From Thalassospiraceae bacterium LMO-JJ14 (lineage in GTDB: Bacteria > Pseudomonadota > Alphaproteobacteria > Rhodospirillales > Casp-alpha2): a stretch of 64,000 nt of DNA. The translations under genes and the position numbers were made by a program. Positions within the stretch are counted from its first letter, which is position 1; each line of letters begins with the position of its first letter. Shown here piece by piece: positions 1-64,000 of the stretch. Location: NCBI GenBank assembly GCA_021555105.2, contig CP134604.1, positions 3,138,501 through 3,202,500 on the forward strand, read 5' to 3'. The notes beneath the pieces were generated by a model that ran no database searches, had not been told where the DNA came from, and saw only the letters and a program-made list of their open reading frames with translations.

Positions 1-632
1 TTTCGAAAACCGTCACCAATCACATCCGCGAGGGCGGGCAGATCGAAAAACTGTCCGTTGCCGTGCTTATCGACGAAAAGCAGGGCGTGAATGAAAACGG
101 CGACAAGATCTCCGACAAGCGTTCCGAAGAAGAAATGAACCTCCTGTCGACGCTGGTACGTGGCGCAATCGGCTTTGATGAAGACCGTGGCGACAAGGTC
201 GAGATCATTCAGATGAAGTTCGCCTCATTCGAAGCGCCGGAAGAGGAATTGGAACTGTTTTTCGGCATGGGTAAAAATGATATCCTGCGGGTCGTTGAGA
301 TTCTCGTCCTCAGCATCGTCGCGATCCTCGTGATCCTGCTGGTGGTCCGGCCGCTTCTGTCGCGTGCCTTCGAGGCTCTGCCGTCGGCTCAGGAAGCCGC
401 CGAGCGTCTGCTCGCCGATCAGGGCCGCGCGCCGGCGCTGACCGGACCGGGCGGCGGTCGGGTTCCGGTGGAAAGCGAGGAAGACGAAGAACAGTTCGAG
501 GAACTCATCGACATCGACCGGGTCGAAGGCCGCGTTAAGGCATCTTCGGTCAAGAAGGTCGGTGAGATTGTCGAGAAACACCCGGAAGAGGCCTTGTCGA
601 TCCTGCGCTCCTGGATGTATCAGGAAAGCTGA
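1..632 (+). CDS. fliF: Flagellar MS-ring protein FliF, C-terminal part (5' end outside window)
   Basis: Open reading frame entering from the left edge (first full codon at base 3) and ending in TGA at 630-632. The visible part has the end of the periplasmic ring-building region, one transmembrane helix (a run of Ile, Leu and Val after residues GKNDILRVVEILVL) and an acidic cytoplasmic tail ending in the short region that in the family binds FliG (EKHPEEALSILRSWMYQE). FliF polymerises in the inner membrane as the MS ring, base of the flagellar motor. fliG follows 27 bases later, the usual order. The start codon and about the first two thirds of the protein are not in this window. Confidence 0.95.
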   Translation, partial: SKTVTNHIREGGQIEKLSVAVLIDEKQGVNENGDKISDKRSEEEMNLLSTLVRGAIGFDEDRGDKVEIIQMKFASFEAPEEELELFFGMGKNDILRVVEILVLSIVAILVILLVVRPLLSRAFEALPSAQEAAERLLADQGRAPALTGPGGGRVPVESEEDEEQFEELIDIDRVEGRVKASSVKKVGEIVEKHPEEALSILRSWMYQES

Positions 633-659
633 GGCGGAAACCGGGGGGAGAATTAGGAA

Positions 660-1676
660 ATGGCGAAAGCAGTCGATTACAGGACGCTAACCGGACCGCA
701 AAAAGCGGCGGCATTCATGCTTGCCGTCGGTCGCGAACATTCGTCACGCATCTTCGAGCGGATGGACGACGAGGAAATCCGCGAACTTTCGCATGCCATG
801 TCGACACTGGGGTCGATCAACGCCAACGTCGTCGAGCGACTTTTCGTCGAGTTCGCCGATCAGCTCTCCACCGCCGGCGGCCTGGTCGGGTCTTACGATT
901 CCACCGAACGCCTTCTGATGAGCTCGCTGCCCGAAGATCGGGTCAAGCAGATCATGGAGGAAATGCGGGGCCCGGCGGGCCGCACCATGTGGGACAAGCT
1001 CGGGAACGTGAACGAAGCCGTACTCGCCAACTACCTGAAAAACGAATACCCGCAGACTGTTGCCGTCGTGCTGTCCAAGATCAAAACAGACCACGCCGCA
1101 CGGGTTCTTGCGCTTTTGCCGGAGAACTTCTCGATGGAAGTCATCATGCGAATGCTGCGCATGGAAGCCGTACAGAAGGAAATTCTCGATCACGTCGAGC
1201 GCACGCTCCGGACCGAGTTCATGACCAACCTGGCGCGCACCGCACGCCGTGACAGCCACGAATTGATGGCCGACATCTTCAACAACCTGGACCGCAACAC
1301 TGAAAATCGCTTCATGACCGCTCTTGAAGAGCGCAACCGTGAATCGGCCGAGCGCATCAAGCAGCTCATGTTCACCTTCGACGATCTGGTACGCGTCGAC
1401 GCCAGCGGCATCCAGCTTCTGCTGCGCCAGGTCGAGAAAGATCAGCTGGCGGTTGCCCTCAAGGGGTCCTCGGAAGAAGTCAAGGAACTGTTCTTCGCCA
1501 ACATGTCGGAACGTGCCGGCAAGATGATGAAGGAAGACATGGACGCCATGGGCGCCGTACGACTGAAAGACGTCGACGAAGCACAGTCTGGTATCGTGCA
1601 GACAGCCAAAGCACTGTCCGATGCCGGAGAAATCGTCATTGCCGGTTCCGACGAGGAAAGCGAGCTGGTCTATTGA
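660..1676 (+). CDS. fliG: Flagellar motor switch protein FliG
   Basis: 338 residues, normal length for FliG. It sits on the cytoplasmic face of the MS ring, couples to the MotA stator and switches rotation direction with FliM/FliN. The N-terminal region begins [15 protein letters not shown], typical of the FliF-binding domain; the C-terminal region keeps the charged torque helix ([20 protein letters not shown] followed by an alpha-helical tail). ATG has a weak AGGA just upstream and a GGGGGGAGA purine run further back. It lies between fliF and fliH in a co-directional flagellar operon. Identification is secure from family architecture and neighbours. Confidence 0.96.
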
Positions 1677-1743
1677 TCACGCCGGTTTCCCAGTTACTTA
1701 CCCGGTGTTATGACTTTCCAGCACATATGCGGACAGGCTTGCT

Positions 1744-3138
1744 ATGAGCACGGTCACGAAATTCACTTTCGATCTTGATTTCGATGCCCCCGAAGAGCCG
1801 ACGGTTCCCGAAGCCGTGGAAGAAGAGGAAGAACCGGAAGAGATCATTCCGACTTTCTCGGAAGAGGAAGTCGAGCAGGCACGTGCCGAGGGCTTCGAGG
1901 CCGGCAAGGAAGAGGGCCGCCGCGAAGCCGCCGACGCCACCGAGCAGAAGTTGCTTGAGGCCATTGAGAATGCCTGCACGCAGATCGGCGAGATTTATAG
2001 CAATCAGACCGATGCCAATCGCGACATCGCCCGCGAGATGGTTTCCGTTTCAACCGCAATCGCCAAGAAAATGTTTCCCGATCTCAATGCCCGCAATGCC
2101 CTGGGCGAGGTCGAGCGCGTCGTTCAGGAAACCCTCAAGGCGGTCACCGAGGAGCCACGCATTCAGATTATGGTCCATTCGGAGCTGCGCGAACCGCTCA
2201 GCGAACGGCTCGGGACCATGACGCACCGTGCCGGTTTCGAAGGCAAGGTCTTCGTCAATCCGGACCCGTCGATGGCGCTCGGCGATTGCCGTATCGAATG
2301 GTCGAACGGAGCTGCGGTTCGTGACGGCGAGGAACTGTGGGAGATGATCGACGAAATCATCGAACACAATCTTCACGGCCCCGTGGATCTTAACGAAGAA
2401 GGCGCTGACGAAGCCGAAGCCGCGCAGGAACCTCTGCAGAGCGACCCGGATCACCAGGCAAATGAAGATACAGTGCCAGAAGATGCACCATTAGAAGTTG
2501 CCGCAACTGACGACATGACGCCCGAAGATACGCCGGCACAAGCAGCTGGCGATGAGACCGCCGATACCGACACTGCGGCGATTACAGAAGACAATGAAAA
2601 AGTGCCTGCCGAAAGTGAAACTGCTAAAACTGCTATGGATGAAACCGCAGCGGTTGAAACGGCGGAATCCGCCGAAACAGAAGAATTGACGGCTGACGAA
2701 ACGCCGAGCTGGCAGGCGGCGATGGGCGAATCGACGGACGCCGAAACGGCACCCATGCCCGAGCCGGTAGCGGAAATGACGGAAGAAGTGTCGCAAACCG
2801 AGGATGAAGCGGATTCCGTATTGCCGCAGGTTGAACACGATGAACACTCCTTCACCCCCAGTTTCGGCACCGATGACGACGTATCGGCTGAGGATAATAA
2901 TAAGGAAGAACAAGTGGTTAGCGGCCCTGAACGACCCGCGCCGGTCCCGCATATCGATGATTTGGGCGAGGTTGAAAATGGCGCTGGCGAAGATGCCGGG
3001 GACGAACAGGCCAGCCTGACGCCTGTCACGGATCCCGATCCGGTGTCGCCCGAGACCCAAGCCGCTATACTCGACGCGCAAAGTGCGTTGGCCGATGACG
3101 ATGATAACGACGACAACCGAAATCCCGCTGGCGGATAA
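1744..3138 (+). CDS. fliH: Flagellar export ATPase regulator FliH with a long acidic C-terminal extension
   Basis: 464 residues, about twice the usual FliH (roughly 200-240). Residues about 1-215 look like FliH: an acidic N terminus, a helical region with small-residue/Glu spacing (EARAEGFEAGKEEGRREA type), and the C-terminal vacuolar-ATPase E-like domain ending near residue 215. From about residue 220 to the end the protein is low complexity, dominated by Glu, Asp, Ala, Thr and Pro with no hydrophobic core. FliH binds and restrains the FliI ATPase of the flagellar type III export apparatus. It lies between fliG and fliN; fliI and fliJ are encoded further on, on the opposite strand. The tail has no assigned function. 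Confidence 0.88.
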   Translation: MSTVTKFTFDLDFDAPEEPTVPEAVEEEEEPEEIIPTFSEEEVEQARAEGFEAGKEEGRREAADATEQKLLEAIENACTQIGEIYSNQTDANRDIAREMVSVSTAIAKKMFPDLNARNALGEVERVVQETLKAVTEEPRIQIMVHSELREPLSERLGTMTHRAGFEGKVFVNPDPSMALGDCRIEWSNGAAVRDGEELWEMIDEIIEHNLHGPVDLNEEGADEAEAAQEPLQSDPDHQANEDTVPEDAPLEVAATDDMTPEDTPAQAAGDETADTDTAAITEDNEKVPAESETAKTAMDETAAVETAESAETEELTADETPSWQAAMGESTDAETAPMPEPVAEMTEEVSQTEDEADSVLPQVEHDEHSFTPSFGTDDDVSAEDNNKEEQVVSGPERPAPVPHIDDLGEVENGAGEDAGDEQASLTPVTDPDPVSPETQAAILDAQSALADDDDNDDNRNPAGG

Positions 3139-3158
3139 ACCGGTAAAGGAGAACAAAC

Positions 3159-3548
3159 ATGGCTGAAGAAGAAGAAGGCGGTCTCGACCTCGCCGATCTG
3201 GGTGAAGCCGACGATTCGCCGGCCCCCGAACCGAAGCAGGCTGATGAAGAGGATTCCATCGGTTCGGCCATGACCGAAATGGGCGACCTGCCCCGGAGCG
3301 CGAAGGACCTGGAAGCCGTTTACGACATTCCAGTGCAGGTCTCTGCCGTTCTCGGCAAAACCACAATGCCTGTCAGCAACCTTCTGAAACTGGGCCGTGG
3401 CGCCGTTGTCGAACTGGACCGTAAAGTCGGCGAAGCTATCGACATCTACGTGAACAACCGGCTCGTCGCCCGCGGCGAAGTGGTTGTGGTTGAAGACCGC
3501 CTCGGCGTCACGATGACGGAAATCATCAAGACCGAGCGCGCAAGCTAG
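3159..3548 (+). CDS. fliN: Flagellar motor switch protein FliN
   Basis: 129 residues. The C-terminal ~75 residues match the SpoA/surface-presentation domain of FliN (VYDIPVQVSAVLGKTTMPVS, then LLKLGRGAVVELDRKVGE and a closing GVTMTEII). The first ~45 residues are acidic and disordered-looking, common in alphaproteobacterial FliN. FliN forms the C ring with FliM and FliG and also docks the FliH-FliI export complex. It starts 20 bases after fliH with an AAGGAG ribosome-binding site (GTAAAGGAGAACAAAC before ATG), so it is surely cotranscribed. No fliM is in this window. Confidence 0.95.
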   Translation: MAEEEEGGLDLADLGEADDSPAPEPKQADEEDSIGSAMTEMGDLPRSAKDLEAVYDIPVQVSAVLGKTTMPVSNLLKLGRGAVVELDRKVGEAIDIYVNNRLVARGEVVVVEDRLGVTMTEIIKTERAS

Positions 3549-3565
3549 GACCGGCAAGGACAGTC

Positions 3566-4372
3566 ATGGCGGACGAGCATATTCATAGCGCCGGCGGCAC
3601 ATCGCTCGATCTTGCGACCGTGATCGGCCTGCTATCAGGCTTCGCCATGATCATTACTGCGATCATGCTCGGCGGCACGCCCGAAAGTTTCATCAATCCG
3701 CCGTCAATCCTGATCGTCATTGGCGGCACGCTCGCCATCACCACTGTCTGCTTCAGTTTCTCGGACATGGCCAAAATGCTGTCCGTCGCCGGGCGCGCCA
3801 TGGTCCGCAGTACACAAGAACCATACGATGCCGCCTATAAAGCCCTGCAGGTGGCCGAGATTGCCCGCAAACAAGGTGTTCTGGCACTGCAGAACGTCGT
3901 CGAGAATATCCGTGACGAGCCTTTCTTTCACAAAGGCATCAGCATGGTGATCGACGGTACACCCGGCGAAGAGGTAGAGCAGATCATGCGACGCGATCTG
4001 ATGTCGATGGCCCAGCGCCACCGCCAAAGCGCCAGCATCCTGCGTAAGATGGCGGAATTCTCACCGGCCATGGGCCTGATCGGCACGCTGATCGGTCTCG
4101 TGCAGATGCTCGGCAATCTGCAGGACCCGACGACCATCGGTCCTGCCATGGCCGTCGCCCTGTTGACCACTTTTTACGGCGCTGTGCTGGCCAACATGGT
4201 GTTTCTGCCGCTGGCCTCGAAACTGGAGCGGAACTCGAACGAGGAAGCCATGATCCATCAGGTGTTTTTACTGACGTCGGCCTCGATCGGCCGCCAGGAG
4301 AACCCGCGGCGTCTGGAAATGTTGTTGAACAGCATCCTGCCGCCGTCACAACGCGTCAAATATTTCGATTAA
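3566..4372 (+). CDS. motA: Flagellar stator protein MotA (PomA-like)
   Basis: 268 residues with four predicted membrane helices: near residues 15-40, 45-65, about 165-190 and 195-215, separated by a large cytoplasmic loop that in the family contacts FliG. The conserved segment FSPAMGLIGTLIGLVQML followed by GPAMAVALLTTFYGAVLAN is the MotA/TolQ/ExbB-type proton-channel signature. MotA with MotB forms the ion-driven stator. The nearest flagellar gene is fliN, 17 bases upstream. No motB is in this window, so it must be encoded elsewhere. Sequence alone does not tell proton from sodium coupling. Confidence 0.93.
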   Translation: MADEHIHSAGGTSLDLATVIGLLSGFAMIITAIMLGGTPESFINPPSILIVIGGTLAITTVCFSFSDMAKMLSVAGRAMVRSTQEPYDAAYKALQVAEIARKQGVLALQNVVENIRDEPFFHKGISMVIDGTPGEEVEQIMRRDLMSMAQRHRQSASILRKMAEFSPAMGLIGTLIGLVQMLGNLQDPTTIGPAMAVALLTTFYGAVLANMVFLPLASKLERNSNEEAMIHQVFLLTSASIGRQENPRRLEMLLNSILPPSQRVKYFD

Positions 4373-4400
4373 CGCCAAGACCTGGGAATACAAGCTCGTC

Positions 4401-5741
4401 ATGCAACTCATCATTGTCGGAATTCTGGACGGACAAATCGGCGCGGCCAGCCAAATAGCCATCAAGCGTGGCGCCAAGGTCGCGCAGGCAGACACGGTTG
4501 AAGACGGCCTTGATCTGTTGCGGCGCACCGGCGCCGATCTGGTGATGATCGACGTCGTGCTCGACGTCGCCGTGTTTATGAACGCACTCGAAGCCGAGCG
4601 CATCAACGTGCCGGTCGTCGCCTGCGGCGTATCGAACGACACACAAGCGGCCGTTCGTGCCGTCCGTGCCGGGGCCAAGGAATATGTTCCCCTGCCCCCG
4701 GACCCGGAACTGATTGCCGCCGTTCTTGAAGCGGTCACCGAGGATCAGCACGCGCTAATCTATAAGGACCCGAAGATGGCGGAAACCGTCAAGATGGCGT
4801 CACAGATCGCACCGTCTGAAGCGAGTGTATTGATCACCGGGCCGTCGGGTACCGGCAAGGAAGTCCTGGCGCACTATCTGCACTCGAAATCCAAGCGCAA
4901 GGATCGACGCTTCGTTGCCGTCAACTGCGCTGCAATCCCGGAAAATCTTCTGGAATCCGAGCTTTTCGGGCATGAACGAGGCGCTTTCACCGGCGCCGTG
5001 GCACGCCGCATCGGCAAGTTCGAGGAAGCTGACGGCGGCACCCTCCTGCTTGATGAAATCAGCGAAATGGACGTGCGCCTGCAATCCAAGCTGTTGCGTG
5101 TCCTACAGGAACGCGAACTGGACCGGATCGGTTCCAACAAGTCGATCCAGGTCAATGTCCGTATTATCGCCACGTCAAACCGCAATATGGAACAGGCGGT
5201 CAAGGACGGTCAGTTCCGCGAAGACCTGTATTTCCGTCTCAATGTCGTTAATCTGCGCCTGCCTTCGCTGGCAGAAAGGCCGGGGGACATAATGCCGCTG
5301 GCGAAACACTTCGCCGCCAAATACGCCGATGCAAACGACGTTCCCAACCGGCCGATTTCCGACGCCGCAGCCGACAAACTTGCCGGCTATCACTGGCCGG
5401 GCAACGTGCGAGAACTGGAAAACACCATGCACCGTGCCGTGCTGCTGGCCGTCGGCGATGAAATCAACGAAGCCGCCATTCACCTGACGTCCGGCGACAG
5501 CGGCGCCGGAGCGACTGCAGGCGGCGGTGACGATGCCGCACAGGCACTTGTCGGTCGTACCGTCGCCGAGGTCGAACGCGAACTGATCATTGACACGCTG
5601 CAGCATTGCCTCGGCAACCGGACCCACGCCGCGAACATTCTCGGCATTTCGATCCGTACGCTCCGGAACAAACTCAAGCAGTACGGCAGCGAAGGCTTCA
5701 ATATCCCATCACCCGGCGATGCCTCTCAGGCCGGCTTGTAA
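4401..5741 (+). CDS. flbD: Sigma-54-dependent flagellar transcriptional regulator FlbD
   Basis: 446 residues in three parts. Residues 1-115 form a degenerate receiver domain; Asp51 is at the usual phospho-acceptor place, but the N-terminal acidic pair of true receivers is missing. The AAA+ core (about 125-365) has Walker A GPSGTGKE at 147-154, the sigma-54 contact loop GAFTGA at 194-199 and Walker B GGTLLLDEI. A Fis-type helix-turn-helix (NRTHAANILGISIRTLRNKL) closes the protein. FlbD activates class III/IV flagellar genes with RpoN in Caulobacter, and the site inside the flagellar cluster agrees. The gene starts 28 bases after motA without a strong ribosome-binding site. Confidence 0.92.
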   Translation: MQLIIVGILDGQIGAASQIAIKRGAKVAQADTVEDGLDLLRRTGADLVMIDVVLDVAVFMNALEAERINVPVVACGVSNDTQAAVRAVRAGAKEYVPLPPDPELIAAVLEAVTEDQHALIYKDPKMAETVKMASQIAPSEASVLITGPSGTGKEVLAHYLHSKSKRKDRRFVAVNCAAIPENLLESELFGHERGAFTGAVARRIGKFEEADGGTLLLDEISEMDVRLQSKLLRVLQERELDRIGSNKSIQVNVRIIATSNRNMEQAVKDGQFREDLYFRLNVVNLRLPSLAERPGDIMPLAKHFAAKYADANDVPNRPISDAAADKLAGYHWPGNVRELENTMHRAVLLAVGDEINEAAIHLTSGDSGAGATAGGGDDAAQALVGRTVAEVERELIIDTLQHCLGNRTHAANILGISIRTLRNKLKQYGSEGFNIPSPGDASQAGL

Positions 5742-5805
5742 GTTGGATTTAAAGAAAGAAATCATGAAGTTGACCATGTCAGACACCTCAAGGGGAACCT
5801 GCTAA

Positions 5806-7929
5806 ATGGCCGAGGCCGGCGGCGGCGAAGTCACGACATTCAATACCGGGGATTTTGTCCGCGACCGGTTGATATCCGCCTCCAAACGAGGCGATATCAT
5901 GCTGGCGCTTGGCGTCGTCGCGATCCTTGTCGTGCTCATTCTGCCGATGCCGCGCTGGATGCTGGACTTTGCGCTGGCCTTTTCGATCACGTTTTCCGTA
6001 TTGATCCTGATGACCGCGCTGTTCGTCGAACGCCCGCTGGACTTCAACTCCTTCCCGACGATCCTGCTGCTCGCAACGATGATAAGGCTGTCGCTGAACC
6101 TCGCTTCGACACGACTCATCCTTTCCGACGGTCATGAGGGAACGCAAGCTGCCGGACAGGTGATCGAAGCCTTCGGGGGCTTCGTCATGGGCGGGAACTT
6201 CGTTATCGGCATTATCGTTTTCGCCATTCTCGTCATCGTCAACTTCATCGTCATTACCAAGGGTTCCGGCCGAATTGCCGAGGTTTCGGCACGGTTCTCA
6301 CTGGACGCCATGCCTGGCAAACAGATGGCCATCGATGCCGATCTGTCGTCGGGCCTGATCGATGAAGAATCCGCCAAGCTTCGCCGCAAGGAACTGGAAG
6401 AGGAAAGCTCGTTCTTCGGCGCCATGGACGGCGCGGCAAAGTTCGTTCGCGGCGACGCCATTGCCGGCTTGCTGATCACGTTTATCAACGTCATCGCCGG
6501 GATGATCATCGGCGTCGCGCAACAGGGCATGTCGTTTGGCGATGCCGCCGACACTTACACGCGCCTGACCGTCGGTGACGGCCTTGTCTCGCAGATTCCG
6601 GCGCTGATCGTTTCCACCGCAGCCGGTCTGGTTGTCACCAAGGCCGGCGTCGCGGGCACGGCCGAGGTTGCGATCTTCAAACAGATGGGCGGCCAGCCAA
6701 AGGCGCTCAGTCTGGTCTGTTTCCTGTTGCTGGCTCTGGCGATGATGCCAGGCATTCCGGCGTTGCCGTTCCTGACCCTGGCCCTGATCTGCGGCGGCGG
6801 CGCTTACTTCGTGAACTGGCGCAACAAAACCGCCGAAGAAGAAGCCGTCCGGCAGATCGAGGAAGAGAAAGTCGATCCCAAGTCCATCGCCGAAGAACCG
6901 ATTTCGGCTACCCTAAAGATCGATCACATCCGCCTTGAGCTTGGCTACGGCCTGCTGACCCTGATCAATGCCCCCAAGGACGGCCAGAAACTGACCGACC
7001 AGATCAAGGCGCTGCGCCGCCAACTCGCCGCAGAAGTCGGTTTCGTGATGCCGTCCGTGCGTATTCAGGACAACATGCAGTTGCCGGCCAATGTGTATGT
7101 CATCCGCATCAAGGAAATCGAGGCCGGGCGTGGTGAGCTTCGTCCCAACATGCTTATGGTGATGGACCCGCGCGGCGAGGAGATCTCGATCCCCGGCGAA
7201 AAAACCACCGAGCCGACGTTCGGCCTGCCGGCCATGTGGATCGAGGAAGCCAACCGCGAAGAAGCCCTGTTCAGAGGCTATACCGTGGTCGATCCGGCCA
7301 CCGTGGTGACCACCAACATCACCGAGCTGATCAAGGACAACATGTCGGAACTGCTGTCGTATGCTGAAACGCAGAAACTGCTGGACGAAATCGACAAAGA
7401 CCACCAGAGGCTTGTCGCCGACATCATCCCGGCGCAGATTTCACTCGGCGGCATTCAACGCGTGCTGCAAAACCTGCTGGCTGAGCGTATCTCGATCCGC
7501 GATCTGCCGACGATTCTCGAAGGGGTATACGAGGCCTGCGGCAACACCCGCAACGTGATGATGATCACCGAACACGTTCGCGCCCGCCTGGCACGGCAAA
7601 TTTCCAATATGAACACCAGCGAACAGGGTTTCATCCCGCTGGTGACGCTGTCACCTGGATGGGAGCAGACCTTCGCCGAGAGCCTTGTCGGACAGGGTGA
7701 AGACCGCCAGCTTTCGATGCCGCCGACCAAGTTGCAGGAATTTATTACCCAGCTCCGCAACACCTTCGAACGTCAGGCGATGATGGGCGAACAGCCGGTA
7801 TTACTGACCAGCCCGACGATCCGCCCATTCGTACGCTCCATCGTCGACCGCTTCCGCCCGATGACGGTGGTCATGTCACAGAACGAGATATACCCTAAGG
7901 CGAAGATCAAGACTGTCGGCCAAATATAA
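5806..7929 (+). CDS. flhA: Flagellar export apparatus membrane protein FlhA
   Basis: 707 residues, full length. The N-terminal half holds about eight membrane helices, with the highly conserved stretch FNSFPTILLLATMIRLSLNL and the FHIPEP-family loop (IDADLSSGLIDEESAKLRR). The C-terminal half (from about residue 365) is the cytosolic domain that forms the nonameric ring and receives substrate-chaperone complexes. FlhA is the main gate component of the flagellar type III secretion system. The ATG at 5806 follows AAGGGGA about 10 bases upstream. It lies 64 bases after flbD and 43 bases before flhF. Confidence 0.97.
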   Translation: MAEAGGGEVTTFNTGDFVRDRLISASKRGDIMLALGVVAILVVLILPMPRWMLDFALAFSITFSVLILMTALFVERPLDFNSFPTILLLATMIRLSLNLASTRLILSDGHEGTQAAGQVIEAFGGFVMGGNFVIGIIVFAILVIVNFIVITKGSGRIAEVSARFSLDAMPGKQMAIDADLSSGLIDEESAKLRRKELEEESSFFGAMDGAAKFVRGDAIAGLLITFINVIAGMIIGVAQQGMSFGDAADTYTRLTVGDGLVSQIPALIVSTAAGLVVTKAGVAGTAEVAIFKQMGGQPKALSLVCFLLLALAMMPGIPALPFLTLALICGGGAYFVNWRNKTAEEEAVRQIEEEKVDPKSIAEEPISATLKIDHIRLELGYGLLTLINAPKDGQKLTDQIKALRRQLAAEVGFVMPSVRIQDNMQLPANVYVIRIKEIEAGRGELRPNMLMVMDPRGEEISIPGEKTTEPTFGLPAMWIEEANREEALFRGYTVVDPATVVTTNITELIKDNMSELLSYAETQKLLDEIDKDHQRLVADIIPAQISLGGIQRVLQNLLAERISIRDLPTILEGVYEACGNTRNVMMITEHVRARLARQISNMNTSEQGFIPLVTLSPGWEQTFAESLVGQGEDRQLSMPPTKLQEFITQLRNTFERQAMMGEQPVLLTSPTIRPFVRSIVDRFRPMTVVMSQNEIYPKAKIKTVGQI

Positions 7930-7972
7930 ACGGCGGCCTTGAAGAAACGATTCAGTCTGGTGAAAGCGGCCC

Positions 7973-8974
7973 ATGCGCCTCAGAAACTATACCGCTCCGA
8001 CGATGCCCGAAGCCATGGCGCTTGTCCGCGCCGACATGGGCGACGACGCCATCATCGTATCCACGGAAGTGGGTGTCGGCGATCAGGCTTGCTGCATCAC
8101 CGCCGCGATTGAGGACGAGCTTGAAATTCCCGGCGACAGCGCCGTCCGGATCACCGAAAGCACCGATAGCGTCCAAATGGATCCGGAACCCCGGCGCCAG
8201 TATCTGCGCCAGGTGCTGACCGCGCACGGGCTGCCAGCGCATCTTTGCGAACAGATGCTGCGCGATTGCGATCTGGTTGAAGACACCGATCCGGCTTTAG
8301 CCCTGGCCGCCGCCATCGATATGGGCGCACGTTTCCAGCCGATCGATTTCGATACCCAAGACCGCCCGTTGATGCTGGCCGGCATGCCCGGTGCTGGCAA
8401 GACGATCACCGCCGCCAAACTGGCTGCCCACGCGCGCTTCGCCGGTAAAAGCGTGTTTATCGCCACCGCAGACACCAAACGCGCCGGTGGGGTCGAACAG
8501 TTGCAGGCGTTCACGCGGATTCTCGAGCTGGACCTGACGACCGCACCTGATGCGGAAGCCCTGGCCGGACACATGGAAGCCATCCGCGCCGCCGACGCGC
8601 AGATCATCGACACTGCCGGTATCAATCCGTTCGACGAAGACGAGATGCAATCGTTGCGCGCCCTGGCTGCTGCCGTTGATGCCGAACTTGTTCTGGTGCT
8701 GGCTGCCGGTGCCGACGCCATGGAATCCGCCGATACCGCCCGGGCATTTGCCGCCATCGGCGCCACGCGTATGGTGATCAGCCGCCTCGACATGACACGC
8801 AGGCTCGGCGGCATTCTCGCCGCTGCGCTGGCCGGGCGTGTCGCCATCGCCAATGTCAGCATCAATCCGCAGGTCGCAGACGGCCTCAGCCGGATCAATC
8901 CCGTTTCACTGGCTCAACTGATCATCCCCGACGACGAGCCAAGAGAACCGATACAGAAAAAGGCCGCGCAATGA
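7973..8974 (+). CDS. flhF: Flagellar SRP-type GTPase FlhF
   Basis: 333 residues. The N-terminal B domain begins MRLRNYTAPTMPEAMALVR, the family's opening. The SRP-family GTPase domain follows, with the P-loop GMPGAGKT at 137-144, a DTKRAGGVEQL-type G2 motif and DTAG near residue 207. FlhF sets the place, and in some species the number, of polar flagella with its partner FlhG. The last four bases overlap the flhG start (ATGA at 8971-8974), so the two are translationally coupled. It is somewhat shorter than many FlhF because the basic linker between B and NG domains is short. Confidence 0.93.
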   Translation: MRLRNYTAPTMPEAMALVRADMGDDAIIVSTEVGVGDQACCITAAIEDELEIPGDSAVRITESTDSVQMDPEPRRQYLRQVLTAHGLPAHLCEQMLRDCDLVEDTDPALALAAAIDMGARFQPIDFDTQDRPLMLAGMPGAGKTITAAKLAAHARFAGKSVFIATADTKRAGGVEQLQAFTRILELDLTTAPDAEALAGHMEAIRAADAQIIDTAGINPFDEDEMQSLRALAAAVDAELVLVLAAGADAMESADTARAFAAIGATRMVISRLDMTRRLGGILAAALAGRVAIANVSINPQVADGLSRINPVSLAQLIIPDDEPREPIQKKAAQ

Positions 8975-9771
8975 GCGAAGAGACACCGCAAACACCCCAG
9001 TCCCCTGCCCGCACAAAAGGCAACATCATTGCCGTGGCTTCAGGTAAGGGCGGCGTCGGCAAGACATGGTTTTCGATCACGCTGGCCCACGCGCTGGCCA
9101 TGGTCGACCGCCGCGTTCTGCTGTTCGACGGCGATCTGGGGCTGGCCAACCTGGATATTCAATTGGGCCTGATGAACAAGAATGATCTTGGCGGCGTCCT
9201 CGCCGGGCGGATCAGTCTGGCGCAGGCTGTTGGTTACTGCGAAGACGGCGGCTTCGATGTGATTGCCGGACGGTCCGGGTCTGGTGCGCTCTCCAATCTG
9301 GCTGGAAACCGTCTGCAAACATTACTCGACGAGTTGGCGTTGCTGGCGGCGAATTACGATTACGTGATCCTCGATCTCGGTGCCGGGGTCGAGAGCACGG
9401 TGCGCCGCCTCGCCTATGCCGCCGATCAGATCATTGTCGTCGTGACCGACGAGCCGACGTCGCTGACGGACGGATACGCGTTTATCAAAATCGCGCACAA
9501 CGAACGACCCGAGACCGAAATCAAGGTCGTCACCAATATGGTCAATTCGACGACTGAAGGCGAGCGCACCTATAATACGCTGAACAAGGCCTGTCAGGGC
9601 TTTCTTAAATACTCCCCGGATCACCTCGGTATCATCCGCCGCGACGACAAGGTGCGGGGTGCCATTCGCGCCCAGCAATCGCTGTTGAACCGCTCTCCCG
9701 ACAGCGTCGCCGCCGAAGATATCAAGCAGATCGCGCGCATCATCCGGCGTGGACACGCCGGCGCAGCCTGA
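8971..9771 (+). CDS. flhG: MinD-like ATPase FlhG (FleN)
   Basis: 266 residues, ParA/MinD superfamily. The deviant Walker A GKGGVGKT is at residues 25-32, followed by LLFDGDLGLANLDIQLG, the family switch region, and DYVILDLGAGVES. FlhG antagonises FlhF and limits flagellar number. The coding region overlaps flhF by four bases. The C-terminal amphipathic segment expected of a membrane-targeting MinD-like protein is plausible (EDIKQIARIIRRG). The neighbourhood flhA-flhF-flhG is the standard order. Confidence 0.94.
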   Translation: MSEETPQTPQSPARTKGNIIAVASGKGGVGKTWFSITLAHALAMVDRRVLLFDGDLGLANLDIQLGLMNKNDLGGVLAGRISLAQAVGYCEDGGFDVIAGRSGSGALSNLAGNRLQTLLDELALLAANYDYVILDLGAGVESTVRRLAYAADQIIVVVTDEPTSLTDGYAFIKIAHNERPETEIKVVTNMVNSTTEGERTYNTLNKACQGFLKYSPDHLGIIRRDDKVRGAIRAQQSLLNRSPDSVAAEDIKQIARIIRRGHAGAA

Positions 9772-9778
9772 GCGGGCA

Positions 9779-11443
9779 ATGAGCGAAGTCACACCCCCGT
9801 CAGCCGCGCCACCGCCGCCCGCATTGGCGACTTTGCAACGCATCATCATTATAACGGCCCCCCCAGCACTGGCCGAACTTCCCGCTGGCACGAAGCTCGA
9901 TGTCCTAGTCGCGGATATTGTCGATGCCGCGCAAATCAGGCTTTCGACCCGGTTGGGCGACATCAGCCTCAAGGCACCGCAGCCGTTACCGGTCAAGACC
10001 GGCGATGCGCTGATCCTGCAACTTGTGAGCGGCGGCAATAATCCGCGTGTGCAACTGGCGACGACGGACGGGCGCACCCTCCCCTTGTTGGCAAGGGGAG
10101 CGGCCACTACGTCGCCTCAGGCCAGCTCTACGCCCCTGCAGGGACCGGGTACGGCGGCGGCACAAATTATCCCGGGCGCCTTCGTCACGGCGAACCTGCT
10201 CCGCCCCGTCAGCGTCAACGCGGCGCTTATCCTACAAGCGAAGCCTTCCCCCGGCGGTTCATTGCAAGCCACACAACAGGGCCCCGGCCTCAGCGGCCCG
10301 AAACCAGGGGTTCAAGCTGGACAGGCACAACCTGCACATGGGCAGACAACTCAGACTCTGGCCGGCACTACGGGCACGCCGTCCTCGGCTGCTTCACAGT
10401 CTAATCAGGGTCAAGTAAGTAAAGGTCCGGCGGCTCAAGGTCAGGCGGGTCAGGGCAATACCACCATCCCCGCCACTAGCAGGCTTGAGATAAAGATCAC
10501 TACCGTCAACATCGCCACTTCCCCACCGGGTCGTTTAACCCCAGGACCAGCACAAGGACAGATATCCCTTGCTCCGGGAGCAACCCTCACCGGCATCGTC
10601 AGCGGCCGCCAAGGGATTGGCCAGACGGTCGTGCAGACACACGCCGGGCCGATATCCCTGCCGACCCTGCAGGCATTTCCGCCGGGAAGTGAAATCCGCT
10701 TTGAAATCGTCTCGTTGAAACCACCCGTGGCGGGGACGGCCCAGCATGGCCCACTACACGGCGGCGTTGCCCCTATCCTGGACGGCTCTTGGGGAACTTT
10801 CAGCGAAGCGTTGGATATTCTCCGTGACGTGGCCCCAGGCGCACACCAGCACGTGATGCAAGCTGCCTTGCCCCGCGCCGACGCACAGATGGCGACGAAC
10901 GTTCTGTTCTTCCTGTCGGCCCTTCGCGGCGGCGATATTAAGAACTGGCTCGGCGACGGGCCGGTCCGTATTCTGGAAAAAATGCGCCCCGATCTCGCCG
11001 GACGCCTCAGAAGCGACATGACACAGATGACACGCAGCATCGATGACCCGCAGAGCGGTGAATGGCGCCTGCACGGCGTACCGTTCCTGTTTGGCGCCGA
11101 CATTGACCGGATTCAGTTCCTTGTCCGAGATCAGGAAAACGATGAAGACGGCGATGAGGAAAGCAAAGGCGGCACACGTTTCGTGGTCGATCTCGAGTTG
11201 AGCCGTCTCGGCCACCTGCAGATCGACGGGCTGGTCGGTGAAAAAAACAAGCGGCTCGATCTCGTCCTGCGCACGGATGAGCCGTTGCAGCCCCATGTCC
11301 GCGATGACATCCGAAGAATTTACAACGACGCCCTGGAACTGACCGGGCTCGAAGGATCCGTCGGATTTCAGGCCCAGCCCGGCAACTTCGTCAACATCCC
11401 TAAACGTATGCCCACCACTGGAAACAACGGTGTCATAGCATGA
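9779..11443 (+). CDS. Flagellar hook-length control protein FliK-like
   Basis: About 554 residues from the ATG at 9779, seven bases after flhG; an ATG at 9749 would add ten residues but overlap flhG. Residues about 115-240 are low complexity and rich in Gln, Gly, Pro, Ala and Thr, as in the secreted ruler part of FliK. The C-terminal ~90 residues (FVVDLELSRLGHLQIDGLV and onwards) resemble the FliK C-terminal substrate-switch domain, whose hallmark is an L-E-L-x-x-L-G-x-x-x-V/I segment. FliK is exported during hook growth and triggers the change to filament-type substrates. Function is inferred from the C-terminal pattern and context; overall similarity to known FliK is weak. Confidence 0.65.
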   Translation: MSEVTPPSAAPPPPALATLQRIIIITAPPALAELPAGTKLDVLVADIVDAAQIRLSTRLGDISLKAPQPLPVKTGDALILQLVSGGNNPRVQLATTDGRTLPLLARGAATTSPQASSTPLQGPGTAAAQIIPGAFVTANLLRPVSVNAALILQAKPSPGGSLQATQQGPGLSGPKPGVQAGQAQPAHGQTTQTLAGTTGTPSSAASQSNQGQVSKGPAAQGQAGQGNTTIPATSRLEIKITTVNIATSPPGRLTPGPAQGQISLAPGATLTGIVSGRQGIGQTVVQTHAGPISLPTLQAFPPGSEIRFEIVSLKPPVAGTAQHGPLHGGVAPILDGSWGTFSEALDILRDVAPGAHQHVMQAALPRADAQMATNVLFFLSALRGGDIKNWLGDGPVRILEKMRPDLAGRLRSDMTQMTRSIDDPQSGEWRLHGVPFLFGADIDRIQFLVRDQENDEDGDEESKGGTRFVVDLELSRLGHLQIDGLVGEKNKRLDLVLRTDEPLQPHVRDDIRRIYNDALELTGLEGSVGFQAQPGNFVNIPKRMPTTGNNGVIA

Positions 11444-11826
11444 ATTTGATGGACACTCCCGACAGCCTGCGTATACGGCGCGACCTACTGCTCACAACCC
11501 CGGCGCCGCAACCGCGCCACGATGCGGTGGTCATTCTGGAGAACAGCTTAAAGGATGCACACCTGCGACTTCGATACGTGCCGGACAGGGATGTCTTGCA
11601 ACCCGAAAGTCTGGGCCGTTATGTGGATGCGATCCGTGCCATGACCTTCGCCAGTTTCGAAGAAACGGCACAAACGATCCTTGAGGACATCAACGATCAG
11701 GTGATCCCGTGCTGGCTTGAAGTGACACTAAGCCGTGGCGGCACGGACATGCATCACGAAGTACGCATCGAAGATCGCCAACCGAACTGGAAAGACCGCG
11801 GCCTTTTGGATCGCCTCGCACCGTAG
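11440..11826 (+). CDS. QueF-like T-fold protein lacking the catalytic Cys, in the flagellar operon
   Basis: 128 residues, overlapping the FliK-like gene by four bases (ATGA), so coupled to it. The order of short motifs recalls the nitrile reductase QueF: RYVPD at 45-49, PESLGRYVDAIRAM (in place of ESKSLKLYLxSFRN), SFEETAQTILEDI (in place of FHE...NxIxxDL), P-x-WLEV at 90-95 and RGG at 99-101. The QueF Cys-Pro nucleophile region is replaced (TTPAPQPRHDAV), and His-Glu becomes Glu-Glu, so preQ0 reductase activity is unlikely. A non-catalytic role connected with the flagellum is an inference from position only. The resemblance was recognised by eye and needs a profile search. Confidence 0.6.
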   Translation: MNLMDTPDSLRIRRDLLLTTPAPQPRHDAVVILENSLKDAHLRLRYVPDRDVLQPESLGRYVDAIRAMTFASFEETAQTILEDINDQVIPCWLEVTLSRGGTDMHHEVRIEDRQPNWKDRGLLDRLAP

Positions 11827-11845
11827 GGCTTTCCGCCCCGGAGTC

Positions 11846-12277
11846 TCAGGTGTGTCCGCGCTTTTTCCGATTGAACCCGGTGATGCCGATCTCGTCGAGT
11901 TCGAGTTGTTCTTCGCGGTTGGCTTCGGCCTCCATACGCGCGACACGACGCTCCTCGGAGATTTCGAATTTCTTGAATTCAAGGAATGCCAGCCTGAGCT
12001 GTTCGCGAGCCGCCGAAACCTGTTGCTCCTGTTCGGCGATGCGGCGCTGGTAATCCTCGCGCCTGAGGATCGCCTGCGCGGCATAAGCACCGTAAAATAT
12101 CCCGCCTTCGGTCGGCGCTGACGCAGCATGCGCCTGTTCGCGCTTCAGTTCCGCTTCAAGGTTCTCCAGAAGCCCGATAAGGTTATCGAGCTGGCGAAGC
12201 TGTTCCGCGAGGTAGCGGCGCTTCTGATCCACTTCCCAGTCATTCAGCCGCACCAGTGCCTTGAAGTCACGTGCCAT
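11846..12277 (-). CDS. fliJ: Flagellar export chaperone FliJ
   Basis: 143 residues, almost wholly charged alpha-helix of coiled-coil type with frequent Arg, Glu, Gln and Leu, as expected for FliJ. It opens with FKALVRLNDWEVDQKRRYLAE, the usual FliJ beginning. FliJ sits in the centre of the FliI hexamer and promotes its interaction with FlhA. It lies 22 bases downstream of fliI on the same strand, forming a two-gene fliI-fliJ unit that converges on the large flagellar operon (19 bases from the QueF-like gene's stop). Confidence 0.88.
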   Translation of the reverse strand: MARDFKALVRLNDWEVDQKRRYLAEQLRQLDNLIGLLENLEAELKREQAHAASAPTEGGIFYGAYAAQAILRREDYQRRIAEQEQQVSAAREQLRLAFLEFKKFEISEERRVARMEAEANREEQLELDEIGITGFNRKKRGHT

Positions 12278-12299
12278 CTAGCGCATTACCCACCGCATA

Positions 12300-13691
12300 T
12301 TATCCACCGGCTGCCTGCTCCGTCGCTGGCGCATCGCCCTGCATGCCTAGGATTTCGTAGAGCTGATTATAGCCTTCCTCGAGCGAGGCATTCTCGCCGA
12401 TCGACTGTGCAAGATAAGCTTCAAGCTGGGGATAATAACTGATCGCCTCGTCGACGGCGGCATCGGACCCTTTGCGGTAGGCGCCCAGGCGGATCAGTTC
12501 AGCCATGTCCTCGTATGTCGAAAGCAGTTTGCGCGCCCGCACGATGGCGGCGTTCTGGGCATCCGTGTTGCAGGCCGGCATGGTCCGGGAAATGCTTCGC
12601 AAAACGTTGATCGCCGGGTAACGGTTGCGCTCGGCGATTTCCCGGTCGAGCACGACGTGGCCGTCAAGGATACCACGCACCGCATCGGCGACCGGCTCGT
12701 TGTGATCGTCCCCTTCGACCAGAACCGTAAACAGGGCGGTGATATCGCCCTGCGATCCGTATCCAGGCCCGGCGCGTTCCAACAGCTTCGGCAGTTCCGA
12801 GAACACCGACGGTGTATAGCCCTTGGAAGCCGGCGGCTCACCCGCCGACAGACTGATTTCCCGTTGCGCCATGGCAAAACGCGTCACACTGTCCATCATG
12901 CACAGCACATTCTTGCCCTGATCGCGGAAATATTCGGCAACGGCCAGCGTCACGTAGGCGGCCTGGCGGCGCACCAGCGGCGGCTCGTCCGAGGTCGCGA
13001 GGATAACAACCGTACGCTTCATCCCTTCCTCGCCCAAATAGTCCTCGATGAATTCCTTAGCTTCACGGCCGCGTTCGCCGATCAATCCGACGACACTGAT
13101 TTCCGCATCCGTATTTCTGGCCATCATCGACAATAACGTCGACTTACCGACGCCGGAGCCGGCAAAGATACCCATGCGCTGGCCGCGGCATGTGGTCAGG
13201 AACGTGTTCATGATACGCACCCCGAGATCAACCTTGCCGGCGACGCGGCGGCGCTTGTGCGCGGGCGGGGGCGAGGCGTGGATCTGATAACTCTTGGTGC
13301 CGGATTCGATGGATCCGCCCTCATCCAGCGGATTGCCGAACGCATCAATCACCCGTCCAAGCCATGACTGATCCGGATAAATAGAGGGTTCGGTCGATGC
13401 CAGCTCAGCCTGGCAGCCGAGACCAATACCGTCGAGCGAACCGAACGGCATCACCAACGCACGGCCACCACGAAAGCCGATGACCTCACAAATGACGTGA
13501 CGGCCCTTGCGTCCGTCGACGCGCACATGATCACCGATCGACAACGTGCCCTGCAAACCGCCTATTTCGACCATCAAACCAACGATATCGGCAACCCGGC
13601 CAAAGACCTGATGGTCCGGAAGCCGCGCCACTTCGTTGGCAATATTGTTGGCAAACACCCGCAAAGGCTTTTCCCCGTCCCGTTCCCGCAC
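12300..13691 (-). CDS. fliI: Flagellum-specific ATP synthase FliI
   Basis: 463 residues, the family's usual length. P-loop GSGVGKST at 178-185; other F1-beta-like motifs include GLIGERGREAKEF, Walker B VLCMMDSVTRFAMAQRE and YTPSVFSELPKLLERAG. FliI hydrolyses ATP to energise export through FlhA/FlhB, with FliH and FliJ. The start is a GTG at 13691; no in-frame ATG occurs before residue 40, which lies inside the N-terminal barrel, so GTG is chosen. The promoter must lie at 13692-13795, where a CtrA-like half-site pair is seen. Confidence 0.95.
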   Translation of the reverse strand: MRERDGEKPLRVFANNIANEVARLPDHQVFGRVADIVGLMVEIGGLQGTLSIGDHVRVDGRKGRHVICEVIGFRGGRALVMPFGSLDGIGLGCQAELASTEPSIYPDQSWLGRVIDAFGNPLDEGGSIESGTKSYQIHASPPPAHKRRRVAGKVDLGVRIMNTFLTTCRGQRMGIFAGSGVGKSTLLSMMARNTDAEISVVGLIGERGREAKEFIEDYLGEEGMKRTVVILATSDEPPLVRRQAAYVTLAVAEYFRDQGKNVLCMMDSVTRFAMAQREISLSAGEPPASKGYTPSVFSELPKLLERAGPGYGSQGDITALFTVLVEGDDHNEPVADAVRGILDGHVVLDREIAERNRYPAINVLRSISRTMPACNTDAQNAAIVRARKLLSTYEDMAELIRLGAYRKGSDAAVDEAISYYPQLEAYLAQSIGENASLEEGYNQLYEILGMQGDAPATEQAAGG

Positions 13692-13752
13692 GCCCGATGA
13701 CGTGACAACCCATAGCTACAATGACGGCTCAATCCTAAAAATATGTAAAGGA

Positions 13753-13768
13753 TTGACCATTGATTAAC
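13753..13768. promoter_or_regulatory. Candidate CtrA-binding site upstream of fliI
   Basis: TTGA-N7-TTAAC, one mismatch from the CtrA consensus TTAA-N7-TTAAC. It lies about 60 bases upstream of the fliI GTG. CtrA is encoded 2.7 kb away, and CtrA control of early flagellar genes is established in Caulobacter. A single match of this short motif may be chance. Confidence 0.35.
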
Positions 13769-13795
13769 CATACCTACCGACATGCCAGGATAAAG

Positions 13796-13822
13796 AAACC
13801 CGGGCACAAGGCCCGGGTTTTT
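13796..13822. terminator. Intrinsic terminator between fliI and the MBL-fold gene
   Basis: Nine-base-pair stem AAACCCGGG / CCCGGGTTT with a 7-base loop, followed on the plus strand by a run of five T. On the minus strand the stem is followed by CTTTA. It lies 23 bases after the stop of the minus-strand gene ending at 13843, so it most likely ends that transcript. Confidence 0.75.
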
Positions 13823-13842
13823 AAGATAATAACAGGCTCGTA

Positions 13843-14817
13843 TCAGCAGCCGGACACGCACTTCCCCATGCCGTCGAAAGACATGGTCTTACCGCTGAGC
13901 GGCACGTGCACAGGCACCGTGACAGCCTTGATGAAGGTCTCCGTCCGGGTCCCGGCTCTTACCTTGCCGCCTTCGGTCGCCGGTTCGTTGGCATGCGATG
14001 CAATCACCGATGCCGGTTTGATCAGCTCGTTAATGACGAATGCCGCCTCTTTCGGGCCGGTTGTATAGGTATCGCCGATGTTCATCACCACCAGCTTGGC
14101 CTTGTACTGATCGCCAACAACGATCTTTTGTTCTGCCGTGACCCCGGTGTCGCCCGAAAGATAGACGACGAGACCGTTGGAAAACGTCAGCACATACCCC
14201 GTCGGCGGACCGGCATAAGCGGTCAGGCCGGCCGCATCCATATCATGGCCGAGATCGCCCCCGATCATGGCCCCGGCAATCCCGTTGGAATGCACGGCCG
14301 GTACCGTGGTTATGACAACCCCACCGAGCTTGCGATTGGCACCGAAGCGCACCAGTTGCGAGTTCTTGGGGTCGCCGCCGAGTGCTTTCAGCTTGGCAGC
14401 GAAGAACTTCGGCATTTCACTGCCGGTGATGATCTTGGCGCCCTTCGCCAACGCGATATCGACGGTATTGGTGTTCGGCACCGTCGAGACGGAAACATCA
14501 GGCTTGCCGCACTCACCGGCATTCGGCGCCGGAATACGGCGATCACCCGCATGGTCGCCATGCATGTGACTGACCAGCAGAGCGTCGATCTTGCCGAGTC
14601 TGGGATCGTCAGGGCCGGCCACGGTTCGTCCGGCGTCATAAAGAATACGCGTGCCGTCCGGATCCTCGAAGATCATGGCCCGGTCGAAGGGGCAAAACTC
14701 GCCATCGATGGCGCCCAAAGGCGTCACCTTGACGTCGGCGGCCTGTGCCGCAGGCGCAGCGGTCACGGCCAAAACAGCCAGCGATACCGCCGGCAGGATA
14801 TTCAATGCCTTAAACAT
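13843..14817 (-). CDS. Exported metallo-beta-lactamase-fold metal-dependent hydrolase
   Basis: 324 residues from the ATG at 14817, preceded by GGGAGG four bases upstream; an upstream TTG is rejected. An N-terminal signal peptide ends near AQAA (residue 27). The zinc-binding motif HMHGDH is at residues 84-89; other candidate ligands are the His in VPAVHSNG, the Asp in YLSGDTG and the His in VIASHANEP. The pattern resembles the UPF0173/YcbL-like hydrolase group rather than true beta-lactamases. The substrate is unknown. It is monocistronic, with a terminator downstream and no functional link to the neighbouring flagellar genes. Confidence 0.8.
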   Translation of the reverse strand: MFKALNILPAVSLAVLAVTAAPAAQAADVKVTPLGAIDGEFCPFDRAMIFEDPDGTRILYDAGRTVAGPDDPRLGKIDALLVSHMHGDHAGDRRIPAPNAGECGKPDVSVSTVPNTNTVDIALAKGAKIITGSEMPKFFAAKLKALGGDPKNSQLVRFGANRKLGGVVITTVPAVHSNGIAGAMIGGDLGHDMDAAGLTAYAGPPTGYVLTFSNGLVVYLSGDTGVTAEQKIVVGDQYKAKLVVMNIGDTYTTGPKEAAFVINELIKPASVIASHANEPATEGGKVRAGTRTETFIKAVTVPVHVPLSGKTMSFDGMGKCVSGC

Positions 14818-15004
14818 GTTACCTCCCAATTTTCATGGCCAGATTGCGTGGCCTTTTTCATAGACTGCACGTCTGTTTGATACAGCTTCCGCTCCGGTCT
14901 TTTCATTGCCGGGCTTACATATTTATAAGGGGATTCTGTTGCCCGACAGCAATCAAATATTCGTTAGCTGATTTTTACGGAACCGATCGGATCGGGCACC
15001 TTGA

Positions 15005-15757
15005 TCAGGATGCGGCCGCTTTGATCTTTGCCGGTCTATTGCCGCAATGCACATCGACATCGGCGCGGCGGTTGTTCTCATTTCGGACGCCGTCATACGT
15101 GTGAACCTTGAGGCGCCGTTCGCCCCATGCCTCGACACTGTAAACCTCCAGCTTGGCGCGGCGCAGTTGCATCGCGACATAATCGGCACGGTCACGGGAC
15201 AGCTTGAGATTATTGAGATCATTGCCGAGCGTATCGGCGAACCCGGTAACGTCGATTTCACAGGGTCCGACACCCAGATGCTTCTTGATCTCAGGAACGA
15301 TCTTGGCAACCTGCTTGTCGACAGAAGCGCCATCCGCCTTGCCGATGGCGAAATACACGGACTCGCTGAAAGTTGCCTCTTTTTCGGGCTGCTGAGCAAC
15401 GGTCTGTTGCTTGGCGGCACCTTCCACAAGCAGCTTGCTGAGCCCGGCAGTGATCGTTTTCTGTTCGGCGAGGATTTCCTCGGTGGCGCGTTTAAGCGCG
15501 CTCACATCCTCGGCCAGCGCGGTGCTCTCACCCGGATTAATCTGTTTCAGGGCATCTGCCGTTTTTGCGGCATTGGCGCGGATCTCCTCGACCGTCTGTG
15601 TTTGCAATTCCATCACCACAGACCGGGTTTCCGCCTGATGACCGCTCAATTCCTTACGTAGAAAATCGAACGCCACATAACCTGCCGGGACAATGCCGGC
15701 GAGAATGATGACAGCGGCAAGAACGAATTTCCCGGTCGAATTGCTATTTTCAGACAT
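15005..15757 (-). CDS. Membrane-anchored OmpA/MotB-like C-terminal domain protein
   Basis: 250 residues from the ATG at 15757. It has a short cytoplasmic start, one membrane helix (FVLAAVIILAGIVPAGYVAF), a coiled-coil stretch (about 30-120) and a C-terminal OmpA-like peptidoglycan-binding domain. In that domain GFADTLGNDLNNLKLSRDRA and NNRRADVDV are the conserved elements. Such proteins anchor the inner membrane to peptidoglycan. It lacks the MotB plug motif and a membrane Asp, so a stator role is unlikely. Monocistronic. Confidence 0.75.
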   Translation of the reverse strand: MSENSNSTGKFVLAAVIILAGIVPAGYVAFDFLRKELSGHQAETRSVVMELQTQTVEEIRANAAKTADALKQINPGESTALAEDVSALKRATEEILAEQKTITAGLSKLLVEGAAKQQTVAQQPEKEATFSESVYFAIGKADGASVDKQVAKIVPEIKKHLGVGPCEIDVTGFADTLGNDLNNLKLSRDRADYVAMQLRRAKLEVYSVEAWGERRLKVHTYDGVRNENNRRADVDVHCGNRPAKIKAAAS

Positions 15758-15814
15758 GCCCAAGCCCAGTTCGTTTCAGATCCGGGCAGTATTAACATAT
15801 TGCCGGGCGTTTGG

Positions 15815-15843
15815 ACACACATCCTGTATACAGAAGCGTGTGT
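15815..15843. repeat. Nested inverted repeat between the OmpA-like and mop genes
   Basis: ACACAC (15815-15820) pairs with GTGTGT (15838-15843) and encloses the perfect palindrome CTGTATACAG (15824-15833). It lies about 60 bases upstream of the OmpA-like gene and downstream of the mop gene (both minus strand). It could be an operator for the former; no T-run makes it a clear terminator. Confidence 0.35.
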
Positions 15844-15918
15844 GCTGACACTACGCAAACAGTATCTTTTCCCTGCCTGGCGACAAGAACCGTTCGAAAA
15901 GGATTGGTTGCGGAAAAG

Positions 15919-16128
15919 TCAGTCGACGGCGAGCATCACGTCGGATGCCTTGATAATGGCCGTGACTTCCTTGCCGACGGCGAGACCAAGACGTTCGGCG
16001 GAATCCCGTGTAATTGAGGACACTACCGTCCTGCCACCACCGATATCGATGCTGATCACATCGGTAACGACACCTTGTTTGATTTCGCTAACGGTTCCTT
16101 TGAGGGCATTGCGGGCACTGATTTCCAT
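15919..16128 (-). CDS. mop: Molbindin: single-domain molybdate/tungstate-binding Mop protein
   Basis: 69 residues, the length of a single Mop (TOBE-like) domain. It starts MEISARNALKGTV, continues GVVTDVISIDIGGGRTVVSSIT and ends EVTAIIKASDVMLAVD, all typical of Mop/ModG. Molbindins assemble as small oligomers that store or buffer molybdate or tungstate oxyanions in the cytoplasm. An SD-like GGAGAG lies just upstream. This fits the molybdenum/tungsten-enzyme island that starts at 19 kb, although the two are separated by ctrA and chpT. Confidence 0.9.
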   Translation of the reverse strand: MEISARNALKGTVSEIKQGVVTDVISIDIGGGRTVVSSITRDSAERLGLAVGKEVTAIIKASDVMLAVD

Positions 16129-16450
16129 GTGGTCTCTCCTGTTTCCAAGAACATGCAGGTTACGAACTTAACCTCAGAATGTGAACTTACAACGTTAACG
16201 CATACAGTTTACACGCCACTTTAATTCTGCAATTTCCTGCTTTTTAATGCGGACCACCGCAACAGGACTCTCACCTCCCACATCCCCAATTTCTCGATTC
16301 GCAGTAAAAACGGCAGATTTCTGGGCATCTCGGCTGCTGATTCATAAAGGTTAACAAAAAACCCCGTAAAGGGTTTGGCGCAGACTCCGCAAATGGTAAT
16401 ATGGTTAACGGAAAGCGATTCGCGGCGTTTTAGCGGGCCGGAGGGGACAA
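16129..16450. promoter_or_regulatory. Divergent intergenic region between mop and ctrA
   Basis: About 320 bases, noticeably richer in A and T than the flanks, with several TTAAC words (near 16168, 16194, 16350 and 16401). It must hold the promoters of both mop and ctrA. None of the TTAAC words forms a clean TTAA-N7-TTAA CtrA box by eye. A 90-codon minus-strand frame through it shows no family resemblance and is not called. Confidence 0.4.
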
Positions 16451-17158
16451 ATGCGCGTACTTTTAGTGGAAGACGATCCGACGACCCAGGCAACGGTCAA
16501 GCTGATGCTGGAAACGGCAGGCATGGTTGTCGATGCGACGGATCTCGGCGAAGACGGTCTGGAGATCGGCAAGCTTTACGAATACGACATCATCATTCTC
16601 GATCTGATGCTCCCGGACATGGATGGGCTGGAAGTGCTCAGACGGCTTCGCGATTCACGCGTCCAGACGCCAGTATTGATCCTGTCTGGGCTTACGGAAT
16701 CGGAAATGAAGGTCAAGGGGCTCGGCATCGGTGCCGACGACTATCTGACCAAGCCTTTCGACAAATCAGAATTGATGGCCCGCGTGCAGGCGATCGTGCG
16801 CCGTTCCGCTGGGCACGCCCATTCGATCATCCATACCGGGCAGATGTCGGTAAATCTCGACACCCACATGGTCGAAGTCGATGGCCAGCCGGTGCATCTG
16901 ACAGGCAAGGAATACGGCATTCTTGAGCTATTGAGCCTGCGCAAGGGAACGACCCTGACCAAGGAAATGTTCCTTAACCACCTGTACGGCGGCATGGACG
17001 AGCCTGAACTGAAGATCATCGACGTCTTCATCTGCAAACTCAGAAAGAAACTGGCCGATGCCACTGGTGGGGAACACTACATCGAAACGGTGTGGGGCCG
17101 GGGATACGTGCTGCGTGATCCGGAAACCATGCCGGCCGCACAAACCGCGACGGCATAA
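16451..17158 (+). CDS. ctrA: Cell-cycle and motility response regulator CtrA
   Basis: 235 residues. The OmpR-type receiver domain starts [13 protein letters not shown] and has the phospho-acceptor Asp in [13 protein letters not shown]. The winged-helix domain contains [20 protein letters not shown] and [20 protein letters not shown], which are nearly invariant in CtrA across alphaproteobacteria. In Caulobacter it controls cell cycle, flagella and chemotaxis; in Rhodospirillales it is usually non-essential and controls motility, which suits the adjacent flagellar genes. A good intrinsic terminator follows. It receives phosphate from CckA through ChpT, whose gene lies just downstream on the other strand. 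Confidence 0.96.
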
Positions 17159-17190
17159 CAACGCAATTCCCAAACGATATTCGTTAACGG

Positions 17191-17214
17191 GGGCCGGTTC
17201 GACCGGCCCTTTTC
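17191..17214 (+). terminator. Intrinsic terminator of ctrA
   Basis: Stem GGGCCGGT / ACCGGCCC (17191-17198 with 17202-17209) around a tight TCG loop, followed by TTTTCTTT. It lies 33 bases after the ctrA stop and just before the end of the convergent gene at 17221. Confidence 0.85.
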
Positions 17215-17220
17215 TTTACC

Positions 17221-17589
17221 CTAATCGACCAGCCCCAGTTGCAGGAACTTCGCGCGGATGCTCTCGCTGTCGAACGGTTTCAAGATGTAGTCGCTGGCCC
17301 CGGCAGCCAGTGCTTCGTTGATGTGATCCGTATCGTCTTCCGTGGTGCTGAAGATAATAACGGGAGTTTCACCACCCGGCTTACCGCGTAGCGCACGGAG
17401 CAGCTCAATACCGGTCATCCCCGGCAAACGCCAATCCAGGAGGATCGCGTCTGGTATGGTTTTGTCACAGGATTCCAGTGCTTCGTGACCATCCGAGGCT
17501 TCTTCGGTATCGAGGCCGATTTCCTGTATGATCTTCCTCGCCACCATGCGGATGACCTTGGAATCGTCGACAATAAGACAACGCTTCAT
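17221..17589 (-). CDS. CheY-like single-domain response regulator
   Basis: 122 residues from the ATG at 17589; a TTG 30 bases upstream overlapping chpT is less likely. It is a receiver domain only: KRCLIVDDSKVIRM at the start, the phospho-acceptor Asp in DAILLDWRLPGMTG, and the Lys of DYILKPFD. There is no output domain. It is read with chpT just upstream, and the pair converges on ctrA. A role as an extra partner of the CckA-ChpT-CtrA phosphorelay or of chemotaxis is likely. It does not look like CpdR, whose C terminus differs. Confidence 0.85.
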   Translation of the reverse strand: MKRCLIVDDSKVIRMVARKIIQEIGLDTEEASDGHEALESCDKTIPDAILLDWRLPGMTGIELLRALRGKPGGETPVIIFSTTEDDTDHINEALAAGASDYILKPFDSESIRAKFLQLGLVD

Positions 17590-17615
17590 GTTTTTGTCCG
17601 GTCCCGTTTGATGGC

Positions 17616-18254
17616 TCAATCCGCGATGGCGAGAGCGGCGAAACGGACCTCGTCATGGTCTGCCGCGACTTCAAGCTCGCATCCAGCTTCGAGAACAAGA
17701 AGCTGGGTCAGATAACTGTGGATGGAACGACTGTCGAGCGACGTCATCGACTTGCCCGGAGTCAGCCCCTGCGCCAGATCCTCACGCAATCCGGCATCAC
17801 TACCGGTGGCGGATACGGCGAGCCCGATGCCGCCTTCGACCTCGGCGATCTGGACACTGACGGTCCCGCCCCTCGGCAGGCATTCGGACCCGATAAGGAT
17901 CAGATTCAGCAAAAGCTTGCCCATCACGGGATCGATTTCACGGACACCATCGCCGTAGTCGGGCCATTCGAGCCGGGAATTGGAACCCTCAAGGAAGTCT
18001 TGCGCCAAGGCACGCAGCGCCGTGACCTCTGCCCCGCCCTTGCCGGCGCCGCCCGCACCGAAGGCAACGCGGAAGAAACCCAGGCGCCGGGTCAGTTCCT
18101 GGCCGCTTTTCGTCGCCAGTTCCATGGCGCTGTCATCCAGCCCCCCCATCTCGGCGAGAATTTCAAGACCGGCATTGACCGCGCCGGCCGCCCCTACGAG
18201 ATCGTGACACAATCTGGAGCATACGAGCTGGCTGAGCCTCAATTGTTCACTCAT
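17616..18254 (-). CDS. chpT: Histidine phosphotransferase ChpT
   Basis: 212 residues. It begins LRLSQLVCSRLCHDLVGAAG; SRLCHDLVG with the phospho-accepting His is the ChpT hallmark. The rest is a degenerate HATPase-like domain lacking the N, G1 and G2 ATP-binding boxes, as in ChpT dimers. ChpT relays phosphate from the hybrid kinase CckA to CtrA and CpdR. The position opposite ctrA and upstream of a CheY-like gene supports the assignment. No cckA is in the window. Confidence 0.88.
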   Translation of the reverse strand: MSEQLRLSQLVCSRLCHDLVGAAGAVNAGLEILAEMGGLDDSAMELATKSGQELTRRLGFFRVAFGAGGAGKGGAEVTALRALAQDFLEGSNSRLEWPDYGDGVREIDPVMGKLLLNLILIGSECLPRGGTVSVQIAEVEGGIGLAVSATGSDAGLREDLAQGLTPGKSMTSLDSRSIHSYLTQLLVLEAGCELEVAADHDEVRFAALAIAD

Positions 18255-18360
18255 GGATTCTTACTCCCGCCTCTGCAAAACGAGCACTTTCTTAGAACTG
18301 CGCGCCAACGATAGCATGGATATGAGACTCGCCAAGTCAGCAATAACCACCAATAGGCAC

Positions 18361-18717
18361 CTAATCGTCAGCTCTCCGGACGATGTCCTCGGCCAACGAT
18401 GTCACCAGATTCCGGTTACCGCTTTCCACATTGCCTGCGTTGCGTGCACGGCGTTCGGCTTCACGGCGGACATCGGCGATGTTGACGGGGATCTGTTGAA
18501 GTATCACGGTGAGAACCGATTCGATGGCAAGTATATGTGCCGCTAGATTTTCCGTGTCCCGACCCTGGCGTTGTGCACTGCTGCCCAATACTTCGATCCC
18601 GTCCGCAACTTTGCCCAGGCTATCCTGAAGATCCCCCATCTGGCGCAAGAAACCATCCAGCCCGAGCGTATCTATCATCTCGTGGGCGGCATCCGCTTGC
18701 GGGCCATTTTCGCTCAT
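18361..18717 (-). CDS. Hypothetical helical protein upstream of chpT
   Basis: 118 residues from the ATG at 18717, with AAGGA about eight bases upstream. No signal peptide or membrane helix. The sequence is mostly amphipathic helix (LDGFLRQMGDLQDSLGKVAD, then a Leu/Ile-rich segment ESVLTVILQQIPVNIADV, then a charged Arg/Glu region). No family was recognised. It is read toward chpT with a 107-base gap, so it may be cotranscribed with chpT and the CheY-like gene, suggesting a signalling-associated role by position only. Confidence 0.6.
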   Translation of the reverse strand: MSENGPQADAAHEMIDTLGLDGFLRQMGDLQDSLGKVADGIEVLGSSAQRQGRDTENLAAHILAIESVLTVILQQIPVNIADVRREAERRARNAGNVESGNRNLVTSLAEDIVRRADD

Positions 18718-18904
18718 CACGTTTCCTTTCCAGTTTCCTGCTTGGCAGACAGCCTCCAGACTAACGCGCGTTAATATCGCATACCATCCTCAGCAAACCG
18801 CAAACATCTGCTAAAATCCAGCAACTCCTTGAAATCGTGGCTATTTCAGTTACATTTATCTGACACGGCATGGGGAGTGCCGTAAACAGGATATGGTGAT
18901 TTCC

Positions 18905-19030
18905 ATGAAGTCAGTACTTATCGGCAGTATTGCCGCCCTTGTTATCGCAATCGCGGCCGGTGCCGTGCTTAACAACATGAACCCGACGTCGGGGCAGGCT
19001 TTTTCGACGTCCAACACACGCCTCAACTAA
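18905..19030 (+). CDS. Small membrane or exported protein, 41 residues
   Basis: ATG at 18905 (or an in-frame ATG at 18893 with AGGA very close) to TAA at 19028-19030. The peptide begins MKSVLIGSIAALVIAIAAGA, a single hydrophobic segment of signal-anchor type, followed by a short polar tail rich in Ser, Thr and Asn. It lies alone on the plus strand between two minus-strand transcription units and ends 36 bases before a strong palindromic terminator. The hydrophobic pattern and clean surroundings favour a real gene, but no family was recognised. Confidence 0.5.
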   Translation: MKSVLIGSIAALVIAIAAGAVLNNMNPTSGQAFSTSNTRLN

Positions 19031-19066
19031 AGATACGAAGGCCTTTAACACAGGCCGAAACGAGAA

Positions 19067-19094
19067 AAAGGGCGGTGCCGCGGCACCGCCCTTT
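19067..19094. terminator. Bidirectional terminator at the end of the fdh operon
   Basis: A perfect 28-base palindrome with arms AAAGGGCGGTGCCG / CGGCACCGCCCTTT. On the minus strand it is followed by TTCTCG, extending the T-run to CTTTTTCTCG, and it lies 20 bases after the cytochrome-subunit stop. On the plus strand it can end the small ORF transcript. Confidence 0.85.
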
Positions 19095-19113
19095 AGCGTT
19101 TCTGAAAACCGGG

Positions 19114-20223
19114 TTATTCAGCAGGCTGCTGTTGCCCTGAGCCTTTGTGCATTTCTTCCTCGACCCAAAGCGAATGGTGCTCTTTGGCCCAGTTCAGGTC
19201 GACCTGACCGGTACCGACGGCATCGAAAGCACCTTCCATACCGACCGAACCGATGTAGATGTGTGCGATGACGATGACAATCATGATCAGCGCCACGACG
19301 GAATGCCAAAGCACTGAGATCTGCGCTTCCTGCAACGGCGTGAAACTCGTCGGCAGATCGGCACCGAAGTTGTTGATGAAGGCGAAAGTCCCGGCCCAGG
19401 GCTGGATTTCAAACGGCCACATCATCGCCACGCCTGACAGCGACAGCGAGAAACCGCCCAACACAACTGCCCAGAAGATGATCTTCTGTCCGGCATTAAA
19501 GCGTCCTGCTTCAGGGTGAACGCCTTTGGAAAACAGTCCTCCACCGATCGCCAGCCATTTCAGATCACGACCTTTCGGAATGTTGTAGCGAACCCAAAGA
19601 ACGAACATCAAAGCGATGCCGACCATGAAGGCAAAGGCAATATAATTGTGCGCAAGCTTGCCGTAATAGGTCAGCGTGCCAAAAGCTTCCGGTCCGATGA
19701 CCGGTTTAAGGAAATACCGGCCATAAAGAATGTTCAGCCCGGTAAACGCCAGCACGATAAAACTGGTGGCGGTCAGCCAGTGCACGGCGCGCTCAAGCGC
19801 GTTGAAACGTTCAATTGTGCGACCCTGAGGATCGAACCCGTGATCGATCTTGATGCGTCCACGCACAGCGAAGAACACCACCAGCAGGATAAGGATAGCC
19901 AGAAGGCTCCATGCGCCATAGATGCTGAGCGGGCCGTTCTTGAAAGCCCGCCAAGCATCGCCGTCGGCCTGCACCATCTGCGCAGCTTTCTTATCGGGAA
20001 TGGATACGGTGCCACTTACACCACCCTTGATCGCGCGCCACATTTGGGCATCGGAAATGTTCCCGAGCGTATTGCCCGGCACATCGCCATTTTGCTGCGC
20101 CTGCGCCGAATGATCTGTGACCAGCGCCAGCCCGGCGTTCATGGTCATGGATCCAAGCCCGACCAACGCGGTCACGAATACCGCAAAAGCGCCGGTCCGG
20201 ATAATTTGCATCAGCTTCGTCAT
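19114..20223 (-). CDS. Formate dehydrogenase cytochrome b556 (gamma) subunit
   Basis: 369 residues. The N-terminal ~110 residues contain a signal-like helix and a periplasmic segment, as in proteobacterial FDH gamma subunits longer than E. coli FdnI. Four or more membrane helices follow, with heme-ligand His candidates in ERAVHWLTATSFIVLAFTGL, KLAHNYIAF and LWHSVVALIMIVIVIAHIY. It takes electrons from the iron-sulfur subunit to quinone. GGAG is eight bases before the ATG. It is the last structural gene of the fdh operon and is followed by a strong terminator. Confidence 0.93.
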   Translation of the reverse strand: MTKLMQIIRTGAFAVFVTALVGLGSMTMNAGLALVTDHSAQAQQNGDVPGNTLGNISDAQMWRAIKGGVSGTVSIPDKKAAQMVQADGDAWRAFKNGPLSIYGAWSLLAILILLVVFFAVRGRIKIDHGFDPQGRTIERFNALERAVHWLTATSFIVLAFTGLNILYGRYFLKPVIGPEAFGTLTYYGKLAHNYIAFAFMVGIALMFVLWVRYNIPKGRDLKWLAIGGGLFSKGVHPEAGRFNAGQKIIFWAVVLGGFSLSLSGVAMMWPFEIQPWAGTFAFINNFGADLPTSFTPLQEAQISVLWHSVVALIMIVIVIAHIYIGSVGMEGAFDAVGTGQVDLNWAKEHHSLWVEEEMHKGSGQQQPAE

Positions 20224-20261
20224 TTACTTAACTCCGATTGCCGCCCGTGCCTTGGCCCGGG

Positions 20262-20576
20262 TCAGTTACCACCTTGGAATTTGCCGCGCTCCTGCAGCGC
20301 CTTGTCGGCATCGCTTTCGACCAGCGGCGCACGCACATCGCTGCCCCGGGTCGGACCACCGCCGCCGAGAGCCGCCTGCTGACCGCCTTGTAATATCGAG
20401 CGCTGACGCAATTGCGCGAGGTCGTCCTCGTTCAGTGAAGAAGTCGGCATCTTACCGGGATAGACGCCCGGTTTGTATTGCAACGGCCGTCCCTGTTCTT
20501 CCGGGCGGCACCCGGCGAGGACGACGAGCGAGAAACAAACGACCCCAAAGATTTTCAGAATTCGTAAATCGAACAT
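20262..20576 (-). CDS. Small lipoprotein of the formate dehydrogenase operon
   Basis: 104 residues. The lipoprotein signal ends in the lipobox LAGC (Cys23). The mature part is hydrophilic, rich in Gly, Gln and Arg, with no recognised domain. AAGGA lies six bases before the ATG. It is placed between the iron-sulfur subunit and the cytochrome subunit, 38 bases upstream of the latter, so it is part of the operon and may help assemble the membrane complex. The function is not known from sequence. Confidence 0.75.
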   Translation of the reverse strand: MFDLRILKIFGVVCFSLVVLAGCRPEEQGRPLQYKPGVYPGKMPTSSLNEDDLAQLRQRSILQGGQQAALGGGGPTRGSDVRAPLVESDADKALQERGKFQGGN

Positions 20577-20638
20577 GGTAATTCCTTGTTCTTACATTTC
20601 CGGCAGACCGCGCCGGAATTTTCGGATGTTAAAGGAGG

Positions 20639-20666
20639 GGCGGCATCCCGCTCAAGAGATGCCGCC
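20639..20666 (-). other. Intercistronic hairpin between the FDH iron-sulfur and lipoprotein genes
   Basis: GGCGGCATC (20639-20647) pairs perfectly with GATGCCGCC (20658-20666) over a 10-base loop. On the minus strand it starts 28 bases after the iron-sulfur subunit stop and lacks a strong T-run. It is more likely an RNA-processing or partial-attenuation element than a full terminator. Confidence 0.5.
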
Positions 20667-20693
20667 ACCTTAACCTTTAGACAGACCGAGAGG

Positions 20694-21290
20694 TCAGGAG
20701 CCGGCCTTCAACTGATAAGCCGTACCCCAACCCCACGCACCGGAGCCGAAGCCACGCGATACGATACGCTCGCGGTAGATGTTGGAGATCATGTTGCCAT
20801 CCCCGCCGAGCAATGCCTTCGTCGAGCACATTTCGGCGCAGATCGGCAGCTTGCCTTCCGCGAGACGGTTACGGCCGTACTTCTGGAATTCGGCCGTCGA
20901 GTTGTCGTCTTCCGGACCACCGTTGCAGAAGGTACATTTGTCCATCTTGCCACGCGATCCGAAGTTACCGGCCTGCGGATACTGCGGCGCGCCGAACGGG
21001 CACGCGTAGAAGCAATAACCACAGCCGATGCACAGGTCCTTGGAGTGGAGAACCACGCCTTCCTCGGTCTGGTAGATGCAATCCACCGGACATACCGCGA
21101 TACACGGCGCATCCGAGCAATGCATGCACGCCACCGAGATGGAGCGCTCACCGGGTTTGCCGTCGTTAATCGTGACGACCCGGCGACGGTTGATGCCCCA
21201 GGGAACCTCGTGCTCGTTTTTGCACGCGGTGACACAGGCGTTGCACTCGATGCAGCGTTCTGCGTCACACAGGAACTTCATTCTAGCCAT
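20694..21290 (-). CDS. Formate dehydrogenase iron-sulfur (beta) subunit
   Basis: 198 residues, a four-cluster ferredoxin-type subunit. Cys motifs in order: CIECNACVTACKNE, CMHCSDAPCIAVCPVDC, CIGCGYCFYACPFG and CTFCNG with a distal CAEMC. It carries electrons from the catalytic subunit to the cytochrome. It is shorter than E. coli FdnH (about 294 residues) and lacks its C-terminal membrane anchor, as in the FDH3-type beta subunits of other proteobacteria. Ribosome-binding site GGGAGA. It lies 17 bases downstream of the catalytic-subunit gene. Confidence 0.94.
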   Translation of the reverse strand: MARMKFLCDAERCIECNACVTACKNEHEVPWGINRRRVVTINDGKPGERSISVACMHCSDAPCIAVCPVDCIYQTEEGVVLHSKDLCIGCGYCFYACPFGAPQYPQAGNFGSRGKMDKCTFCNGGPEDDNSTAEFQKYGRNRLAEGKLPICAEMCSTKALLGGDGNMISNIYRERIVSRGFGSGAWGWGTAYQLKAGS

Positions 21291-21307
21291 TTCTGTGTCT
21301 CCCTATT

Positions 21308-24190
21308 TCACGCTGTTTTGACACGGCAGAGCGTGACTTTGGTTTCCTGCATTTGGGTCACCGAGTCATACCCGTACGTCCCGCACATGTTGGAAGCTTC
21401 ACCCAACACATATGGATCGGCGCCTTCCGGATATTTCTTCCGAAGGGATTCACCCATCCAATGCCCGCCGAAGTGGAACGGCATGAACACAACCCCCGGC
21501 GCAACACGCTCGGTTACGAGCGCCTTGACTTTGACACGACCACCTTCGGGGCTTTCGACCCACATGTCGGTACCGTCCTTGATGCCGGCATTGTTGGCAT
21601 CGATCGGGTTGATTTCACAGAACATGTCCTGCTGCAGTTCGGCAAGCCATGGGTTGGAGCGTGACTCGTCACCACCACCTTCGTATTCCACGAGACGGCC
21701 CGACGTCAGAATGATCGGGAAGTCACCGGAGAAATCCTGCTTCTGGATCGAGGCATACTTGGTCGGCAGGCGATAGGCCTGACGGTCCGTATAGGTCTCG
21801 TACTTCGGCAGAAGGTCACGCCGCGGCGTGTACAACGGCTCGCGGTGCAACGGCACCGGATCCGGGAACGTCCACACCACGGTACGCGCCTTGGCGTTAC
21901 CGAACGGTGCGCAGCCGTGCTTAATGGCGACACGCTGGATACCGCCCGAAAGGTCGGTCTTCCAGTTGGTCTTGTCGCCGGCGACCTTTTCGATGGCCGC
22001 TTTTTCCGCATCGGTCAGGTCCGAATCCCAGCCAAGCTTCTTGAGCATGGCCATGGTGAATTCGGGGTGGCCGTCCTTGAGCTCGTTCCCAACCGGATAC
22101 GAGCCTTCGGCAAGCAGGTTGGAACCGTTCCGTTCCACACCGAAACGGGCGCGGAAGTTGAGGCCGCCTTCGGCAACCGGCTTGGACGGATCATAAAGAA
22201 CCGGCGTACCCGGGTGCTTGATGTCAGCAGTCCCCCAGCACGGCCAAGGCAGACCGTAGTAGTCACCGCTGACCGGGCCACCCTTCGCAAGAAGCGTGGT
22301 GCGATCGAACGTTGCCTGGTTCGCCATGTGCGCTTTCAGGCGCTCCGGCGACTGGCCGGTGTAGCCGATCGTCCACATACCCTTGTTGAACTCGCGGGTG
22401 GTGTCTTCGATGTTCGGCTCCTGGCGGCCATTGCCGAGGTCGTCCATTTTGATGTTCTTGAAGAACTTGTCGGCCCAGCCGAACTTCTTCGCGAACATCG
22501 CCATGATTTCATGGTCGGTACGCGCTTCGAATACCGGGTCCACAACCTTGTCGCGCCACTGCAGAGAGCGGTTTGACGCGGTCACAGAGCCGCGGGTTTC
22601 GAATTGCGTCGCGGCCGGCAACACGTAGATGCCGTCCTGACGATCCGGAATAACGGAAGCGAACGTCGGCACCGGATCGATGACAACCATCAGATCCAGC
22701 TTTTCCATCGCTTTCTTCATTTCCGGCAGTCGGGTCTGCGAGTTGACCGCGTGCCCCCAGTAGACCATGGCACGAAGGTTGTCGGTCTGGTCGATCTTGT
22801 CCTTGTCTTCGAGGACGCCATCAACCCAGCGCGACACCGGGATACCCTTCGAGTTCATCATCTTCTCGGTCTCGAACTGACCGGCAAGGAACTCGTAGTC
22901 GACATCCCAAACACGTGCCCAGTGCTTCCACGACCCCTTGGCGAGACCGTAGTAACCCGGCAGCGAATGCGACAGGATGCAGAAATCGGTCGCACCCTGA
23001 ACGTTGTCGTGACCGCGGAAGATGTTGGCGCCGCCACCCTGGGTACCAATGTTGCCCAGCGCCAGCATCAGGATGCAGTAAGCGCGGGTGTTATTGTTCC
23101 CGTTGGTGTGCTGCGTGCCGCCCATGCACCAGACGATGGTACCCGGACGGTTGTTGGCCAGCGTCCGCGCGACCCGGCGAAGCTGTGCTCCCGGAACCCC
23201 GGTCACACGCTCGGTCTCTTCGGGCGTCCACTTCTTCACTTCGGCGCGGATCTGCTCCATGCCCCAGACACGCTGCTTGATGTATTCCTTGTCTTCCCAT
23301 CCGTTTTCAAAGATGTGATGCAGGATACCCCAGATCAGCGCGACATCCGTGCCCGGACGGAACCGGACGTATTCGTCAGCATGAGCGGCCGTCCGCGAGA
23401 AACGCGGATCGCACACGATGAGGGCGGCATTGTTCTGCTCTTTCGCCTTCAGAATGTGTTGTACGGCAACCGGGTGCGCCTCGGCCGGGTTGGACCCGAT
23501 GAGGAACATGGCTTTCGAGTTGTGCATGTCGTTGTAGCTGTTCGTCATCGCACCGTAGCCCCAGGTGTTGGCAACACCGGCGACCGTGGTCGAGTGACAG
23601 ATACGTGCCTGGTGATCCCCATTATTGGAGCCCCAGAACGCATAGAATTTACGGAACAGATACGACTGCTCGTTATTGAACTTGGCGGAGCCGAGCCAGT
23701 AAACCGAGTCAGGACCGGAGGTCTTGCGGATCTCCATCATCTTGTCGCCGATCTCGTTGATGGCATCGTCCCAGCTGATCTTCTGCCATTTGCCGCCCGA
23801 CAGTTTCATCGGATATTTCAAACGGCGATCCGCATGGGCATGGTGACGCACCGATGCACCCTTGGCGCAATGCGCACCCAGGTTGAACGGGCTGTCGAAA
23901 CCAGGCTCCTGGCCGATCCACGCACCGTTGGATACCTCAGCAATAACCGTGCAGCCGACGGAGCAGTGCGTGCAGACAGATTTGATCTGTTGGATTTCAC
24001 CGGCGGCAGAGGCCGCTTCGGCTTTTTTGACCATTCCTGCCGGCAGGGCCGATGCCAACGCGATACCGCCAGCTGTCACCCCTGAACGCTTCAGGAAGGT
24101 CCGGCGATCCATTGAACCGCCAACGACTCCGGCTAGTGCCTTCGTCAAACGGGGGCGTCCCGCAACCCCGTTGCTCTTTTTGGTGAGCAT
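21308..24190 (-). CDS. Formate dehydrogenase catalytic (alpha) subunit, Mo/W-bis-MGD, Cys-ligated
   Basis: 960 residues in one frame. A Tat signal is at residues 27-60 (MDRRTFLKRSG). A [4Fe-4S] site is formed by Cys73, Cys76, Cys80 and Cys108. The metal ligand is Cys198 in ARICHSTTVA, where the E. coli enzymes have selenocysteine, followed by the conserved His. The C-terminal dinucleotide-binding domain is present (LTSGRLVEYEGGGDESRSNP). It oxidises formate to CO2 on the periplasmic side. SD GGGAGA lies eight bases from the ATG. The nearby tungstate transporter makes tungsten a plausible metal, but sequence alone cannot tell Mo from W. Confidence 0.96.
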   Translation of the reverse strand: MLTKKSNGVAGRPRLTKALAGVVGGSMDRRTFLKRSGVTAGGIALASALPAGMVKKAEAASAAGEIQQIKSVCTHCSVGCTVIAEVSNGAWIGQEPGFDSPFNLGAHCAKGASVRHHAHADRRLKYPMKLSGGKWQKISWDDAINEIGDKMMEIRKTSGPDSVYWLGSAKFNNEQSYLFRKFYAFWGSNNGDHQARICHSTTVAGVANTWGYGAMTNSYNDMHNSKAMFLIGSNPAEAHPVAVQHILKAKEQNNAALIVCDPRFSRTAAHADEYVRFRPGTDVALIWGILHHIFENGWEDKEYIKQRVWGMEQIRAEVKKWTPEETERVTGVPGAQLRRVARTLANNRPGTIVWCMGGTQHTNGNNNTRAYCILMLALGNIGTQGGGANIFRGHDNVQGATDFCILSHSLPGYYGLAKGSWKHWARVWDVDYEFLAGQFETEKMMNSKGIPVSRWVDGVLEDKDKIDQTDNLRAMVYWGHAVNSQTRLPEMKKAMEKLDLMVVIDPVPTFASVIPDRQDGIYVLPAATQFETRGSVTASNRSLQWRDKVVDPVFEARTDHEIMAMFAKKFGWADKFFKNIKMDDLGNGRQEPNIEDTTREFNKGMWTIGYTGQSPERLKAHMANQATFDRTTLLAKGGPVSGDYYGLPWPCWGTADIKHPGTPVLYDPSKPVAEGGLNFRARFGVERNGSNLLAEGSYPVGNELKDGHPEFTMAMLKKLGWDSDLTDAEKAAIEKVAGDKTNWKTDLSGGIQRVAIKHGCAPFGNAKARTVVWTFPDPVPLHREPLYTPRRDLLPKYETYTDRQAYRLPTKYASIQKQDFSGDFPIILTSGRLVEYEGGGDESRSNPWLAELQQDMFCEINPIDANNAGIKDGTDMWVESPEGGRVKVKALVTERVAPGVVFMPFHFGGHWMGESLRKKYPEGADPYVLGEASNMCGTYGYDSVTQMQETKVTLCRVKTA

Positions 24191-24239
24191 TTAATTATCT
24201 CCCAATGTTGACCATTTAAACATTAGTACCCGTACAGGC

Positions 24240-24437
24240 CTAGAAGCGGCTCAGCTCGTAGTACTTCATGACATGTTCGGTTTCCCGGTAACCGCTCGTC
24301 TTGCGATCCTCGGGCAATGCTGCTTCCGCTTTGGTTCCGGAAAGAGCGGCTGTTGCGATACCGGCAGCACCGGCAACACTTGCCCCTTTCAGAAAATCAC
24401 GGCGGGCCAGCGTGTCCGATTTTTCGGTCCTTTTCAT
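24240..24437 (-). CDS. Formate dehydrogenase-associated small Tat-signal protein
   Basis: 65 residues. A twin-arginine signal (LARRDFLKGASVAGAAGIAT) takes up most of the protein, leaving a short mature part ending in HVMKYYELSRF. This is the small 'formate dehydrogenase region TAT target' protein commonly found just upstream of FDH catalytic genes. Its role is unknown; it may accompany the catalytic subunit through the Tat system. GGGAGA precedes the ATG, the same leader type as the two following genes. It lies 49 bases upstream of the catalytic-subunit gene. Confidence 0.85.
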   Translation of the reverse strand: MKRTEKSDTLARRDFLKGASVAGAAGIATAALSGTKAEAALPEDRKTSGYRETEHVMKYYELSRF

Positions 24438-24467
24438 AGCTGTCTCCCAATAGTTGACACGTACGTG

Positions 24468-24484
24468 ATGGCCACCATGGCCAT
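24468..24484 (-). other. Short perfect inverted repeat in the TorD-Tat peptide spacer
   Basis: ATGGCCA-CCA-TGGCCAT (24468-24484), a 7-bp stem with a 3-base loop. It lies in the 148-base gap between the chaperone gene and the small Tat gene, where the transcript leader of the structural genes would be. The rest of this gap shows nothing recognisable. Confidence 0.35.
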
Positions 24485-24585
24485 TCTTTCCTTGTCTTGT
24501 GGACCCGGATTACACCCCCAGATGGCGAATGCTTCTCCGTTCCGTCTCTTTATCAGCGGCTCAACCGCCCTTAACTCCAGGCAGC

Positions 24586-25236
24586 TCAAGCCGCCATTTC
24601 ATAAGCCTCGCGCTCGATCTCCATGAACAAGCGACCGATGGTCCCTACCGGCATGTAAAGCACAGCTGCCTGCGCCCCCTCGAGGTCCTTGAACATTTTT
24701 CCGGCCCATGGCGCCAGGTGTTTGTCGAAAAACGCTTTCGCTTCAGCCGACCCCACCTCGCCCCCAAGTGCACCGGTCAGCAGACCGTGCATCATCTCGC
24801 ACAGGCTGGCGATGTGGTCTTCGGGTTCAGAATTATCCTCGGACGAAGCGATCCCAAGGCGTGCCATGTCGGCGCGCAACTCGGCCAATGGCTTGTCGTA
24901 AACAAGACCGGTTAAATACAAGGAAGCATATGGTGAAATTTCACCACCGGCACCGACACCGTAAAACAGCTCGGTGAACTCCTCTTCGGCTTTCACGCGC
25001 GGTGTACGGAGGCAAAGCTTTCCGAATGCGGCAATCGCCACGCCCAGTGCACTATCATCCTCATGACCGGCGAGAGAACGCATCATCTCGAGCGTTTCGT
25101 CATCCATCGGTGCGGACAGGACCCGCGCAAGTAAACCGTAAAAATTGGCACGCATAAGATTGTCCTCGGACACGCTCGGCGCGCCAGGGGCAAAATTGGA
25201 ATCAGACGATGAATTGATAGCTGTGGACTTTGCCAC
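24586..25236 (-). CDS. TorD/DmsD-family formate dehydrogenase maturation chaperone
   Basis: 216 residues, all-helical TorD family. The helical core begins LMRANFYGLLARVLSAPMDD. The family centre is seen in EEEFTELFYGVGAGGEISPYASLYLTG split across the conserved E-x-x-x-x-x-Y/F and PY-x-S/A-x-Y motifs, and EPEDHIASLCEMMHGLL is the ExDH signature. Such chaperones bind the Tat signal of the molybdoenzyme and help cofactor insertion. The start is GTG at 25236 with GGGAGA five bases upstream. It is the first gene of the fdh structural operon. Confidence 0.88.
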   Translation of the reverse strand: MAKSTAINSSSDSNFAPGAPSVSEDNLMRANFYGLLARVLSAPMDDETLEMMRSLAGHEDDSALGVAIAAFGKLCLRTPRVKAEEEFTELFYGVGAGGEISPYASLYLTGLVYDKPLAELRADMARLGIASSEDNSEPEDHIASLCEMMHGLLTGALGGEVGSAEAKAFFDKHLAPWAGKMFKDLEGAQAAVLYMPVGTIGRLFMEIEREAYEMAA

Positions 25237-25494
25237 TTTTTCTCCCTTGGTGCTTCCCAGCTACAGCGACTTTTCTAGTTCTTAAAAGAATATTTTTGAC
25301 GCTTTGTTATGCATTGGCGGTGAGCTCAAAACCGAACAATTACCCACACTTCGCCCACTAAGCCTGAATGTTAATATTATCAGGTGGCATCCCAGTTGGT
25401 GTCAAATGGATTCTCCCCGAATTCGATTGTGCACCTGCGAAAAAAATTATTACTTTCAGTCGCTTAAGGCCATAAATTTACTATGGATATATGC
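25237..25494 (-). promoter_or_regulatory. Promoter region of the fdh structural operon, with TTATGCATTG motif
   Basis: AT-rich 258-base spacer between the DUF3306 stop and the chaperone start. It holds TTATGCATTG at 25307-25316, about 70 bases upstream of the GTG. The same ten bases recur in the tup promoter region at 28493-28502, and GTTATGTAATG appears at 35668-35678. These may be sites of a tungstate/molybdate-responsive regulator. A further A-run (25440-25447) shows no recognised role. Confidence 0.45.
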
Positions 25495-26295
25495 TCAGTT
25501 TTCAGTATCGTCCTCGCTGCCGCCAATTTCGTCATCTTCAATTTCCACAGGCGTTTCATCATTTTGCGGAGTTTTTTGGTTTAAAACCCCATCGTTTTCA
25601 GCCCCTTCTGCGGCATCCTCTTCAGCGTCGTCGTCATCGAACGCCTTCCGTGCCTGTTCCGGCATCATGTCGCGAAGTTCTTTTTCGCTCAGATGCCCCC
25701 GCCCAACCTGATAATTCCCGGTCAGGCCGTCGATGATCCTGTCGATGATATTGAAATCCTCATCGTAGTCGTTCAGCCCGTCACGGACGTTGAAGAACGG
25801 ATTGATTCGCCACATAACCCTGAGCGCCCGGCGCTTCATGAATTCCGGCACCCCTTTACGCAGGAACGGGGTAAAGTCCGAATCCTTATCGAGAGAATCC
25901 AATGGCGCCAACGCAGCGACGGTCTCGCGTTCCTCGTCGCTCATGTCCTCTTCGTCTATGCCGGCAAACAGTGTGTCGTCTTCCATCGCCGCGGCAACGG
26001 CATCCTGGTCTGCTTCTCCGTCCGTGTCTTCGTCCGCCGGCAGGTATCCGACCCCACGCGTCAGGCGGTCATCGCCGTCCTCAGGATCAGGGGCCAGAGG
26101 CACCATAGCCGGCACGAAATGTCGTGACCGCGCACCGCCCGGAAGCGTGGCAAACGGATCAGCGGGTTCGGCCGCCGCAGTTTTGCTGCGGGCTTTTTCC
26201 GACTGCACCTGCGTTTCTTCGATGGCATCGGCACCACCCTTGGCCTTGAGGCGCGACCAGCGGCTCAAACGTCCTTCAGCCACTGCCACCCCCAT
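25495..26295 (-). CDS. DUF3306 protein, formate dehydrogenase accessory
   Basis: 266 residues from the ATG at 26295, with AAGGA eight bases upstream, overlapping the MobA fusion gene by 20 bases. It starts GRLSRWSRLKA. The central conserved part SDFTPFLRKGVPEFMKRRAL followed by LRVMWRINPFF and DGLNDYDEDF is the DUF3306 signature. The last ~60 residues are very acidic. DUF3306 proteins are found beside FDH genes in many proteobacteria. Here it follows the gene carrying the partner domain DUF3305. Biochemical role unknown. Confidence 0.85.
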   Translation of the reverse strand: MGVAVAEGRLSRWSRLKAKGGADAIEETQVQSEKARSKTAAAEPADPFATLPGGARSRHFVPAMVPLAPDPEDGDDRLTRGVGYLPADEDTDGEADQDAVAAAMEDDTLFAGIDEEDMSDEERETVAALAPLDSLDKDSDFTPFLRKGVPEFMKRRALRVMWRINPFFNVRDGLNDYDEDFNIIDRIIDGLTGNYQVGRGHLSEKELRDMMPEQARKAFDDDDAEEDAAEGAENDGVLNQKTPQNDETPVEIEDDEIGGSEDDTEN

Positions 26296-27445
26296 TGCGA
26301 CGTCCTTGCTGGAAGTCACCCTTGCGCGGATCGTAGGGTTTGCGCTTACGTTTCTTGAACGGCACATCCTTGTGATGCGTGTCGCAGAAGGTCTTCACCC
26401 AGGCCGCGATTTCAGGCGGCATCACAACCCCTTCGACCATCTGATCGGTGTCTTCGGTATAGCTTTCCGCCTCGTAGGGGCAAGCCGTCACCAAGTGCAC
26501 CAGCATTTCCGGATCGTCTGCTTCCTCGGCAGGGTTGAGGACGATGTATATATGCGGCGGATCGTTCGAGAGATTGACCCGATAGCCCTCCGTCTCGCCC
26601 CGAAACAGCTCCAACGGCATGGTCGCGGCGTGAAAGTGCACCCAGCCGTCCCCCTCGCGGAGCTGCACCCATTCGTCGTGCGGGTCCTTCGCCGGCGCAC
26701 CGGGAAAGACGGCGACCGGCTGGTAGGTGTAATCCTGCCAGCGGCTATCGCTGTCACGGCGCTCGATGACCACGCCAAGCGGAATGATTTCGTGCTTTTC
26801 CGGGGCCGCCGCTTCCTCGACGGCGAGAAGACGTTCCGCTTCTTCCAGATTCTCCGGACGGTTGACGTTGAAGAACGGATCGACGGGCTCGGTCTCGAAC
26901 GGGACATGCGTGATGCCGATGCGGTCGGTCCACAGATCGATCTTGCGCATCTCTTCGTCGATCATGGCGCGGCGCAGTTCGTCTCTCAGCGCGACCGGCC
27001 AGACGGCGAAAACCGGATGCGTGCGATCCCCGCTAATGGCACAGGACAAAGGCGTCTGCCCCGCGCTCACCGGGGCCATCAGCCGGGCCACCAGATCGTG
27101 CGGCAGGAACGGCGCATCGGTTGCGAAGCTGACCACGTAGTCGGCCTCGGGGACGTTTTCCGCCGCCCAGTCGAGCGCCGTCAGGATGCCCGCCAGCGGT
27201 CCCTGATGGCCTTCGATGACGTCGGCGACAACCGGCAGGCCGTATTGCTGGAACCGCGCCGGATCGCCGTTGGCGTTGAGGATCAGGTGATGTACCTGCG
27301 GCTTCACACGGTCGATGACGCGGTCCAGGATCGGCTTGCCGCCAAGTGCCCGCATCGGCTTGTCGCCGCCGCCCATGCGCCGGGCCAGGCCGCCTGCAAG
27401 CAGCACGCCGACGATCGGCTTCGCGGTGGCTTCAGGCGCGTTCAT
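26276..27445 (-). CDS. mobA: MobA-DUF3305 fusion: molybdenum cofactor guanylyltransferase plus FDH accessory domain
   Basis: 389 residues from the ATG at 27445 (ATGA overlap with fdhD). Residues 1-205 are MobA: VLLAGGLARRMGGGDKP nucleotide-binding loop, GPLAGILTAL, FATDAPFLPHDLV with the metal-binding Asp, and FFNVNRPENL near the end. Residues about 218-375 match DUF3305: IPLGVVIERRDSDSRWQDY, then VAVFPGAP, LREGDGWVHFHAATMPLEL and YRVNLSNDPPHIYIVL. MobA adds GMP to molybdopterin to make the bis-MGD cofactor. DUF3305 is normally a separate gene next to DUF3306, so this fusion ties the accessory domain to cofactor synthesis. The C-terminal tail is Lys/Arg/Gly-rich. Confidence 0.88.
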   Translation of the reverse strand: MNAPEATAKPIVGVLLAGGLARRMGGGDKPMRALGGKPILDRVIDRVKPQVHHLILNANGDPARFQQYGLPVVADVIEGHQGPLAGILTALDWAAENVPEADYVVSFATDAPFLPHDLVARLMAPVSAGQTPLSCAISGDRTHPVFAVWPVALRDELRRAMIDEEMRKIDLWTDRIGITHVPFETEPVDPFFNVNRPENLEEAERLLAVEEAAAPEKHEIIPLGVVIERRDSDSRWQDYTYQPVAVFPGAPAKDPHDEWVQLREGDGWVHFHAATMPLELFRGETEGYRVNLSNDPPHIYIVLNPAEEADDPEMLVHLVTACPYEAESYTEDTDQMVEGVVMPPEIAAWVKTFCDTHHKDVPFKKRKRKPYDPRKGDFQQGRRNGGGSG

Positions 27446-28344
27446 TCCGCAGCCGCTCCCTTGCGGTTCATGTCTTTCGGTTCGTCCTCGATGGCCGACG
27501 CATCGATATCGAATTCGATGCGGCCCTCGCCGGCCAGCGCAATGAAGCGTTTGCCGCGCGCGCGGCCGATCAGGGTCAGCCCGACCTGACGCGCCAGCTC
27601 GACGCCCCATGCTGTAAAGCCCGAGCGCGAACACAGGATCGGCATGCCCATCTGCACGGTCTTGATGACCATCTCCGACGTCAGCCGCCCGGTCGTGTAG
27701 AAGATCTTGTCCTCGCCCGAAATGCCGTTCAGAAACATGTAGCCGGCGATCTTGTCGACGGCGTTGTGGCGGCCGACATCTTCCATATAAATCAATGGCT
27801 TGTCTTCATGGCAGAGAACACATCCGTGGATCGCCCCGGCCTCCAGATAGAGGCTCGGCGTGGTGTTGATTTTCTTCGTCAGGGCATACAACCAGGAGGT
27901 TTTCAAAATCGCGTCGGGGTTCAGTTTCGCGGTCTCGAACTTCTCCATGACGTCGCCGAAAACCGTGCCCTGCGCACAGCCCGACGTCAGGGTTTTCTTC
28001 TTCAGTTTCTCTTCGTAGTCGGTTTCACGCGCGGTCCGCACGACGACGGTTTCGATCTCTTCGTCATAGTCGATGGCGGTCACTTCATCGTCGGCGCGCA
28101 GCATGTTCTGGTTCAAAAGATAGCCGACGGCGAGGTAGTCGGGATGATCGCAGATGGTCATCATGGTGACGATCTCGCGGCCGTTGAGGAACAGCGTCAG
28201 CGGGCGTTCCACCGTCACCGATGTTGCAACCGTCTTGCCGTCCTGATCGATCCCCTGCACGCGTTCGGTTAGTTTCGGATCGGCCGGATCTGGGCGGATC
28301 AGGAATTCATCCATGCCGGAAATATCGTCGCCTGGACGTGCCAC
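27442..28344 (-). CDS. fdhD: Formate dehydrogenase sulfur carrier protein FdhD
   Basis: 300 residues. The start is GTG at 28344 with GGGAGGAG eight bases upstream; the ATG at 28314 lacks such a site. Conserved parts: ERPLTLFLNGREIVTMM, the active Cys in TSGCAQGTVF (Cys123), EAGAIHGCVL, MEDVGRHNAVDKIAG and the C-terminal GMPILCSRSGFTAWGVELA. FdhD moves sulfur from IscS to the molybdenum cofactor before insertion into FDH. The usual C-x-x-C is reduced to C-A-Q-G with only one Cys. Head of the fdhD - mobA-DUF3305 - DUF3306 operon, divergent from tup. Confidence 0.94.
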   Translation of the reverse strand: MARPGDDISGMDEFLIRPDPADPKLTERVQGIDQDGKTVATSVTVERPLTLFLNGREIVTMMTICDHPDYLAVGYLLNQNMLRADDEVTAIDYDEEIETVVVRTARETDYEEKLKKKTLTSGCAQGTVFGDVMEKFETAKLNPDAILKTSWLYALTKKINTTPSLYLEAGAIHGCVLCHEDKPLIYMEDVGRHNAVDKIAGYMFLNGISGEDKIFYTTGRLTSEMVIKTVQMGMPILCSRSGFTAWGVELARQVGLTLIGRARGKRFIALAGEGRIEFDIDASAIEDEPKDMNRKGAAAE

Positions 28345-28485
28345 CGAAATCTCTCCTCCCTAATCGCGCCGGTTTGGCATGCCACATACCATGCTCAGCG
28401 TCTTATTTGGTAACGCGATCATCTTGGGCAAGTGGGCCAAGATCAAGCCACGATAATAAAAACCACGCCCCGGCACCTTCAATCC

Positions 28486-28515
28486 TGCATATTTATGCAT
28501 TGATATGCATATTTT
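28486..28515. promoter_or_regulatory. tup/fdhD divergent regulatory region with 10-bp spaced GCAT repeats
   Basis: Three successive 10-base units GCATATTTAT, GCATTGATAT and GCATATTTTC start at 28487, 28497 and 28507, one per helical turn. They also form the inverted repeats TGCAT-ATTT-ATGCA and ATGCAT-TGAT-ATGCAT. The block lies 88 bases before the tupB ATG and 142 bases from the fdhD start. It contains TTATGCATTG, also found in the fdh promoter region. Confidence 0.5.
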
Positions 28516-28597
28516 CCCGAGTTAGGCTCCGCCGTTAACGAAATTAGGCGCAAAAGACGCATTTTTGGGAATTTGACGGAAAGCCGGTCCGGGAAGC

Positions 28598-29302
28598 ATG
28601 AACGACATCTCCGCAGCCTTTGCGACAGCGCTTCAACTGCTGCTCGCGTTTGACGACAAACTGATCGAAATCGTCGCTCTGTCGATGCAGGTCAGCCTGT
28701 CGGCGGTTGCCCTGTCCGTCGTCATCGGTCTGCCGCTCGGCGCCGCTCTGGCGCTGTTCAAATTTCCCGGCCGTAACGGCTTCGTGGTTTTCCTGAATGC
28801 CCTGATGGGTCTGCCGCCGGTCGTCGTCGGTCTTGTCGTCTATCTTCTGCTGTCGCGCTCGGGGCCGCTCGGCGTGCTCGGGCTTTTATTCACACCGGCA
28901 GCAATGGTCGCGGCGCAGGCGATCCTGGTGACGCCGATCGTCGCCGCGCTCACCCGCCAGGTCGTCGCCGATCTGTGGGTCGAATATTCCGAGCAGCTTC
29001 GCTCACTCGGCGCCAGTCCCGCCGGTGCCATTCCGGCGCTGCTGTACGACGCCCGGTTCACACTTGTCACCGCCGTCCTCGCCGGGTTCGGCCGCGCCTC
29101 GGCGGAAGTCGGTGCGGTGATGATCGTCGGCGGCAACATCGATCACGTAACGCGAACCATGACGACGGCCATCGCGCTCGAGGTCTCGAAGGGCGATCTG
29201 GCGCTGGCGCTCGGCCTCGGCATCGTGCTGATTTCACTGTCGCTGGCGATCAACGCCGCGACCTATGCCGTCAAGCAGCGCGCCGAAGCGGCCTGGGCAT
29301 GA
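28598..29302 (+). CDS. tupB: Tungstate ABC transporter permease TupB
   Basis: 234 residues with about five or six membrane helices. The permease signature is in EQLRSLGASPAGAIPALLYDAR, the EAA-type cytoplasmic loop that contacts the ATPase. The segment FGRASAEVGAVMIVGGNI is typical of TupB and distinguishes it from ModB and sulfate permeases. It transports tungstate, which FDH can use as metal. It is the first gene of tupB-tupC-tupA; its stop overlaps tupC. Confidence 0.9.
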   Translation: MNDISAAFATALQLLLAFDDKLIEIVALSMQVSLSAVALSVVIGLPLGAALALFKFPGRNGFVVFLNALMGLPPVVVGLVVYLLLSRSGPLGVLGLLFTPAAMVAAQAILVTPIVAALTRQVVADLWVEYSEQLRSLGASPAGAIPALLYDARFTLVTAVLAGFGRASAEVGAVMIVGGNIDHVTRTMTTAIALEVSKGDLALALGLGIVLISLSLAINAATYAVKQRAEAAWA

Positions 29303-30087
29303 GCACGGCCATGAACAACGCCCTTCCAGACACCATCGACAGGTCAACGGACGCGATCTCCCCGGCAAACGGCGCCAACATTCTGCCGCTTCACGTCGAA
29401 GCGCTGTGCTTCAATGCCGGCGGACGGCGGCTGATCGACGACATCTCGTTCTTCCTCGAAGCCGGTCCCCGGACCGCCATCCTCGGCCCCAACGGCGCCG
29501 GCAAGTCGTTGCTGCTCAGACTCTGCCACGGACTTCTCCAGCCGGCTTCCGGAAAAATCACCTGGCTCGGCGCCGCTCATGAAAATCCGGCCCGCAAACA
29601 GGCGATGGTTTTCCAGCGCCCGGTCCTGCTGCGCCGCACCGTGACCCAGAACATCGACTATGCGCTCAAACTGCACGGTGTCGCCCGGTCCGACCGTGCG
29701 CCGATCATCGAAAACGTACTGAGCCGCACCGGCCTCGGCCAATTCGCGCAAAGCCCGGCCCGGCATCTGTCCGGCGGCGAGCAACAGAAACTGGCGCTGG
29801 CCCGTGCCTGGGCGACGAAGCCGGAAGTGCTGTTCCTCGACGAGCCGACGGCCAGCCTTGACCCCGCCGCGACGCACGCCATCGAGAACATCATCGACAC
29901 CATGCACGACGAAGGCACGCGCATCGTCCTGACCACCCATGACCTCGGTCAGGCGCGCCGCCATGCCGATGAGGTGCTGTTTATCTACAAGGGGCGTCTG
30001 CTCGAAAAGACCCCCGCCGAGGCATTCTTCAAGTCACCCGAAAGCGGCGAGGCCGCCGCGTTCCTCAAAGGTGAGTTGAGATGGTAA
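29299..30087 (+). CDS. tupC: Tungstate ABC transporter ATP-binding protein TupC
   Basis: 262 residues from the ATG at 29299, overlapping tupB by four bases; a longer frame reaching back to 28975 only reads tupB out of frame. Walker A GPNGAGKS, signature LSGGEQQKLALARA, Walker B VLFLDEPTASLDP and the switch His in VLTTHDLGQAR are all intact. There is no C-terminal TOBE/Mop domain, as expected for TupC. It drives TupB with ATP hydrolysis. Confidence 0.92.
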   Translation: MSTAMNNALPDTIDRSTDAISPANGANILPLHVEALCFNAGGRRLIDDISFFLEAGPRTAILGPNGAGKSLLLRLCHGLLQPASGKITWLGAAHENPARKQAMVFQRPVLLRRTVTQNIDYALKLHGVARSDRAPIIENVLSRTGLGQFAQSPARHLSGGEQQKLALARAWATKPEVLFLDEPTASLDPAATHAIENIIDTMHDEGTRIVLTTHDLGQARRHADEVLFIYKGRLLEKTPAEAFFKSPESGEAAAFLKGELRW

Positions 30088-30127
30088 CTGCAGAAAACAA
30101 ACGCATGAACAGTTTAGGGAGATAACA

Positions 30128-30967
30128 ATGTTCAAACTGAAGACACTGCTGGCCGCAGCGCTGATGGCGCTGAGCTTCGCGACCGCCCCGACCTCACAGG
30201 CCGTGGCCGCCGACAAGTACATCACGGTCGCATCCACGACCTCGACCGCCAATTCCGGCCTGTTCGATTTCCTGTTGCCGAAATTCACCGAGAAAACCGG
30301 CATTGAAGTCCGCGTCGTCGCGGTCGGCACCGGCAAGGCGATCAAGCTGGCGATGAACGGCGACGCCGATGTGCTGTTCGTGCACCACAAGCCGTCGGAA
30401 CTTAAATTCGTCAAGAAAGGCTTCGGCGTGAAGCGCACCGACGTGATGTACAACGACTTCGTCATGGTCGGTCCGAAGTCCGACCCGGCCGGCGTCAAGG
30501 GTACGAAGACGGCCGCCGACGGACTCAAGAAAATCGCCGCCGCCAAGTCTCCGTTCGCATCGCGCGGCGACAACTCGGGCACCAACAAGAAAGAGCTGGA
30601 GCTGTGGAAAGGCGCCGGCATCGATCCGACGGGTGCGGGAAACAAATGGTACAGCGCCACCGGTTCCGGCATGGGCGCGACGCTGAACGTGGCGTCCGGC
30701 ATGAACGCCTATTCGCTGACCGACCGCGCGACGTGGCTCAAGTTCAAGAACAAGGGCGACCTTACGATCGTGCTCGAAGGCGACCCGGTGCTGTTCAACC
30801 AGTACGGCATCATTCTGGTCAACCCGAAGAAACACCCGCACGTCAAAACCGAACTCGGCCAGACGTTCATCGACTGGGTCATCGGCAAGGAAGGCCAGGG
30901 CCTGATCAACGAATACAAGATTCTCGGCAACCAGGCGTTCTTCGCCAACGCCCAGCCTGGCGCATAA
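30128..30967 (+). CDS. tupA: Tungstate-binding periplasmic protein TupA
   Basis: 279 residues. A signal peptide is cleaved near AVAADK (about residue 28). The TTST motif at residues 37-40, which in TupA coordinates the oxyanion, is intact, and the later segment SRGDNSGTNKKELELWK is typical of the family. TupA binds tungstate with very high affinity and delivers it to TupBC. It starts 40 bases after tupC (AGGGAGA ribosome-binding site) and is followed by a strong terminator. It supports a tungsten-dependent FDH in this island. Confidence 0.94.
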   Translation: MFKLKTLLAAALMALSFATAPTSQAVAADKYITVASTTSTANSGLFDFLLPKFTEKTGIEVRVVAVGTGKAIKLAMNGDADVLFVHHKPSELKFVKKGFGVKRTDVMYNDFVMVGPKSDPAGVKGTKTAADGLKKIAAAKSPFASRGDNSGTNKKELELWKGAGIDPTGAGNKWYSATGSGMGATLNVASGMNAYSLTDRATWLKFKNKGDLTIVLEGDPVLFNQYGIILVNPKKHPHVKTELGQTFIDWVIGKEGQGLINEYKILGNQAFFANAQPGA

Positions 30968-31016
30968 ATCAGAATCTTAAACGATCCCTTGAAGGGGCTT
31001 CCCCTTCATTCAACTG

Positions 31017-31048
31017 CCTCCCCCACTTCGGTGGGGGAGGTTTTTTTT
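31017..31048 (+). terminator. Intrinsic terminator of the tupBCA operon
   Basis: Perfect 10-bp stem CCTCCCCCAC / GTGGGGGAGG capped by TTCG and followed by eight T. It lies 50 bases after the tupA stop. A smaller GAAGGGG / CCCCTTC hairpin precedes it at 30991-31007. Confidence 0.93.
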
Positions 31049-31049
31049 A

Positions 31050-31143
31050 CGCCCCTCTCCTTGCCCCTCTCCCGGCGCTGCGCGCCACCCTCTCCCAAGG
31101 GAGAGGGGAAGGGCACATATCTCCCTCTCCCTGGGGAGAGGGG
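31050..31143. repeat. Dispersed CCCTCTCC/GGAGAGGG palindromic repeat block
   Basis: Alternating CCCCTCTCC and GGGAGAGGGG words that can pair with each other, e.g. CCCTCTCCC with GGGAGAGGG around 31091-31108 and again near 31122-31142. The same words occur at 32415-32452, 41101-41208, 43385-43409 and 48412-48470. It lies directly downstream of two converging genes, the usual place of REP-like elements. Confidence 0.7.
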
Positions 31144-32403
31144 TCAGCTTTCGCCGGACGGACTGTAAGCCAGATAGCCGCGCTGGATGGAAATGTGATC
31201 GGCGATGTGCTTGGCGTCGTGCCACACGCCCCAGATGAACGACGAGCCGCGCTGGCTGAGCCACGGCAGGCCGAGGAAATAGACGCCGGGCTCCGATGAC
31301 ACGCCACGCTGATGTTGCGGCCGGCCTTCGGCATCGAAGGCATCGACCTTGAGCCAACTGAAATCGCTGCTGAAGCCGGTCGCCCAGACAATCGACGCGA
31401 CACCCGCCCCGGCCAGATCGAGGGTAAGGATGGGATCGCTGACGCACGCCGGGTCCGGGCCGATCAGCCGCGCTTCGGGCTCTTCGGGCAGGTCGAGATC
31501 GTTGCGCGCGATATAGGCGTCGGCTTCGTCGAGCACCGACAAATAGTTGGCGTCGCCGGCATTGATGTTGCGGGCCAGGTCGGCGGCGAAGCTCAACACG
31601 CCATCGTTGAAGGACTCCGTCCGCCCGACCAGCGTCATCCCCGCCTCGGCCAGCCGCCGGAAATCGATGGTTTCGCCGCCATGCGCACCGCTGACCGCAA
31701 TCGTCACATGTTCCGTACCGGCCTTCGGGGTTTCCATGTCCCACTTGCCGAGCACACCAAGCCACCAAACGAAATCGCGGCCCCGGTAGCTGCGCGGCGG
31801 CCGGTCGTGCGGCCCGACCGAAAGATAGACCCGCCGGCCCGCGCGCAAAAGCTCGTCGGCGATCTGTGTCCCCGATGATCCCGCGCCGATCACCATGACG
31901 GCCCCGTCGGGTAATTGCGCGGGGTTGCGGTACGCGCTGGAATGGATCTGCACGACACCCGCATCTTCCGGAACAACCGCCGGGATCACCGGATTCTGAA
32001 ACGGGCCGGTGGCGGCAACCACATAGGTGGCGTCGATCGCGCCCGCAGACGTTTCGACGTGAAAGCCGGGCCGCCCCTCGTGCCGGCGGACTTCCCCGAC
32101 CTCGACACCGCAGCGGATCGGGGCCGCGATCTTTTCTGCATAACGGACGAAATAATCCGCGACTTCTTCCTTGGGCGGAAATCCGTCGGGGCCGGTTTCG
32201 GCGAATTCCATGCCCGGAAAACGGTCGTGCCAGGCCGGCCCGTTGGCGACCAGCGAATCCCAGCGTTCCGAGCGCCAGCGCTCGGCGATCCGGCCCCTTT
32301 CCAGCACCAGATGCGGAATCCCCAGGCTGCCCAGATGCTCGCTCATGGCGACCCCGGCCTGACCGCCGCCGACGACGAGAACTTCCGTTTTTTCAACGCT
32401 CAT
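31144..32403 (-). CDS. FAD-dependent flavin-containing monooxygenase-like oxidoreductase
   Basis: 419 residues from the ATG at 32403, with GAAGGA upstream. The FAD-binding GxGxxG is in VLVVGGGQAGVAMSEHLG and the second, NAD(P)H-binding one in VMVIGAGSSGTQIADELL. IVWATGFSSDF near residue 345 is the ATG-x-(D) motif of flavin monooxygenases. It resembles CzcO/YCZ-type proteins that oxidise N- or S-containing small molecules; the substrate is unknown. It may be cotranscribed with the hydratase and DUF1330 genes, 50 bases upstream on the same strand, in which case it belongs to a small catabolic unit. Confidence 0.82.
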   Translation of the reverse strand: MSVEKTEVLVVGGGQAGVAMSEHLGSLGIPHLVLERGRIAERWRSERWDSLVANGPAWHDRFPGMEFAETGPDGFPPKEEVADYFVRYAEKIAAPIRCGVEVGEVRRHEGRPGFHVETSAGAIDATYVVAATGPFQNPVIPAVVPEDAGVVQIHSSAYRNPAQLPDGAVMVIGAGSSGTQIADELLRAGRRVYLSVGPHDRPPRSYRGRDFVWWLGVLGKWDMETPKAGTEHVTIAVSGAHGGETIDFRRLAEAGMTLVGRTESFNDGVLSFAADLARNINAGDANYLSVLDEADAYIARNDLDLPEEPEARLIGPDPACVSDPILTLDLAGAGVASIVWATGFSSDFSWLKVDAFDAEGRPQHQRGVSSEPGVYFLGLPWLSQRGSSFIWGVWHDAKHIADHISIQRGYLAYSPSGES

Positions 32404-32453
32404 GTATCGGTCCTTCTCCTTGTCCCCCGCCTGGCCCTCTCCCGGCGCTTGGT

Positions 32454-33230
32454 TCAAGACGTGAACGAAATCGAAATCTGTCCGCACGGGCCGAAATCGC
32501 ACAGCACCTCGTCGCCCGGCTTGACGGGGGTAACCCCGGTCATGGTGCCGGTGGTGATGATATCCCCCTTGCGGAACGGCAGTCCGATCGATTGCGCTTC
32601 CGTCGCTGCCCATTGCAAAGCCAGCAAAGGATTCCCGAGCACCGCGGCGCCGGTCCCGGCATTGCCGGGTTCACCGTTGAGCGTGATCGCCGCGCCGACG
32701 CCGGCCATATCCATATCGCGCCAGCCGTCGATTTCCGGGCCGCAAACAAGCGCCGCATTGAACGAGAAATCGCTGATGCAGACGGAAATGCCGGCGCCCT
32801 TGAAGCCGCCCTCGAAACGGCAGCCGACCACTTCGACGGCAATCAGGGCACGCTTCGTTGCGTCCAGCAGGTCGTTGATCGAGGTGATCCGCGCATCGTC
32901 CAGATCCTCGGCCATCTCGAAAGCGATCTCGCATTCGATGGCGGCGCCGTGCTCGGGCCGGGCCACCAGCGTGTCACCGGATTTGTAGAGGTGTTCGGCG
33001 AAAACCGGACCGATCGACGGACCGTCCATGCCCAGCAGGTCCTGCGCCATGTCGCTGGTCGCGGCGACCTTCCATCCGGCGCGGGTCAGCCCCGATGCGT
33101 CGGCGGCGGCGGCCTGCACCTGATAGGAAACGTTCCGTTCAGCCGTGCCGGCAACGGCGCTGCGCGGCAACAGGGTGCCGGATTTGCGGGCCTGCCATAT
33201 GTCGCGGCCGAGTTTGACGATATCAGGCAT
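32454..33230 (-). CDS. 2-keto-4-pentenoate hydratase / oxalocrotonate decarboxylase family protein
   Basis: 258 residues, FAH-superfamily fold of the MhpD type. Visible elements are GWKVAATSDMAQDLLGMDGP at the start of the active-site region, ECEIAFEMAEDLD with metal-binding acidic residues, and GDIITTGTMTGVTPVKPGDE near the C terminus. Family members hydrate 2-oxopent-4-enoate or decarboxylate 4-oxalocrotonate in meta-cleavage pathways. No other ring-cleavage gene is near, so the substrate is open. Its first eight bases overlap the end of the DUF1330 gene. Confidence 0.8.
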   Translation of the reverse strand: MPDIVKLGRDIWQARKSGTLLPRSAVAGTAERNVSYQVQAAAADASGLTRAGWKVAATSDMAQDLLGMDGPSIGPVFAEHLYKSGDTLVARPEHGAAIECEIAFEMAEDLDDARITSINDLLDATKRALIAVEVVGCRFEGGFKGAGISVCISDFSFNAALVCGPEIDGWRDMDMAGVGAAITLNGEPGNAGTGAAVLGNPLLALQWAATEAQSIGLPFRKGDIITTGTMTGVTPVKPGDEVLCDFGPCGQISISFTS

Positions 33231-33516
33231 CGTAACCCTCCACCCCGATCAGCACACTGTCGGCGGATGCCTGACGCAGGGCCAGCGGTCCGGCGTATTC
33301 TTCGGACGCATGCCAGCGGCGGATGGCGTCCAGGTCCGGAAATTCGATAACCACGATGCGCGGAAACGGCATCTCGCCTTCCAGCACCGCCGTCTCGCCG
33401 CCGCGCACGATGTACTTGCCGCCGTACTTTTTCAGCGTGTCCGGTACCAGCGCGCGATAGGCCTCGAATTTTTCCGGGTCACTCACATCGACCTGAGCGA
33501 TCATGTAGGCAGGCAT
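33223..33516 (-). CDS. DUF1330 (dimeric alpha-beta barrel) protein
   Basis: 97 residues from the ATG at 33516, preceded by GAGGAG six bases upstream; an extended frame to 33714 is rejected because it lacks a start signal. It begins MPAYMIAQVDVSDPEKFEAY and continues KYGGKYIVRGGETAVLEG, PRIVVIEFPDLDA and WHASEEYAGPLALR, all standard DUF1330 elements. The family has a ferredoxin-like dimeric fold; function is poorly known. It is the first gene of the unit with the hydratase and monooxygenase. Confidence 0.88.
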   Translation of the reverse strand: MPAYMIAQVDVSDPEKFEAYRALVPDTLKKYGGKYIVRGGETAVLEGEMPFPRIVVIEFPDLDAIRRWHASEEYAGPLALRQASADSVLIGVEGYDA

Positions 33517-33680
33517 AAACGTCTCCTCGCTTTTCGTTATTGTCGGCATAAACATTTGCGCTCGGACCCGGAATGGCAAGGGAATGTTGGCTGTCCGGGC
33601 CCGCCGTTCCGGCCCCGGGCGGGACTTTCCGGCATGGTGTGCTAGGGTTCGGGTGACATCCGAAACTGAAAGAGAGACAA

Positions 33681-34319
33681 ATGCCCGAAGACAAACCCGG
33701 AAAAGAGACCGCAAAACTTCACAAGGCCTACGCCGCCACGAATACCGACGAACTCGCCGATGCCTATGACGACTGGTCGGAAGAGTACGAAGATCACATG
33801 AAAAGCATCGGCTACACGCACCCGGCGATGGTCACCTCGCTGGCCAGCCGGTATATCCCCGGCGATGCGACGCCGATCCTCGACGCCGGGTGCGGCACCG
33901 GGATCATGAGCGAAATCATGCAGGCGCTCGGCCATGACGACATCATCGGCCTCGATGCGTCGCCCGGCATGCTGAAAATCGCCGGGCAGAAAGGTCATTA
34001 CCGCAACCTGCATCACATGTATCTGGGCGAGCCGCTGGATTTCGGCGACGACACCTTCGGCGGCGTTGTCAGTTCCGGCGTGTTCACGCAGGGCCACGCC
34101 CCGCTGGACGGTCTCGACGAGCTGATCCGTGCGTCCAAACCCGGTGCGCGGATCGTTTTTTCCGTGGCCCGGACCTATCTTGACGGCCTGTTCGATCCCA
34201 AGCGCAAGGCGCTGGAGGACGCGGGCCTGTGGCGATATGTCGATGAAACCGGGATCTACAATTCGGCGCCGCTCGGCGATCATCTGCCGAGCCGGGTTTA
34301 CTGCTTCGAGGTTTGTTGA
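33681..34319 (+). CDS. Class I SAM-dependent methyltransferase
   Basis: 212 residues. Motif I is ILDAGCGTGIMSEIM; GLDASPGMLKIA gives the acidic residue after strand beta-2, and the post-motif DDTFGGVVSSGVF is in place. The N-terminal YDDWSEEYEDHMKSIGY resembles the WBSCR27-like (Williams-Beuren) methyltransferase group. The substrate is not evident. GAGAGA lies eight bases before the ATG. It is a single plus-strand gene between two minus-strand units. Confidence 0.85.
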   Translation: MPEDKPGKETAKLHKAYAATNTDELADAYDDWSEEYEDHMKSIGYTHPAMVTSLASRYIPGDATPILDAGCGTGIMSEIMQALGHDDIIGLDASPGMLKIAGQKGHYRNLHHMYLGEPLDFGDDTFGGVVSSGVFTQGHAPLDGLDELIRASKPGARIVFSVARTYLDGLFDPKRKALEDAGLWRYVDETGIYNSAPLGDHLPSRVYCFEVC

Positions 34320-34328
34320 GTTTGGGCG

Positions 34329-34625
34329 TCAGCCCAGCATATTGCGAATGGTGCTGTCGTTTTCGGCCCAGCTGATCCAGTTGCGCGGCCCAAGGCCGTA
34401 CTTGTTCTTGTGATCGGCGCTGGCGCCGGCTTCAAGGAGGGTCTTGCAGACCCCTGACTGGGCGCGCGCGCAGGCCATCATCAGCGCGGTGTTGCCGTAC
34501 TGGTCCGTGGTGTCTGCCTTGAGGCCCTGTTCCAGCCCGGCGCGGACGGCTTCGTCGTCGCCCCTGGCGGCGGCGTCCATGAATTCTTGCTCGGTCATTT
34601 TCGCGGTCATCTTCGTCGACGTCAT
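34329..34625 (-). CDS. Small ankyrin-repeat protein
   Basis: 98 residues from the ATG at 34625, with GGAGGG five bases upstream. About two ankyrin repeats are visible: MDAAARGDDEAVRAGLEQGL then DQYGNTALMMACARAQSGVC, then LLEAGASADHKNKYGLGP. No signal peptide, so probably cytoplasmic. A protein-interaction role is implied by the fold; the partner is unknown. It ends nine bases from the convergent methyltransferase. Confidence 0.78.
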   Translation of the reverse strand: MTSTKMTAKMTEQEFMDAAARGDDEAVRAGLEQGLKADTTDQYGNTALMMACARAQSGVCKTLLEAGASADHKNKYGLGPRNWISWAENDSTIRNMLG

Positions 34626-34700
34626 TGCGCCCTCCATGCCGCAACAGTTCGGGTGCGGGCGGGGAATCGTCAAGCGCTATTCGTGACGCGGGGCCGGATA

Positions 34701-35591
34701 TCAGGGCGCGTTGTAGTGAACGGTGCCCATACCGGAAATATCGTACCCCGCCATTTCTTCGGCGCGGGCCTTGAATTCCGCGGTTTCGCAGAACGCCCGC
34801 AGGCGCTGCAGGGGGGCCTGGAAATAATCACGGCGGCGGATCATCAGATCGTAGCGTTCGCGGTGCAGGGGGATGAAATCGAGACCGTACTGATGCGCCG
34901 CTGCGCGAATCCCGAGCCCCGCGTCGGCGCGGCCTTCGACGATCGCCAGCCCGACATCGGTTTCGGAGTGCGCTTCGACATCGGCGATATCCAGCACATC
35001 GAAATCGAGCCCGGCTTCCGAGACCAGATACTGGAACAGCACGCGCGAGCCGGCGCCGATTTCGCGGATCACGAATCTGGCGTTGGCGGCCGCAGCCTCG
35101 GCCAGTCCGCGCACCCGCATCGGATTACCGGCGGCGACGATCAGGCCCTGCTCGCGCCAGGCCCATTCGACCAACACGCAATCCAACCCGACGGTGGCTT
35201 CGCTGGCCGGGCCGACGTTATAGCCGCCGTCGCTCAGGTCGAGCACATGCATGCCGCAGGCCACCGCCTCGCCCCTGGAAAAGCGCTGCACGCCATCGAG
35301 GCTGCCGCCCGCCATCAGCGCCAGCTCGCACCCCGACGTGCGCACCGCCCATTCGAGCAGCGGATCGTGCGAGCCGACGATCACCGGCGGCGGCGGCGTC
35401 GCGTGGGAAGCGGCGATCTTCGGGAACGTCGACGAGCGCGCCAGCCAGATATCGATCAAGTGCTTCGGGAACAGCCATTTGCCGGTCACGCGGGTGCACG
35501 GGATTTCCCCGGCGCCGACAAGATCGTAGACCTTGCGCTCCTTGAGCCGCAGGTAGTCGGCGACTTCCTTCGTCGTCATCAGGTCTTTCAT
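34701..35591 (-). CDS. HTH regulator with molybdate/tungstate-type periplasmic-binding-protein domain
   Basis: 296 residues. The first ~55 residues are an excisionase/MerR-like helix-turn-helix (MTTKEVADYLRLKERKVYDL, then GKWLFPKHLIDIWL). Residues about 65-296 look like a type-2 periplasmic binding domain (COG1910 kind) without a signal peptide, e.g. GAGSRVLFQYLVSEAGLDFD and ADAGLGIRAAAHQYGLDFIP. Such one-component sensors bind an oxyanion and control molybdenum or tungsten genes. It is divergent from the large Fe-S gene and close to tup, fdh and moaA, so it is the best candidate regulator of the island. Confidence 0.78.
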   Translation of the reverse strand: MKDLMTTKEVADYLRLKERKVYDLVGAGEIPCTRVTGKWLFPKHLIDIWLARSSTFPKIAASHATPPPPVIVGSHDPLLEWAVRTSGCELALMAGGSLDGVQRFSRGEAVACGMHVLDLSDGGYNVGPASEATVGLDCVLVEWAWREQGLIVAAGNPMRVRGLAEAAAANARFVIREIGAGSRVLFQYLVSEAGLDFDVLDIADVEAHSETDVGLAIVEGRADAGLGIRAAAHQYGLDFIPLHRERYDLMIRRRDYFQAPLQRLRAFCETAEFKARAEEMAGYDISGMGTVHYNAP

Positions 35592-35637
35592 GCCGGTTCC
35601 ACCCCGCGTTCCGCTGGCATCGCTTAAACCCTTAAAA

Positions 35638-35678
35638 TTGATATGTCTTTATTTACAGACAATATGCGTTATGTAATG
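35638..35678. promoter_or_regulatory. Divergent promoter region with candidate operator (regulator // Fe-S protein)
   Basis: The AT-rich centre of the 197-base divergent spacer. It contains TTGATATG (35638-35645; also at 28500-28507 in the tup region), a near-palindrome ATATGTCT ... AGACAATAT, and GTTATGTAATG (35668-35678), close to GTTATGCATTG of the fdh promoter region. It could hold autoregulatory sites of the adjacent regulator. Confidence 0.42.
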
Positions 35679-35788
35679 CCGAAACGACAGCCCCGGTATC
35701 GATAACGCCTGAAATTGAAAACAAGCAGGCGGATCGTCATATACAGGACCGGACGCTTTTCGGCGAGCCTGGGAGGGAATGTATTACC

Positions 35789-37876
35789 ATGAAGCTCAAC
35801 GGCAAGGACGTCTTCGTCTGTTCGTGCGAAGATACGATGACCATCGATGCCGACGCCCTGGCCAAGGGTCTGGGCGGTGACGGCGCGTTGCGCCCGGCGC
35901 GCCACCTGTGCCGGGTCGAGCTGAACCGCTTTACCGACGACGCCAGAAACGCCGACAAGATCCTCGTCGCCTGTACCCAGGAAGCGCCGCTGTTTCTCGA
36001 CGCCCTCGAAGAACTGGGCGACGACGCGCCGGAAGCCGACTTCCTCAACATCCGCGAAATGGCCGGCTGGTCCGAAGCCGGGCGCGCCAAAAAGGCCGAC
36101 AGGAACGTCACAGCGAAAATGGTGGCGCTGATCAAGGAAGCCGCCCTGGACCTCAAGGAAGCGCGGTCCGTCAGCATGATTTCGACGGGCATCGTTCTGG
36201 TGCTGGGCCGTGACGACATCGCCATCGAGGCGGCACGCAAGCTGAGCACACGCATGGATGTGACCGTGATCCTGGCCGGCGGCGCCGTCGCCAGCCCGCC
36301 CGACGTCATGGACATGCCGGTTTTCATCGGCACCGTCACCAGCGCCAAAGGGCATCTCGGCGCGTTCGAGATCGGCGTCGAGAATTTCCGCGCCACCGCG
36401 CCGTCATCCCGTGAAAAGCTGGAATTCACCGGCGTCGGCGAAGCCGGCAGTTCGACCTGCGATCTGATCCTCGATCTCAGGGGCGATGCGCCGCTGTTCA
36501 GTGCCGCCGACAAACGCGACGGCTATTTCCACGTCGATCCGAAAAGCCCGGCCGCCGTGATGGAAGCGCTGTTCACGCTGAGCGACATGGTCGGCGAGTT
36601 CGAAAAGCCGCGTTACGTCGATTACGACGCCGGCATCTGCGCGCATTCCAGAAGCCGCATCACCGGCTGCTCTAAATGCCTCGACATCTGCCCGACCGGC
36701 GCCATCGAGCCGAACGGCGACACCGTCAAGTACGACCCCTACATCTGCGCCGGCTGCGGGTTGTGCGCCGTGGTCTGCCCGACCGGTGCGGCGAAGTACA
36801 GCCTGCCCGCCGGTGACGGCGTTTCGGAGCGCCTGCGCGCGCTGATCGGCACCTATACCAAAGCCGGCGGCGCCAAGCCGGTGCTCTTGATCCACGACGC
36901 CGCGTTCGGGCGCGACGTCATCGCGCTTTCCGCCCGCCACGGCCGCGGCCTGCCCGGCAACGTTCTGCCGTTCGCCGTCAATCAGGTGACGCAGATCGGC
37001 CTTGAAAGCATCACCCTGGCACTGGCGCTCGGCTGTTCTGAGGTCTGTTATCTTTTACCGCCGAAAAAGCGCGAAGACCGCGACACGCTGTTAGAGACCA
37101 TCACCATCGCCGATGCGGTGACGGAAGGTCTCGGCTACGGCGCAGGCCGCGTGCGTCTGCTCGAACCGGACGATCCGGACCAGCTCGACGCCGCGCTTTA
37201 CGGAACCGAGATACCGGACGCGATCCCCGCCGGCGATGTCGCCGGTGTCGGGCGCAAGCGCTCGGTACTCAGGCTGTCGCTGGATGCGCTGCACAGAAAA
37301 GCGCCGAACAAGGTCGACGAGATCGCGCTGCCCGCCGGCGCGCCCTTTGGTGCCGTCAAGGTGGATGTGGACGGCTGCACGCTGTGTCTTTCGTGCGTCG
37401 GCGCATGTCCGACCGGCGCGCTCAAGGACAACGAAAACCTGCCGCAGCTTAACTTCGCCGAGGACGCCTGCGTGCAGTGCGGGCTATGCAAGAACACGTG
37501 TCCGGAAAACGTCATCACGCTTGAGCCGCGCCTCAGCTTCCGTGAAGAAGCGCGCAGCCCGCAGGTGGTCAAGGAAGAGCAGCCGTTCCTGTGTATCCGC
37601 TGCGGCAAGCCGTTCGCGACGCACGCCTCCATGCAGCGCACCATCGACAAGCTCAAGGATCACGCCATGTTCCAGGGGCCGGGCAAACTGGAGCGGCTGA
37701 AGATGTGCGAGGACTGCCGCGTCGTGCAGATGACGACGGAAGACGGCAACCCGCTGGCGCACGGCACCGTGCCGATCCCGCGCACCACCGACGACTACCT
37801 GCGCGAACGCGACGACCTGCGCGAAAAGGCAAAACAGGATATGATCAAGAAGGGCCTGACGGAGGGCGAAGCCTGA
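35789..37876 (+). CDS. Multi-cluster 4Fe-4S ferredoxin protein of the formate dehydrogenase island
   Basis: 695 residues, no signal peptide or membrane helix. The N-terminal part has scattered conserved Cys (VCSCEDTM at 10-17, Cys41, VACTQEAP). A first ferredoxin pair follows: Cys284 and 294/297/301, then 320/323/326/330. A middle domain (about 345-480) resembles a hydrogenase-delta/HdrD-like fold. A second ferredoxin pair is at 530/533/536/540 and 561/564/567/571. A CxxC pair at 602/605 and CEDC at 640-643 resemble a zinc ribbon. Similar proteins occur beside DUF3305/DUF3306 FDH genes. A cytoplasmic electron-transfer role in FDH maturation or coupling is inferred. GGAGGG lies about ten bases before the ATG. 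Confidence 0.8.
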   Translation: MKLNGKDVFVCSCEDTMTIDADALAKGLGGDGALRPARHLCRVELNRFTDDARNADKILVACTQEAPLFLDALEELGDDAPEADFLNIREMAGWSEAGRAKKADRNVTAKMVALIKEAALDLKEARSVSMISTGIVLVLGRDDIAIEAARKLSTRMDVTVILAGGAVASPPDVMDMPVFIGTVTSAKGHLGAFEIGVENFRATAPSSREKLEFTGVGEAGSSTCDLILDLRGDAPLFSAADKRDGYFHVDPKSPAAVMEALFTLSDMVGEFEKPRYVDYDAGICAHSRSRITGCSKCLDICPTGAIEPNGDTVKYDPYICAGCGLCAVVCPTGAAKYSLPAGDGVSERLRALIGTYTKAGGAKPVLLIHDAAFGRDVIALSARHGRGLPGNVLPFAVNQVTQIGLESITLALALGCSEVCYLLPPKKREDRDTLLETITIADAVTEGLGYGAGRVRLLEPDDPDQLDAALYGTEIPDAIPAGDVAGVGRKRSVLRLSLDALHRKAPNKVDEIALPAGAPFGAVKVDVDGCTLCLSCVGACPTGALKDNENLPQLNFAEDACVQCGLCKNTCPENVITLEPRLSFREEARSPQVVKEEQPFLCIRCGKPFATHASMQRTIDKLKDHAMFQGPGKLERLKMCEDCRVVQMTTEDGNPLAHGTVPIPRTTDDYLRERDDLREKAKQDMIKKGLTEGEA

Positions 37877-37918
37877 GGTAAACAAATATGACCGAAGGCG
37901 AAGCCTGAGATGGATTTC

Positions 37919-37985
37919 GTCATTCCGGCGCAGGCCGGAATCCAGGACATCAACTGCACTGGACCCCGGCCTTCGCCGGGGTGAC
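37919..37985. repeat. Dispersed palindromic repeat (GTCATTCCGG...CCGGGGTGAC type)
   Basis: Two hairpin units: CATTCCGGCGCAGGCCGGAATC and GGACCCCGGCCTTCGCCGGGG, broken here by the spacer ACATCAACTGCA. The same unit types recur at 45355-45508, 45850-45924 and 63596-63655. It lies between the Fe-S gene and moaA. Confidence 0.8.
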
Positions 37986-38098
37986 GGCGCACCAGAAGCG
38001 GCAAGTTCAGGACGGCAAATCAGGGTTTAAGCCCCCGGGGATGACGTAAGCCCACAACAGGCTTATATTCGAGATGTAACGAAGAGGACGAGAAACTC

Positions 38099-39127
38099 TT
38101 GGACGGTACCGCGACCACGAAAAGCATCGAAACGCCGATGATCGACCCGTTCGGGCGTCACGTCAGCTATCTGCGCGTGTCGGTCACGGACCGTTGCGAT
38201 TTCCGCTGCGTCTATTGCATGGCCGAGGACATGACGTTCCTGCCGAAAAAGGACGTGCTCTCGCTCGAGGAACTGGAGCGCCTGTGCGGTGCCTTCATCC
38301 GCAAGGGCGTGCGCAAACTGCGCCTGACCGGCGGCGAACCGCTAGTGCGGCGCGGCATCATGACGCTGATCGACAATCTCGGGAAACACATCCATACCGG
38401 TGCGCTGGACGAACTGACCCTGACCACCAACGGCAGCCAGCTGGCCCGCTATGCCGACGACCTGATGGCCGCAGGCGTGCGGCGCATCAACGTTTCCGTC
38501 GACACGCTGGACCCGGCGAAGTTCCGCGAAGCAACCCGCTGGGGCGATCTGGAAAAGGTCATGGGCGGTCTGGCGGCGGCCAAGAAAGCCGGTCTTCAGG
38601 TCAAGATCAACGCCGTCGCGCTGAAGCATCTGAACGCCGACGAGTTCGACGACATGATCCGCTGGTGCGGCGAAAACGCCTTCGATCTGACGTTGATCGA
38701 AACCATGCCGCTGGGCGAGATCGGCGAGGACCGTGTCGATCAATATCTGCCGCTGTCCGAAGTCCGCCGCGATCTGGAAAAGCGCTGGACGCTGACGGAC
38801 ATCCCCTACCGCACCGGCGGTCCGGCGCGCTACACCGAAATCAAGGAAACCGGCAGCAAGCTCGGCTTCATCACGCCGCTGACGCATAACTTCTGCGAAA
38901 GCTGCAACCGGGTACGCCTGACCTGCACCGGCACGCTGTACATGTGCCTGGGACAGGACGACGCGGCGGACTTAAGGAAGCCGCTCCGCGCCAGCGACGA
39001 CGACGCTTTGCTGGATGCCGCGATTGACGAGGCCATCGGCCGCAAGCCCAAGGGCCACGATTTCATCATCGACCGCCGCGACGCCAAACCCGCCGTCGGC
39101 CGTCACATGTCGATGACGGGTGGCTGA
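38099..39127 (+). CDS. moaA: GTP 3',8-cyclase MoaA
   Basis: 342 residues, radical-SAM enzyme. N-terminal cluster CDFRCVYC, the GGEP motif in [12 protein letters not shown], the C-terminal cluster in [15 protein letters not shown] with a third Cys in LYMCLGQ, and the C-terminal Gly-Gly needed for activity are all present. It makes the first molybdopterin intermediate from GTP with MoaC. The start is taken at TTG 38099 with GAGGA upstream; the ATG at 38138 also fits the family but has no ribosome-binding site. Its place in the FDH island fits cofactor supply. Confidence 0.94.
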
Positions 39128-39138
39128 TTCCAGTTAAC

Positions 39139-39222
39139 ACATGCTTCGAGACGCCCCGGATCAAGTCCGGGCCTCCTCAGCATGAGGTGTTTCCTAAAGG
39201 TCCTCATCCTTCGAGACGGCCT
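39139..39222. repeat. Dispersed CATGCTTCGAGAC-type repeat after moaA
   Basis: CATGCTTCGAGACG at the left and CATCCTTCGAGACGG at the right frame the inverted piece CCCGGATCAAGTCCGGG and CCTCAGCATGAGG. Related sequence is found after serA (62715-62812) and at 63510-63545. It lies between the convergent ends of moaA and the next gene and may act as a transcription boundary. Confidence 0.65.
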
Positions 39223-39223
39223 G

Positions 39224-39769
39224 TTACTGCCCCGTCGACGGACGGCGTTGCAGTTCCTGCGTGCGCGAGCGCTGTTCGGCCAGCAATTGCTGCGTCAGGG
39301 CCTGCTGTTTCTGTTCCAGCTCGCGCGCCAGCTGCACCTGCGCCTGCGTCACCTGGCGCTGTTCGGAAGCCAGCTCCTGGGTGCGGGTGCGTTGCGCCTG
39401 CGCCAGTTCCCGGCCTTTCTGCTGCACCTCGCGGGTGCGGTCTCGGGCCTCATTGAGCAGCGCCCGCACGCGTTGCTCCACGGACTGGGTCAGGTCCTCG
39501 CCCTTCAGAAGCTGCTCGGCCTGATTGACGATGCCTTGCAGGCTGCGCAGGCTGCGTTGCAGGTCCTGGGCGATGGACGATGCCGAGGCGCCGCGCTGCT
39601 GGCGTTTCCGCTTGCCGCCGACACAGGTCATCTGCTTCGTCACGGCATTCAATTTCAGGAAAAACCGGCCGCAGTCGGCCAGCGTGTCGGCCTGCGCCGC
39701 GCGTGGCGTTAAGGCCGCTGCAAGGGCGAGCGGCAAAATCAGGGTCGCGGTCACGGCAAAGGATCTCAT
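39224..39769 (-). CDS. Exported coiled-coil hypothetical protein
   Basis: 181 residues. A signal peptide is cleaved near AAQADT (residue 28). Two Cys (in LADCGRFF and QMTCVGG) may form a disulfide. The rest is a long Gln/Arg/Glu/Leu-rich coiled coil (about 60-175), e.g. the Q-rich segments RTREVQQKGRELAQAQ and LARELEQKQQALTQQ. No family was recognised. It is divergent from another small exported protein, 71 bases away. Confidence 0.65.
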   Translation of the reverse strand: MRSFAVTATLILPLALAAALTPRAAQADTLADCGRFFLKLNAVTKQMTCVGGKRKRQQRGASASSIAQDLQRSLRSLQGIVNQAEQLLKGEDLTQSVEQRVRALLNEARDRTREVQQKGRELAQAQRTRTQELASEQRQVTQAQVQLARELEQKQQALTQQLLAEQRSRTQELQRRPSTGQ

Positions 39770-39840
39770 GCGGTTAGTTTAACGTGATCCGCGCAGAATT
39801 TGAATTGACGATTGGCGTTGCGTCAGCTTCCCTGTGGCGC

Positions 39841-40173
39841 ATGAAAAACAAGCACATCAAACAGCCGCCCGTGCGGTCCCTGCTTTCGGCCGCCGGCCTT
39901 GCTTTCATTCTCGTCTGCGTCGGCGCACCGCCGGCCCTGGCGAAGATCACACCGGCCGAATGCGAAGCCGATTACGCCGCCATGCTGGCGGAGATCGAAA
40001 GCAACCGGCAGCGCTCCCTCGACGAGTTGAACCGCGAGTTGCGCTACACCACCGACGACGACGTAGCGGCCAGCATCAACGCCATGATCGATCAGACGTG
40101 GGAGATCGAGGAAACCCACCTCGGGCATGCCGCAAATGCGTATCGCGACTGCATGAAATACGCCAAGCAGTAA
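39841..40173 (+). CDS. Small exported hypothetical protein
   Basis: 110 residues from the ATG at 39841; a GTG at 39784 would place extra residues before the signal peptide and is less likely. The signal peptide is cleaved near ALAKIT. The mature part has two Cys (AECEADY and YRDCMKY) and is helical and acidic ([19 protein letters not shown]). No recognised family. The 143-base stretch after it, before the enoyl-CoA hydratase, holds nothing recognisable. Confidence 0.65.
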
Positions 40174-40316
40174 GCCTGAGGCGGCGGCTGCACTGGCGCG
40201 GCTTCTTTCGCACCTGCGAACAATTGCTTTTCCTTCCGGCCCCGGTGTGCCAAAACCGGGGGGCTGCGCGTCTGCGCCCGCGCGCCCCGAATTTTTCCGA
40301 TATTGAGGAGTTTCCC

Positions 40317-41093
40317 ATGGATTACCAAAACATCATCGCCGAAACCAAGGACGGCGGCGTCGCGCTGATTACGCTGAACCGCCCGGATGCGCTGAACGCG
40401 CTGAACGATGCCCTGATCAACGAACTGGGCCACGCCATCGACGGTTTCGAAGCCGACGACGCCATCGGCTGCATCGTCATCACCGGTTCCGAGAAGGCCT
40501 TCGCCGCCGGTGCCGACATCAAGGAAATGCAGTCCAAATCGTATATGGATGCCTACAAGTCGAACTTCATCTCGACGTGGGAACGCGTCGCCAAATGCCG
40601 CAAGCCGGTAATCGCCGCGGTCAACGGCTTCGCGCTCGGCGGCGGCTGCGAACTGGCGATGATGTGCGACTTCATCCTCGCCGGCGACAATGCCAAATTC
40701 GGCCAGCCGGAAGTCAAGCTCGGCATCCTGCCGGGTGCCGGCGGCTCACAGCGCCTGACCCGCTTCGTCGGCAAGTCGAAAGCCATGGAGATGTGCCTGA
40801 CCGGGCGCATGATGGACGCCGACGAAGCCGAACGTTCGGGCCTCGCCAGCCGTGTCGTAGCGGCCGCCGAACTGCTCGACGATGCCCTCAAGACCGCCGC
40901 CGCCATCGCCGGCATGTCGAAGACGACCTGCATGATGGTCAAGGAATCGGTCAACCGCTCGTATGAAACGACGCTGGCCGAGGGCATCCTGTTCGAACGC
41001 CGCGTGTTCCATGCCGCTTTCGCCACCGAGGACCAGTCCGAAGGCATGGCCGCCTTCGCCGAAAAGCGCAAGGCCACCTGGCAGGACAAGTAA
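40317..41093 (+). CDS. Enoyl-CoA hydratase
   Basis: 258 residues from the ATG at 40317, with GAGGAG six bases upstream. Crotonase fold: [11 protein letters not shown] holds the oxyanion-hole Gly region, [23 protein letters not shown] carries the first catalytic Glu, and [19 protein letters not shown] the second. This pattern with both Glu fits a true short-chain enoyl-CoA hydratase (FadB1/EchA type) of fatty-acid beta-oxidation. It is a single gene, flanked by a repeat element downstream. Confidence 0.92.
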
Positions 41094-41100
41094 GTAAAAG

Positions 41101-41208
41101 CCCCCTCACCTGTCCTCTCCCCCGCTTCGCAGGGGAGAGGGACCCTGTCGAAACGCACTGCATTCCCATCCCTCTCCCCCTCATAGGGGGAGAGGTTAGG
41201 TGAGGGGG
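41101..41208. repeat. Long nested palindromic repeat element
   Basis: Outer arms CCCCCTCACCT (41101-41111) and AGGTGAGGGGG (41198-41208) enclose two inner hairpins made of CCTCTCCCC and GGGGAGAGG words. It is the fullest copy here of the CCCTCTCC/GGAGAGGG family. It sits in the 126-base gap between two converging genes. Confidence 0.75.
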
Positions 41209-41219
41209 TGCTTGAACAT

Positions 41220-41882
41220 CTAAACTTTCCGGGCCAGCGTCAGGCCGTCGCCGATCGGCACCATCGAAATCTCGACGCGGGCATCGTCCTTGAGCGCCGC
41301 GTTGAAGCCCCGCATGGCGATGGCGTTTTCCGACGACGTTTCCGGGTCGGCCGCATTGCCGCCCATGAAGACGTTGTCGACGGCGATCACGCCACCCGGC
41401 CTGAGCAGCGTCAGGCAGCGCTCGAAATAATCCGGATAGCCGGGCTTGTCGGCATCGATGAAGGCGAAGTCGTAAGCCCCGCCCTCGCCCGCATCAATCA
41501 TCGCATCCAGACTTTCCGCCGCCGGTGCAATGCGCAGGTCGATCTTGTCCGCAACCCCTGCCTTCTCCCAGAACGGCACGCCGATGTCGGTAAACTCGGT
41601 CGAAATGTCACAGGCGACCAGTTTGCCGTCGCCCGGCAACGCCAGCGCCACGGCGAGCGCCGAATAGCCGGTAAAGGTGCCGATCTCGATACAGTTTTTC
41701 GCGCCCAGCATGCGCACCAGCATCTGCATGAGCTGCCCCTGCTCGGGCGAGATCTGCATGATCGCCCATTCGTGACCGGCGGTCTCGGCGCGCAGTTCGG
41801 CCAAAATCGCCGCCTCGCGAATGCCGACATCGAGCATATAGCGGTAAAGTTTTTCATCGATATCGAGGCTGCGTGCGCTCAT
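41220..41882 (-). CDS. SAM-dependent O-methyltransferase (caffeoyl-CoA type)
   Basis: 220 residues. It opens YRYMLDVGIREAAILAELR, has the SAM motif KNCIEIGTFTGYSALAVALA and the metal-binding aspartates in YDFAFIDADKPGYPDY and GVIAVDNVFMGG. This is the class of metal-dependent catechol or caffeoyl-CoA O-methyltransferases. The natural substrate in bacteria of this type is usually unknown. Monocistronic. Confidence 0.88.
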   Translation of the reverse strand: MSARSLDIDEKLYRYMLDVGIREAAILAELRAETAGHEWAIMQISPEQGQLMQMLVRMLGAKNCIEIGTFTGYSALAVALALPGDGKLVACDISTEFTDIGVPFWEKAGVADKIDLRIAPAAESLDAMIDAGEGGAYDFAFIDADKPGYPDYFERCLTLLRPGGVIAVDNVFMGGNAADPETSSENAIAMRGFNAALKDDARVEISMVPIGDGLTLARKV

Positions 41883-41947
41883 TTTCTCTCCCCGGCACAG
41901 TGTATCCGTATTTTACTGCATACGGATGATGGGCTACTTTGCCCGCC

Positions 41948-42322
41948 ATGAGCGACGATGTCATCTACCACATGTGCCGGGCCGATGAATGGGTTCAGGC
42001 GCTGGAAAGCGGCAGCTATCCCGGCTCCAGCCAGGACAGGGCCGACGGCTTCATTCATTTCTCGAGCAAGGATCAGGTGTGGACCTCGGCGGCGAAACAC
42101 CGCCGCGGCCAGGACGGCATTCTGCTGCTGGCCGTCGACGCCAAATCCCTCGGCGCGGCGCTGAAGTGGGAACCGTCCCGGGGCGGGCAGTTGTTCCCGC
42201 ACCTTTACGGTCCGCTCGATATCGATGCCGTGATCGAGACCACGCCGCTGCCGCTCGACGCGGAAGGCATTCACGTCTTCCCGGAAGGGTTTCCGCCGCC
42301 CGAGATGGACGGGGACGCCTGA
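41948..42322 (+). CDS. DUF952 family protein
   Basis: 124 residues from the ATG at 41948. The family's features are IYHMCRADEWVQALESGSYP, SQDRADGFIHFSSKDQV and LKWEPSRGGQLFPHLYGPLD. DUF952 proteins have an ADP-ribosyltransferase-like fold; their activity is not settled. It stops two bases before the pyrD GTG, so the two genes are coupled, an arrangement common in alphaproteobacteria. Confidence 0.9.
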   Translation: MSDDVIYHMCRADEWVQALESGSYPGSSQDRADGFIHFSSKDQVWTSAAKHRRGQDGILLLAVDAKSLGAALKWEPSRGGQLFPHLYGPLDIDAVIETTPLPLDAEGIHVFPEGFPPPEMDGDA

Positions 42323-42324
42323 GC

Positions 42325-43386
42325 GTGGACGCGTACAGCCTGAGCTGGCCGCTGGTCCGTCACCTGAGCCCGGAAAGCGCGCACAATCTGGCGCTGTGGG
42401 CTCTCTCGAAGCGGCTGGTGTCGGGTGCGCCCTATGCCGACCCGGTGCTGGAAACCGAGCTTTGGGGCCGCACGTTCAGAAACCCGCTCGGCCTCGCCGC
42501 CGGTTTCGACAAGGACGCCGCCGTCCCCATGCAGGCGTTGGCGCTCGGCTTCGGCTTTGTCGAGATCGGCTCCGTCACGCCGCGCCCGCAACCCGGCAAC
42601 CCGAAACCCAGACTGTTCCGCCTCGATGAAGACGCCGCCGTGATCAACCGCATGGGCTTCAATTCCAAAGGCGCTGAGCACGCGGCGGAGATGCTGTCGC
42701 GGCTGCCGGCGTCGCGCGCGCTCGGCGTGATCGGCGTCAATCTCGGCAAGAACAAGGAAACCGAGGACGCGGCGGCGGATTACGTGAGCGGCATCGAAAA
42801 GCTTTCCGGCTTCGCCGATTACATCGTCGTCAATGTCTCGAGCCCGAACACGCCCGGGCTGCGCGCCCTGCAGGACCGGGCCGAGCTGGAAGGACTGATC
42901 GCACGGGTCCGAAGCGCCCTCGATGCGGCGGTCCCGGACAACCCGCCGCCGCTTCTGGTCAAGGTCGCGCCCGATCTGACCGACGCCGATATCGCCGACA
43001 TCGCCGCCGTCGCCATGGGTGACGCCGTCGACGGCCTGATCGCGACCAACACCACGATCACCCGGCCGATGGGTCTTAAGAATATACACCGCGACGAAAC
43101 CGGCGGGCTCAGCGGCAGACCGCTGGCGCCGATCTCGACCAGGGTCATATCCGACTTTTACAAAGCCACCAACGGCCGCGTGCCGCTGATCGGCGTCGGC
43201 GGCATCGCGTCCGGTGCCGATGCTTATGCCAAGATCAGGGCCGGGGCTTCGCTGGTGCAGCTCTATTCCGGCATGGTGTTCGAAGGCCCGTCATTGCCGG
43301 GCCGTGTCTGCCGGGCGCTGGCCGGGCTTTTGAAACGCGACGGCTTCGAACACGTCGCCGACGCCGTCGGCGCCGATCACCGCTAA
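42325..43386 (+). CDS. pyrD: Dihydroorotate dehydrogenase (quinone), class 2
   Basis: 353 residues from the GTG at 42325, two bases after the DUF952 stop. The N-terminal helical extension (SLSWPLVRHLSPESAHNLAL) is typical of membrane-associated class 2 enzymes. FMN and active-site parts are NPLGLAAGFDKDA, GFGFVEIGSVTPRPQPGNPK, NRMGFNSKGA, the catalytic Ser in NVSSPNTPGLR, and LIGVGGIASGADAY. It oxidises dihydroorotate to orotate with quinone in pyrimidine synthesis. Confidence 0.95.
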   Translation: MDAYSLSWPLVRHLSPESAHNLALWALSKRLVSGAPYADPVLETELWGRTFRNPLGLAAGFDKDAAVPMQALALGFGFVEIGSVTPRPQPGNPKPRLFRLDEDAAVINRMGFNSKGAEHAAEMLSRLPASRALGVIGVNLGKNKETEDAAADYVSGIEKLSGFADYIVVNVSSPNTPGLRALQDRAELEGLIARVRSALDAAVPDNPPPLLVKVAPDLTDADIADIAAVAMGDAVDGLIATNTTITRPMGLKNIHRDETGGLSGRPLAPISTRVISDFYKATNGRVPLIGVGGIASGADAYAKIRAGASLVQLYSGMVFEGPSLPGRVCRALAGLLKRDGFEHVADAVGADHR

Positions 43387-43410
43387 TCCCCTCTCCTTGG
43401 GGAGAGGGAT

Positions 43411-44517
43411 TCAGTTGACGTCGTGCTTCGGCTTGCCGAACAGCACCCGCGTCACCACCGAGATCGACATCACGATAAACAGGATGCGGACGATGTGGTG
43501 CGTTGAGACGAACGCCGTGTCGATGTGCATGGCGAGGCTGATCAGCGTCATCTCGGCCAGCCCGCCGGGCGCGAAGGAAATCCACAAAGCGTGATAATCG
43601 AGCTGCGTGATCTGGTGCAGGATCGACGCCGCGCCCATGGCCAGGCCCAGCGTCGTCGCCGCGCCGATGATGCCGACACCGACCGGGTTGATGAGCTGGC
43701 GGCGCTCGACGCCGACGAAGCGGCAGCCGACATTGGTGCCGATGACGATCTGCGCCAGGTTCACCAGTTCGCCCGGCGGCTTGGCCGTGGTCAGCCCGAG
43801 AAAATGCACGATGGCGCTGATCAGCATAGGCCCGAGCAGCGCCGCCGCCGGAATGCCCAGCCGCTTCGCCCCCAGATAGCCGACCAGGGCGCACGTCACC
43901 AGCACCGACGCATCGGCCATACCGAGATCGTTGATAGTCCCCATCGGTGACACCGCGGGCGGGGAGTAGCCCTCGAAGATGCGGAAATAGAACGGGATCA
44001 GCAAAACCGTGAACATCACCCGCGTGGCATGGATCAGCGAGATCGAACGGACATCGATGCCGTAGCTTTCGGCGATCAGGATCATCTCGCCGAAGCCGCC
44101 CGGCGTCGCCGCCAGCAGCGCTTCGGGTCTTTTCATCCCGGCAAAACGCTGGAAGCCCCACATCAGGATCGCCGTGACCACGACGACGAAGACCAGCAAA
44201 ACCACGATACTGATGATCCAGCTCGATGCGTGTTCGAGGATTTCCGGCGTGAAGGCGCTGCCCAGCATGACGCCCAACACGGTAATCATGACCGAACGGC
44301 TTTTACCCGGCCCCTTCAGGCGGACCCCGAAAATGGCCAGGCCGGCGGTGAACATCATGGCGCCGATCATCCACGCCAGCGGGAAGCCGATCAGCGAGAA
44401 AATCCAGCCGCCGAACGCGCCCCACAGCAGGGTCGCGACGATAATCGGCGCCTGCTGTTTCCAGCCGCGCTTGTCGGGCTTGTCCGGTCTGTCTTCGGCT
44501 TCTTCGTAGGCACTCAC
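43411..44517 (-). CDS. AbrB-family (Gate-like duplicated) membrane protein
   Basis: 368 residues from the GTG at 44517, which overlaps the nadK stop by four bases; a longer frame to 44856 reads nadK out of frame and is rejected. About ten membrane helices fall in two repeated halves, each with a conserved [13 protein letters not shown] or [14 protein letters not shown] motif. This pattern marks the AbrB/ammonia-monooxygenase-like membrane family (TIGR03082 repeat). Its transport role is not established. Coupled to nadK. Confidence 0.82.
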
Positions 44518-45281
44518 GCGCTGAACTGCTCCCGGAGTACCCGTTCCTCGAGGTTGTGTTCGGGATCGAACAGAAGCTTCGGCGCATGATTCGCGACCTG
44601 CGAGATATTCACGCTGACGACGTTGCGGACCTCGTTGAAGTCGGCGGTCGCACTGACCCTGCGGTCGGCGGCATCCAGCACCTCGAAGGTGATCTTGGCC
44701 TTTGACGGCAACAGCGCACCGCGCCAGCGCCGGGGCCGGAAGGCGCTGATCGGCGTCAGCGCCAGCAGGTCGTTGCCGAGCGGAATGATCGGCCCGCTTG
44801 CGGACAGGTTGTAGGCGGTCGATCCCGCCGGGGTCGATACCAGCACGCCGTCGCACATCATTTCGTCGAGCCGGGCGACGCCGTCGACGATGATGCGGAT
44901 CTTCGCCGCCTGACGGGTTTCGCGGATCAGCGAGACCTCGTTCACGGCGAGCGACGCATGCGCCTTGCCGTCGATGTCGATGGCTTCCATTTTCAGGGGA
45001 TGCAGTTCGATCAGCTCGGCCTTTTCGAGCCGTTCGACCAACCCCGCCTCGGCGTATTCGTTCATCAGGAACCCGACCGAACCCCGGTTCATGCCGTAAA
45101 TCGGTATTTCGCGGTCCATCAGATCGTGGATGGTGTGCAGCATCATGCCGTCACCGCCCAGCGCGACGATCACATCGGCGCTGTCGACGGACTCGTTTCC
45201 GTATATCCGCGCAAGCCGCACCCGGGCTTCGGCGGCTTCCGGGGTCGGCGCCACGACAAAGGCAATCCGTTCATACTTCAT
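44514..45281 (-). CDS. nadK: NAD kinase
   Basis: 255 residues. The GGDG motif is in [16 protein letters not shown]; further family parts are [15 protein letters not shown] and the NAD/substrate loop [21 protein letters not shown]. It phosphorylates NAD to NADP using ATP or polyphosphate. The ATG at 45281 is preceded only by weak purines. It is the first gene of a two-gene unit with the AbrB-like membrane protein. Confidence 0.95.
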
Positions 45282-45351
45282 AATGACTGTAAGTTAGCGA
45301 CTGGCGCGGCATTGGGAAAGACCCGTCGAGTTTCAAGTTCCGGCCTCGGCA

Positions 45352-45511
45352 AATCTGGATTCCGGCCTGCGCCGGAATGACGATTTTTATGTTTATTCGT
45401 CACCCCGGCGAAGGCCGGGGTCCAGTCATCGGTTGCGCTGGATTCCGGCCTGCGCCGGAATGACATTTTTTATGTTTATTCGTCACCCCGGCGAAGGCCG
45501 GGGTCCAGAAG
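45352..45511. repeat. Two tandem copies of a paired-hairpin repeat beside the GIY-YIG gene
   Basis: Each copy has CTGGATTCCGGCCTGCGCCG, the rest of its hairpin and ATGAC, then a T-rich linker (TTTTTATGTTTATTC), then GTCACCCCGGCGAAGGCCGG and GGTCCAG. The copies are 45354-45425 and 45438-45508. A third copy lies on the other side of the GIY-YIG gene at 45850-45924. Confidence 0.85.
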
Positions 45512-45523
45512 CACCGGTAGTAT

Positions 45524-45820
45524 CTAAGGCCGGCAAATATCATCCCATAAATCGCGCCACGTCGGATTCATCTCTTCGATCAGCCGCAGTTTCCACGCAC
45601 GCTTCCACTCTTTGAGCGCTTTTTCGCGCTGGATCGCGTTTGCAATATCGTCAAACGTCTCGAAGTAAACGAGTGTTTTGCAGCCATACCTTTTCGAAAA
45701 ACCGTCAACGACGCCTGCACGGTGTTCCCACACACGCCGAACGAGGTCTGACGTGACCCCAATATAAAGCGTCCCGTTTCGGCGGCTCGCGAGGATGTAT
45801 AGATAGCCTTGCCTGTTCAT
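45524..45820 (-). CDS. GIY-YIG nuclease family protein
   Basis: 98 residues from the ATG at 45820; a longer frame to 45880 would only translate the neighbouring repeat. It starts GYLYILASRRNGTLYIGVTS, which contains both the GxxYILxS and LYIG parts of the GIY-YIG motif, and continues with RRVWEHR (catalytic Arg) and GCKTLVYFETF, then the conserved Glu in AIQREKALKEWKR. It resembles the small stand-alone UPF0213-like endonucleases. Near-identical palindromic repeats flank it on both sides. Confidence 0.88.
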   Translation of the reverse strand: MNRQGYLYILASRRNGTLYIGVTSDLVRRVWEHRAGVVDGFSKRYGCKTLVYFETFDDIANAIQREKALKEWKRAWKLRLIEEMNPTWRDLWDDICRP

Positions 45821-45849
45821 GCTTCGTGTTATGGAAGACCCAGACGGAT

Positions 45850-45924
45850 TTCTGGATTCCGGCCTGCGCCGGAATGACAATTTTTATGTTTAGTCGTCAC
45901 CCCGGCGAAAGCCGGGGTCCAGAA
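45850..45924. repeat. Third copy of the paired-hairpin repeat, upstream of the GIY-YIG gene
   Basis: It matches 45438-45517 almost base for base, including the linker TTTTTATGTTTA and the outer word CAGAAGCACCGG, with only a few changes. With the copies at 45352-45511 it brackets the nuclease gene as a direct repeat. Confidence 0.85.
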
Positions 45925-45935
45925 GCACCGGGGTA

Positions 45936-46922
45936 TTAGGGCTTTTCCAGTTCCGGGATCAGGGCGCGGCGCTCGACGAAGCGGAATACCGTGGTGTCGG
46001 TGCCCTGCAAAATCACCAGTTCGATATTCGCGACCACGGTTTCCACAAGGCCGGTATCGATGTCGATCAGCGCATAGCCGTCGATCAGGGCGCGCATCGG
46101 CGGTGCCATCTCGGCGCGGTCCAGCTTGACCGTCAGAAAGCGGCGCGCGTCGATTTCCGACAGCCCGACCACCATGCCCTCGACCCGCAGCGGGATCGGT
46201 CCCGCGTCGCGGAACAGATCGCCGAGATCGCGCCGGAGAACGGTCATCCGCGAGCCCGTATGAAGCCCGCCCGCCCCCATATCCAGCACCAGCCCAAGCA
46301 TCGGCTGCAACGCTTCCAGCAGGTCGATGCGGGCGTCCTTTTCGCGCTTCATCTGCGTCCTGCCGTCACTGTCGTCGGGACCGGCACGGGTCTGCAGGCG
46401 CTTGAACGGCGGCACCCGCCCGGTATCGATCAGCCCGGTGCCGAGCAGCGCGAACTGGGCGCGGTGCGCCTTCGTGTCGAGGCCCGGCAGATGCAGGGCG
46501 ATCCGGCGAAAACGGCCGTCGGGCGTGATATCTGCAACGATTTTGCCGGCGTCTTTACGCGCGACGGTTTTCGGGCCGAAGGTAAAGCTGGTGGCGTCAC
46601 GCGTCAGCGTCATCACCGGGCCGTCCTTGCCCGCCGTCACCTCGACGCTGCCCTGCGCATTGAGCCGGTATAGACCCGGCGCCTTTTCCGGCCCCCAGAC
46701 GATGTCGGTGACGAAGCGGCGCACGGGCGACGGCTTGTAACGGATGGCGACGTTGACTGGCGGCTTCAGGGCTTCGATGCGGTCCGGGTAATTCAGCAAG
46801 ATGATCTCGTCGGGCAGCGATTGCGCTTGCCCTGCGAGCGGCAGCATCAACCCCGCCACAAGCAATATCGGAGTGAGCCGGCGGCGCACCGGGCTAGGGC
46901 CTCGGTTGCGGCGGCTGAGCAC
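45936..46922 (-). CDS. Exported hypothetical protein
   Basis: 328 residues from a GTG at 46922, overlapping the DUF4126 gene by 29 bases. A signal peptide (LTPILLVAGLMLPLAGQAQS) is cleaved near residue 34. The mature part is a mix of beta strands and charged helices with no Cys or recognised motif. No family was recognised. It is the last gene of a co-directional run with DUF4126 and TauE-like genes, so it may serve with those membrane proteins. Confidence 0.6.
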   Translation of the reverse strand: MLSRRNRGPSPVRRRLTPILLVAGLMLPLAGQAQSLPDEIILLNYPDRIEALKPPVNVAIRYKPSPVRRFVTDIVWGPEKAPGLYRLNAQGSVEVTAGKDGPVMTLTRDATSFTFGPKTVARKDAGKIVADITPDGRFRRIALHLPGLDTKAHRAQFALLGTGLIDTGRVPPFKRLQTRAGPDDSDGRTQMKREKDARIDLLEALQPMLGLVLDMGAGGLHTGSRMTVLRRDLGDLFRDAGPIPLRVEGMVVGLSEIDARRFLTVKLDRAEMAPPMRALIDGYALIDIDTGLVETVVANIELVILQGTDTTVFRFVERRALIPELEKP

Positions 46923-47595
46923 CGGAAGACGGCGTGTCCGGCGGCCCCTTGAAGCTTGCCGCGAGGCCGCTGCCCGGTTCCTTGCCTGGCGCGCGGAAGC
47001 CCTGGATACGCTGCCAGATGGCCCTGAGACCGCGCAACAACTTCGGCAGAAGCCAGATCAGCAGCAGCGCGAACAACGCCATCCAGATCAGGAATACCAC
47101 CGGCTTGAACAGCGCCAGCAGCAGGCCGACGATGACGATGACATCCTCGAAGATCGACGCGAACCAGTTCGAGAACGGCTCCGGCGAGGTATTGATCAGC
47201 GCCCGGCTGCCGGTCTTGGCGGCGTGCGAACCGGCGCTGACGACACCGCCCAGCACCAACGCCGCAGCCGCCTGCCACGGCTCGGCGACGCCCGATACGC
47301 TGCCCATCGCCAAAAGCGCGCCGGCGGGAATGCGGATGAAGGTATGCAGCGCATCGTTGAGGCTGTCGATGCCGGGGATCTTGTCGGCGAAGAATTCCAG
47401 CCCGTACAGCAGCGCCGCCGTGGCGATTACCGGCGGGCTCGCCAGCACTTCAAGATCGGGCGGCAGATCGACGGCGCCGGTCATGCCCAGCCCGCCGATC
47501 ATCAGCGCCGCCAGATAAAGATTGATGCCGCTGGCCCATGCCGCACCCAGCGCCAAGGCCAGCGCGCCCATCACGTCCGGGCCCAACCCGTCCAT
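46894..47595 (-). CDS. DUF4126 membrane protein
   Basis: 233 residues from the ATG at 47595, one base after the TauE-like stop; a GTG at 47607 is an alternative. About five membrane helices. Characteristic parts are LALGAAWASGINLYLAALMI, LYGLEFFADKIPGIDSLNDA and the phosphate-binding-like GGVVSAGSHAAKTGSRALIN. The cytoplasmic tail is Pro/Gly-rich. Function unknown; the family is widespread next to other small membrane genes. Confidence 0.8.
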   Translation of the reverse strand: MDGLGPDVMGALALALGAAWASGINLYLAALMIGGLGMTGAVDLPPDLEVLASPPVIATAALLYGLEFFADKIPGIDSLNDALHTFIRIPAGALLAMGSVSGVAEPWQAAAALVLGGVVSAGSHAAKTGSRALINTSPEPFSNWFASIFEDVIVIVGLLLALFKPVVFLIWMALFALLLIWLLPKLLRGLRAIWQRIQGFRAPGKEPGSGLAASFKGPPDTPSSGAQPPQPRP

Positions 47596-47596
47596 G

Positions 47597-48361
47597 CTAA
47601 AAGACACCGCCCGAGGTCGCCGTCAGGGCATTGGCGGCGATATAGAAACCGAGCACCAGAAGCGCGAAAAAGAACACCCGGCGGAACAGGTCTTCGGGTA
47701 TGTGCTTGCGGATCTGCTGGCCGACAACCATGCCGATCACCGCCGGCAGCACACCCGACGCCGACATCAGGCCGAAATCCGTCGACAGCAGATCGTTGGC
47801 GCCGAGCGCCACCCCCAGCGCCAGTGTCGAGGCGGTAAACAGCATGCCCATCGCCTGCACCAGCATGTCGCGCGGCAAGCCGATGGCCTGCAGGAACATC
47901 ACGCCGGGGACCACGAACGAGCCGGTCATCCCGGTCAGCACGCCGTTGACGGCGCCGAGCACGGTGCCGGTCAGGATTTCCTGCGACGGGCGGACCGTCA
48001 GCTGGATGCCGCCGAGGCCGAGGCTGGCATAGGCGATGATCAGCAGCCCCAGCAGTGCCGACAGCATGTTCAGATCGACCCGCGTCAGGAACGCCGCGCC
48101 GACGCCGACACTCGCCGTCGCCAGAAACAGGAACGGCCACAGGCGGCGGACGATGACCCCGGCATTGCCGCCGACACCGGCCTGCCACAGATTGGTGACG
48201 AACGACGGGATCAGCAACAGCGCCATCGCCGTCGTGAGATCGAAGGCAACGGTCAGCAGCGCCAGACTTATGGTCGGCAGCCCGAGGCCGATGACCCCCT
48301 TGATCGTACCGGCGAGCATGAACGTCGCGAAAATGATGGCGAGTGTAATCGGATCAAGCAT
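47597..48361 (-). CDS. TauE/SafE-family membrane transporter
   Basis: 254 residues with seven or eight membrane helices. It begins ITLAIIFATFMLAGTIKGVI, the first half of the duplicated TauE motif, and repeats it as EILTGTVLGAVNGVLTGMTG with a Gly-rich ending. Family members export sulfite, sulfoacetate or related organic sulfur anions; here no sulfonate gene is near, so the substrate is open. First of three co-directional genes. Confidence 0.85.
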   Translation of the reverse strand: MLDPITLAIIFATFMLAGTIKGVIGLGLPTISLALLTVAFDLTTAMALLLIPSFVTNLWQAGVGGNAGVIVRRLWPFLFLATASVGVGAAFLTRVDLNMLSALLGLLIIAYASLGLGGIQLTVRPSQEILTGTVLGAVNGVLTGMTGSFVVPGVMFLQAIGLPRDMLVQAMGMLFTASTLALGVALGANDLLSTDFGLMSASGVLPAVIGMVVGQQIRKHIPEDLFRRVFFFALLVLGFYIAANALTATSGGVF

Positions 48362-48411
48362 GAATGGATGCTAAAACACTTACGCCGGGGATGAAACCAA
48401 TCTGACGTCTT

Positions 48412-48470
48412 TGCACCCTTCCCTCTCCCCGGGGAGAGGGAAGGGTGCATGCGCGCCGGGAGAGGGACCT
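48412..48470. repeat. 38-bp perfect palindrome and following CCCTCTCC-type repeat
   Basis: TGCACCCTTCCCTCTCCCC is followed without any gap by its exact reverse complement (48412-48449), then by GGGAGAGGGACC. It can form a cruciform or a very stable RNA stem. It lies downstream of the minus-strand HD-domain gene (ends 48478) and upstream of the TauE-like gene. Confidence 0.85.
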
Positions 48471-48477
48471 TGCAGGC

Positions 48478-49050
48478 TTAGTGAATCAGTTTTTCGAGGA
48501 TCGGGCGCCAGTGTTCGAGCGGACGTGTTTCCAGACCGGCCACCTTGGCCTTGTCGTCCCAGCGGCGGATCTGCACCGCGTCTTCGCTGTAGGGCGTGGC
48601 ACGGAATTCGGCCATTTCCGCGTCGCTCATCAGACCGCCCTGCAACTTCATGGTCGTGACGGAGCCTTCGGACAACGTCCCGTAATAGTCGGGATCGACG
48701 CTGCAGAGATAACGCTTGGCGGCAACGTGCAGCCGGATACCGGCCAGAACGCGTTCGGAAAAATGGTCCTGCAGCATTTCCGCCCCGGCGTCGTGATGAC
48801 CGCGCCCGCCACTGACCTTACCCATGTGATCGGGCACCAGGGTGTCGGAAATCTCGTCCTGGCGCACCGCGACGCGGCCGATGTCGTGCAACAGCGCGGC
48901 GCAGATCAGTTCCGGGTCGCCGCTCATCGCGTCGGCCAGCTCGGCGATCTGCAACGCATGCTCCAGCTCGGTGATCGGTTCCGCGCCGTACTGCACGGCA
49001 CCCGCGCCCTCGAGCGCATCGAACAGGGTATCGACGGTAACTTTGCTCAT
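48478..49050 (-). CDS. HD-domain diiron oxygenase-like protein (PhnZ/TmpB family)
   Basis: 190 residues from the ATG at 49050, two bases after the upstream gene. The N-terminal YGAEPITELEHAL (Tyr21, Glu24, His31), the HD pair in LLHDIGR (His55, Asp56), GHHDAGAEML and IRLHVAAKRYLCSVDPDY (His108) match the order of PhnZ. PhnZ cleaves hydroxylated 2-aminoethylphosphonate. The residue three after HD is Arg, where PhnZ, as I recall it, has His. The usual dioxygenase partner PhnY/TmpA is not here; an AllA-like gene precedes it instead. Confidence 0.78.
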   Translation of the reverse strand: MSKVTVDTLFDALEGAGAVQYGAEPITELEHALQIAELADAMSGDPELICAALLHDIGRVAVRQDEISDTLVPDHMGKVSGGRGHHDAGAEMLQDHFSERVLAGIRLHVAAKRYLCSVDPDYYGTLSEGSVTTMKLQGGLMSDAEMAEFRATPYSEDAVQIRRWDDKAKVAGLETRPLEHWRPILEKLIH

Positions 49051-49052
49051 TT

Positions 49053-49724
49053 TCAGTTCTCCAGTATCAGCGGCACGCGCAGATAGGCGCCGAACTCGCC
49101 CGGAAAATCGACGCTGACGCGGGCATGCACCCGGCCCTGGCGGTCGAAGAACGTGGTCCGTTTCAGCGACGGCAGCATGGTTTCGTGCCAGACGTCGGGA
49201 TGGATATACAGCCCCTGCGTGCCGTCGAACCAGAACGCGGTGAAGCTCTCTGGTTTGACGTCGTCGCCCGGCGGCGCCAACGGCACGACGAACGGCGCCT
49301 TGTCCTGGGGGAAAAACAGTTGCCCGCCGTCGGGATGATAATTGGCATGAAACAGCAGCGCCGCTTCGCGCCCGTCGTCGTCTTCGGCGATCGTCCTGGC
49401 GACGTCGGGATCGAAGGCTTCCGGGAAACGCGCATCGCAGGCCAGAATATACTCGTCGTTGACGGCATTGTTGCGGCCCCGAAGCAGATTGTTTTCCCAC
49501 CAGAACTCGAACAGGCCTTCGGTGGTGCCTGCCTCGTCGCCGGTGTCGCTGTCGACCGGACGCCAGCCCTGGGCCGGCCAGCGGACGATCTCGACCGCAA
49601 CCTCGTCGGGGTGCGAAATCAGCACACCCAGCCCCTCAAGGCTTTGCGGCGTGGCGCGCACCAGTGGAATGCCGACCTGCGCCAGATCCTTGCTGCCGGT
49701 GGCTTTCTTTACGCTCGCATCCAT
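49053..49724 (-). CDS. Ureidoglycolate lyase (AllA)-like cupin protein
   Basis: 223 residues. The central region resembles AllA: SFTAFWFDGTQGLYIHPDVW followed by HE matches the family's GVYIAPGVWHH pattern with the metal-binding His, and an upstream HANYHPDGGQLFFPQ matches its H-x(5)-E/Q-like region. AllA releases glyoxylate from ureidoglycolate. No allantoin genes are near, and the coupling to a PhnZ-like gene suggests a different small substrate. It is divergent from a LysR gene. Confidence 0.68.
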   Translation of the reverse strand: MDASVKKATGSKDLAQVGIPLVRATPQSLEGLGVLISHPDEVAVEIVRWPAQGWRPVDSDTGDEAGTTEGLFEFWWENNLLRGRNNAVNDEYILACDARFPEAFDPDVARTIAEDDDGREAALLFHANYHPDGGQLFFPQDKAPFVVPLAPPGDDVKPESFTAFWFDGTQGLYIHPDVWHETMLPSLKRTTFFDRQGRVHARVSVDFPGEFGAYLRVPLILEN

Positions 49725-49796
49725 GCCGTTTCCTTTGCCTGCAGTGTTTCAACTGGCGGCATTGTCGGGGCATTCGCATTTTCAATCAAATTAATA

Positions 49797-49819
49797 TTAT
49801 TAGTCATAACTTGTAATAA
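49797..49819. promoter_or_regulatory. Candidate LysR operator between the AllA-like and LysR genes
   Basis: TTATTA-N11-TAATAA, a dyad of the T-N11-A kind in an AT-rich spacer, 26 bases before the LysR start and 73 bases from the AllA-like start. It may be the binding site of the divergent LysR regulator for both promoters. Confidence 0.5.
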
Positions 49820-49844
49820 AACTTATATCTTGGTAAACCCCGGT

Positions 49845-50717
49845 ATGCGCCACATCCAGCTCCGCGCCTTTCACACCGTCGCCCGCGAACACAGCTTCAG
49901 CCGGGCCGCCGAGGCATTGAGCGTGACCCAGCCCGCCGTCACCCTGCATGTGCAGGCGCTTGAGGAAACCTATGGCCTGAGCCTGTTCAACCGCACCCGG
50001 GGCGGCGTCACCCTGACCGGCGAGGGCGCGCACCTGTTCGAACTGACGACGCGGATGTTCGCCGAGGAAGCGGACATCGCCGAGTATCTGGGCGGTATGT
50101 CGGCACTGCGTCACGGGCATCTGAACATCGCCGCCGACGGGCCGCACGTGGCGCTCGATCTGGTCGCCGAATACCGTACCCGCCATCCCGGGATCGATGT
50201 CCGCATGACGCTCGGCAATGCCAACGAAACCCTCGACGACGTCATGAATCAGCGCGTCGATGCCGGGGTCCTCGCCAACCCGCCCGACGACGCGCGGCTG
50301 CACGTCATCAATGTCCTGCGCCAGAGCATGGTCTGCATCGTCGCCGCCACGCATCCATGGGCGGCGCGCGACGACATCGCGCTTGCCGATCTCGCCGGTG
50401 AACCGGTGATCCTGCGCGAACGCGGATCCAACACCCGCAGCATTCTCGAAGCGGCCCTGAAGAAACGTAAAATAGACATCGTCCCGGTGATGGAACTGGG
50501 CAGCCGCGAAGCGGTGCGCGAAGCGGCGGCGCACGGTCTCGGTTTCGGCTTCATGCAGGAACGCGAAGCCGCCGGGGATGCCCGCGTCGTCGCCCTGCCG
50601 ATCCGCGATCTGCAAGGCACCAACCTTGTCACGCTGGTGTGCCTGAAACGTCATGCCAAACGGCGCACCATCGAGGCCCTGATCGCCGTCGCCCGATCCC
50701 TGTCGAAACTCGGCTGA
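49845..50717 (+). CDS. LysR-family transcriptional regulator (divergent to the AllA/PhnZ-like pair)
   Basis: 290 residues. The N-terminal winged helix-turn-helix is AFHTVAREHSFSRAAEALSV, TQPAVTLHVQALE, followed by the LysR substrate-binding domain (LNIAADGPHVALDLVAEYRT and REAVREAAAHGLGFGFMQE). The ATG at 49845 lies 120 bases from the divergent operon, with the dyad described between. It probably controls that operon in response to its substrate. Confidence 0.9.
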   Translation: MRHIQLRAFHTVAREHSFSRAAEALSVTQPAVTLHVQALEETYGLSLFNRTRGGVTLTGEGAHLFELTTRMFAEEADIAEYLGGMSALRHGHLNIAADGPHVALDLVAEYRTRHPGIDVRMTLGNANETLDDVMNQRVDAGVLANPPDDARLHVINVLRQSMVCIVAATHPWAARDDIALADLAGEPVILRERGSNTRSILEAALKKRKIDIVPVMELGSREAVREAAAHGLGFGFMQEREAAGDARVVALPIRDLQGTNLVTLVCLKRHAKRRTIEALIAVARSLSKLG

Positions 50718-50729
50718 CGGTTTCAGCAC

Positions 50730-51752
50730 TTAAATCAGGTCGACACGCCGTCCTTCGGCATCGGAACGATAGACCGCCTCGACAATCCTGAGATTGGCCA
50801 GATACGCCGAAGCCGTATTCACCGGCATTTCGCCAGTTTCGAGCGCACCCAGCACATGACGGTTCAGCCGGTAAACGCAGTCCCCGGCGTAGCCGTTGTC
50901 GGTCCAGTCATATGTCATGCGCTGCTCGTCATTCTCGCCGAATGCGCGGCGGAACAGATCGCCGTCGCCATCGAGGCGCAGCACCCCGTCGGACCCTTCG
51001 ATCAGCATCTCGCCCATCACCAGCCGGCGGTTTGTCGCCGCATGATCGACGAGCCGGTTGCCGTCGATCAGGGCGCGCCGACCGTCTTCGAAGTGAAGCA
51101 CGATAATGCCCGCATCCTCGCCCTTGATGGCCGGATTGAGCTTCCGGAGATCGGCGCTGACGCTGCGCACCTCGCCGAACAGAAAGCGAAACACATCGAT
51201 CAGGTGGACCAGCGTTTCGTGTACCAGAAGCCTTGGCATGTCCTGAAAATACGGCTGGCGCGCCAGATACGCATCCGCCCCCTGACCGTCGCCGGGTCGC
51301 AGCCGGAACGTGCCCTGATAGACATCCCCCAGCGCCCCCGCACCGAGCAGGCGGGCGGTCTCGCCATACCATGGCTGAAAGCGGAAATTCTCGTGCACGA
51401 TCACCTGAACGCCGCTGTCCGCCGCCAGGGTGGCGGCCTTTGCCGCGACTTCGAGGCCGCCGCAGAACGGCTTCTGGCAGATCGCCGGGATACCACGTTC
51501 GACGCATGCCGTGACGAATGCCAGATGCGTCGGCGGTGGCGTGACGATATCCACCAGATCGGGGCGCACGTCATCGAGCATGGCGGCAAAATCGTCATAC
51601 ACGCGGCAGTCCGGAAAACGTCCGGCGATTTCCTGCGCCGCGTCCAGGTCCAGCGAACAGATGCCCGCCACCTCGACCTCCAGACGCGACCACGCCTCGT
51701 AATGGAACTGGCTGAAAAAACCGCTGCCGGCGACACACAGGCGCAGGGTCAT
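50730..51752 (-). CDS. Gfo/Idh/MocA-family NAD(P)-dependent oxidoreductase
   Basis: 340 residues from the ATG at 51752, which overlaps the next upstream gene by four bases; a longer frame reaching 52325 is rejected. The N-terminal nucleotide-binding fold is LCVAGSGFFSQFHYEAWSR, with the catalytic-type Lys in AICQKPFCGG. HENFRFQPWYGET follows, and LLVHETLVHLIDVFRFLFGE carries the usual His. Members act on sugars or inositols. Substrate unknown. Confidence 0.85.
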   Translation of the reverse strand: MTLRLCVAGSGFFSQFHYEAWSRLEVEVAGICSLDLDAAQEIAGRFPDCRVYDDFAAMLDDVRPDLVDIVTPPPTHLAFVTACVERGIPAICQKPFCGGLEVAAKAATLAADSGVQVIVHENFRFQPWYGETARLLGAGALGDVYQGTFRLRPGDGQGADAYLARQPYFQDMPRLLVHETLVHLIDVFRFLFGEVRSVSADLRKLNPAIKGEDAGIIVLHFEDGRRALIDGNRLVDHAATNRRLVMGEMLIEGSDGVLRLDGDGDLFRRAFGENDEQRMTYDWTDNGYAGDCVYRLNRHVLGALETGEMPVNTASAYLANLRIVEAVYRSDAEGRRVDLI

Positions 51753-52369
51753 AACGCGCCCGCCCTCGCCAGTTGCCGGTCCTGCCAGCGCTGCAAAAGA
51801 AGCTGCGCGGCGACGGCGCCGATCAGCGCCATGAACATGTCCGATTGCGTGTCCCAGGGATCGCCCTGCGTGCCGAGGAACGCTTCCGCATCCTGATCCA
51901 TGATCACTGCCGCCCACCACTCGATCATCTCGTAGAACGCACTGAAGGCGAGCGGCACGGAGCACGCCAGCACGAACAGCATCTTGCCGGGCCGCAGCGG
52001 CGTCTTGCGCAGCAGGATTTCGCGGGTCAGCAGCGCCGGCACGAAGCCCTGCGCCAGATGACCGATGCGGTCGTAGGGATTGCGCGCGAAACCGAACACG
52101 TCCTGCAGCCAGAACCCGGCCGGCACGTGGGCATAGGTGTAATGCCCGCCCATGATCAGAATCAGCCCGTGCGCGAAGGCGCACCACAGCAAAAGCCGGC
52201 TCAGCGGAAAGCGCGTCCGCGCGGCCCAGATCAGCGGCGCCGCGATCAGCACCGGCAGGACCTCCATGAACCAGGTCAGCGGGTCCTTGGGGTTGATCGC
52301 GGAAAGCACCAGTGCCGCCGCCCACAGCGCCATGATGACGGTTTCGTCTGCTCTTGCCCGCATCAACAT
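51749..52369 (-). CDS. DUF2238 (YjdF-like) membrane protein
   Basis: 206 residues from the ATG at 52369, with GGAGA five bases upstream; a GTG at 52399 is less supported. About six membrane helices. The family's charged motifs HYTYAHVPAGFWLQD, RNPYDRIGHLAQGFVPALL, FYEMIEWWAAV and DPWDTQSDMFMALIGA are all present. Function unknown. Coupled by a four-base overlap to the oxidoreductase gene. Confidence 0.85.
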   Translation of the reverse strand: MLMRARADETVIMALWAAALVLSAINPKDPLTWFMEVLPVLIAAPLIWAARTRFPLSRLLLWCAFAHGLILIMGGHYTYAHVPAGFWLQDVFGFARNPYDRIGHLAQGFVPALLTREILLRKTPLRPGKMLFVLACSVPLAFSAFYEMIEWWAAVIMDQDAEAFLGTQGDPWDTQSDMFMALIGAVAAQLLLQRWQDRQLARAGAL

Positions 52370-52568
52370 TCTTTCTCCGGCCTTATTCAAAGCCGCCACT
52401 ATAACCGTTTGCCGGCCTGTTCACAGCATCGCGATATCCATCCGCGCCGCGCCCGTCCGTGGAAACTACGTATTCATAAAAAGGCAATTTTCATTGACGC
52501 TTGAGGCCGAAACCTCCTATGTGACCCGTCCCGCCGGGCATTCCGGCGGCACTGCAAGAGGCAAGGCC

Positions 52569-52970
52569 ATGAACGATATGGCGAGTGATGCGAAATCGAA
52601 GTCGGTCGTCGACACATTGCGCACCCGGTTTATCTCGACCGCGCTGGGCAAGCTCGACGCCATCGATAGCGCCATCGACGGCCTGAGCAGCGGCGATGCC
52701 AAAGCGCATACCACCGAGATGAAGCTGAGCGCCCACGCCCTGAAAGGCATGGCCGGCAGCTTCGGCTTCATGTCCGTGACACGGGTTTCCGAAGCCCTCG
52801 AGGATTACCTGAGCGCATCCGCAAACAGCATTGCACAGGCACAGGCCGATACCCGGCACTATAACAACGCCATGCGCGCGATCATCGAAAGCGGCATCGA
52901 GCCCAGCGAAACCGAGACCGATGAAATCATCGCCCGCCTGCCGACGGCGTCGTCAATCGCCGCCGACTAG
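52569..52970 (+). CDS. Hpt-domain histidine phosphotransfer protein
   Basis: 133 residues from the ATG at 52569, preceded by AGAGGCAAGG. The motif SAHALKGMAGSFGF, with the phospho-accepting His56, is the Hpt signature H-x-LKG. The flanking helices (FISTALGKLDAIDSAIDGL and VTRVSEALEDYLSAS) complete a four-helix bundle. It has no kinase or receiver domain. It stands alone, so its hybrid kinase and response regulator are encoded elsewhere. The ~200 bases before it hold a TTGACG word near 52494 that may be a -35 element. Confidence 0.82.
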   Translation: MNDMASDAKSKSVVDTLRTRFISTALGKLDAIDSAIDGLSSGDAKAHTTEMKLSAHALKGMAGSFGFMSVTRVSEALEDYLSASANSIAQAQADTRHYNNAMRAIIESGIEPSETETDEIIARLPTASSIAAD

Positions 52971-52982
52971 GGTTTGCGGCGT

Positions 52983-53810
52983 TCATGCCGCCAGCCGCCA
53001 CTCACCCGACGCGTCAGCATGCTGACAGAAAGCCGCAAAGTCGCGCGGCGGCCGCCCAAGGGCGCGCTGTACCCCATCCGACACATACGCATTCCGGCCA
53101 TCCAGTGTTTCCCGGCAGATTTCGGTGATCACCTCGGCGATAAACGCGCCACCGATATCCGTCATCGCCGCGTGAAACTGCTCAAGTGTAATCGGCATGT
53201 AACGGACCTGATGGCCGATCGCCTTTGAAAGCGTGTCGGCGGCTTCGGCGAACGTGATTGCCTGCGGTCCCGTCACCTCGTAAAGCTGGCCGGAATGGCG
53301 GTCTTCCGTCAGCGCGGCGACGGCGACATCGGCAATGTCATCGACGTCGACAATGGGTTCACGCACGTCCCCGGCCGGCAGGGCGATCATGCCTTGCATC
53401 GCGGGTTCGCGCAGATACCCCTCGCTGAAGTTCTGCGCAAACCACGCAGCACGGACAAGCGTGAAATCCAGGCCGCTGTTCCTGACGATCCCCTCGCAGT
53501 GCCGGGCATGCGGCTCGCCGCGGCCGGATAACAGAACCAGCCGCTGAACGTCCGCGCGTGCAGCAGCCGTGCACAAAGCCTCGATCTTGTCCGCCGCGCC
53601 GGGGATCGCGAGGTCCGGGAAATACGAAATATATACCGCCCGCACACCGCGCAATGCAGCCTGCCAGGTGTCGGGATCGTCCCAGTCAAAAGGGGTGGCG
53701 GAACCACGCGATCCGTGGCGGACATTGTATCCCAGGGCCTGGAGACGGCTTGCGATACGCCGGCCGGTCTTGCCGGTGGATCCGATAACGAGAATAGGTG
53801 CGGTCTTCAT
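52983..53810 (-). CDS. NmrA-like NAD(P)-binding protein
   Basis: 275 residues. The Rossmann motif is ILVIGSTGKTGRRIASRLQA, with the later VQRLVLLSGRGEP and VDVDDIADVAVAAL of the NmrA/QOR2-like atypical SDR group. There is no Tyr-x-x-x-Lys pair, as usual in the subgroup. Members are NADPH-dependent reductases or redox sensors. It is divergent from a TetR gene with a perfect operator between, so it is the probable target of that repressor. Confidence 0.85.
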   Translation of the reverse strand: MKTAPILVIGSTGKTGRRIASRLQALGYNVRHGSRGSATPFDWDDPDTWQAALRGVRAVYISYFPDLAIPGAADKIEALCTAAARADVQRLVLLSGRGEPHARHCEGIVRNSGLDFTLVRAAWFAQNFSEGYLREPAMQGMIALPAGDVREPIVDVDDIADVAVAALTEDRHSGQLYEVTGPQAITFAEAADTLSKAIGHQVRYMPITLEQFHAAMTDIGGAFIAEVITEICRETLDGRNAYVSDGVQRALGRPPRDFAAFCQHADASGEWRLAA

Positions 53811-53845
53811 GATGTGATCCTTTCAGATTGTCCGTGTTGTTATTT

Positions 53846-53864
53846 ACTTTACATCGTGTAAAGT
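53846..53864. promoter_or_regulatory. Perfect TetR-type operator between nmrA-like and tetR-like genes
   Basis: ACTTTACA-TCG-TGTAAAGT, a 19-base perfect dyad, 36 bases upstream of the minus-strand start. A weaker half-copy, CTTTACAC-AGTGTCAAG, overlaps the 5' end of the tetR-like gene at 53888-53904, suggesting autorepression. Confidence 0.75.
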
Positions 53865-53882
53865 CATCGTGCGTCTGAATAT

Positions 53883-54491
53883 ATGGAGCTTTACACAGTG
53901 TCAAGTGGCAATCCCGAAACACGCATGAAAATCCTCAAGGCGGCATGGAAGCTGCTGGAATCGCCCAATCCGAAAGGCGCGCGTATGAGCGACATCGCCA
54001 AGCTGGCGGGCGTCAGCCGCCAGGCGCTGTATCTTCATTTCCCGACCAGAACCGAAATGCTGATCGCCACCACGCATTACATCGACTCGGTCAAGGATGT
54101 GGACGGCCGTCTGGAAAAAAGCCGCAAGGCCCGCTCCGGGACCGAGCGTCTGGACGCGTTCATCGAGGCATGGGGCAACTACATCCCCGAGATTTCAGGC
54201 GTTGCGCGCGTCTTGATCGCGATGAGCACAGATGATCCGGATGCAAAGGCCGCATGGAACGACCGCATGCAGGCGGTCAGGCACGGATGCGCCGCCGCCG
54301 TGAGCGCGCTCGACGACGAGGGCAGACTGACCCGGCACTATTCAAGCAGCGAGGCCACGGACATTCTCTGGACCATGCTGTCGCTCGAAAACTGGATCCA
54401 TTTCCGTGAAAACTGCAACTGGTCACAGCGTAAATATCTGGACCGGATGACGTCGATGGCGAGGGGCCTGCTGCTACGCGGCAATGGCTGA
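53883..54491 (+). CDS. TetR-family transcriptional regulator
   Basis: 202 residues from the ATG at 53883; a GTG at 53898 has a better site (GGAG nine bases upstream) and would give 197 residues. The N-terminal helix-turn-helix is KGARMSDIAKLAGVSRQALY followed by LHF. The C-terminal helical ligand domain has no recognised subgroup. It likely represses itself and the divergent NmrA-like gene. Confidence 0.88.
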   Translation: MELYTVSSGNPETRMKILKAAWKLLESPNPKGARMSDIAKLAGVSRQALYLHFPTRTEMLIATTHYIDSVKDVDGRLEKSRKARSGTERLDAFIEAWGNYIPEISGVARVLIAMSTDDPDAKAAWNDRMQAVRHGCAAAVSALDDEGRLTRHYSSSEATDILWTMLSLENWIHFRENCNWSQRKYLDRMTSMARGLLLRGNG

Positions 54492-54520
54492 TCCACGGGC
54501 CGTGCGCACCGCCCTGAAGA

Positions 54521-54898
54521 CTATTTTTTCGGGAACGTGACGGCTTCGATCTTGTTGCCGTCCGCATCGCGGATGAAGGCCCCGAAATAGACCGTCATCG
54601 CCGCCGGACGATCCCCCGGCGGACCGTCGCAACGCCCCCCCAGCGCCAGCGCGCGCTCGTAAAACACCGTCACCGCGTCGCGGTCGGGGGCGCGCAGGCA
54701 GACATGGATGCCGGTATCGTCGCCGACGGGCGCCATGTCCGCCCGCGCGTTGAGCCAGAATTCCGGATAACGCTTGCCGAACCCTATAGCGTGATCGCGC
54801 GTCACCAGCCGTGTGAGGCCGAGCGGCGCCAGAACCTGTTCATAAAAACCGGCGCTCGCCGCCAGATCGGCGACGCCAACCGACACATGATCTATCAT
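54521..54898 (-). CDS. Glyoxalase/VOC-family protein
   Basis: 125 residues, one VOC domain: MIDHVSVGVADLAASAGFYE at the start and FIRDADGNKIEAVTF at the end carry the metal-ligand His and Glu of the family, with GIHVCLRAPDRDAV in the middle. It resembles the small VOC proteins often annotated as glyoxalase or bleomycin-resistance-like; activity unknown. Monocistronic; convergent with the tetR-like gene. The 119 bases before it show nothing recognisable. Confidence 0.82.
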   Translation of the reverse strand: MIDHVSVGVADLAASAGFYEQVLAPLGLTRLVTRDHAIGFGKRYPEFWLNARADMAPVGDDTGIHVCLRAPDRDAVTVFYERALALGGRCDGPPGDRPAAMTVYFGAFIRDADGNKIEAVTFPKK

Positions 54899-55017
54899 TT
54901 CCCCATCCCTTCGGTGATGCGCAGGCTTTCAGGCAGCCTATCACGAAACAAGCGCAGGGATCAGGACATGGTGCCGGTTACCGCCAATCCGTATCGGACG
55001 GCGAGCCATAAGCACAC

Positions 55018-55446
55018 TCACCCCCTGTTGACGGGAATGCTCTTCGCCGACGTTTCGGCCGGTTTCACTTTCGCCACCTTGATCGTCAGCACGCCGTCCT
55101 TGTGCGTCGCCGAAATCCGGTCTTCATCCGCGTCCGGCGGCAGGCGGAACGACCGCTGGAAGCGGCCATAGGTGATTTCGGAAAAGAAATAACTCTTTCC
55201 CTCCTCCTCGCGTTTCGACTGCTTCTCGCCACTGACCGTCAGGCGGCCGTCATGCACCTCGACCTTGACGTCCTCATCCGGCACACCCGGCAGCTCGACC
55301 GAGATTTCATAGTAATCTGTCGCCGAGGCAGCTTCGGCATTCGGCGCAAAAAAGGCCGCAAGCTTGTCGCCGAAGCGTTGCACGGGGCCATACATCTGTG
55401 AAAACCAGTTGGGGATCGTCGTGGAAAAATCCGATTTCTCGACCAT
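55018..55446 (-). CDS. Small heat-shock protein Hsp20
   Basis: 142 residues. The alpha-crystallin domain runs about 45-132: YYEISVELPGVPDEDVKVEV, the EKQSKREEEGKSYFFSE loop, YGRFQRSFRLPPDADED and the closing KDGVLTIKVAK. The C-terminal I-x-V anchor is represented by KSIPVNRG. It acts as an ATP-independent holdase. It is divergent from a UspA gene with two FNR-type boxes between, so anaerobic induction is likely. Confidence 0.93.
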   Translation of the reverse strand: MVEKSDFSTTIPNWFSQMYGPVQRFGDKLAAFFAPNAEAASATDYYEISVELPGVPDEDVKVEVHDGRLTVSGEKQSKREEEGKSYFFSEITYGRFQRSFRLPPDADEDRISATHKDGVLTIKVAKVKPAETSAKSIPVNRG

Positions 55447-55522
55447 TCGAATGTCTCCTTTGTATATCCGAAATCAGCTTCAAAGCCGGACAGGATTTTA
55501 AAACGGCCGGAATTTGCAGACC

Positions 55523-55536
55523 TTGATACAGATCAA
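55523..55536. promoter_or_regulatory. FNR/FixK box (hsp20 side)
   Basis: TTGAT-ACAG-ATCAA, an exact match to the FNR/CRP-family anaerobic consensus TTGAT-N4-ATCAA. Its centre is 83 bases upstream of the hsp20 start; activation at -41.5 would leave a leader of about 42 bases. Confidence 0.85.
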
Positions 55537-55580
55537 AAGGCTTGTGCCCGAATAACGGCTGCGCCCGCGGCGCTGGAGGA

Positions 55581-55594
55581 TTAATCTATATCAA
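55581..55594. promoter_or_regulatory. FNR/FixK box (UspA side)
   Basis: TTAAT-CTAT-ATCAA, one mismatch from the consensus. Its centre is 66 bases upstream of the UspA gene start; activation at -41.5 would leave a leader of about 25 bases. With the box at 55523 it serves a divergent pair. Confidence 0.7.
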
Positions 55595-55653
55595 TGACGG
55601 CCCTGCCGGGTGCCCATAGATTGAGCGCCTGATATGTAAGGGAGCATGAGAAT

Positions 55654-56492
55654 ATGACGGTTTTTCTCGCCCACGACGGCTCGTTGAACGGCGAATGGAT
55701 CGGCCGCTACGCAGTGCATTATGCCGCCGGCACCGTCGAGCGGCGGCTTGTCGTCGTTCACGTCGAGGACGCCAATATTTCCGGCGAGCCCCTGCATGAG
55801 CGGCTTGAGCGCCTGTCCGGGCTGGGCGAGCGCATGAACGTCAATATAGAATCCCGCATCCTGGCGATGCAGCACGGCGTGTTCGGTGGTCTCGATACGC
55901 ATCTGAAGGCGGAACCGGGTGCGCTGGTCATCTGCGGCGCACGCGCGGCGGGCGGGCGGCGCGGCCGGCTGTCTGGAACCATTTCCGAACAGTTGTTGCG
56001 CCAGAACAATTACGACGTGCTGTCGATCCATGTTCTGCAGCCCGGTCTGCTGGGCGACCCGAAGCGGATTTTACTGGCACTCTCCGGTCAGGGCCGGGCC
56101 CATCCGGCGGTGCCCTTCGTCAAGCCGCTGGCGGCGGATATTGAACGGCTCGACGTGCTTTACGTCGAAACCGTTTCGCATCTGCACTTTGCCAACCTGA
56201 CCGACGCCGAAGCCAGCCGCCTGAAACATAATGCGCAGTCGATCGTCACCCGCGCCGAGGACACTCTGATCGCCGAAACAGGCCTCGACCATGCGCACCT
56301 CGACAGCCATGTCCGTGTCAGTGACGACTGGCCGAAACAGATTGCCGTCGAAGCCGGGCGATACCGCTCGGGCCTCGCCATGCTTGCAATGCCGCCGCCG
56401 CAGGCGGGTAAACTCAACTATGCACACCCAATCGAGGAACTGATGCGCAACGCCCCCAGCGATGTCGCCGTTTACCGCAGGGCCGGCACGTC

Positions 56493-56496
<4 letters not shown>
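55654..56496 (+). CDS. Tandem universal stress protein (UspA family)
   Basis: 280 residues, two UspA-like domains. The first (1-130) begins MTVFLAHDGSLNGEW and has the late GARAAGGRRGRLSGTISEQL segment, a G-x2-G-x9-G(S/T)-like ATP site. The second (about 145-280) is less conserved: RILLALSGQGRAHPAV and a Pro-rich end. Such proteins protect cells under energy or oxygen limitation. It overlaps the ATPase gene by four bases and follows an FNR-type box. Confidence 0.85.
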
Positions 56497-59194
<2,698 letters not shown>

Positions 59195-59219
<25 letters not shown>

Positions 59220-59292
59220 CAAGCGGCTCGCAGGCCGCCCGGAATAACAAGCGGCTCGCAGGCCGCCCGGACTGACAAGCGGTTCGCAGGCC
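59195..59292 (+). repeat. 28-bp tandem repeat spanning the 3' end of the P-type ATPase gene
   Basis: Unit starting GCGGCTCGCAGGCCGC and ending GGAATAACAA, 28 bases: copies at 59195-59222, 59223-59250 and 59251-59278 (with two changes near its end), plus a partial copy at 59279-59292. The ATPase TAA lies in copy one. Each copy contains the small stem GCGGC / GCCGC. Without spacers between copies it is not a CRISPR. Confidence 0.95.
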
Positions 59293-59303
59293 TCGCCATT
59301 CCC

Positions 59304-59549
59304 TCACAGATGAAGCGCGCTCTTGCGGTGCGCCGGGATATCGAGAAACCCCCGCGCCGCTTCACGCCGGGCCGCGTCCCGGCTGATCCCGAGATCGGCC
59401 AGCCGTGTGTCGTCCAGTTCCGCCAGCCGTGCGCGTTCGTGGCGGATCCGCAATGCCAGAATCAACAGCCGCGCCAGACGCGACAATACGCCGGGCCGGT
59501 GTTCGAAGAAACGCGCGGACGCGTTCAGGGCATGTACATAGTGTGTCAT
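59304..59549 (-). CDS. DUF1127 small Arg-rich protein
   Basis: 81 residues from the ATG at 59549, with GGAGA seven bases upstream; a longer frame to 59606 is less likely. The core LRIRHERARLAELDDTRLAD followed by LGISRDAARREA is the DUF1127 (YjiS-like) motif, R-x-x-L-x-x-L-D/S-D-x-x-L-x-D-I/L-G. Such small proteins modulate phosphate, RNA turnover or stress responses in alphaproteobacteria. It is divergent from a LysR gene. Confidence 0.85.
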   Translation of the reverse strand: MTHYVHALNASARFFEHRPGVLSRLARLLILALRIRHERARLAELDDTRLADLGISRDAARREAARGFLDIPAHRKSALHL

Positions 59550-59695
59550 CGTCTCATCTCCGGTTTCGATGCCCTCAGAAAACGACACTTGCGTGCAGCA
59601 TCCCACCCGATACAGGGGTTTTTCGTCAGGCTGTTGGGTTGACCATGGCGGAAACTATTGCATTAGGGAATGAAATTTGTTTTATATGACACATT

Positions 59696-60601
59696 ATGAA
59701 ACCTAATGAATTACCACAGCCACTCAGGAACATCGACGTCGCCCTGGCGCGCACCTTCGTGGCAACCGCCGAGACCGGCGGCATGACCGCCGCCGCACGG
59801 CTACTCAACCTGACGCAGGGCGCGGTCAGCCAGCAGATCAAGCGGCTCGAGGAGCTTCTGCAGAAGGACCTGTTCGACCGCGAACACCGGCAGTTGTCGC
59901 TGACCGCCGAAGGTGAACGGCTGCTGTTGCACGCGCGCCGCCTGATTGCGCTGAACGACGAGATATGGGGCCTGATGAGCGCACCGGGGTTCGAAGGTAC
60001 GGTGCGGCTCGGCGTCCCGGGTGACGTCATCCGCCCGTTCCTGCCGCCGATCCTTAAAAGTTTCAAGAACGCCTGGCCCAAGGTCAGGATCGAGCTGAAC
60101 TGCGAGTCTTCGATCGCCCTGAAGAAAGCGCTGGCGGCGGGCGACATCGACCTGACGCTGACCACGGAATCGGACACACCAAGCGGTGCCGAGCGCCTGC
60201 TGAGCGAGGACCTCGTCTGGGTCGGCTGCCCCGGCGGCCGGGTCTGGCACGAAGACCCGCTGCCCGTCGGCAATGCCAACCCCACCTGCACCTTCCGCGC
60301 CGCGATGCTGCAAGGGCTGGAAAAACAAGGCCGCGACTGGCGCGTCGTCGGCCCGTCCGGTCACGAGGTGATGCTGGCGAAGATCGAGGCCGATATCGCC
60401 GTCACCGCGCTGCTGCAAAGCTCGGTGCCGCCGCATCTGGAGATTCTCGGGCCCGATTCCGGGCTGCCGGTGCTGACGCCGTTTCACGTCAATCTTTACG
60501 TGCGCACCAGCCAGACCAACGAGATCGTGCAGGAATTTGCACAACAGATCCGCGAACAGGTCACGCGCCGCTTCGCCACCCCCCAACGCAAAGCCGGTTA
60601 A
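59696..60601 (+). CDS. LysR-family transcriptional regulator (divergent to DUF1127)
   Basis: 301 residues. The HTH is FVATAETGGMTAAARLLNLT, with QGAVSQQIKRLEELLQKDLF and DREHRQLSLTAEGERLL following, and a normal substrate-binding domain (VRLGVPGDVIRPFLPPILKS). It is divergent from the DUF1127 gene across a 146-base spacer that contains ATTGCATTAGGGAATGAA near 59661, with no clean dyad. The GNAT gene follows three bases later, so the two are cotranscribed. Confidence 0.9.
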   Translation: MKPNELPQPLRNIDVALARTFVATAETGGMTAAARLLNLTQGAVSQQIKRLEELLQKDLFDREHRQLSLTAEGERLLLHARRLIALNDEIWGLMSAPGFEGTVRLGVPGDVIRPFLPPILKSFKNAWPKVRIELNCESSIALKKALAAGDIDLTLTTESDTPSGAERLLSEDLVWVGCPGGRVWHEDPLPVGNANPTCTFRAAMLQGLEKQGRDWRVVGPSGHEVMLAKIEADIAVTALLQSSVPPHLEILGPDSGLPVLTPFHVNLYVRTSQTNEIVQEFAQQIREQVTRRFATPQRKAG

Positions 60602-60604
60602 GCC

Positions 60605-61198
60605 GTGCCGCTTGAAGTCCGTGCCCTGACGCCCGGACAGGGCCTTGCCGATCATGTCGACGATATCGCCCGGCTGCGCATCCGGGTGTTCCGCGACTGG
60701 CCGTATCTGTACGACGGCGAGCTGGATTACGAGCGACGCTATCTGGCAGATTTTGCCGCCTCACCGGGCGCGGTCTGCATCGCCGCTTTTGACGGCGCGC
60801 GGATGGTGGGTGCCTCGACCGGCCTGCCGCTGGCCGACGAACACGACGAGATCAAAAAGCCCTTCATCGACGCCGACATTCCCATTGCGCCTATATTCTA
60901 TGGGGCGGAATCGGTGTTGCTGCCCGGATACCGGGGCCAGGGTCTGTACCGGCGGTTCTTCGACGGCCGCGAGGCGCATGCGCGCCGGCTGGGCGGGTTC
61001 ACGACCATGGCCTTCTGCGGCGTGATGCGCCCCGACGATCACCCGCTGAAGCCCGAGGGCGCGAAGCCGCTCGACGAAGTGTGGCGGCATTTCGGCTATC
61101 GGCCGGACGGGAATCTGCTCTGCCATTTTACGTGGAAGGACGTCGGTCAGGATTTTGAGACGGAAAAACCGCTGAAATTCTGGCTGAAATCGTTGTAG
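60605..61198 (+). CDS. GNAT-family N-acetyltransferase
   Basis: 197 residues from the GTG at 60605, three bases after the LysR stop. It begins LEVRALTPGQGLADHVDDIA; the acetyl-CoA loop is in ESVLLPGYRGQGLYRRFFDG (R/Q-x-x-G-x-G/L/A pattern). It continues with AFCGVMRPDDHPLKPEG. The acetyl acceptor is unknown. A dispersed repeat and 92 plain bases follow before serA. Confidence 0.82.
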   Translation: MPLEVRALTPGQGLADHVDDIARLRIRVFRDWPYLYDGELDYERRYLADFAASPGAVCIAAFDGARMVGASTGLPLADEHDEIKKPFIDADIPIAPIFYGAESVLLPGYRGQGLYRRFFDGREAHARRLGGFTTMAFCGVMRPDDHPLKPEGAKPLDEVWRHFGYRPDGNLLCHFTWKDVGQDFETEKPLKFWLKSL

Positions 61199-61238
61199 CT
61201 CCCCTCTCCACGGTGCGACTTGAGATATTTCTCAATTC

Positions 61239-61357
61239 GTCATCCCGGGCACGGCGGCCTTGCCGCCACGACCCGGGACCCATGGCGACGCAGGCTCCAA
61301 CCCTGCAATGGGTCCCGGCTCTCCGTCGAACCATGTTCGCCGTTCGGCCGGGATGAC
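61239..61357. repeat. Large palindromic repeat (GTCATCCCGG...CCGGGATGAC)
   Basis: Outer arms GTCATCCCGG and CCGGGATGAC, with inner pairs GGGTCC / GGACCC-like and GGCGGC / GCCGCC, over 119 bases. It is a third repeat family, distinct from the GTCATTCCGG and CCCTCTCC types. It occupies most of the 251-base gap between the GNAT gene and serA. Confidence 0.75.
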
Positions 61358-61449
61358 GGGTAAATATTCACCTCCCACTCCCCCATTGTATTGCACCTGC
61401 GAACGGACTATGAAACCCGGCATCGGCCCAACCGGAGCAGAGATATCCC

Positions 61450-62703
61450 ATGAGCGAAATCCAGAACCCCTCCCTTTCCAAAGACAAGATCAAGGTATTG
61501 CTTTTGGAAGGCATCAGCGACACCGCCATCGAGTCCCTGAACAAGGCCGGCTACGAAAACGTCGAACGCCTGACAACGGCGCTGGACGGTGACGCGTTGA
61601 TAGACGCGCTGCAGGATACCCGCATCCTCGGCATCCGTTCGCGCACGCAGATCACCAAAGAGGTTCTGGCGTCGACGACGCGCCTGGTCGCGGTCGGCTG
61701 CTTTTCCGTCGGCACCAACCAGATCGACCTTTCCGCCGCGCAACGCCGCGGCGTGCCGGTCTTCAACGCGCCGTTTTCCAACACCCGCTCGGTCGCCGAA
61801 CTGACCATCGCCGAGATCGTCATGCTGTTCCGCCGCACCTTCCCCCGCTCCGTCGCCGCGCACGGGGGCGGCTGGGAGAAGTCCGCCACAGGATCGCGCG
61901 AAGTGCGCGGCAAGACGCTGGGCATCGTCGGCTACGGCAACATCGGCACCCAGCTTTCCATGCTCGCCGAAGCCATGGGCATGAACGTGATCTATTACGA
62001 CCACACCGACAAACTGCGCCACGGCAACGTTCAGCCGACGGTATCGCTGGTAGAGCTTCTCAAGGAAGCCGATGTCGTCTCGTTACACGTGCCGGACACC
62101 GCCGAGACGCGCGGCATGATCGGCGCCGCCGAGATCGCCGCCATGAAAAAAGGCGCGTACCTGATCAACAACGCGCGCGGCAAGGTGGTCGATATCGATG
62201 CCCTGGCCGAAGCGCTGAAATCGGGCAATCTGGCGGGCGCCGCCATCGACGTGTTCCCGGCCGAGCCCGGATCGAACAAGGAAAAGTTCACCTCCCCCCT
62301 GCAGGGCCTCGACAACGTCATCCTGACGCCGCACGTCGGCGGCTCGACCGAGGAAGCGCAGGAACGCATCGGCGAGGAAGTGGCGCGCAAGCTGGCCGAT
62401 TATTCCGATATCGGCACGACCATCGGCGCGGTGAATTTCCCGCAGGTTCTGCTGCCGCCGCGCCCGGCCGGGACGCGCTTCCTGCAGGTGCAGAAGAACC
62501 TGCCCGGTGAGCTGACACGCCTCAACGAAGTGTTTGCCAAGCACGGCACCAACATCGCCGGTCAGTATTACCAGACCGAGGGCGATATCGGTTACGTGGT
62601 GCTCGACGCCGACGGCGCGGTCACCGAAGCCGAAGAGATCCTCGCCGACATCCGCGCACTCGACGGCACCATCCGCGCGCGGCTCGTGCACCGGATCGAG
62701 TAG
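61450..62703 (+). CDS. serA: D-3-phosphoglycerate dehydrogenase SerA
   Basis: 417 residues. The NAD-binding motif is TLGIVGYGNIGTQLSMLAEA; VGCFSVGTNQIDLSAAQRRG and NAPFSNTRSVAELTIAEIVM are the catalytic-domain signatures; HVGGSTEEAQERIGEEVA holds the catalytic His. A C-terminal ACT domain (about 345-417) is the E. coli-type serine sensor. The enzyme makes phosphohydroxypyruvate in serine synthesis. It is monocistronic, and its last codons are partly copied 800 bases downstream. Confidence 0.94.
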   Translation: MSEIQNPSLSKDKIKVLLLEGISDTAIESLNKAGYENVERLTTALDGDALIDALQDTRILGIRSRTQITKEVLASTTRLVAVGCFSVGTNQIDLSAAQRRGVPVFNAPFSNTRSVAELTIAEIVMLFRRTFPRSVAAHGGGWEKSATGSREVRGKTLGIVGYGNIGTQLSMLAEAMGMNVIYYDHTDKLRHGNVQPTVSLVELLKEADVVSLHVPDTAETRGMIGAAEIAAMKKGAYLINNARGKVVDIDALAEALKSGNLAGAAIDVFPAEPGSNKEKFTSPLQGLDNVILTPHVGGSTEEAQERIGEEVARKLADYSDIGTTIGAVNFPQVLLPPRPAGTRFLQVQKNLPGELTRLNEVFAKHGTNIAGQYYQTEGDIGYVVLDADGAVTEAEEILADIRALDGTIRARLVHRIE

Positions 62704-62714
62704 ACAGCCGACTT

Positions 62715-62812
62715 CATGCTTCGAGACGCTTCGCGCCTCACCATCAGGGCTGCTTCTGCCGCATCCCGAGGAAGCCCCAGAAAATAACTCTGGGGCCGTC
62801 TCGAAGGACGAT
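62715..62812. repeat. Dispersed CATGCTTCGAGAC-type repeat after serA
   Basis: TTCGAGAC near 62719 pairs with GTCTCGAA near 62798, and CCCCAGA / TCTGGGG form an inner hairpin at about 62776-62795. It is related to the elements at 39139-39222 and 63510-63545. It may end the serA transcript. Confidence 0.65.
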
Positions 62813-62834
62813 CTGTCCCTGCTTGCGTGCGCTT

Positions 62835-62848
62835 TTGACCTAGATCAA
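62835..62848. promoter_or_regulatory. FNR/FixK box upstream of the second UspA gene
   Basis: TTGAC-CTAG-ATCAA, one mismatch from TTGAT-N4-ATCAA. Its centre is 70 bases upstream of the ATG at 62912; activation at -41.5 would leave a leader of about 29 bases, the same geometry as at 55581. Confidence 0.75.
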
Positions 62849-62911
62849 AGACGCGGCGGGCAATCCCGGATTGACTGTCTTGTGAACAAATCAACGATCG
62901 GAGGAAAACCA

Positions 62912-63436
62912 ATGACGTCGATTATTGTAGCAACGGACGGCTCGTCATCAGGCGAGAACGCCGTTCAGGTCGCCGCCGACATCGCCAAATCACGTGGCAT
63001 GGACGTGGTGGTGCTGTCGGTCATCGATAACAAGCCTGTGCCTGACTCGGTCCGGGCGATGGCGAAGGCGGAACACCTTGTCGGCGGTGAAAAGCTCGGC
63101 ACCGAATCAAGCCTGTTGAACGTGCCGACATGGATGATGAAGGACCTGCACGCCGCCGCGCAGGCCGATGAAAACGTCAGGCTGCGCACCGTGGTGGCTG
63201 ATCTTGCCGTCAAGAAGGCGCACAAGATTCTTAAAGATGCCGGCGTCACGGCGGTCACCGAGGTCGAGGAGAACGGCAACGCGGCGGACGCCATCGTCAC
63301 CGTAGCCGATCGCCTCGGCGCCGACATGATCGTCATGGGATCGCGCGGTCTCGGCAGTCTGAAAAGCCTCGTTTACGGCAGCACATCAAGGGATGTCGCG
63401 AAGCGGGCGAAGTGTTCCTGCATCGCGGTGACGTGA
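62912..63436 (+). CDS. Universal stress protein UspA
   Basis: 174 residues from the ATG at 62912, with CGGAGGA upstream; longer frames from 62534 read serA out of frame. It starts SIIVATDGSSSGENAVQVAA and ends with the ATP-binding segment MGSRGLGSLKSLVYGSTSRD. It has a middle insert (about 48-95) longer than standard UspA, rich in Lys and Ala. Probably ATP-binding stress protein induced when oxygen is low, by the box at 62835. Confidence 0.9.
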   Translation: MTSIIVATDGSSSGENAVQVAADIAKSRGMDVVVLSVIDNKPVPDSVRAMAKAEHLVGGEKLGTESSLLNVPTWMMKDLHAAAQADENVRLRTVVADLAVKKAHKILKDAGVTAVTEVEENGNAADAIVTVADRLGADMIVMGSRGLGSLKSLVYGSTSRDVAKRAKCSCIAVT

Positions 63437-63464
63437 TCCGCAACCGGTGGCGGCGATAGAGCCG

Positions 63465-63544
63465 CCATCCGCGCGCGCCTTGTGCATCGGGTCGGGTAGA
63501 CACCCGGCTTCATGCTTCGAGACGCTTCGCGCCTCAGCATGAGG
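63465..63544 (+). pseudogene. Duplicated fragment of the serA 3' end with its flanking repeat
   Basis: About 80 bases closely similar to 62669-62748: it would encode AIRARLVHRVG and a stop, against TIRARLVHRIE and a stop in serA, and continues into the same CTTCATGCTTCGAGACGCTT repeat. It has no start codon or body, so it is a remnant, not a gene. Confidence 0.7.
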
Positions 63545-63595
63545 TTTCTTATTTCCTTATCCTGAAGAGGGCCGGGCCGACGTAATAATCCTTTC

Positions 63596-63655
63596 GTCAT
63601 TCCGGCCGGGGTCCAGTCTGTCATCTGCCTGGATTCCGGCCTGCGCCGGAATGAC
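63596..63655. repeat. Dispersed palindromic repeat (GTCATTCCGG / CTGGATTCC type)
   Basis: GTCATTCCGGCCGGGGTCCAG (one arm shortened) followed by CTGGATTCCGGCCTGCGCCG and GAATGAC. It is the same family as at 37919, 45352 and 45850. Confidence 0.8.
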
Positions 63656-63840
63656 GACCTTGGTTGAAGCAAGCAACTGTCGTCGTCCTGAACTTGGTTC
63701 AGAACCCATACCTTCCGAAGCATCATCTCGCCGAGCAGACCATGCCCCCCCAAACAAGTTGGGGCTTATCCCCTTGCCATACGTTGCCATAGACGGCGGT
63801 TTTATTTGGTTGTAGCCTTCTCGCTAAAGGGGAGGCGACC

Positions 63841-64000
63841 ATGCAGGAACATGTATTCAAGCCCACAATTGTCACCTATCGCGGTCATTATGCAGATGAC
63901 CACCTTGTTGATGGGCGGGAATTGGGGAGCTCTCTTTCGGGCTTCACAAGATCAGCCAATATTATTACCAATTTTTATTTAGATGGGAAAATAAATCTTC
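63841..64000 (+). CDS. Unrecognised protein, 5' part only (runs off the window)
   Basis: ATG at 63841 with GGGGAGG six bases upstream; the frame stays open for 53 codons to the window end. It begins MQEHVFKPTIVTYRGHYADD, and TRSANIITNFYLDGKI follows further on. It is clearly more AT-rich than the genes before it, with codons such as ATT, AAT, TTA and AAA. No family was assigned. Composition suggests a transferred gene or the edge of an island. Confidence 0.65.
   Translation, partial: MQEHVFKPTIVTYRGHYADDHLVDGRELGSSLSGFTRSANIITNFYLDGKINL

Follow-up and report, generated by a model that had tools for sequence, protein, structure and literature searches.

The window analysed here, a stretch of 64,000 nucleotides from contig CP134604.1 of Thalassospiraceae bacterium LMO-JJ14, contains a flagellar gene block on its forward strand that includes the genes for an flbD-type sigma-54 activator (4401-5741), flhA (5806-7929), flhF for an SRP-type GTPase (7973-8974) and flhG of the MinD/ParA type (8971-9771). 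A FliK-like open reading frame (9749-11443, +; an ATG start at 9779 is also possible) comes next and is followed by an ORF that begins with ATG, occupies exactly positions 11440-11826 (+) and encodes a putative T-fold protein of 128 amino acids, derived from QueF and devoid of the QueF catalytic residues. We coined the name TQF for the family of this ORF. The TQF start codon and the stop codon of the FliK-like ORF overlap in the sequence ATGA (11440-11443, +), pointing at translational coupling. Genes fliJ (11846-12277) and fliI (12300-13691) reside on the opposite strand, with fliJ convergent to TQF. Just past fliJ-fliI, genes for CtrA, a DivK-like receiver and a ChpT-like histidine phosphotransferase are present at 16451-18254, and ctrA holds its position beyond fliJ-fliI in most relatives.

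TQF in the window is a real gene under purifying selection. Where computable, dN/dS against close relatives lies at about 0.03-0.29, values that are rough because synonymous sites are close to saturation. Together with 38 homologues in a class-wide sample, they rule out a pseudogene or a non-coding ORF.

The Pfam model for QueF (PF14489) matches residues 40-113 of the window protein with an E value of 3e-8 and 34.2 bits (gathering score 27.3), and it also matches 32 of the 38 TQF members. On the NCBIfam equivalog TIGR03139 (preQ1 synthase) the protein reaches 27.8 bits and stays below the cut-off of 86.9. TQF is therefore related to QueF yet fails the test for the enzyme. A comparison with QueF and GTP cyclohydrolase profiles had been proposed in an earlier sequence-only reading of this DNA; in profile-profile comparisons TQF matched QueF, represented by 14 sequences, with 97.7% and an E value of 2.4e-12 and GTP cyclohydrolase I (FolE) with 77% and an E value of 2e-5, so that the QueF/T-fold ancestry claimed in that reading holds. 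When the family profile was searched against solved structures, significant matches were obtained solely with QueF (4FGC, 4F8B, 5UDG) and with the QueF-Like archaeosine synthase (5JYX). The Pfam match, the profile-profile comparison and this search rule out a chance likeness of motifs. Phenylethanolamine N-methyltransferase, the top match when a single TQF sequence was searched against solved structures, was judged spurious. In a phylogenetic tree, the 38 TQF sequences group together across a branch with support of 99/90, apart from QueF and FolE, in a topology that is unrooted and features long branches.

Structure prediction against the T-fold, likewise proposed earlier, gave a mixed outcome. 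An AlphaFold model built from four sequences shows the order beta-beta-alpha-alpha-beta-beta that is typical of a T-fold subunit and also found in QueF, but it reaches a pLDDT of only 55 and matches known folds weakly. The best Foldseek matches for this low-confidence model, none of them significant, include QueF-Like and GTP cyclohydrolase I, while VIA-align ranked methyltransferase fragments over T-folds, a result that is uninformative at such model quality. From its sequence relationships we infer that TQF adopts the T-fold.

Homology to the unimodular, NADPH-dependent preQ0 nitrile reductase QueF (PF14489, TIGR03139; B. subtilis structures 4F8B and 4FGC) extends over most of the domain. 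A joint alignment shows that both families share an N-terminal NP-x-x-DY, YVPD, the final Tyr of the NADPH motif, the base-anchoring Glu, P-x-W and a C-terminal RQPxW, the latter in some non-alphaproteobacterial QueFs. In the window protein, RYVPD comprises residues 45-49 (11572-11586, +) and is kept in TQF, QueF (Y-V/I-P) and FolE (Y-L-P-D). The sequence ESLGRY (residues 56-61, 11605-11622, +) aligns with the QueF NADPH motif, defined as E(S/L)K(S/A)hK(L/Y)(Y/F/W) (PMC5372742), of which TQF keeps nothing but the final Tyr (33 of 38 members), the positions of Glu78, Lys80 and Lys83 being variable. The FEE motif is formed by residues 73-75. Phe73 (11656-11658, +) takes the position of QueF His96, and Glu74 (11659-11661, +), the first glutamate of FEE, which corrects the earlier reading of this motif, is the counterpart of the T-fold base-anchoring Glu (QueF Glu97, FolE Glu152) and is present in 37 of the 38 members. 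Two independent profile comparisons and a MAFFT alignment agree in placing Glu74 opposite QueF Glu97. Further downstream, PCWLEV (residues 90-95, 11707-11724, +) contains the conserved P/A-x-W start of a strand in the TQF alignment, and EDRQPNW (residues 111-117, 11770-11790, +), the most conserved signature of TQF, resembles the V-x-x-Y-R-Q-P-x-W of some non-alphaproteobacterial QueFs. The order of motifs that had been taken as fitting QueF is thus present for RYVPD, ESLGRY, FEE and PCWLEV, but the RGG assigned to the same series (residues 99-101) is peculiar to the window protein and a chance feature: the TQF alignment shows that relatives do not conserve it.

QueF is defined by Cys55, Asp62, Glu97 and the NADPH motif with Glu78 (PMC5372742). 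In the B. subtilis enzyme, the exchange Glu97Gln raises the KM for preQ0 about 280-fold and affects kcat to a smaller extent, and Glu97 therefore holds the substrate (PMC5372742). Unlike QueF, TQF lacks Cys55, Asp62, Glu78, Lys80, Lys83, His96 and RGG. The cysteine of C-P-x-T-G-x-P-D is found in none of the 38 TQF sequences as opposed to all 35 QueFs compared, His at the His96 position is likewise absent from all 38, which substantiates the loss of the Cys-Pro nucleophile and the active His noticed earlier, and the column of the general acid/base Asp62 is variable or gapped. FolE shares the anchor Glu in addition to Y-L-P-D, but its zinc-binding and catalytic ESHCEHH segment and its phosphate-contact segment S-K-L-A-R are missing from TQF, and the alignment column of the FolE Cys holds a gap or another residue in every TQF.

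The genome of strain LMO-JJ14 encodes an intact QueF at C1:938124 (154 aa, 109.8 bits, with CPVTG and FHE). This excludes TQF as the QueF of the organism and identifies it as a paralogue rather than the reductase. The FolE protein of the same genome scores weakly on the same QueF model. Adjacent to canonical queF, in the region C1:936624-939863 of the own genome (L001), we noted ORFs resembling Tgt, QueD and QueE, suggestive of a full queuosine pathway independent of TQF. QueF resides in a queuosine context and TQF in a flagellar one within one and the same genome. Judged by sequence, it is almost certain that TQF derives from QueF and is not the reductase.

The flagellar cluster membership proposed earlier proved to be a conserved trait. 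We inspected 42 neighbourhoods (20 plus 20 loci from relatives and two Azospirillum plasmids), 41 of which were assigned by BLAST against the window genes and one (L091) by reading its CheR and FliK-like ORFs. In essentially all of them, TQF is the last gene of a block flhA-(flhF)-flhG-(FliK-like). It is located on the same strand following flhG, the FliK-like gene or, in some small-genome members, a cheR that itself follows the FliK-like gene, and it lies downstream of flhA in every contig long enough to show this; L090 and L100 are in part cut off by contig ends. Usually, fliJ-fliI is convergent with TQF. Azospirillum brasilense Sp7 exhibits the same gene order, which BLAST revealed in a record lacking annotation; its TQF gene lies in NZ_CP012915 at about 1285968-1286330. 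Azospirillum species carry TQF on large plasmids, where it is annotated as "hypothetical protein" or not at all. Although all QueF catalytic residues are missing, TQF passes the PF14489 gathering score, and automatic annotation may thus return QueF or preQ1 synthase.

When the window protein was searched against 61 genomes from its genus, family and order, 40 of them yielded relatives, a count that includes the disrupted copies in G023 and G034. A profile search of 385 alphaproteobacterial genomes yielded 31 strong and seven more diverged TQF members; the latter stem from small genomes and also reside in flagellar or chemotaxis neighbourhoods. No TQF was found beyond Alphaproteobacteria in a sample of the phylum. 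Matches of 35-47 bits outside the class, five of which were read directly while others were taken for the tree, are genuine QueFs with Cys-Pro. Within the class sample, FlhA occurs in 36 of the 38 genomes with TQF vs. 185 of the 347 others (Fisher 1.3e-7, relatedness ignored). In the two exceptions (G118 and G181) fliI, fliJ and the FliK-like gene are still found beside TQF, and FlhA probably escaped detection due to assembly gaps. A member of the window's own genus with a 98% complete genome (G001) lacks both FlhA and TQF.

On the other hand, TQF is disrupted by several stops in G023 (L165) and G034 (L166), in which the FliK-like and other flagellar genes are intact, and it is missing from G014, G033 and G039 despite the presence of the neighbouring flagellar cluster. 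The majority of flagellated alphaproteobacteria in the class sample do not contain TQF either. The protein is therefore neither indispensable nor a core part. The two pseudogenes represent natural knockouts that lend themselves to a comparison of flagellation. In another relative (G006; locus L007, locus position ~1843), one in-frame TAG interrupts TQF towards its 3' end, which could be an assembly error or a sign of early decay.

The upstream neighbour deserves separate consideration. Its family is unannotated, has a Pro/Gln-rich N-terminus, adjoins flhG and is present in 130 of the 385 alphaproteobacterial genomes. Pfam assigned no family to the FliK-like ORF of the window or its relatives and gave no match to Flg_hook (PF02120), unlike the canonical FliK with Flg_hook that is encoded elsewhere in the genome, about 6.4 kb upstream of the window. 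A sequence profile of the FliK-like C-terminus did not match true FliK significantly. When a low-confidence model of the C-terminal domain (pLDDT 57) was compared with structures, the switch domain of the needle-length protein PscP ranked first (5CUK; Z 6.2, 88 residues, 3.0 A) and that of the hook-length protein FliK second (FliK-C, 2RRL; Z 4.9). The designation as FliK-like, already used in the sequence-only reading, is therefore fair, and the protein is plausibly a second FliK/PscP-type protein judging from this model. As canonical FliK is present as well, the genome appears to hold two proteins of the FliK type. The likeness to FliK and PscP concerns the neighbour exclusively and does not extend to TQF.

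This neighbour is central to the main rival explanation, as ranked in our analysis, according to which TQF would serve specifically as partner or chaperone to the FliK-like ruler/switch protein, co-produced via ATGA and binding or guarding the C-terminal domain of that protein until export. The FliK-like gene precedes TQF in the majority of neighbourhoods; a 4-base overlap with the upstream gene, be it the FliK-like gene or flhG, recurs in 11 of 40 inspected relatives and in nine of these it specifically involves the FliK-like gene; and the C-terminal domain of the FliK-like protein, as modelled, resembles PscP and FliK switch domains. The coupling proposed earlier is thus frequent, but it is not obligatory. 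Seven of the 38 TQF genomes lack a FliK-like gene detectable by profile search, and flhG directly precedes TQF in G289, G417 and G167. One of the seven is G411, yet visual reading of its locus L091 reveals a FliK-like ORF adjacent to TQF, and the true number may therefore be six or fewer. Conversely, about 99 genomes feature the FliK-like gene and no TQF, so that TQF is not strictly dependent on it. Furthermore, a gene for a CheR methyltransferase separates the two in small-genome alphaproteobacteria (L087, L088 and L091). To our knowledge, no T-fold protein acts as an export chaperone. We consider it unlikely that TQF is a partner of this kind.

Less likely still is the idea that TQF has remained an enzyme and catalyses a new reaction on a purine, pterin or nucleotide held by Glu74, for example to generate a small signalling molecule or to modify some component of the flagellum. 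Near-invariant positions comprise the anchor Glu as well as the polar Tyr61, Asp83 and the pair Gln114-Pro115, and the T-fold superfamily is chemically diverse. A precedent is provided by QueF-Like (5JYX, 5K0P), another QueF-derived T-fold protein with changed function and the best-ranked T-fold entry for the weak TQF model, its profile match being weak, too. QueF-Like has altered its reaction with the pocket retained (PMC5485725). However, it keeps the cysteine and forms a thioimide, whereas TQF has no Cys at that position. The 38 members conserve neither Cys nor His nor any metal-binding cluster to provide a nucleophile or to coordinate a metal, their catalytic loop is shorter than that of QueF and the NADPH motif is lost. 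Finally, it is most improbable that TQF is a passenger locked into the operon with a function unrelated to flagella: TQF is dispensable in several flagellated relatives and FlhA went undetected in two genomes with TQF, but flagellar genes adjoin it in both of these, its position is kept across many families of the class including the Azospirillum plasmids, and it is missing where flagella are missing, even within the window's own genus.

QueF chemistry is gone, the Glu and the domain are retained and the gene keeps company with genes for flagellar assembly, observations that a pseudoenzyme explains most economically. We regard it as probable that TQF is a QueF paralogue that has moved past the QueF reaction and now acts as a dedicated accessory of the flagellar cluster. 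The sequence-only reading had seen in it an undescribed T-fold protein turned flagellar factor. In the open literature searched, no description of TQF or of any flagellar QueF/T-fold protein was found, and TQF constitutes an undescribed family, QueF-derived and with a new genomic role, on a fold that is not new. The flagellar role itself is deduced from gene context and co-occurrence, which make it very likely, and the gene has disappeared from some flagellated relatives. Found in the same place in the flagellar clusters of many alphaproteobacteria, TQF is probably a flagellar helper that has so far escaped description.

As to the mode of action, TQF would fold, and probably oligomerize, as a T-fold ring in which Glu74 may hold a purine- or pterin-like ligand. 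Going by residue conservation, we consider ligand binding through Glu74 an almost evenly balanced matter, with the balance slightly on the negative side; that the residue is structural and preserves nothing but the shape of the pocket is conceivable as a less likely alternative. The protein could then serve as a non-catalytic regulator or scaffold of flagellar assembly or placement, together with the products of flhA, flhF, flhG and the FliK-like gene. More speculatively, the pseudoenzyme ring might be a metabolite sensor, derived from an enzyme of tRNA modification, that binds a purine, 7-deazaguanine or pterin via the T-fold Glu and signals to the FlhA/FlhF/FlhG/FliK-like export or placement machinery, an idea that we put forward as less likely than not.

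A protein like this is annotated as no more than a hypothetical protein, or is liable to be taken for QueF on account of the Pfam threshold. The retained base-anchoring Glu leads to the specific prediction that a protein encoded in a flagellar operon binds a small molecule. If the preferred reading of TQF as a flagellar pseudoenzyme is true, a T-fold enzyme would have turned into a flagellar component that is conserved over a large part of the alphaproteobacteria.
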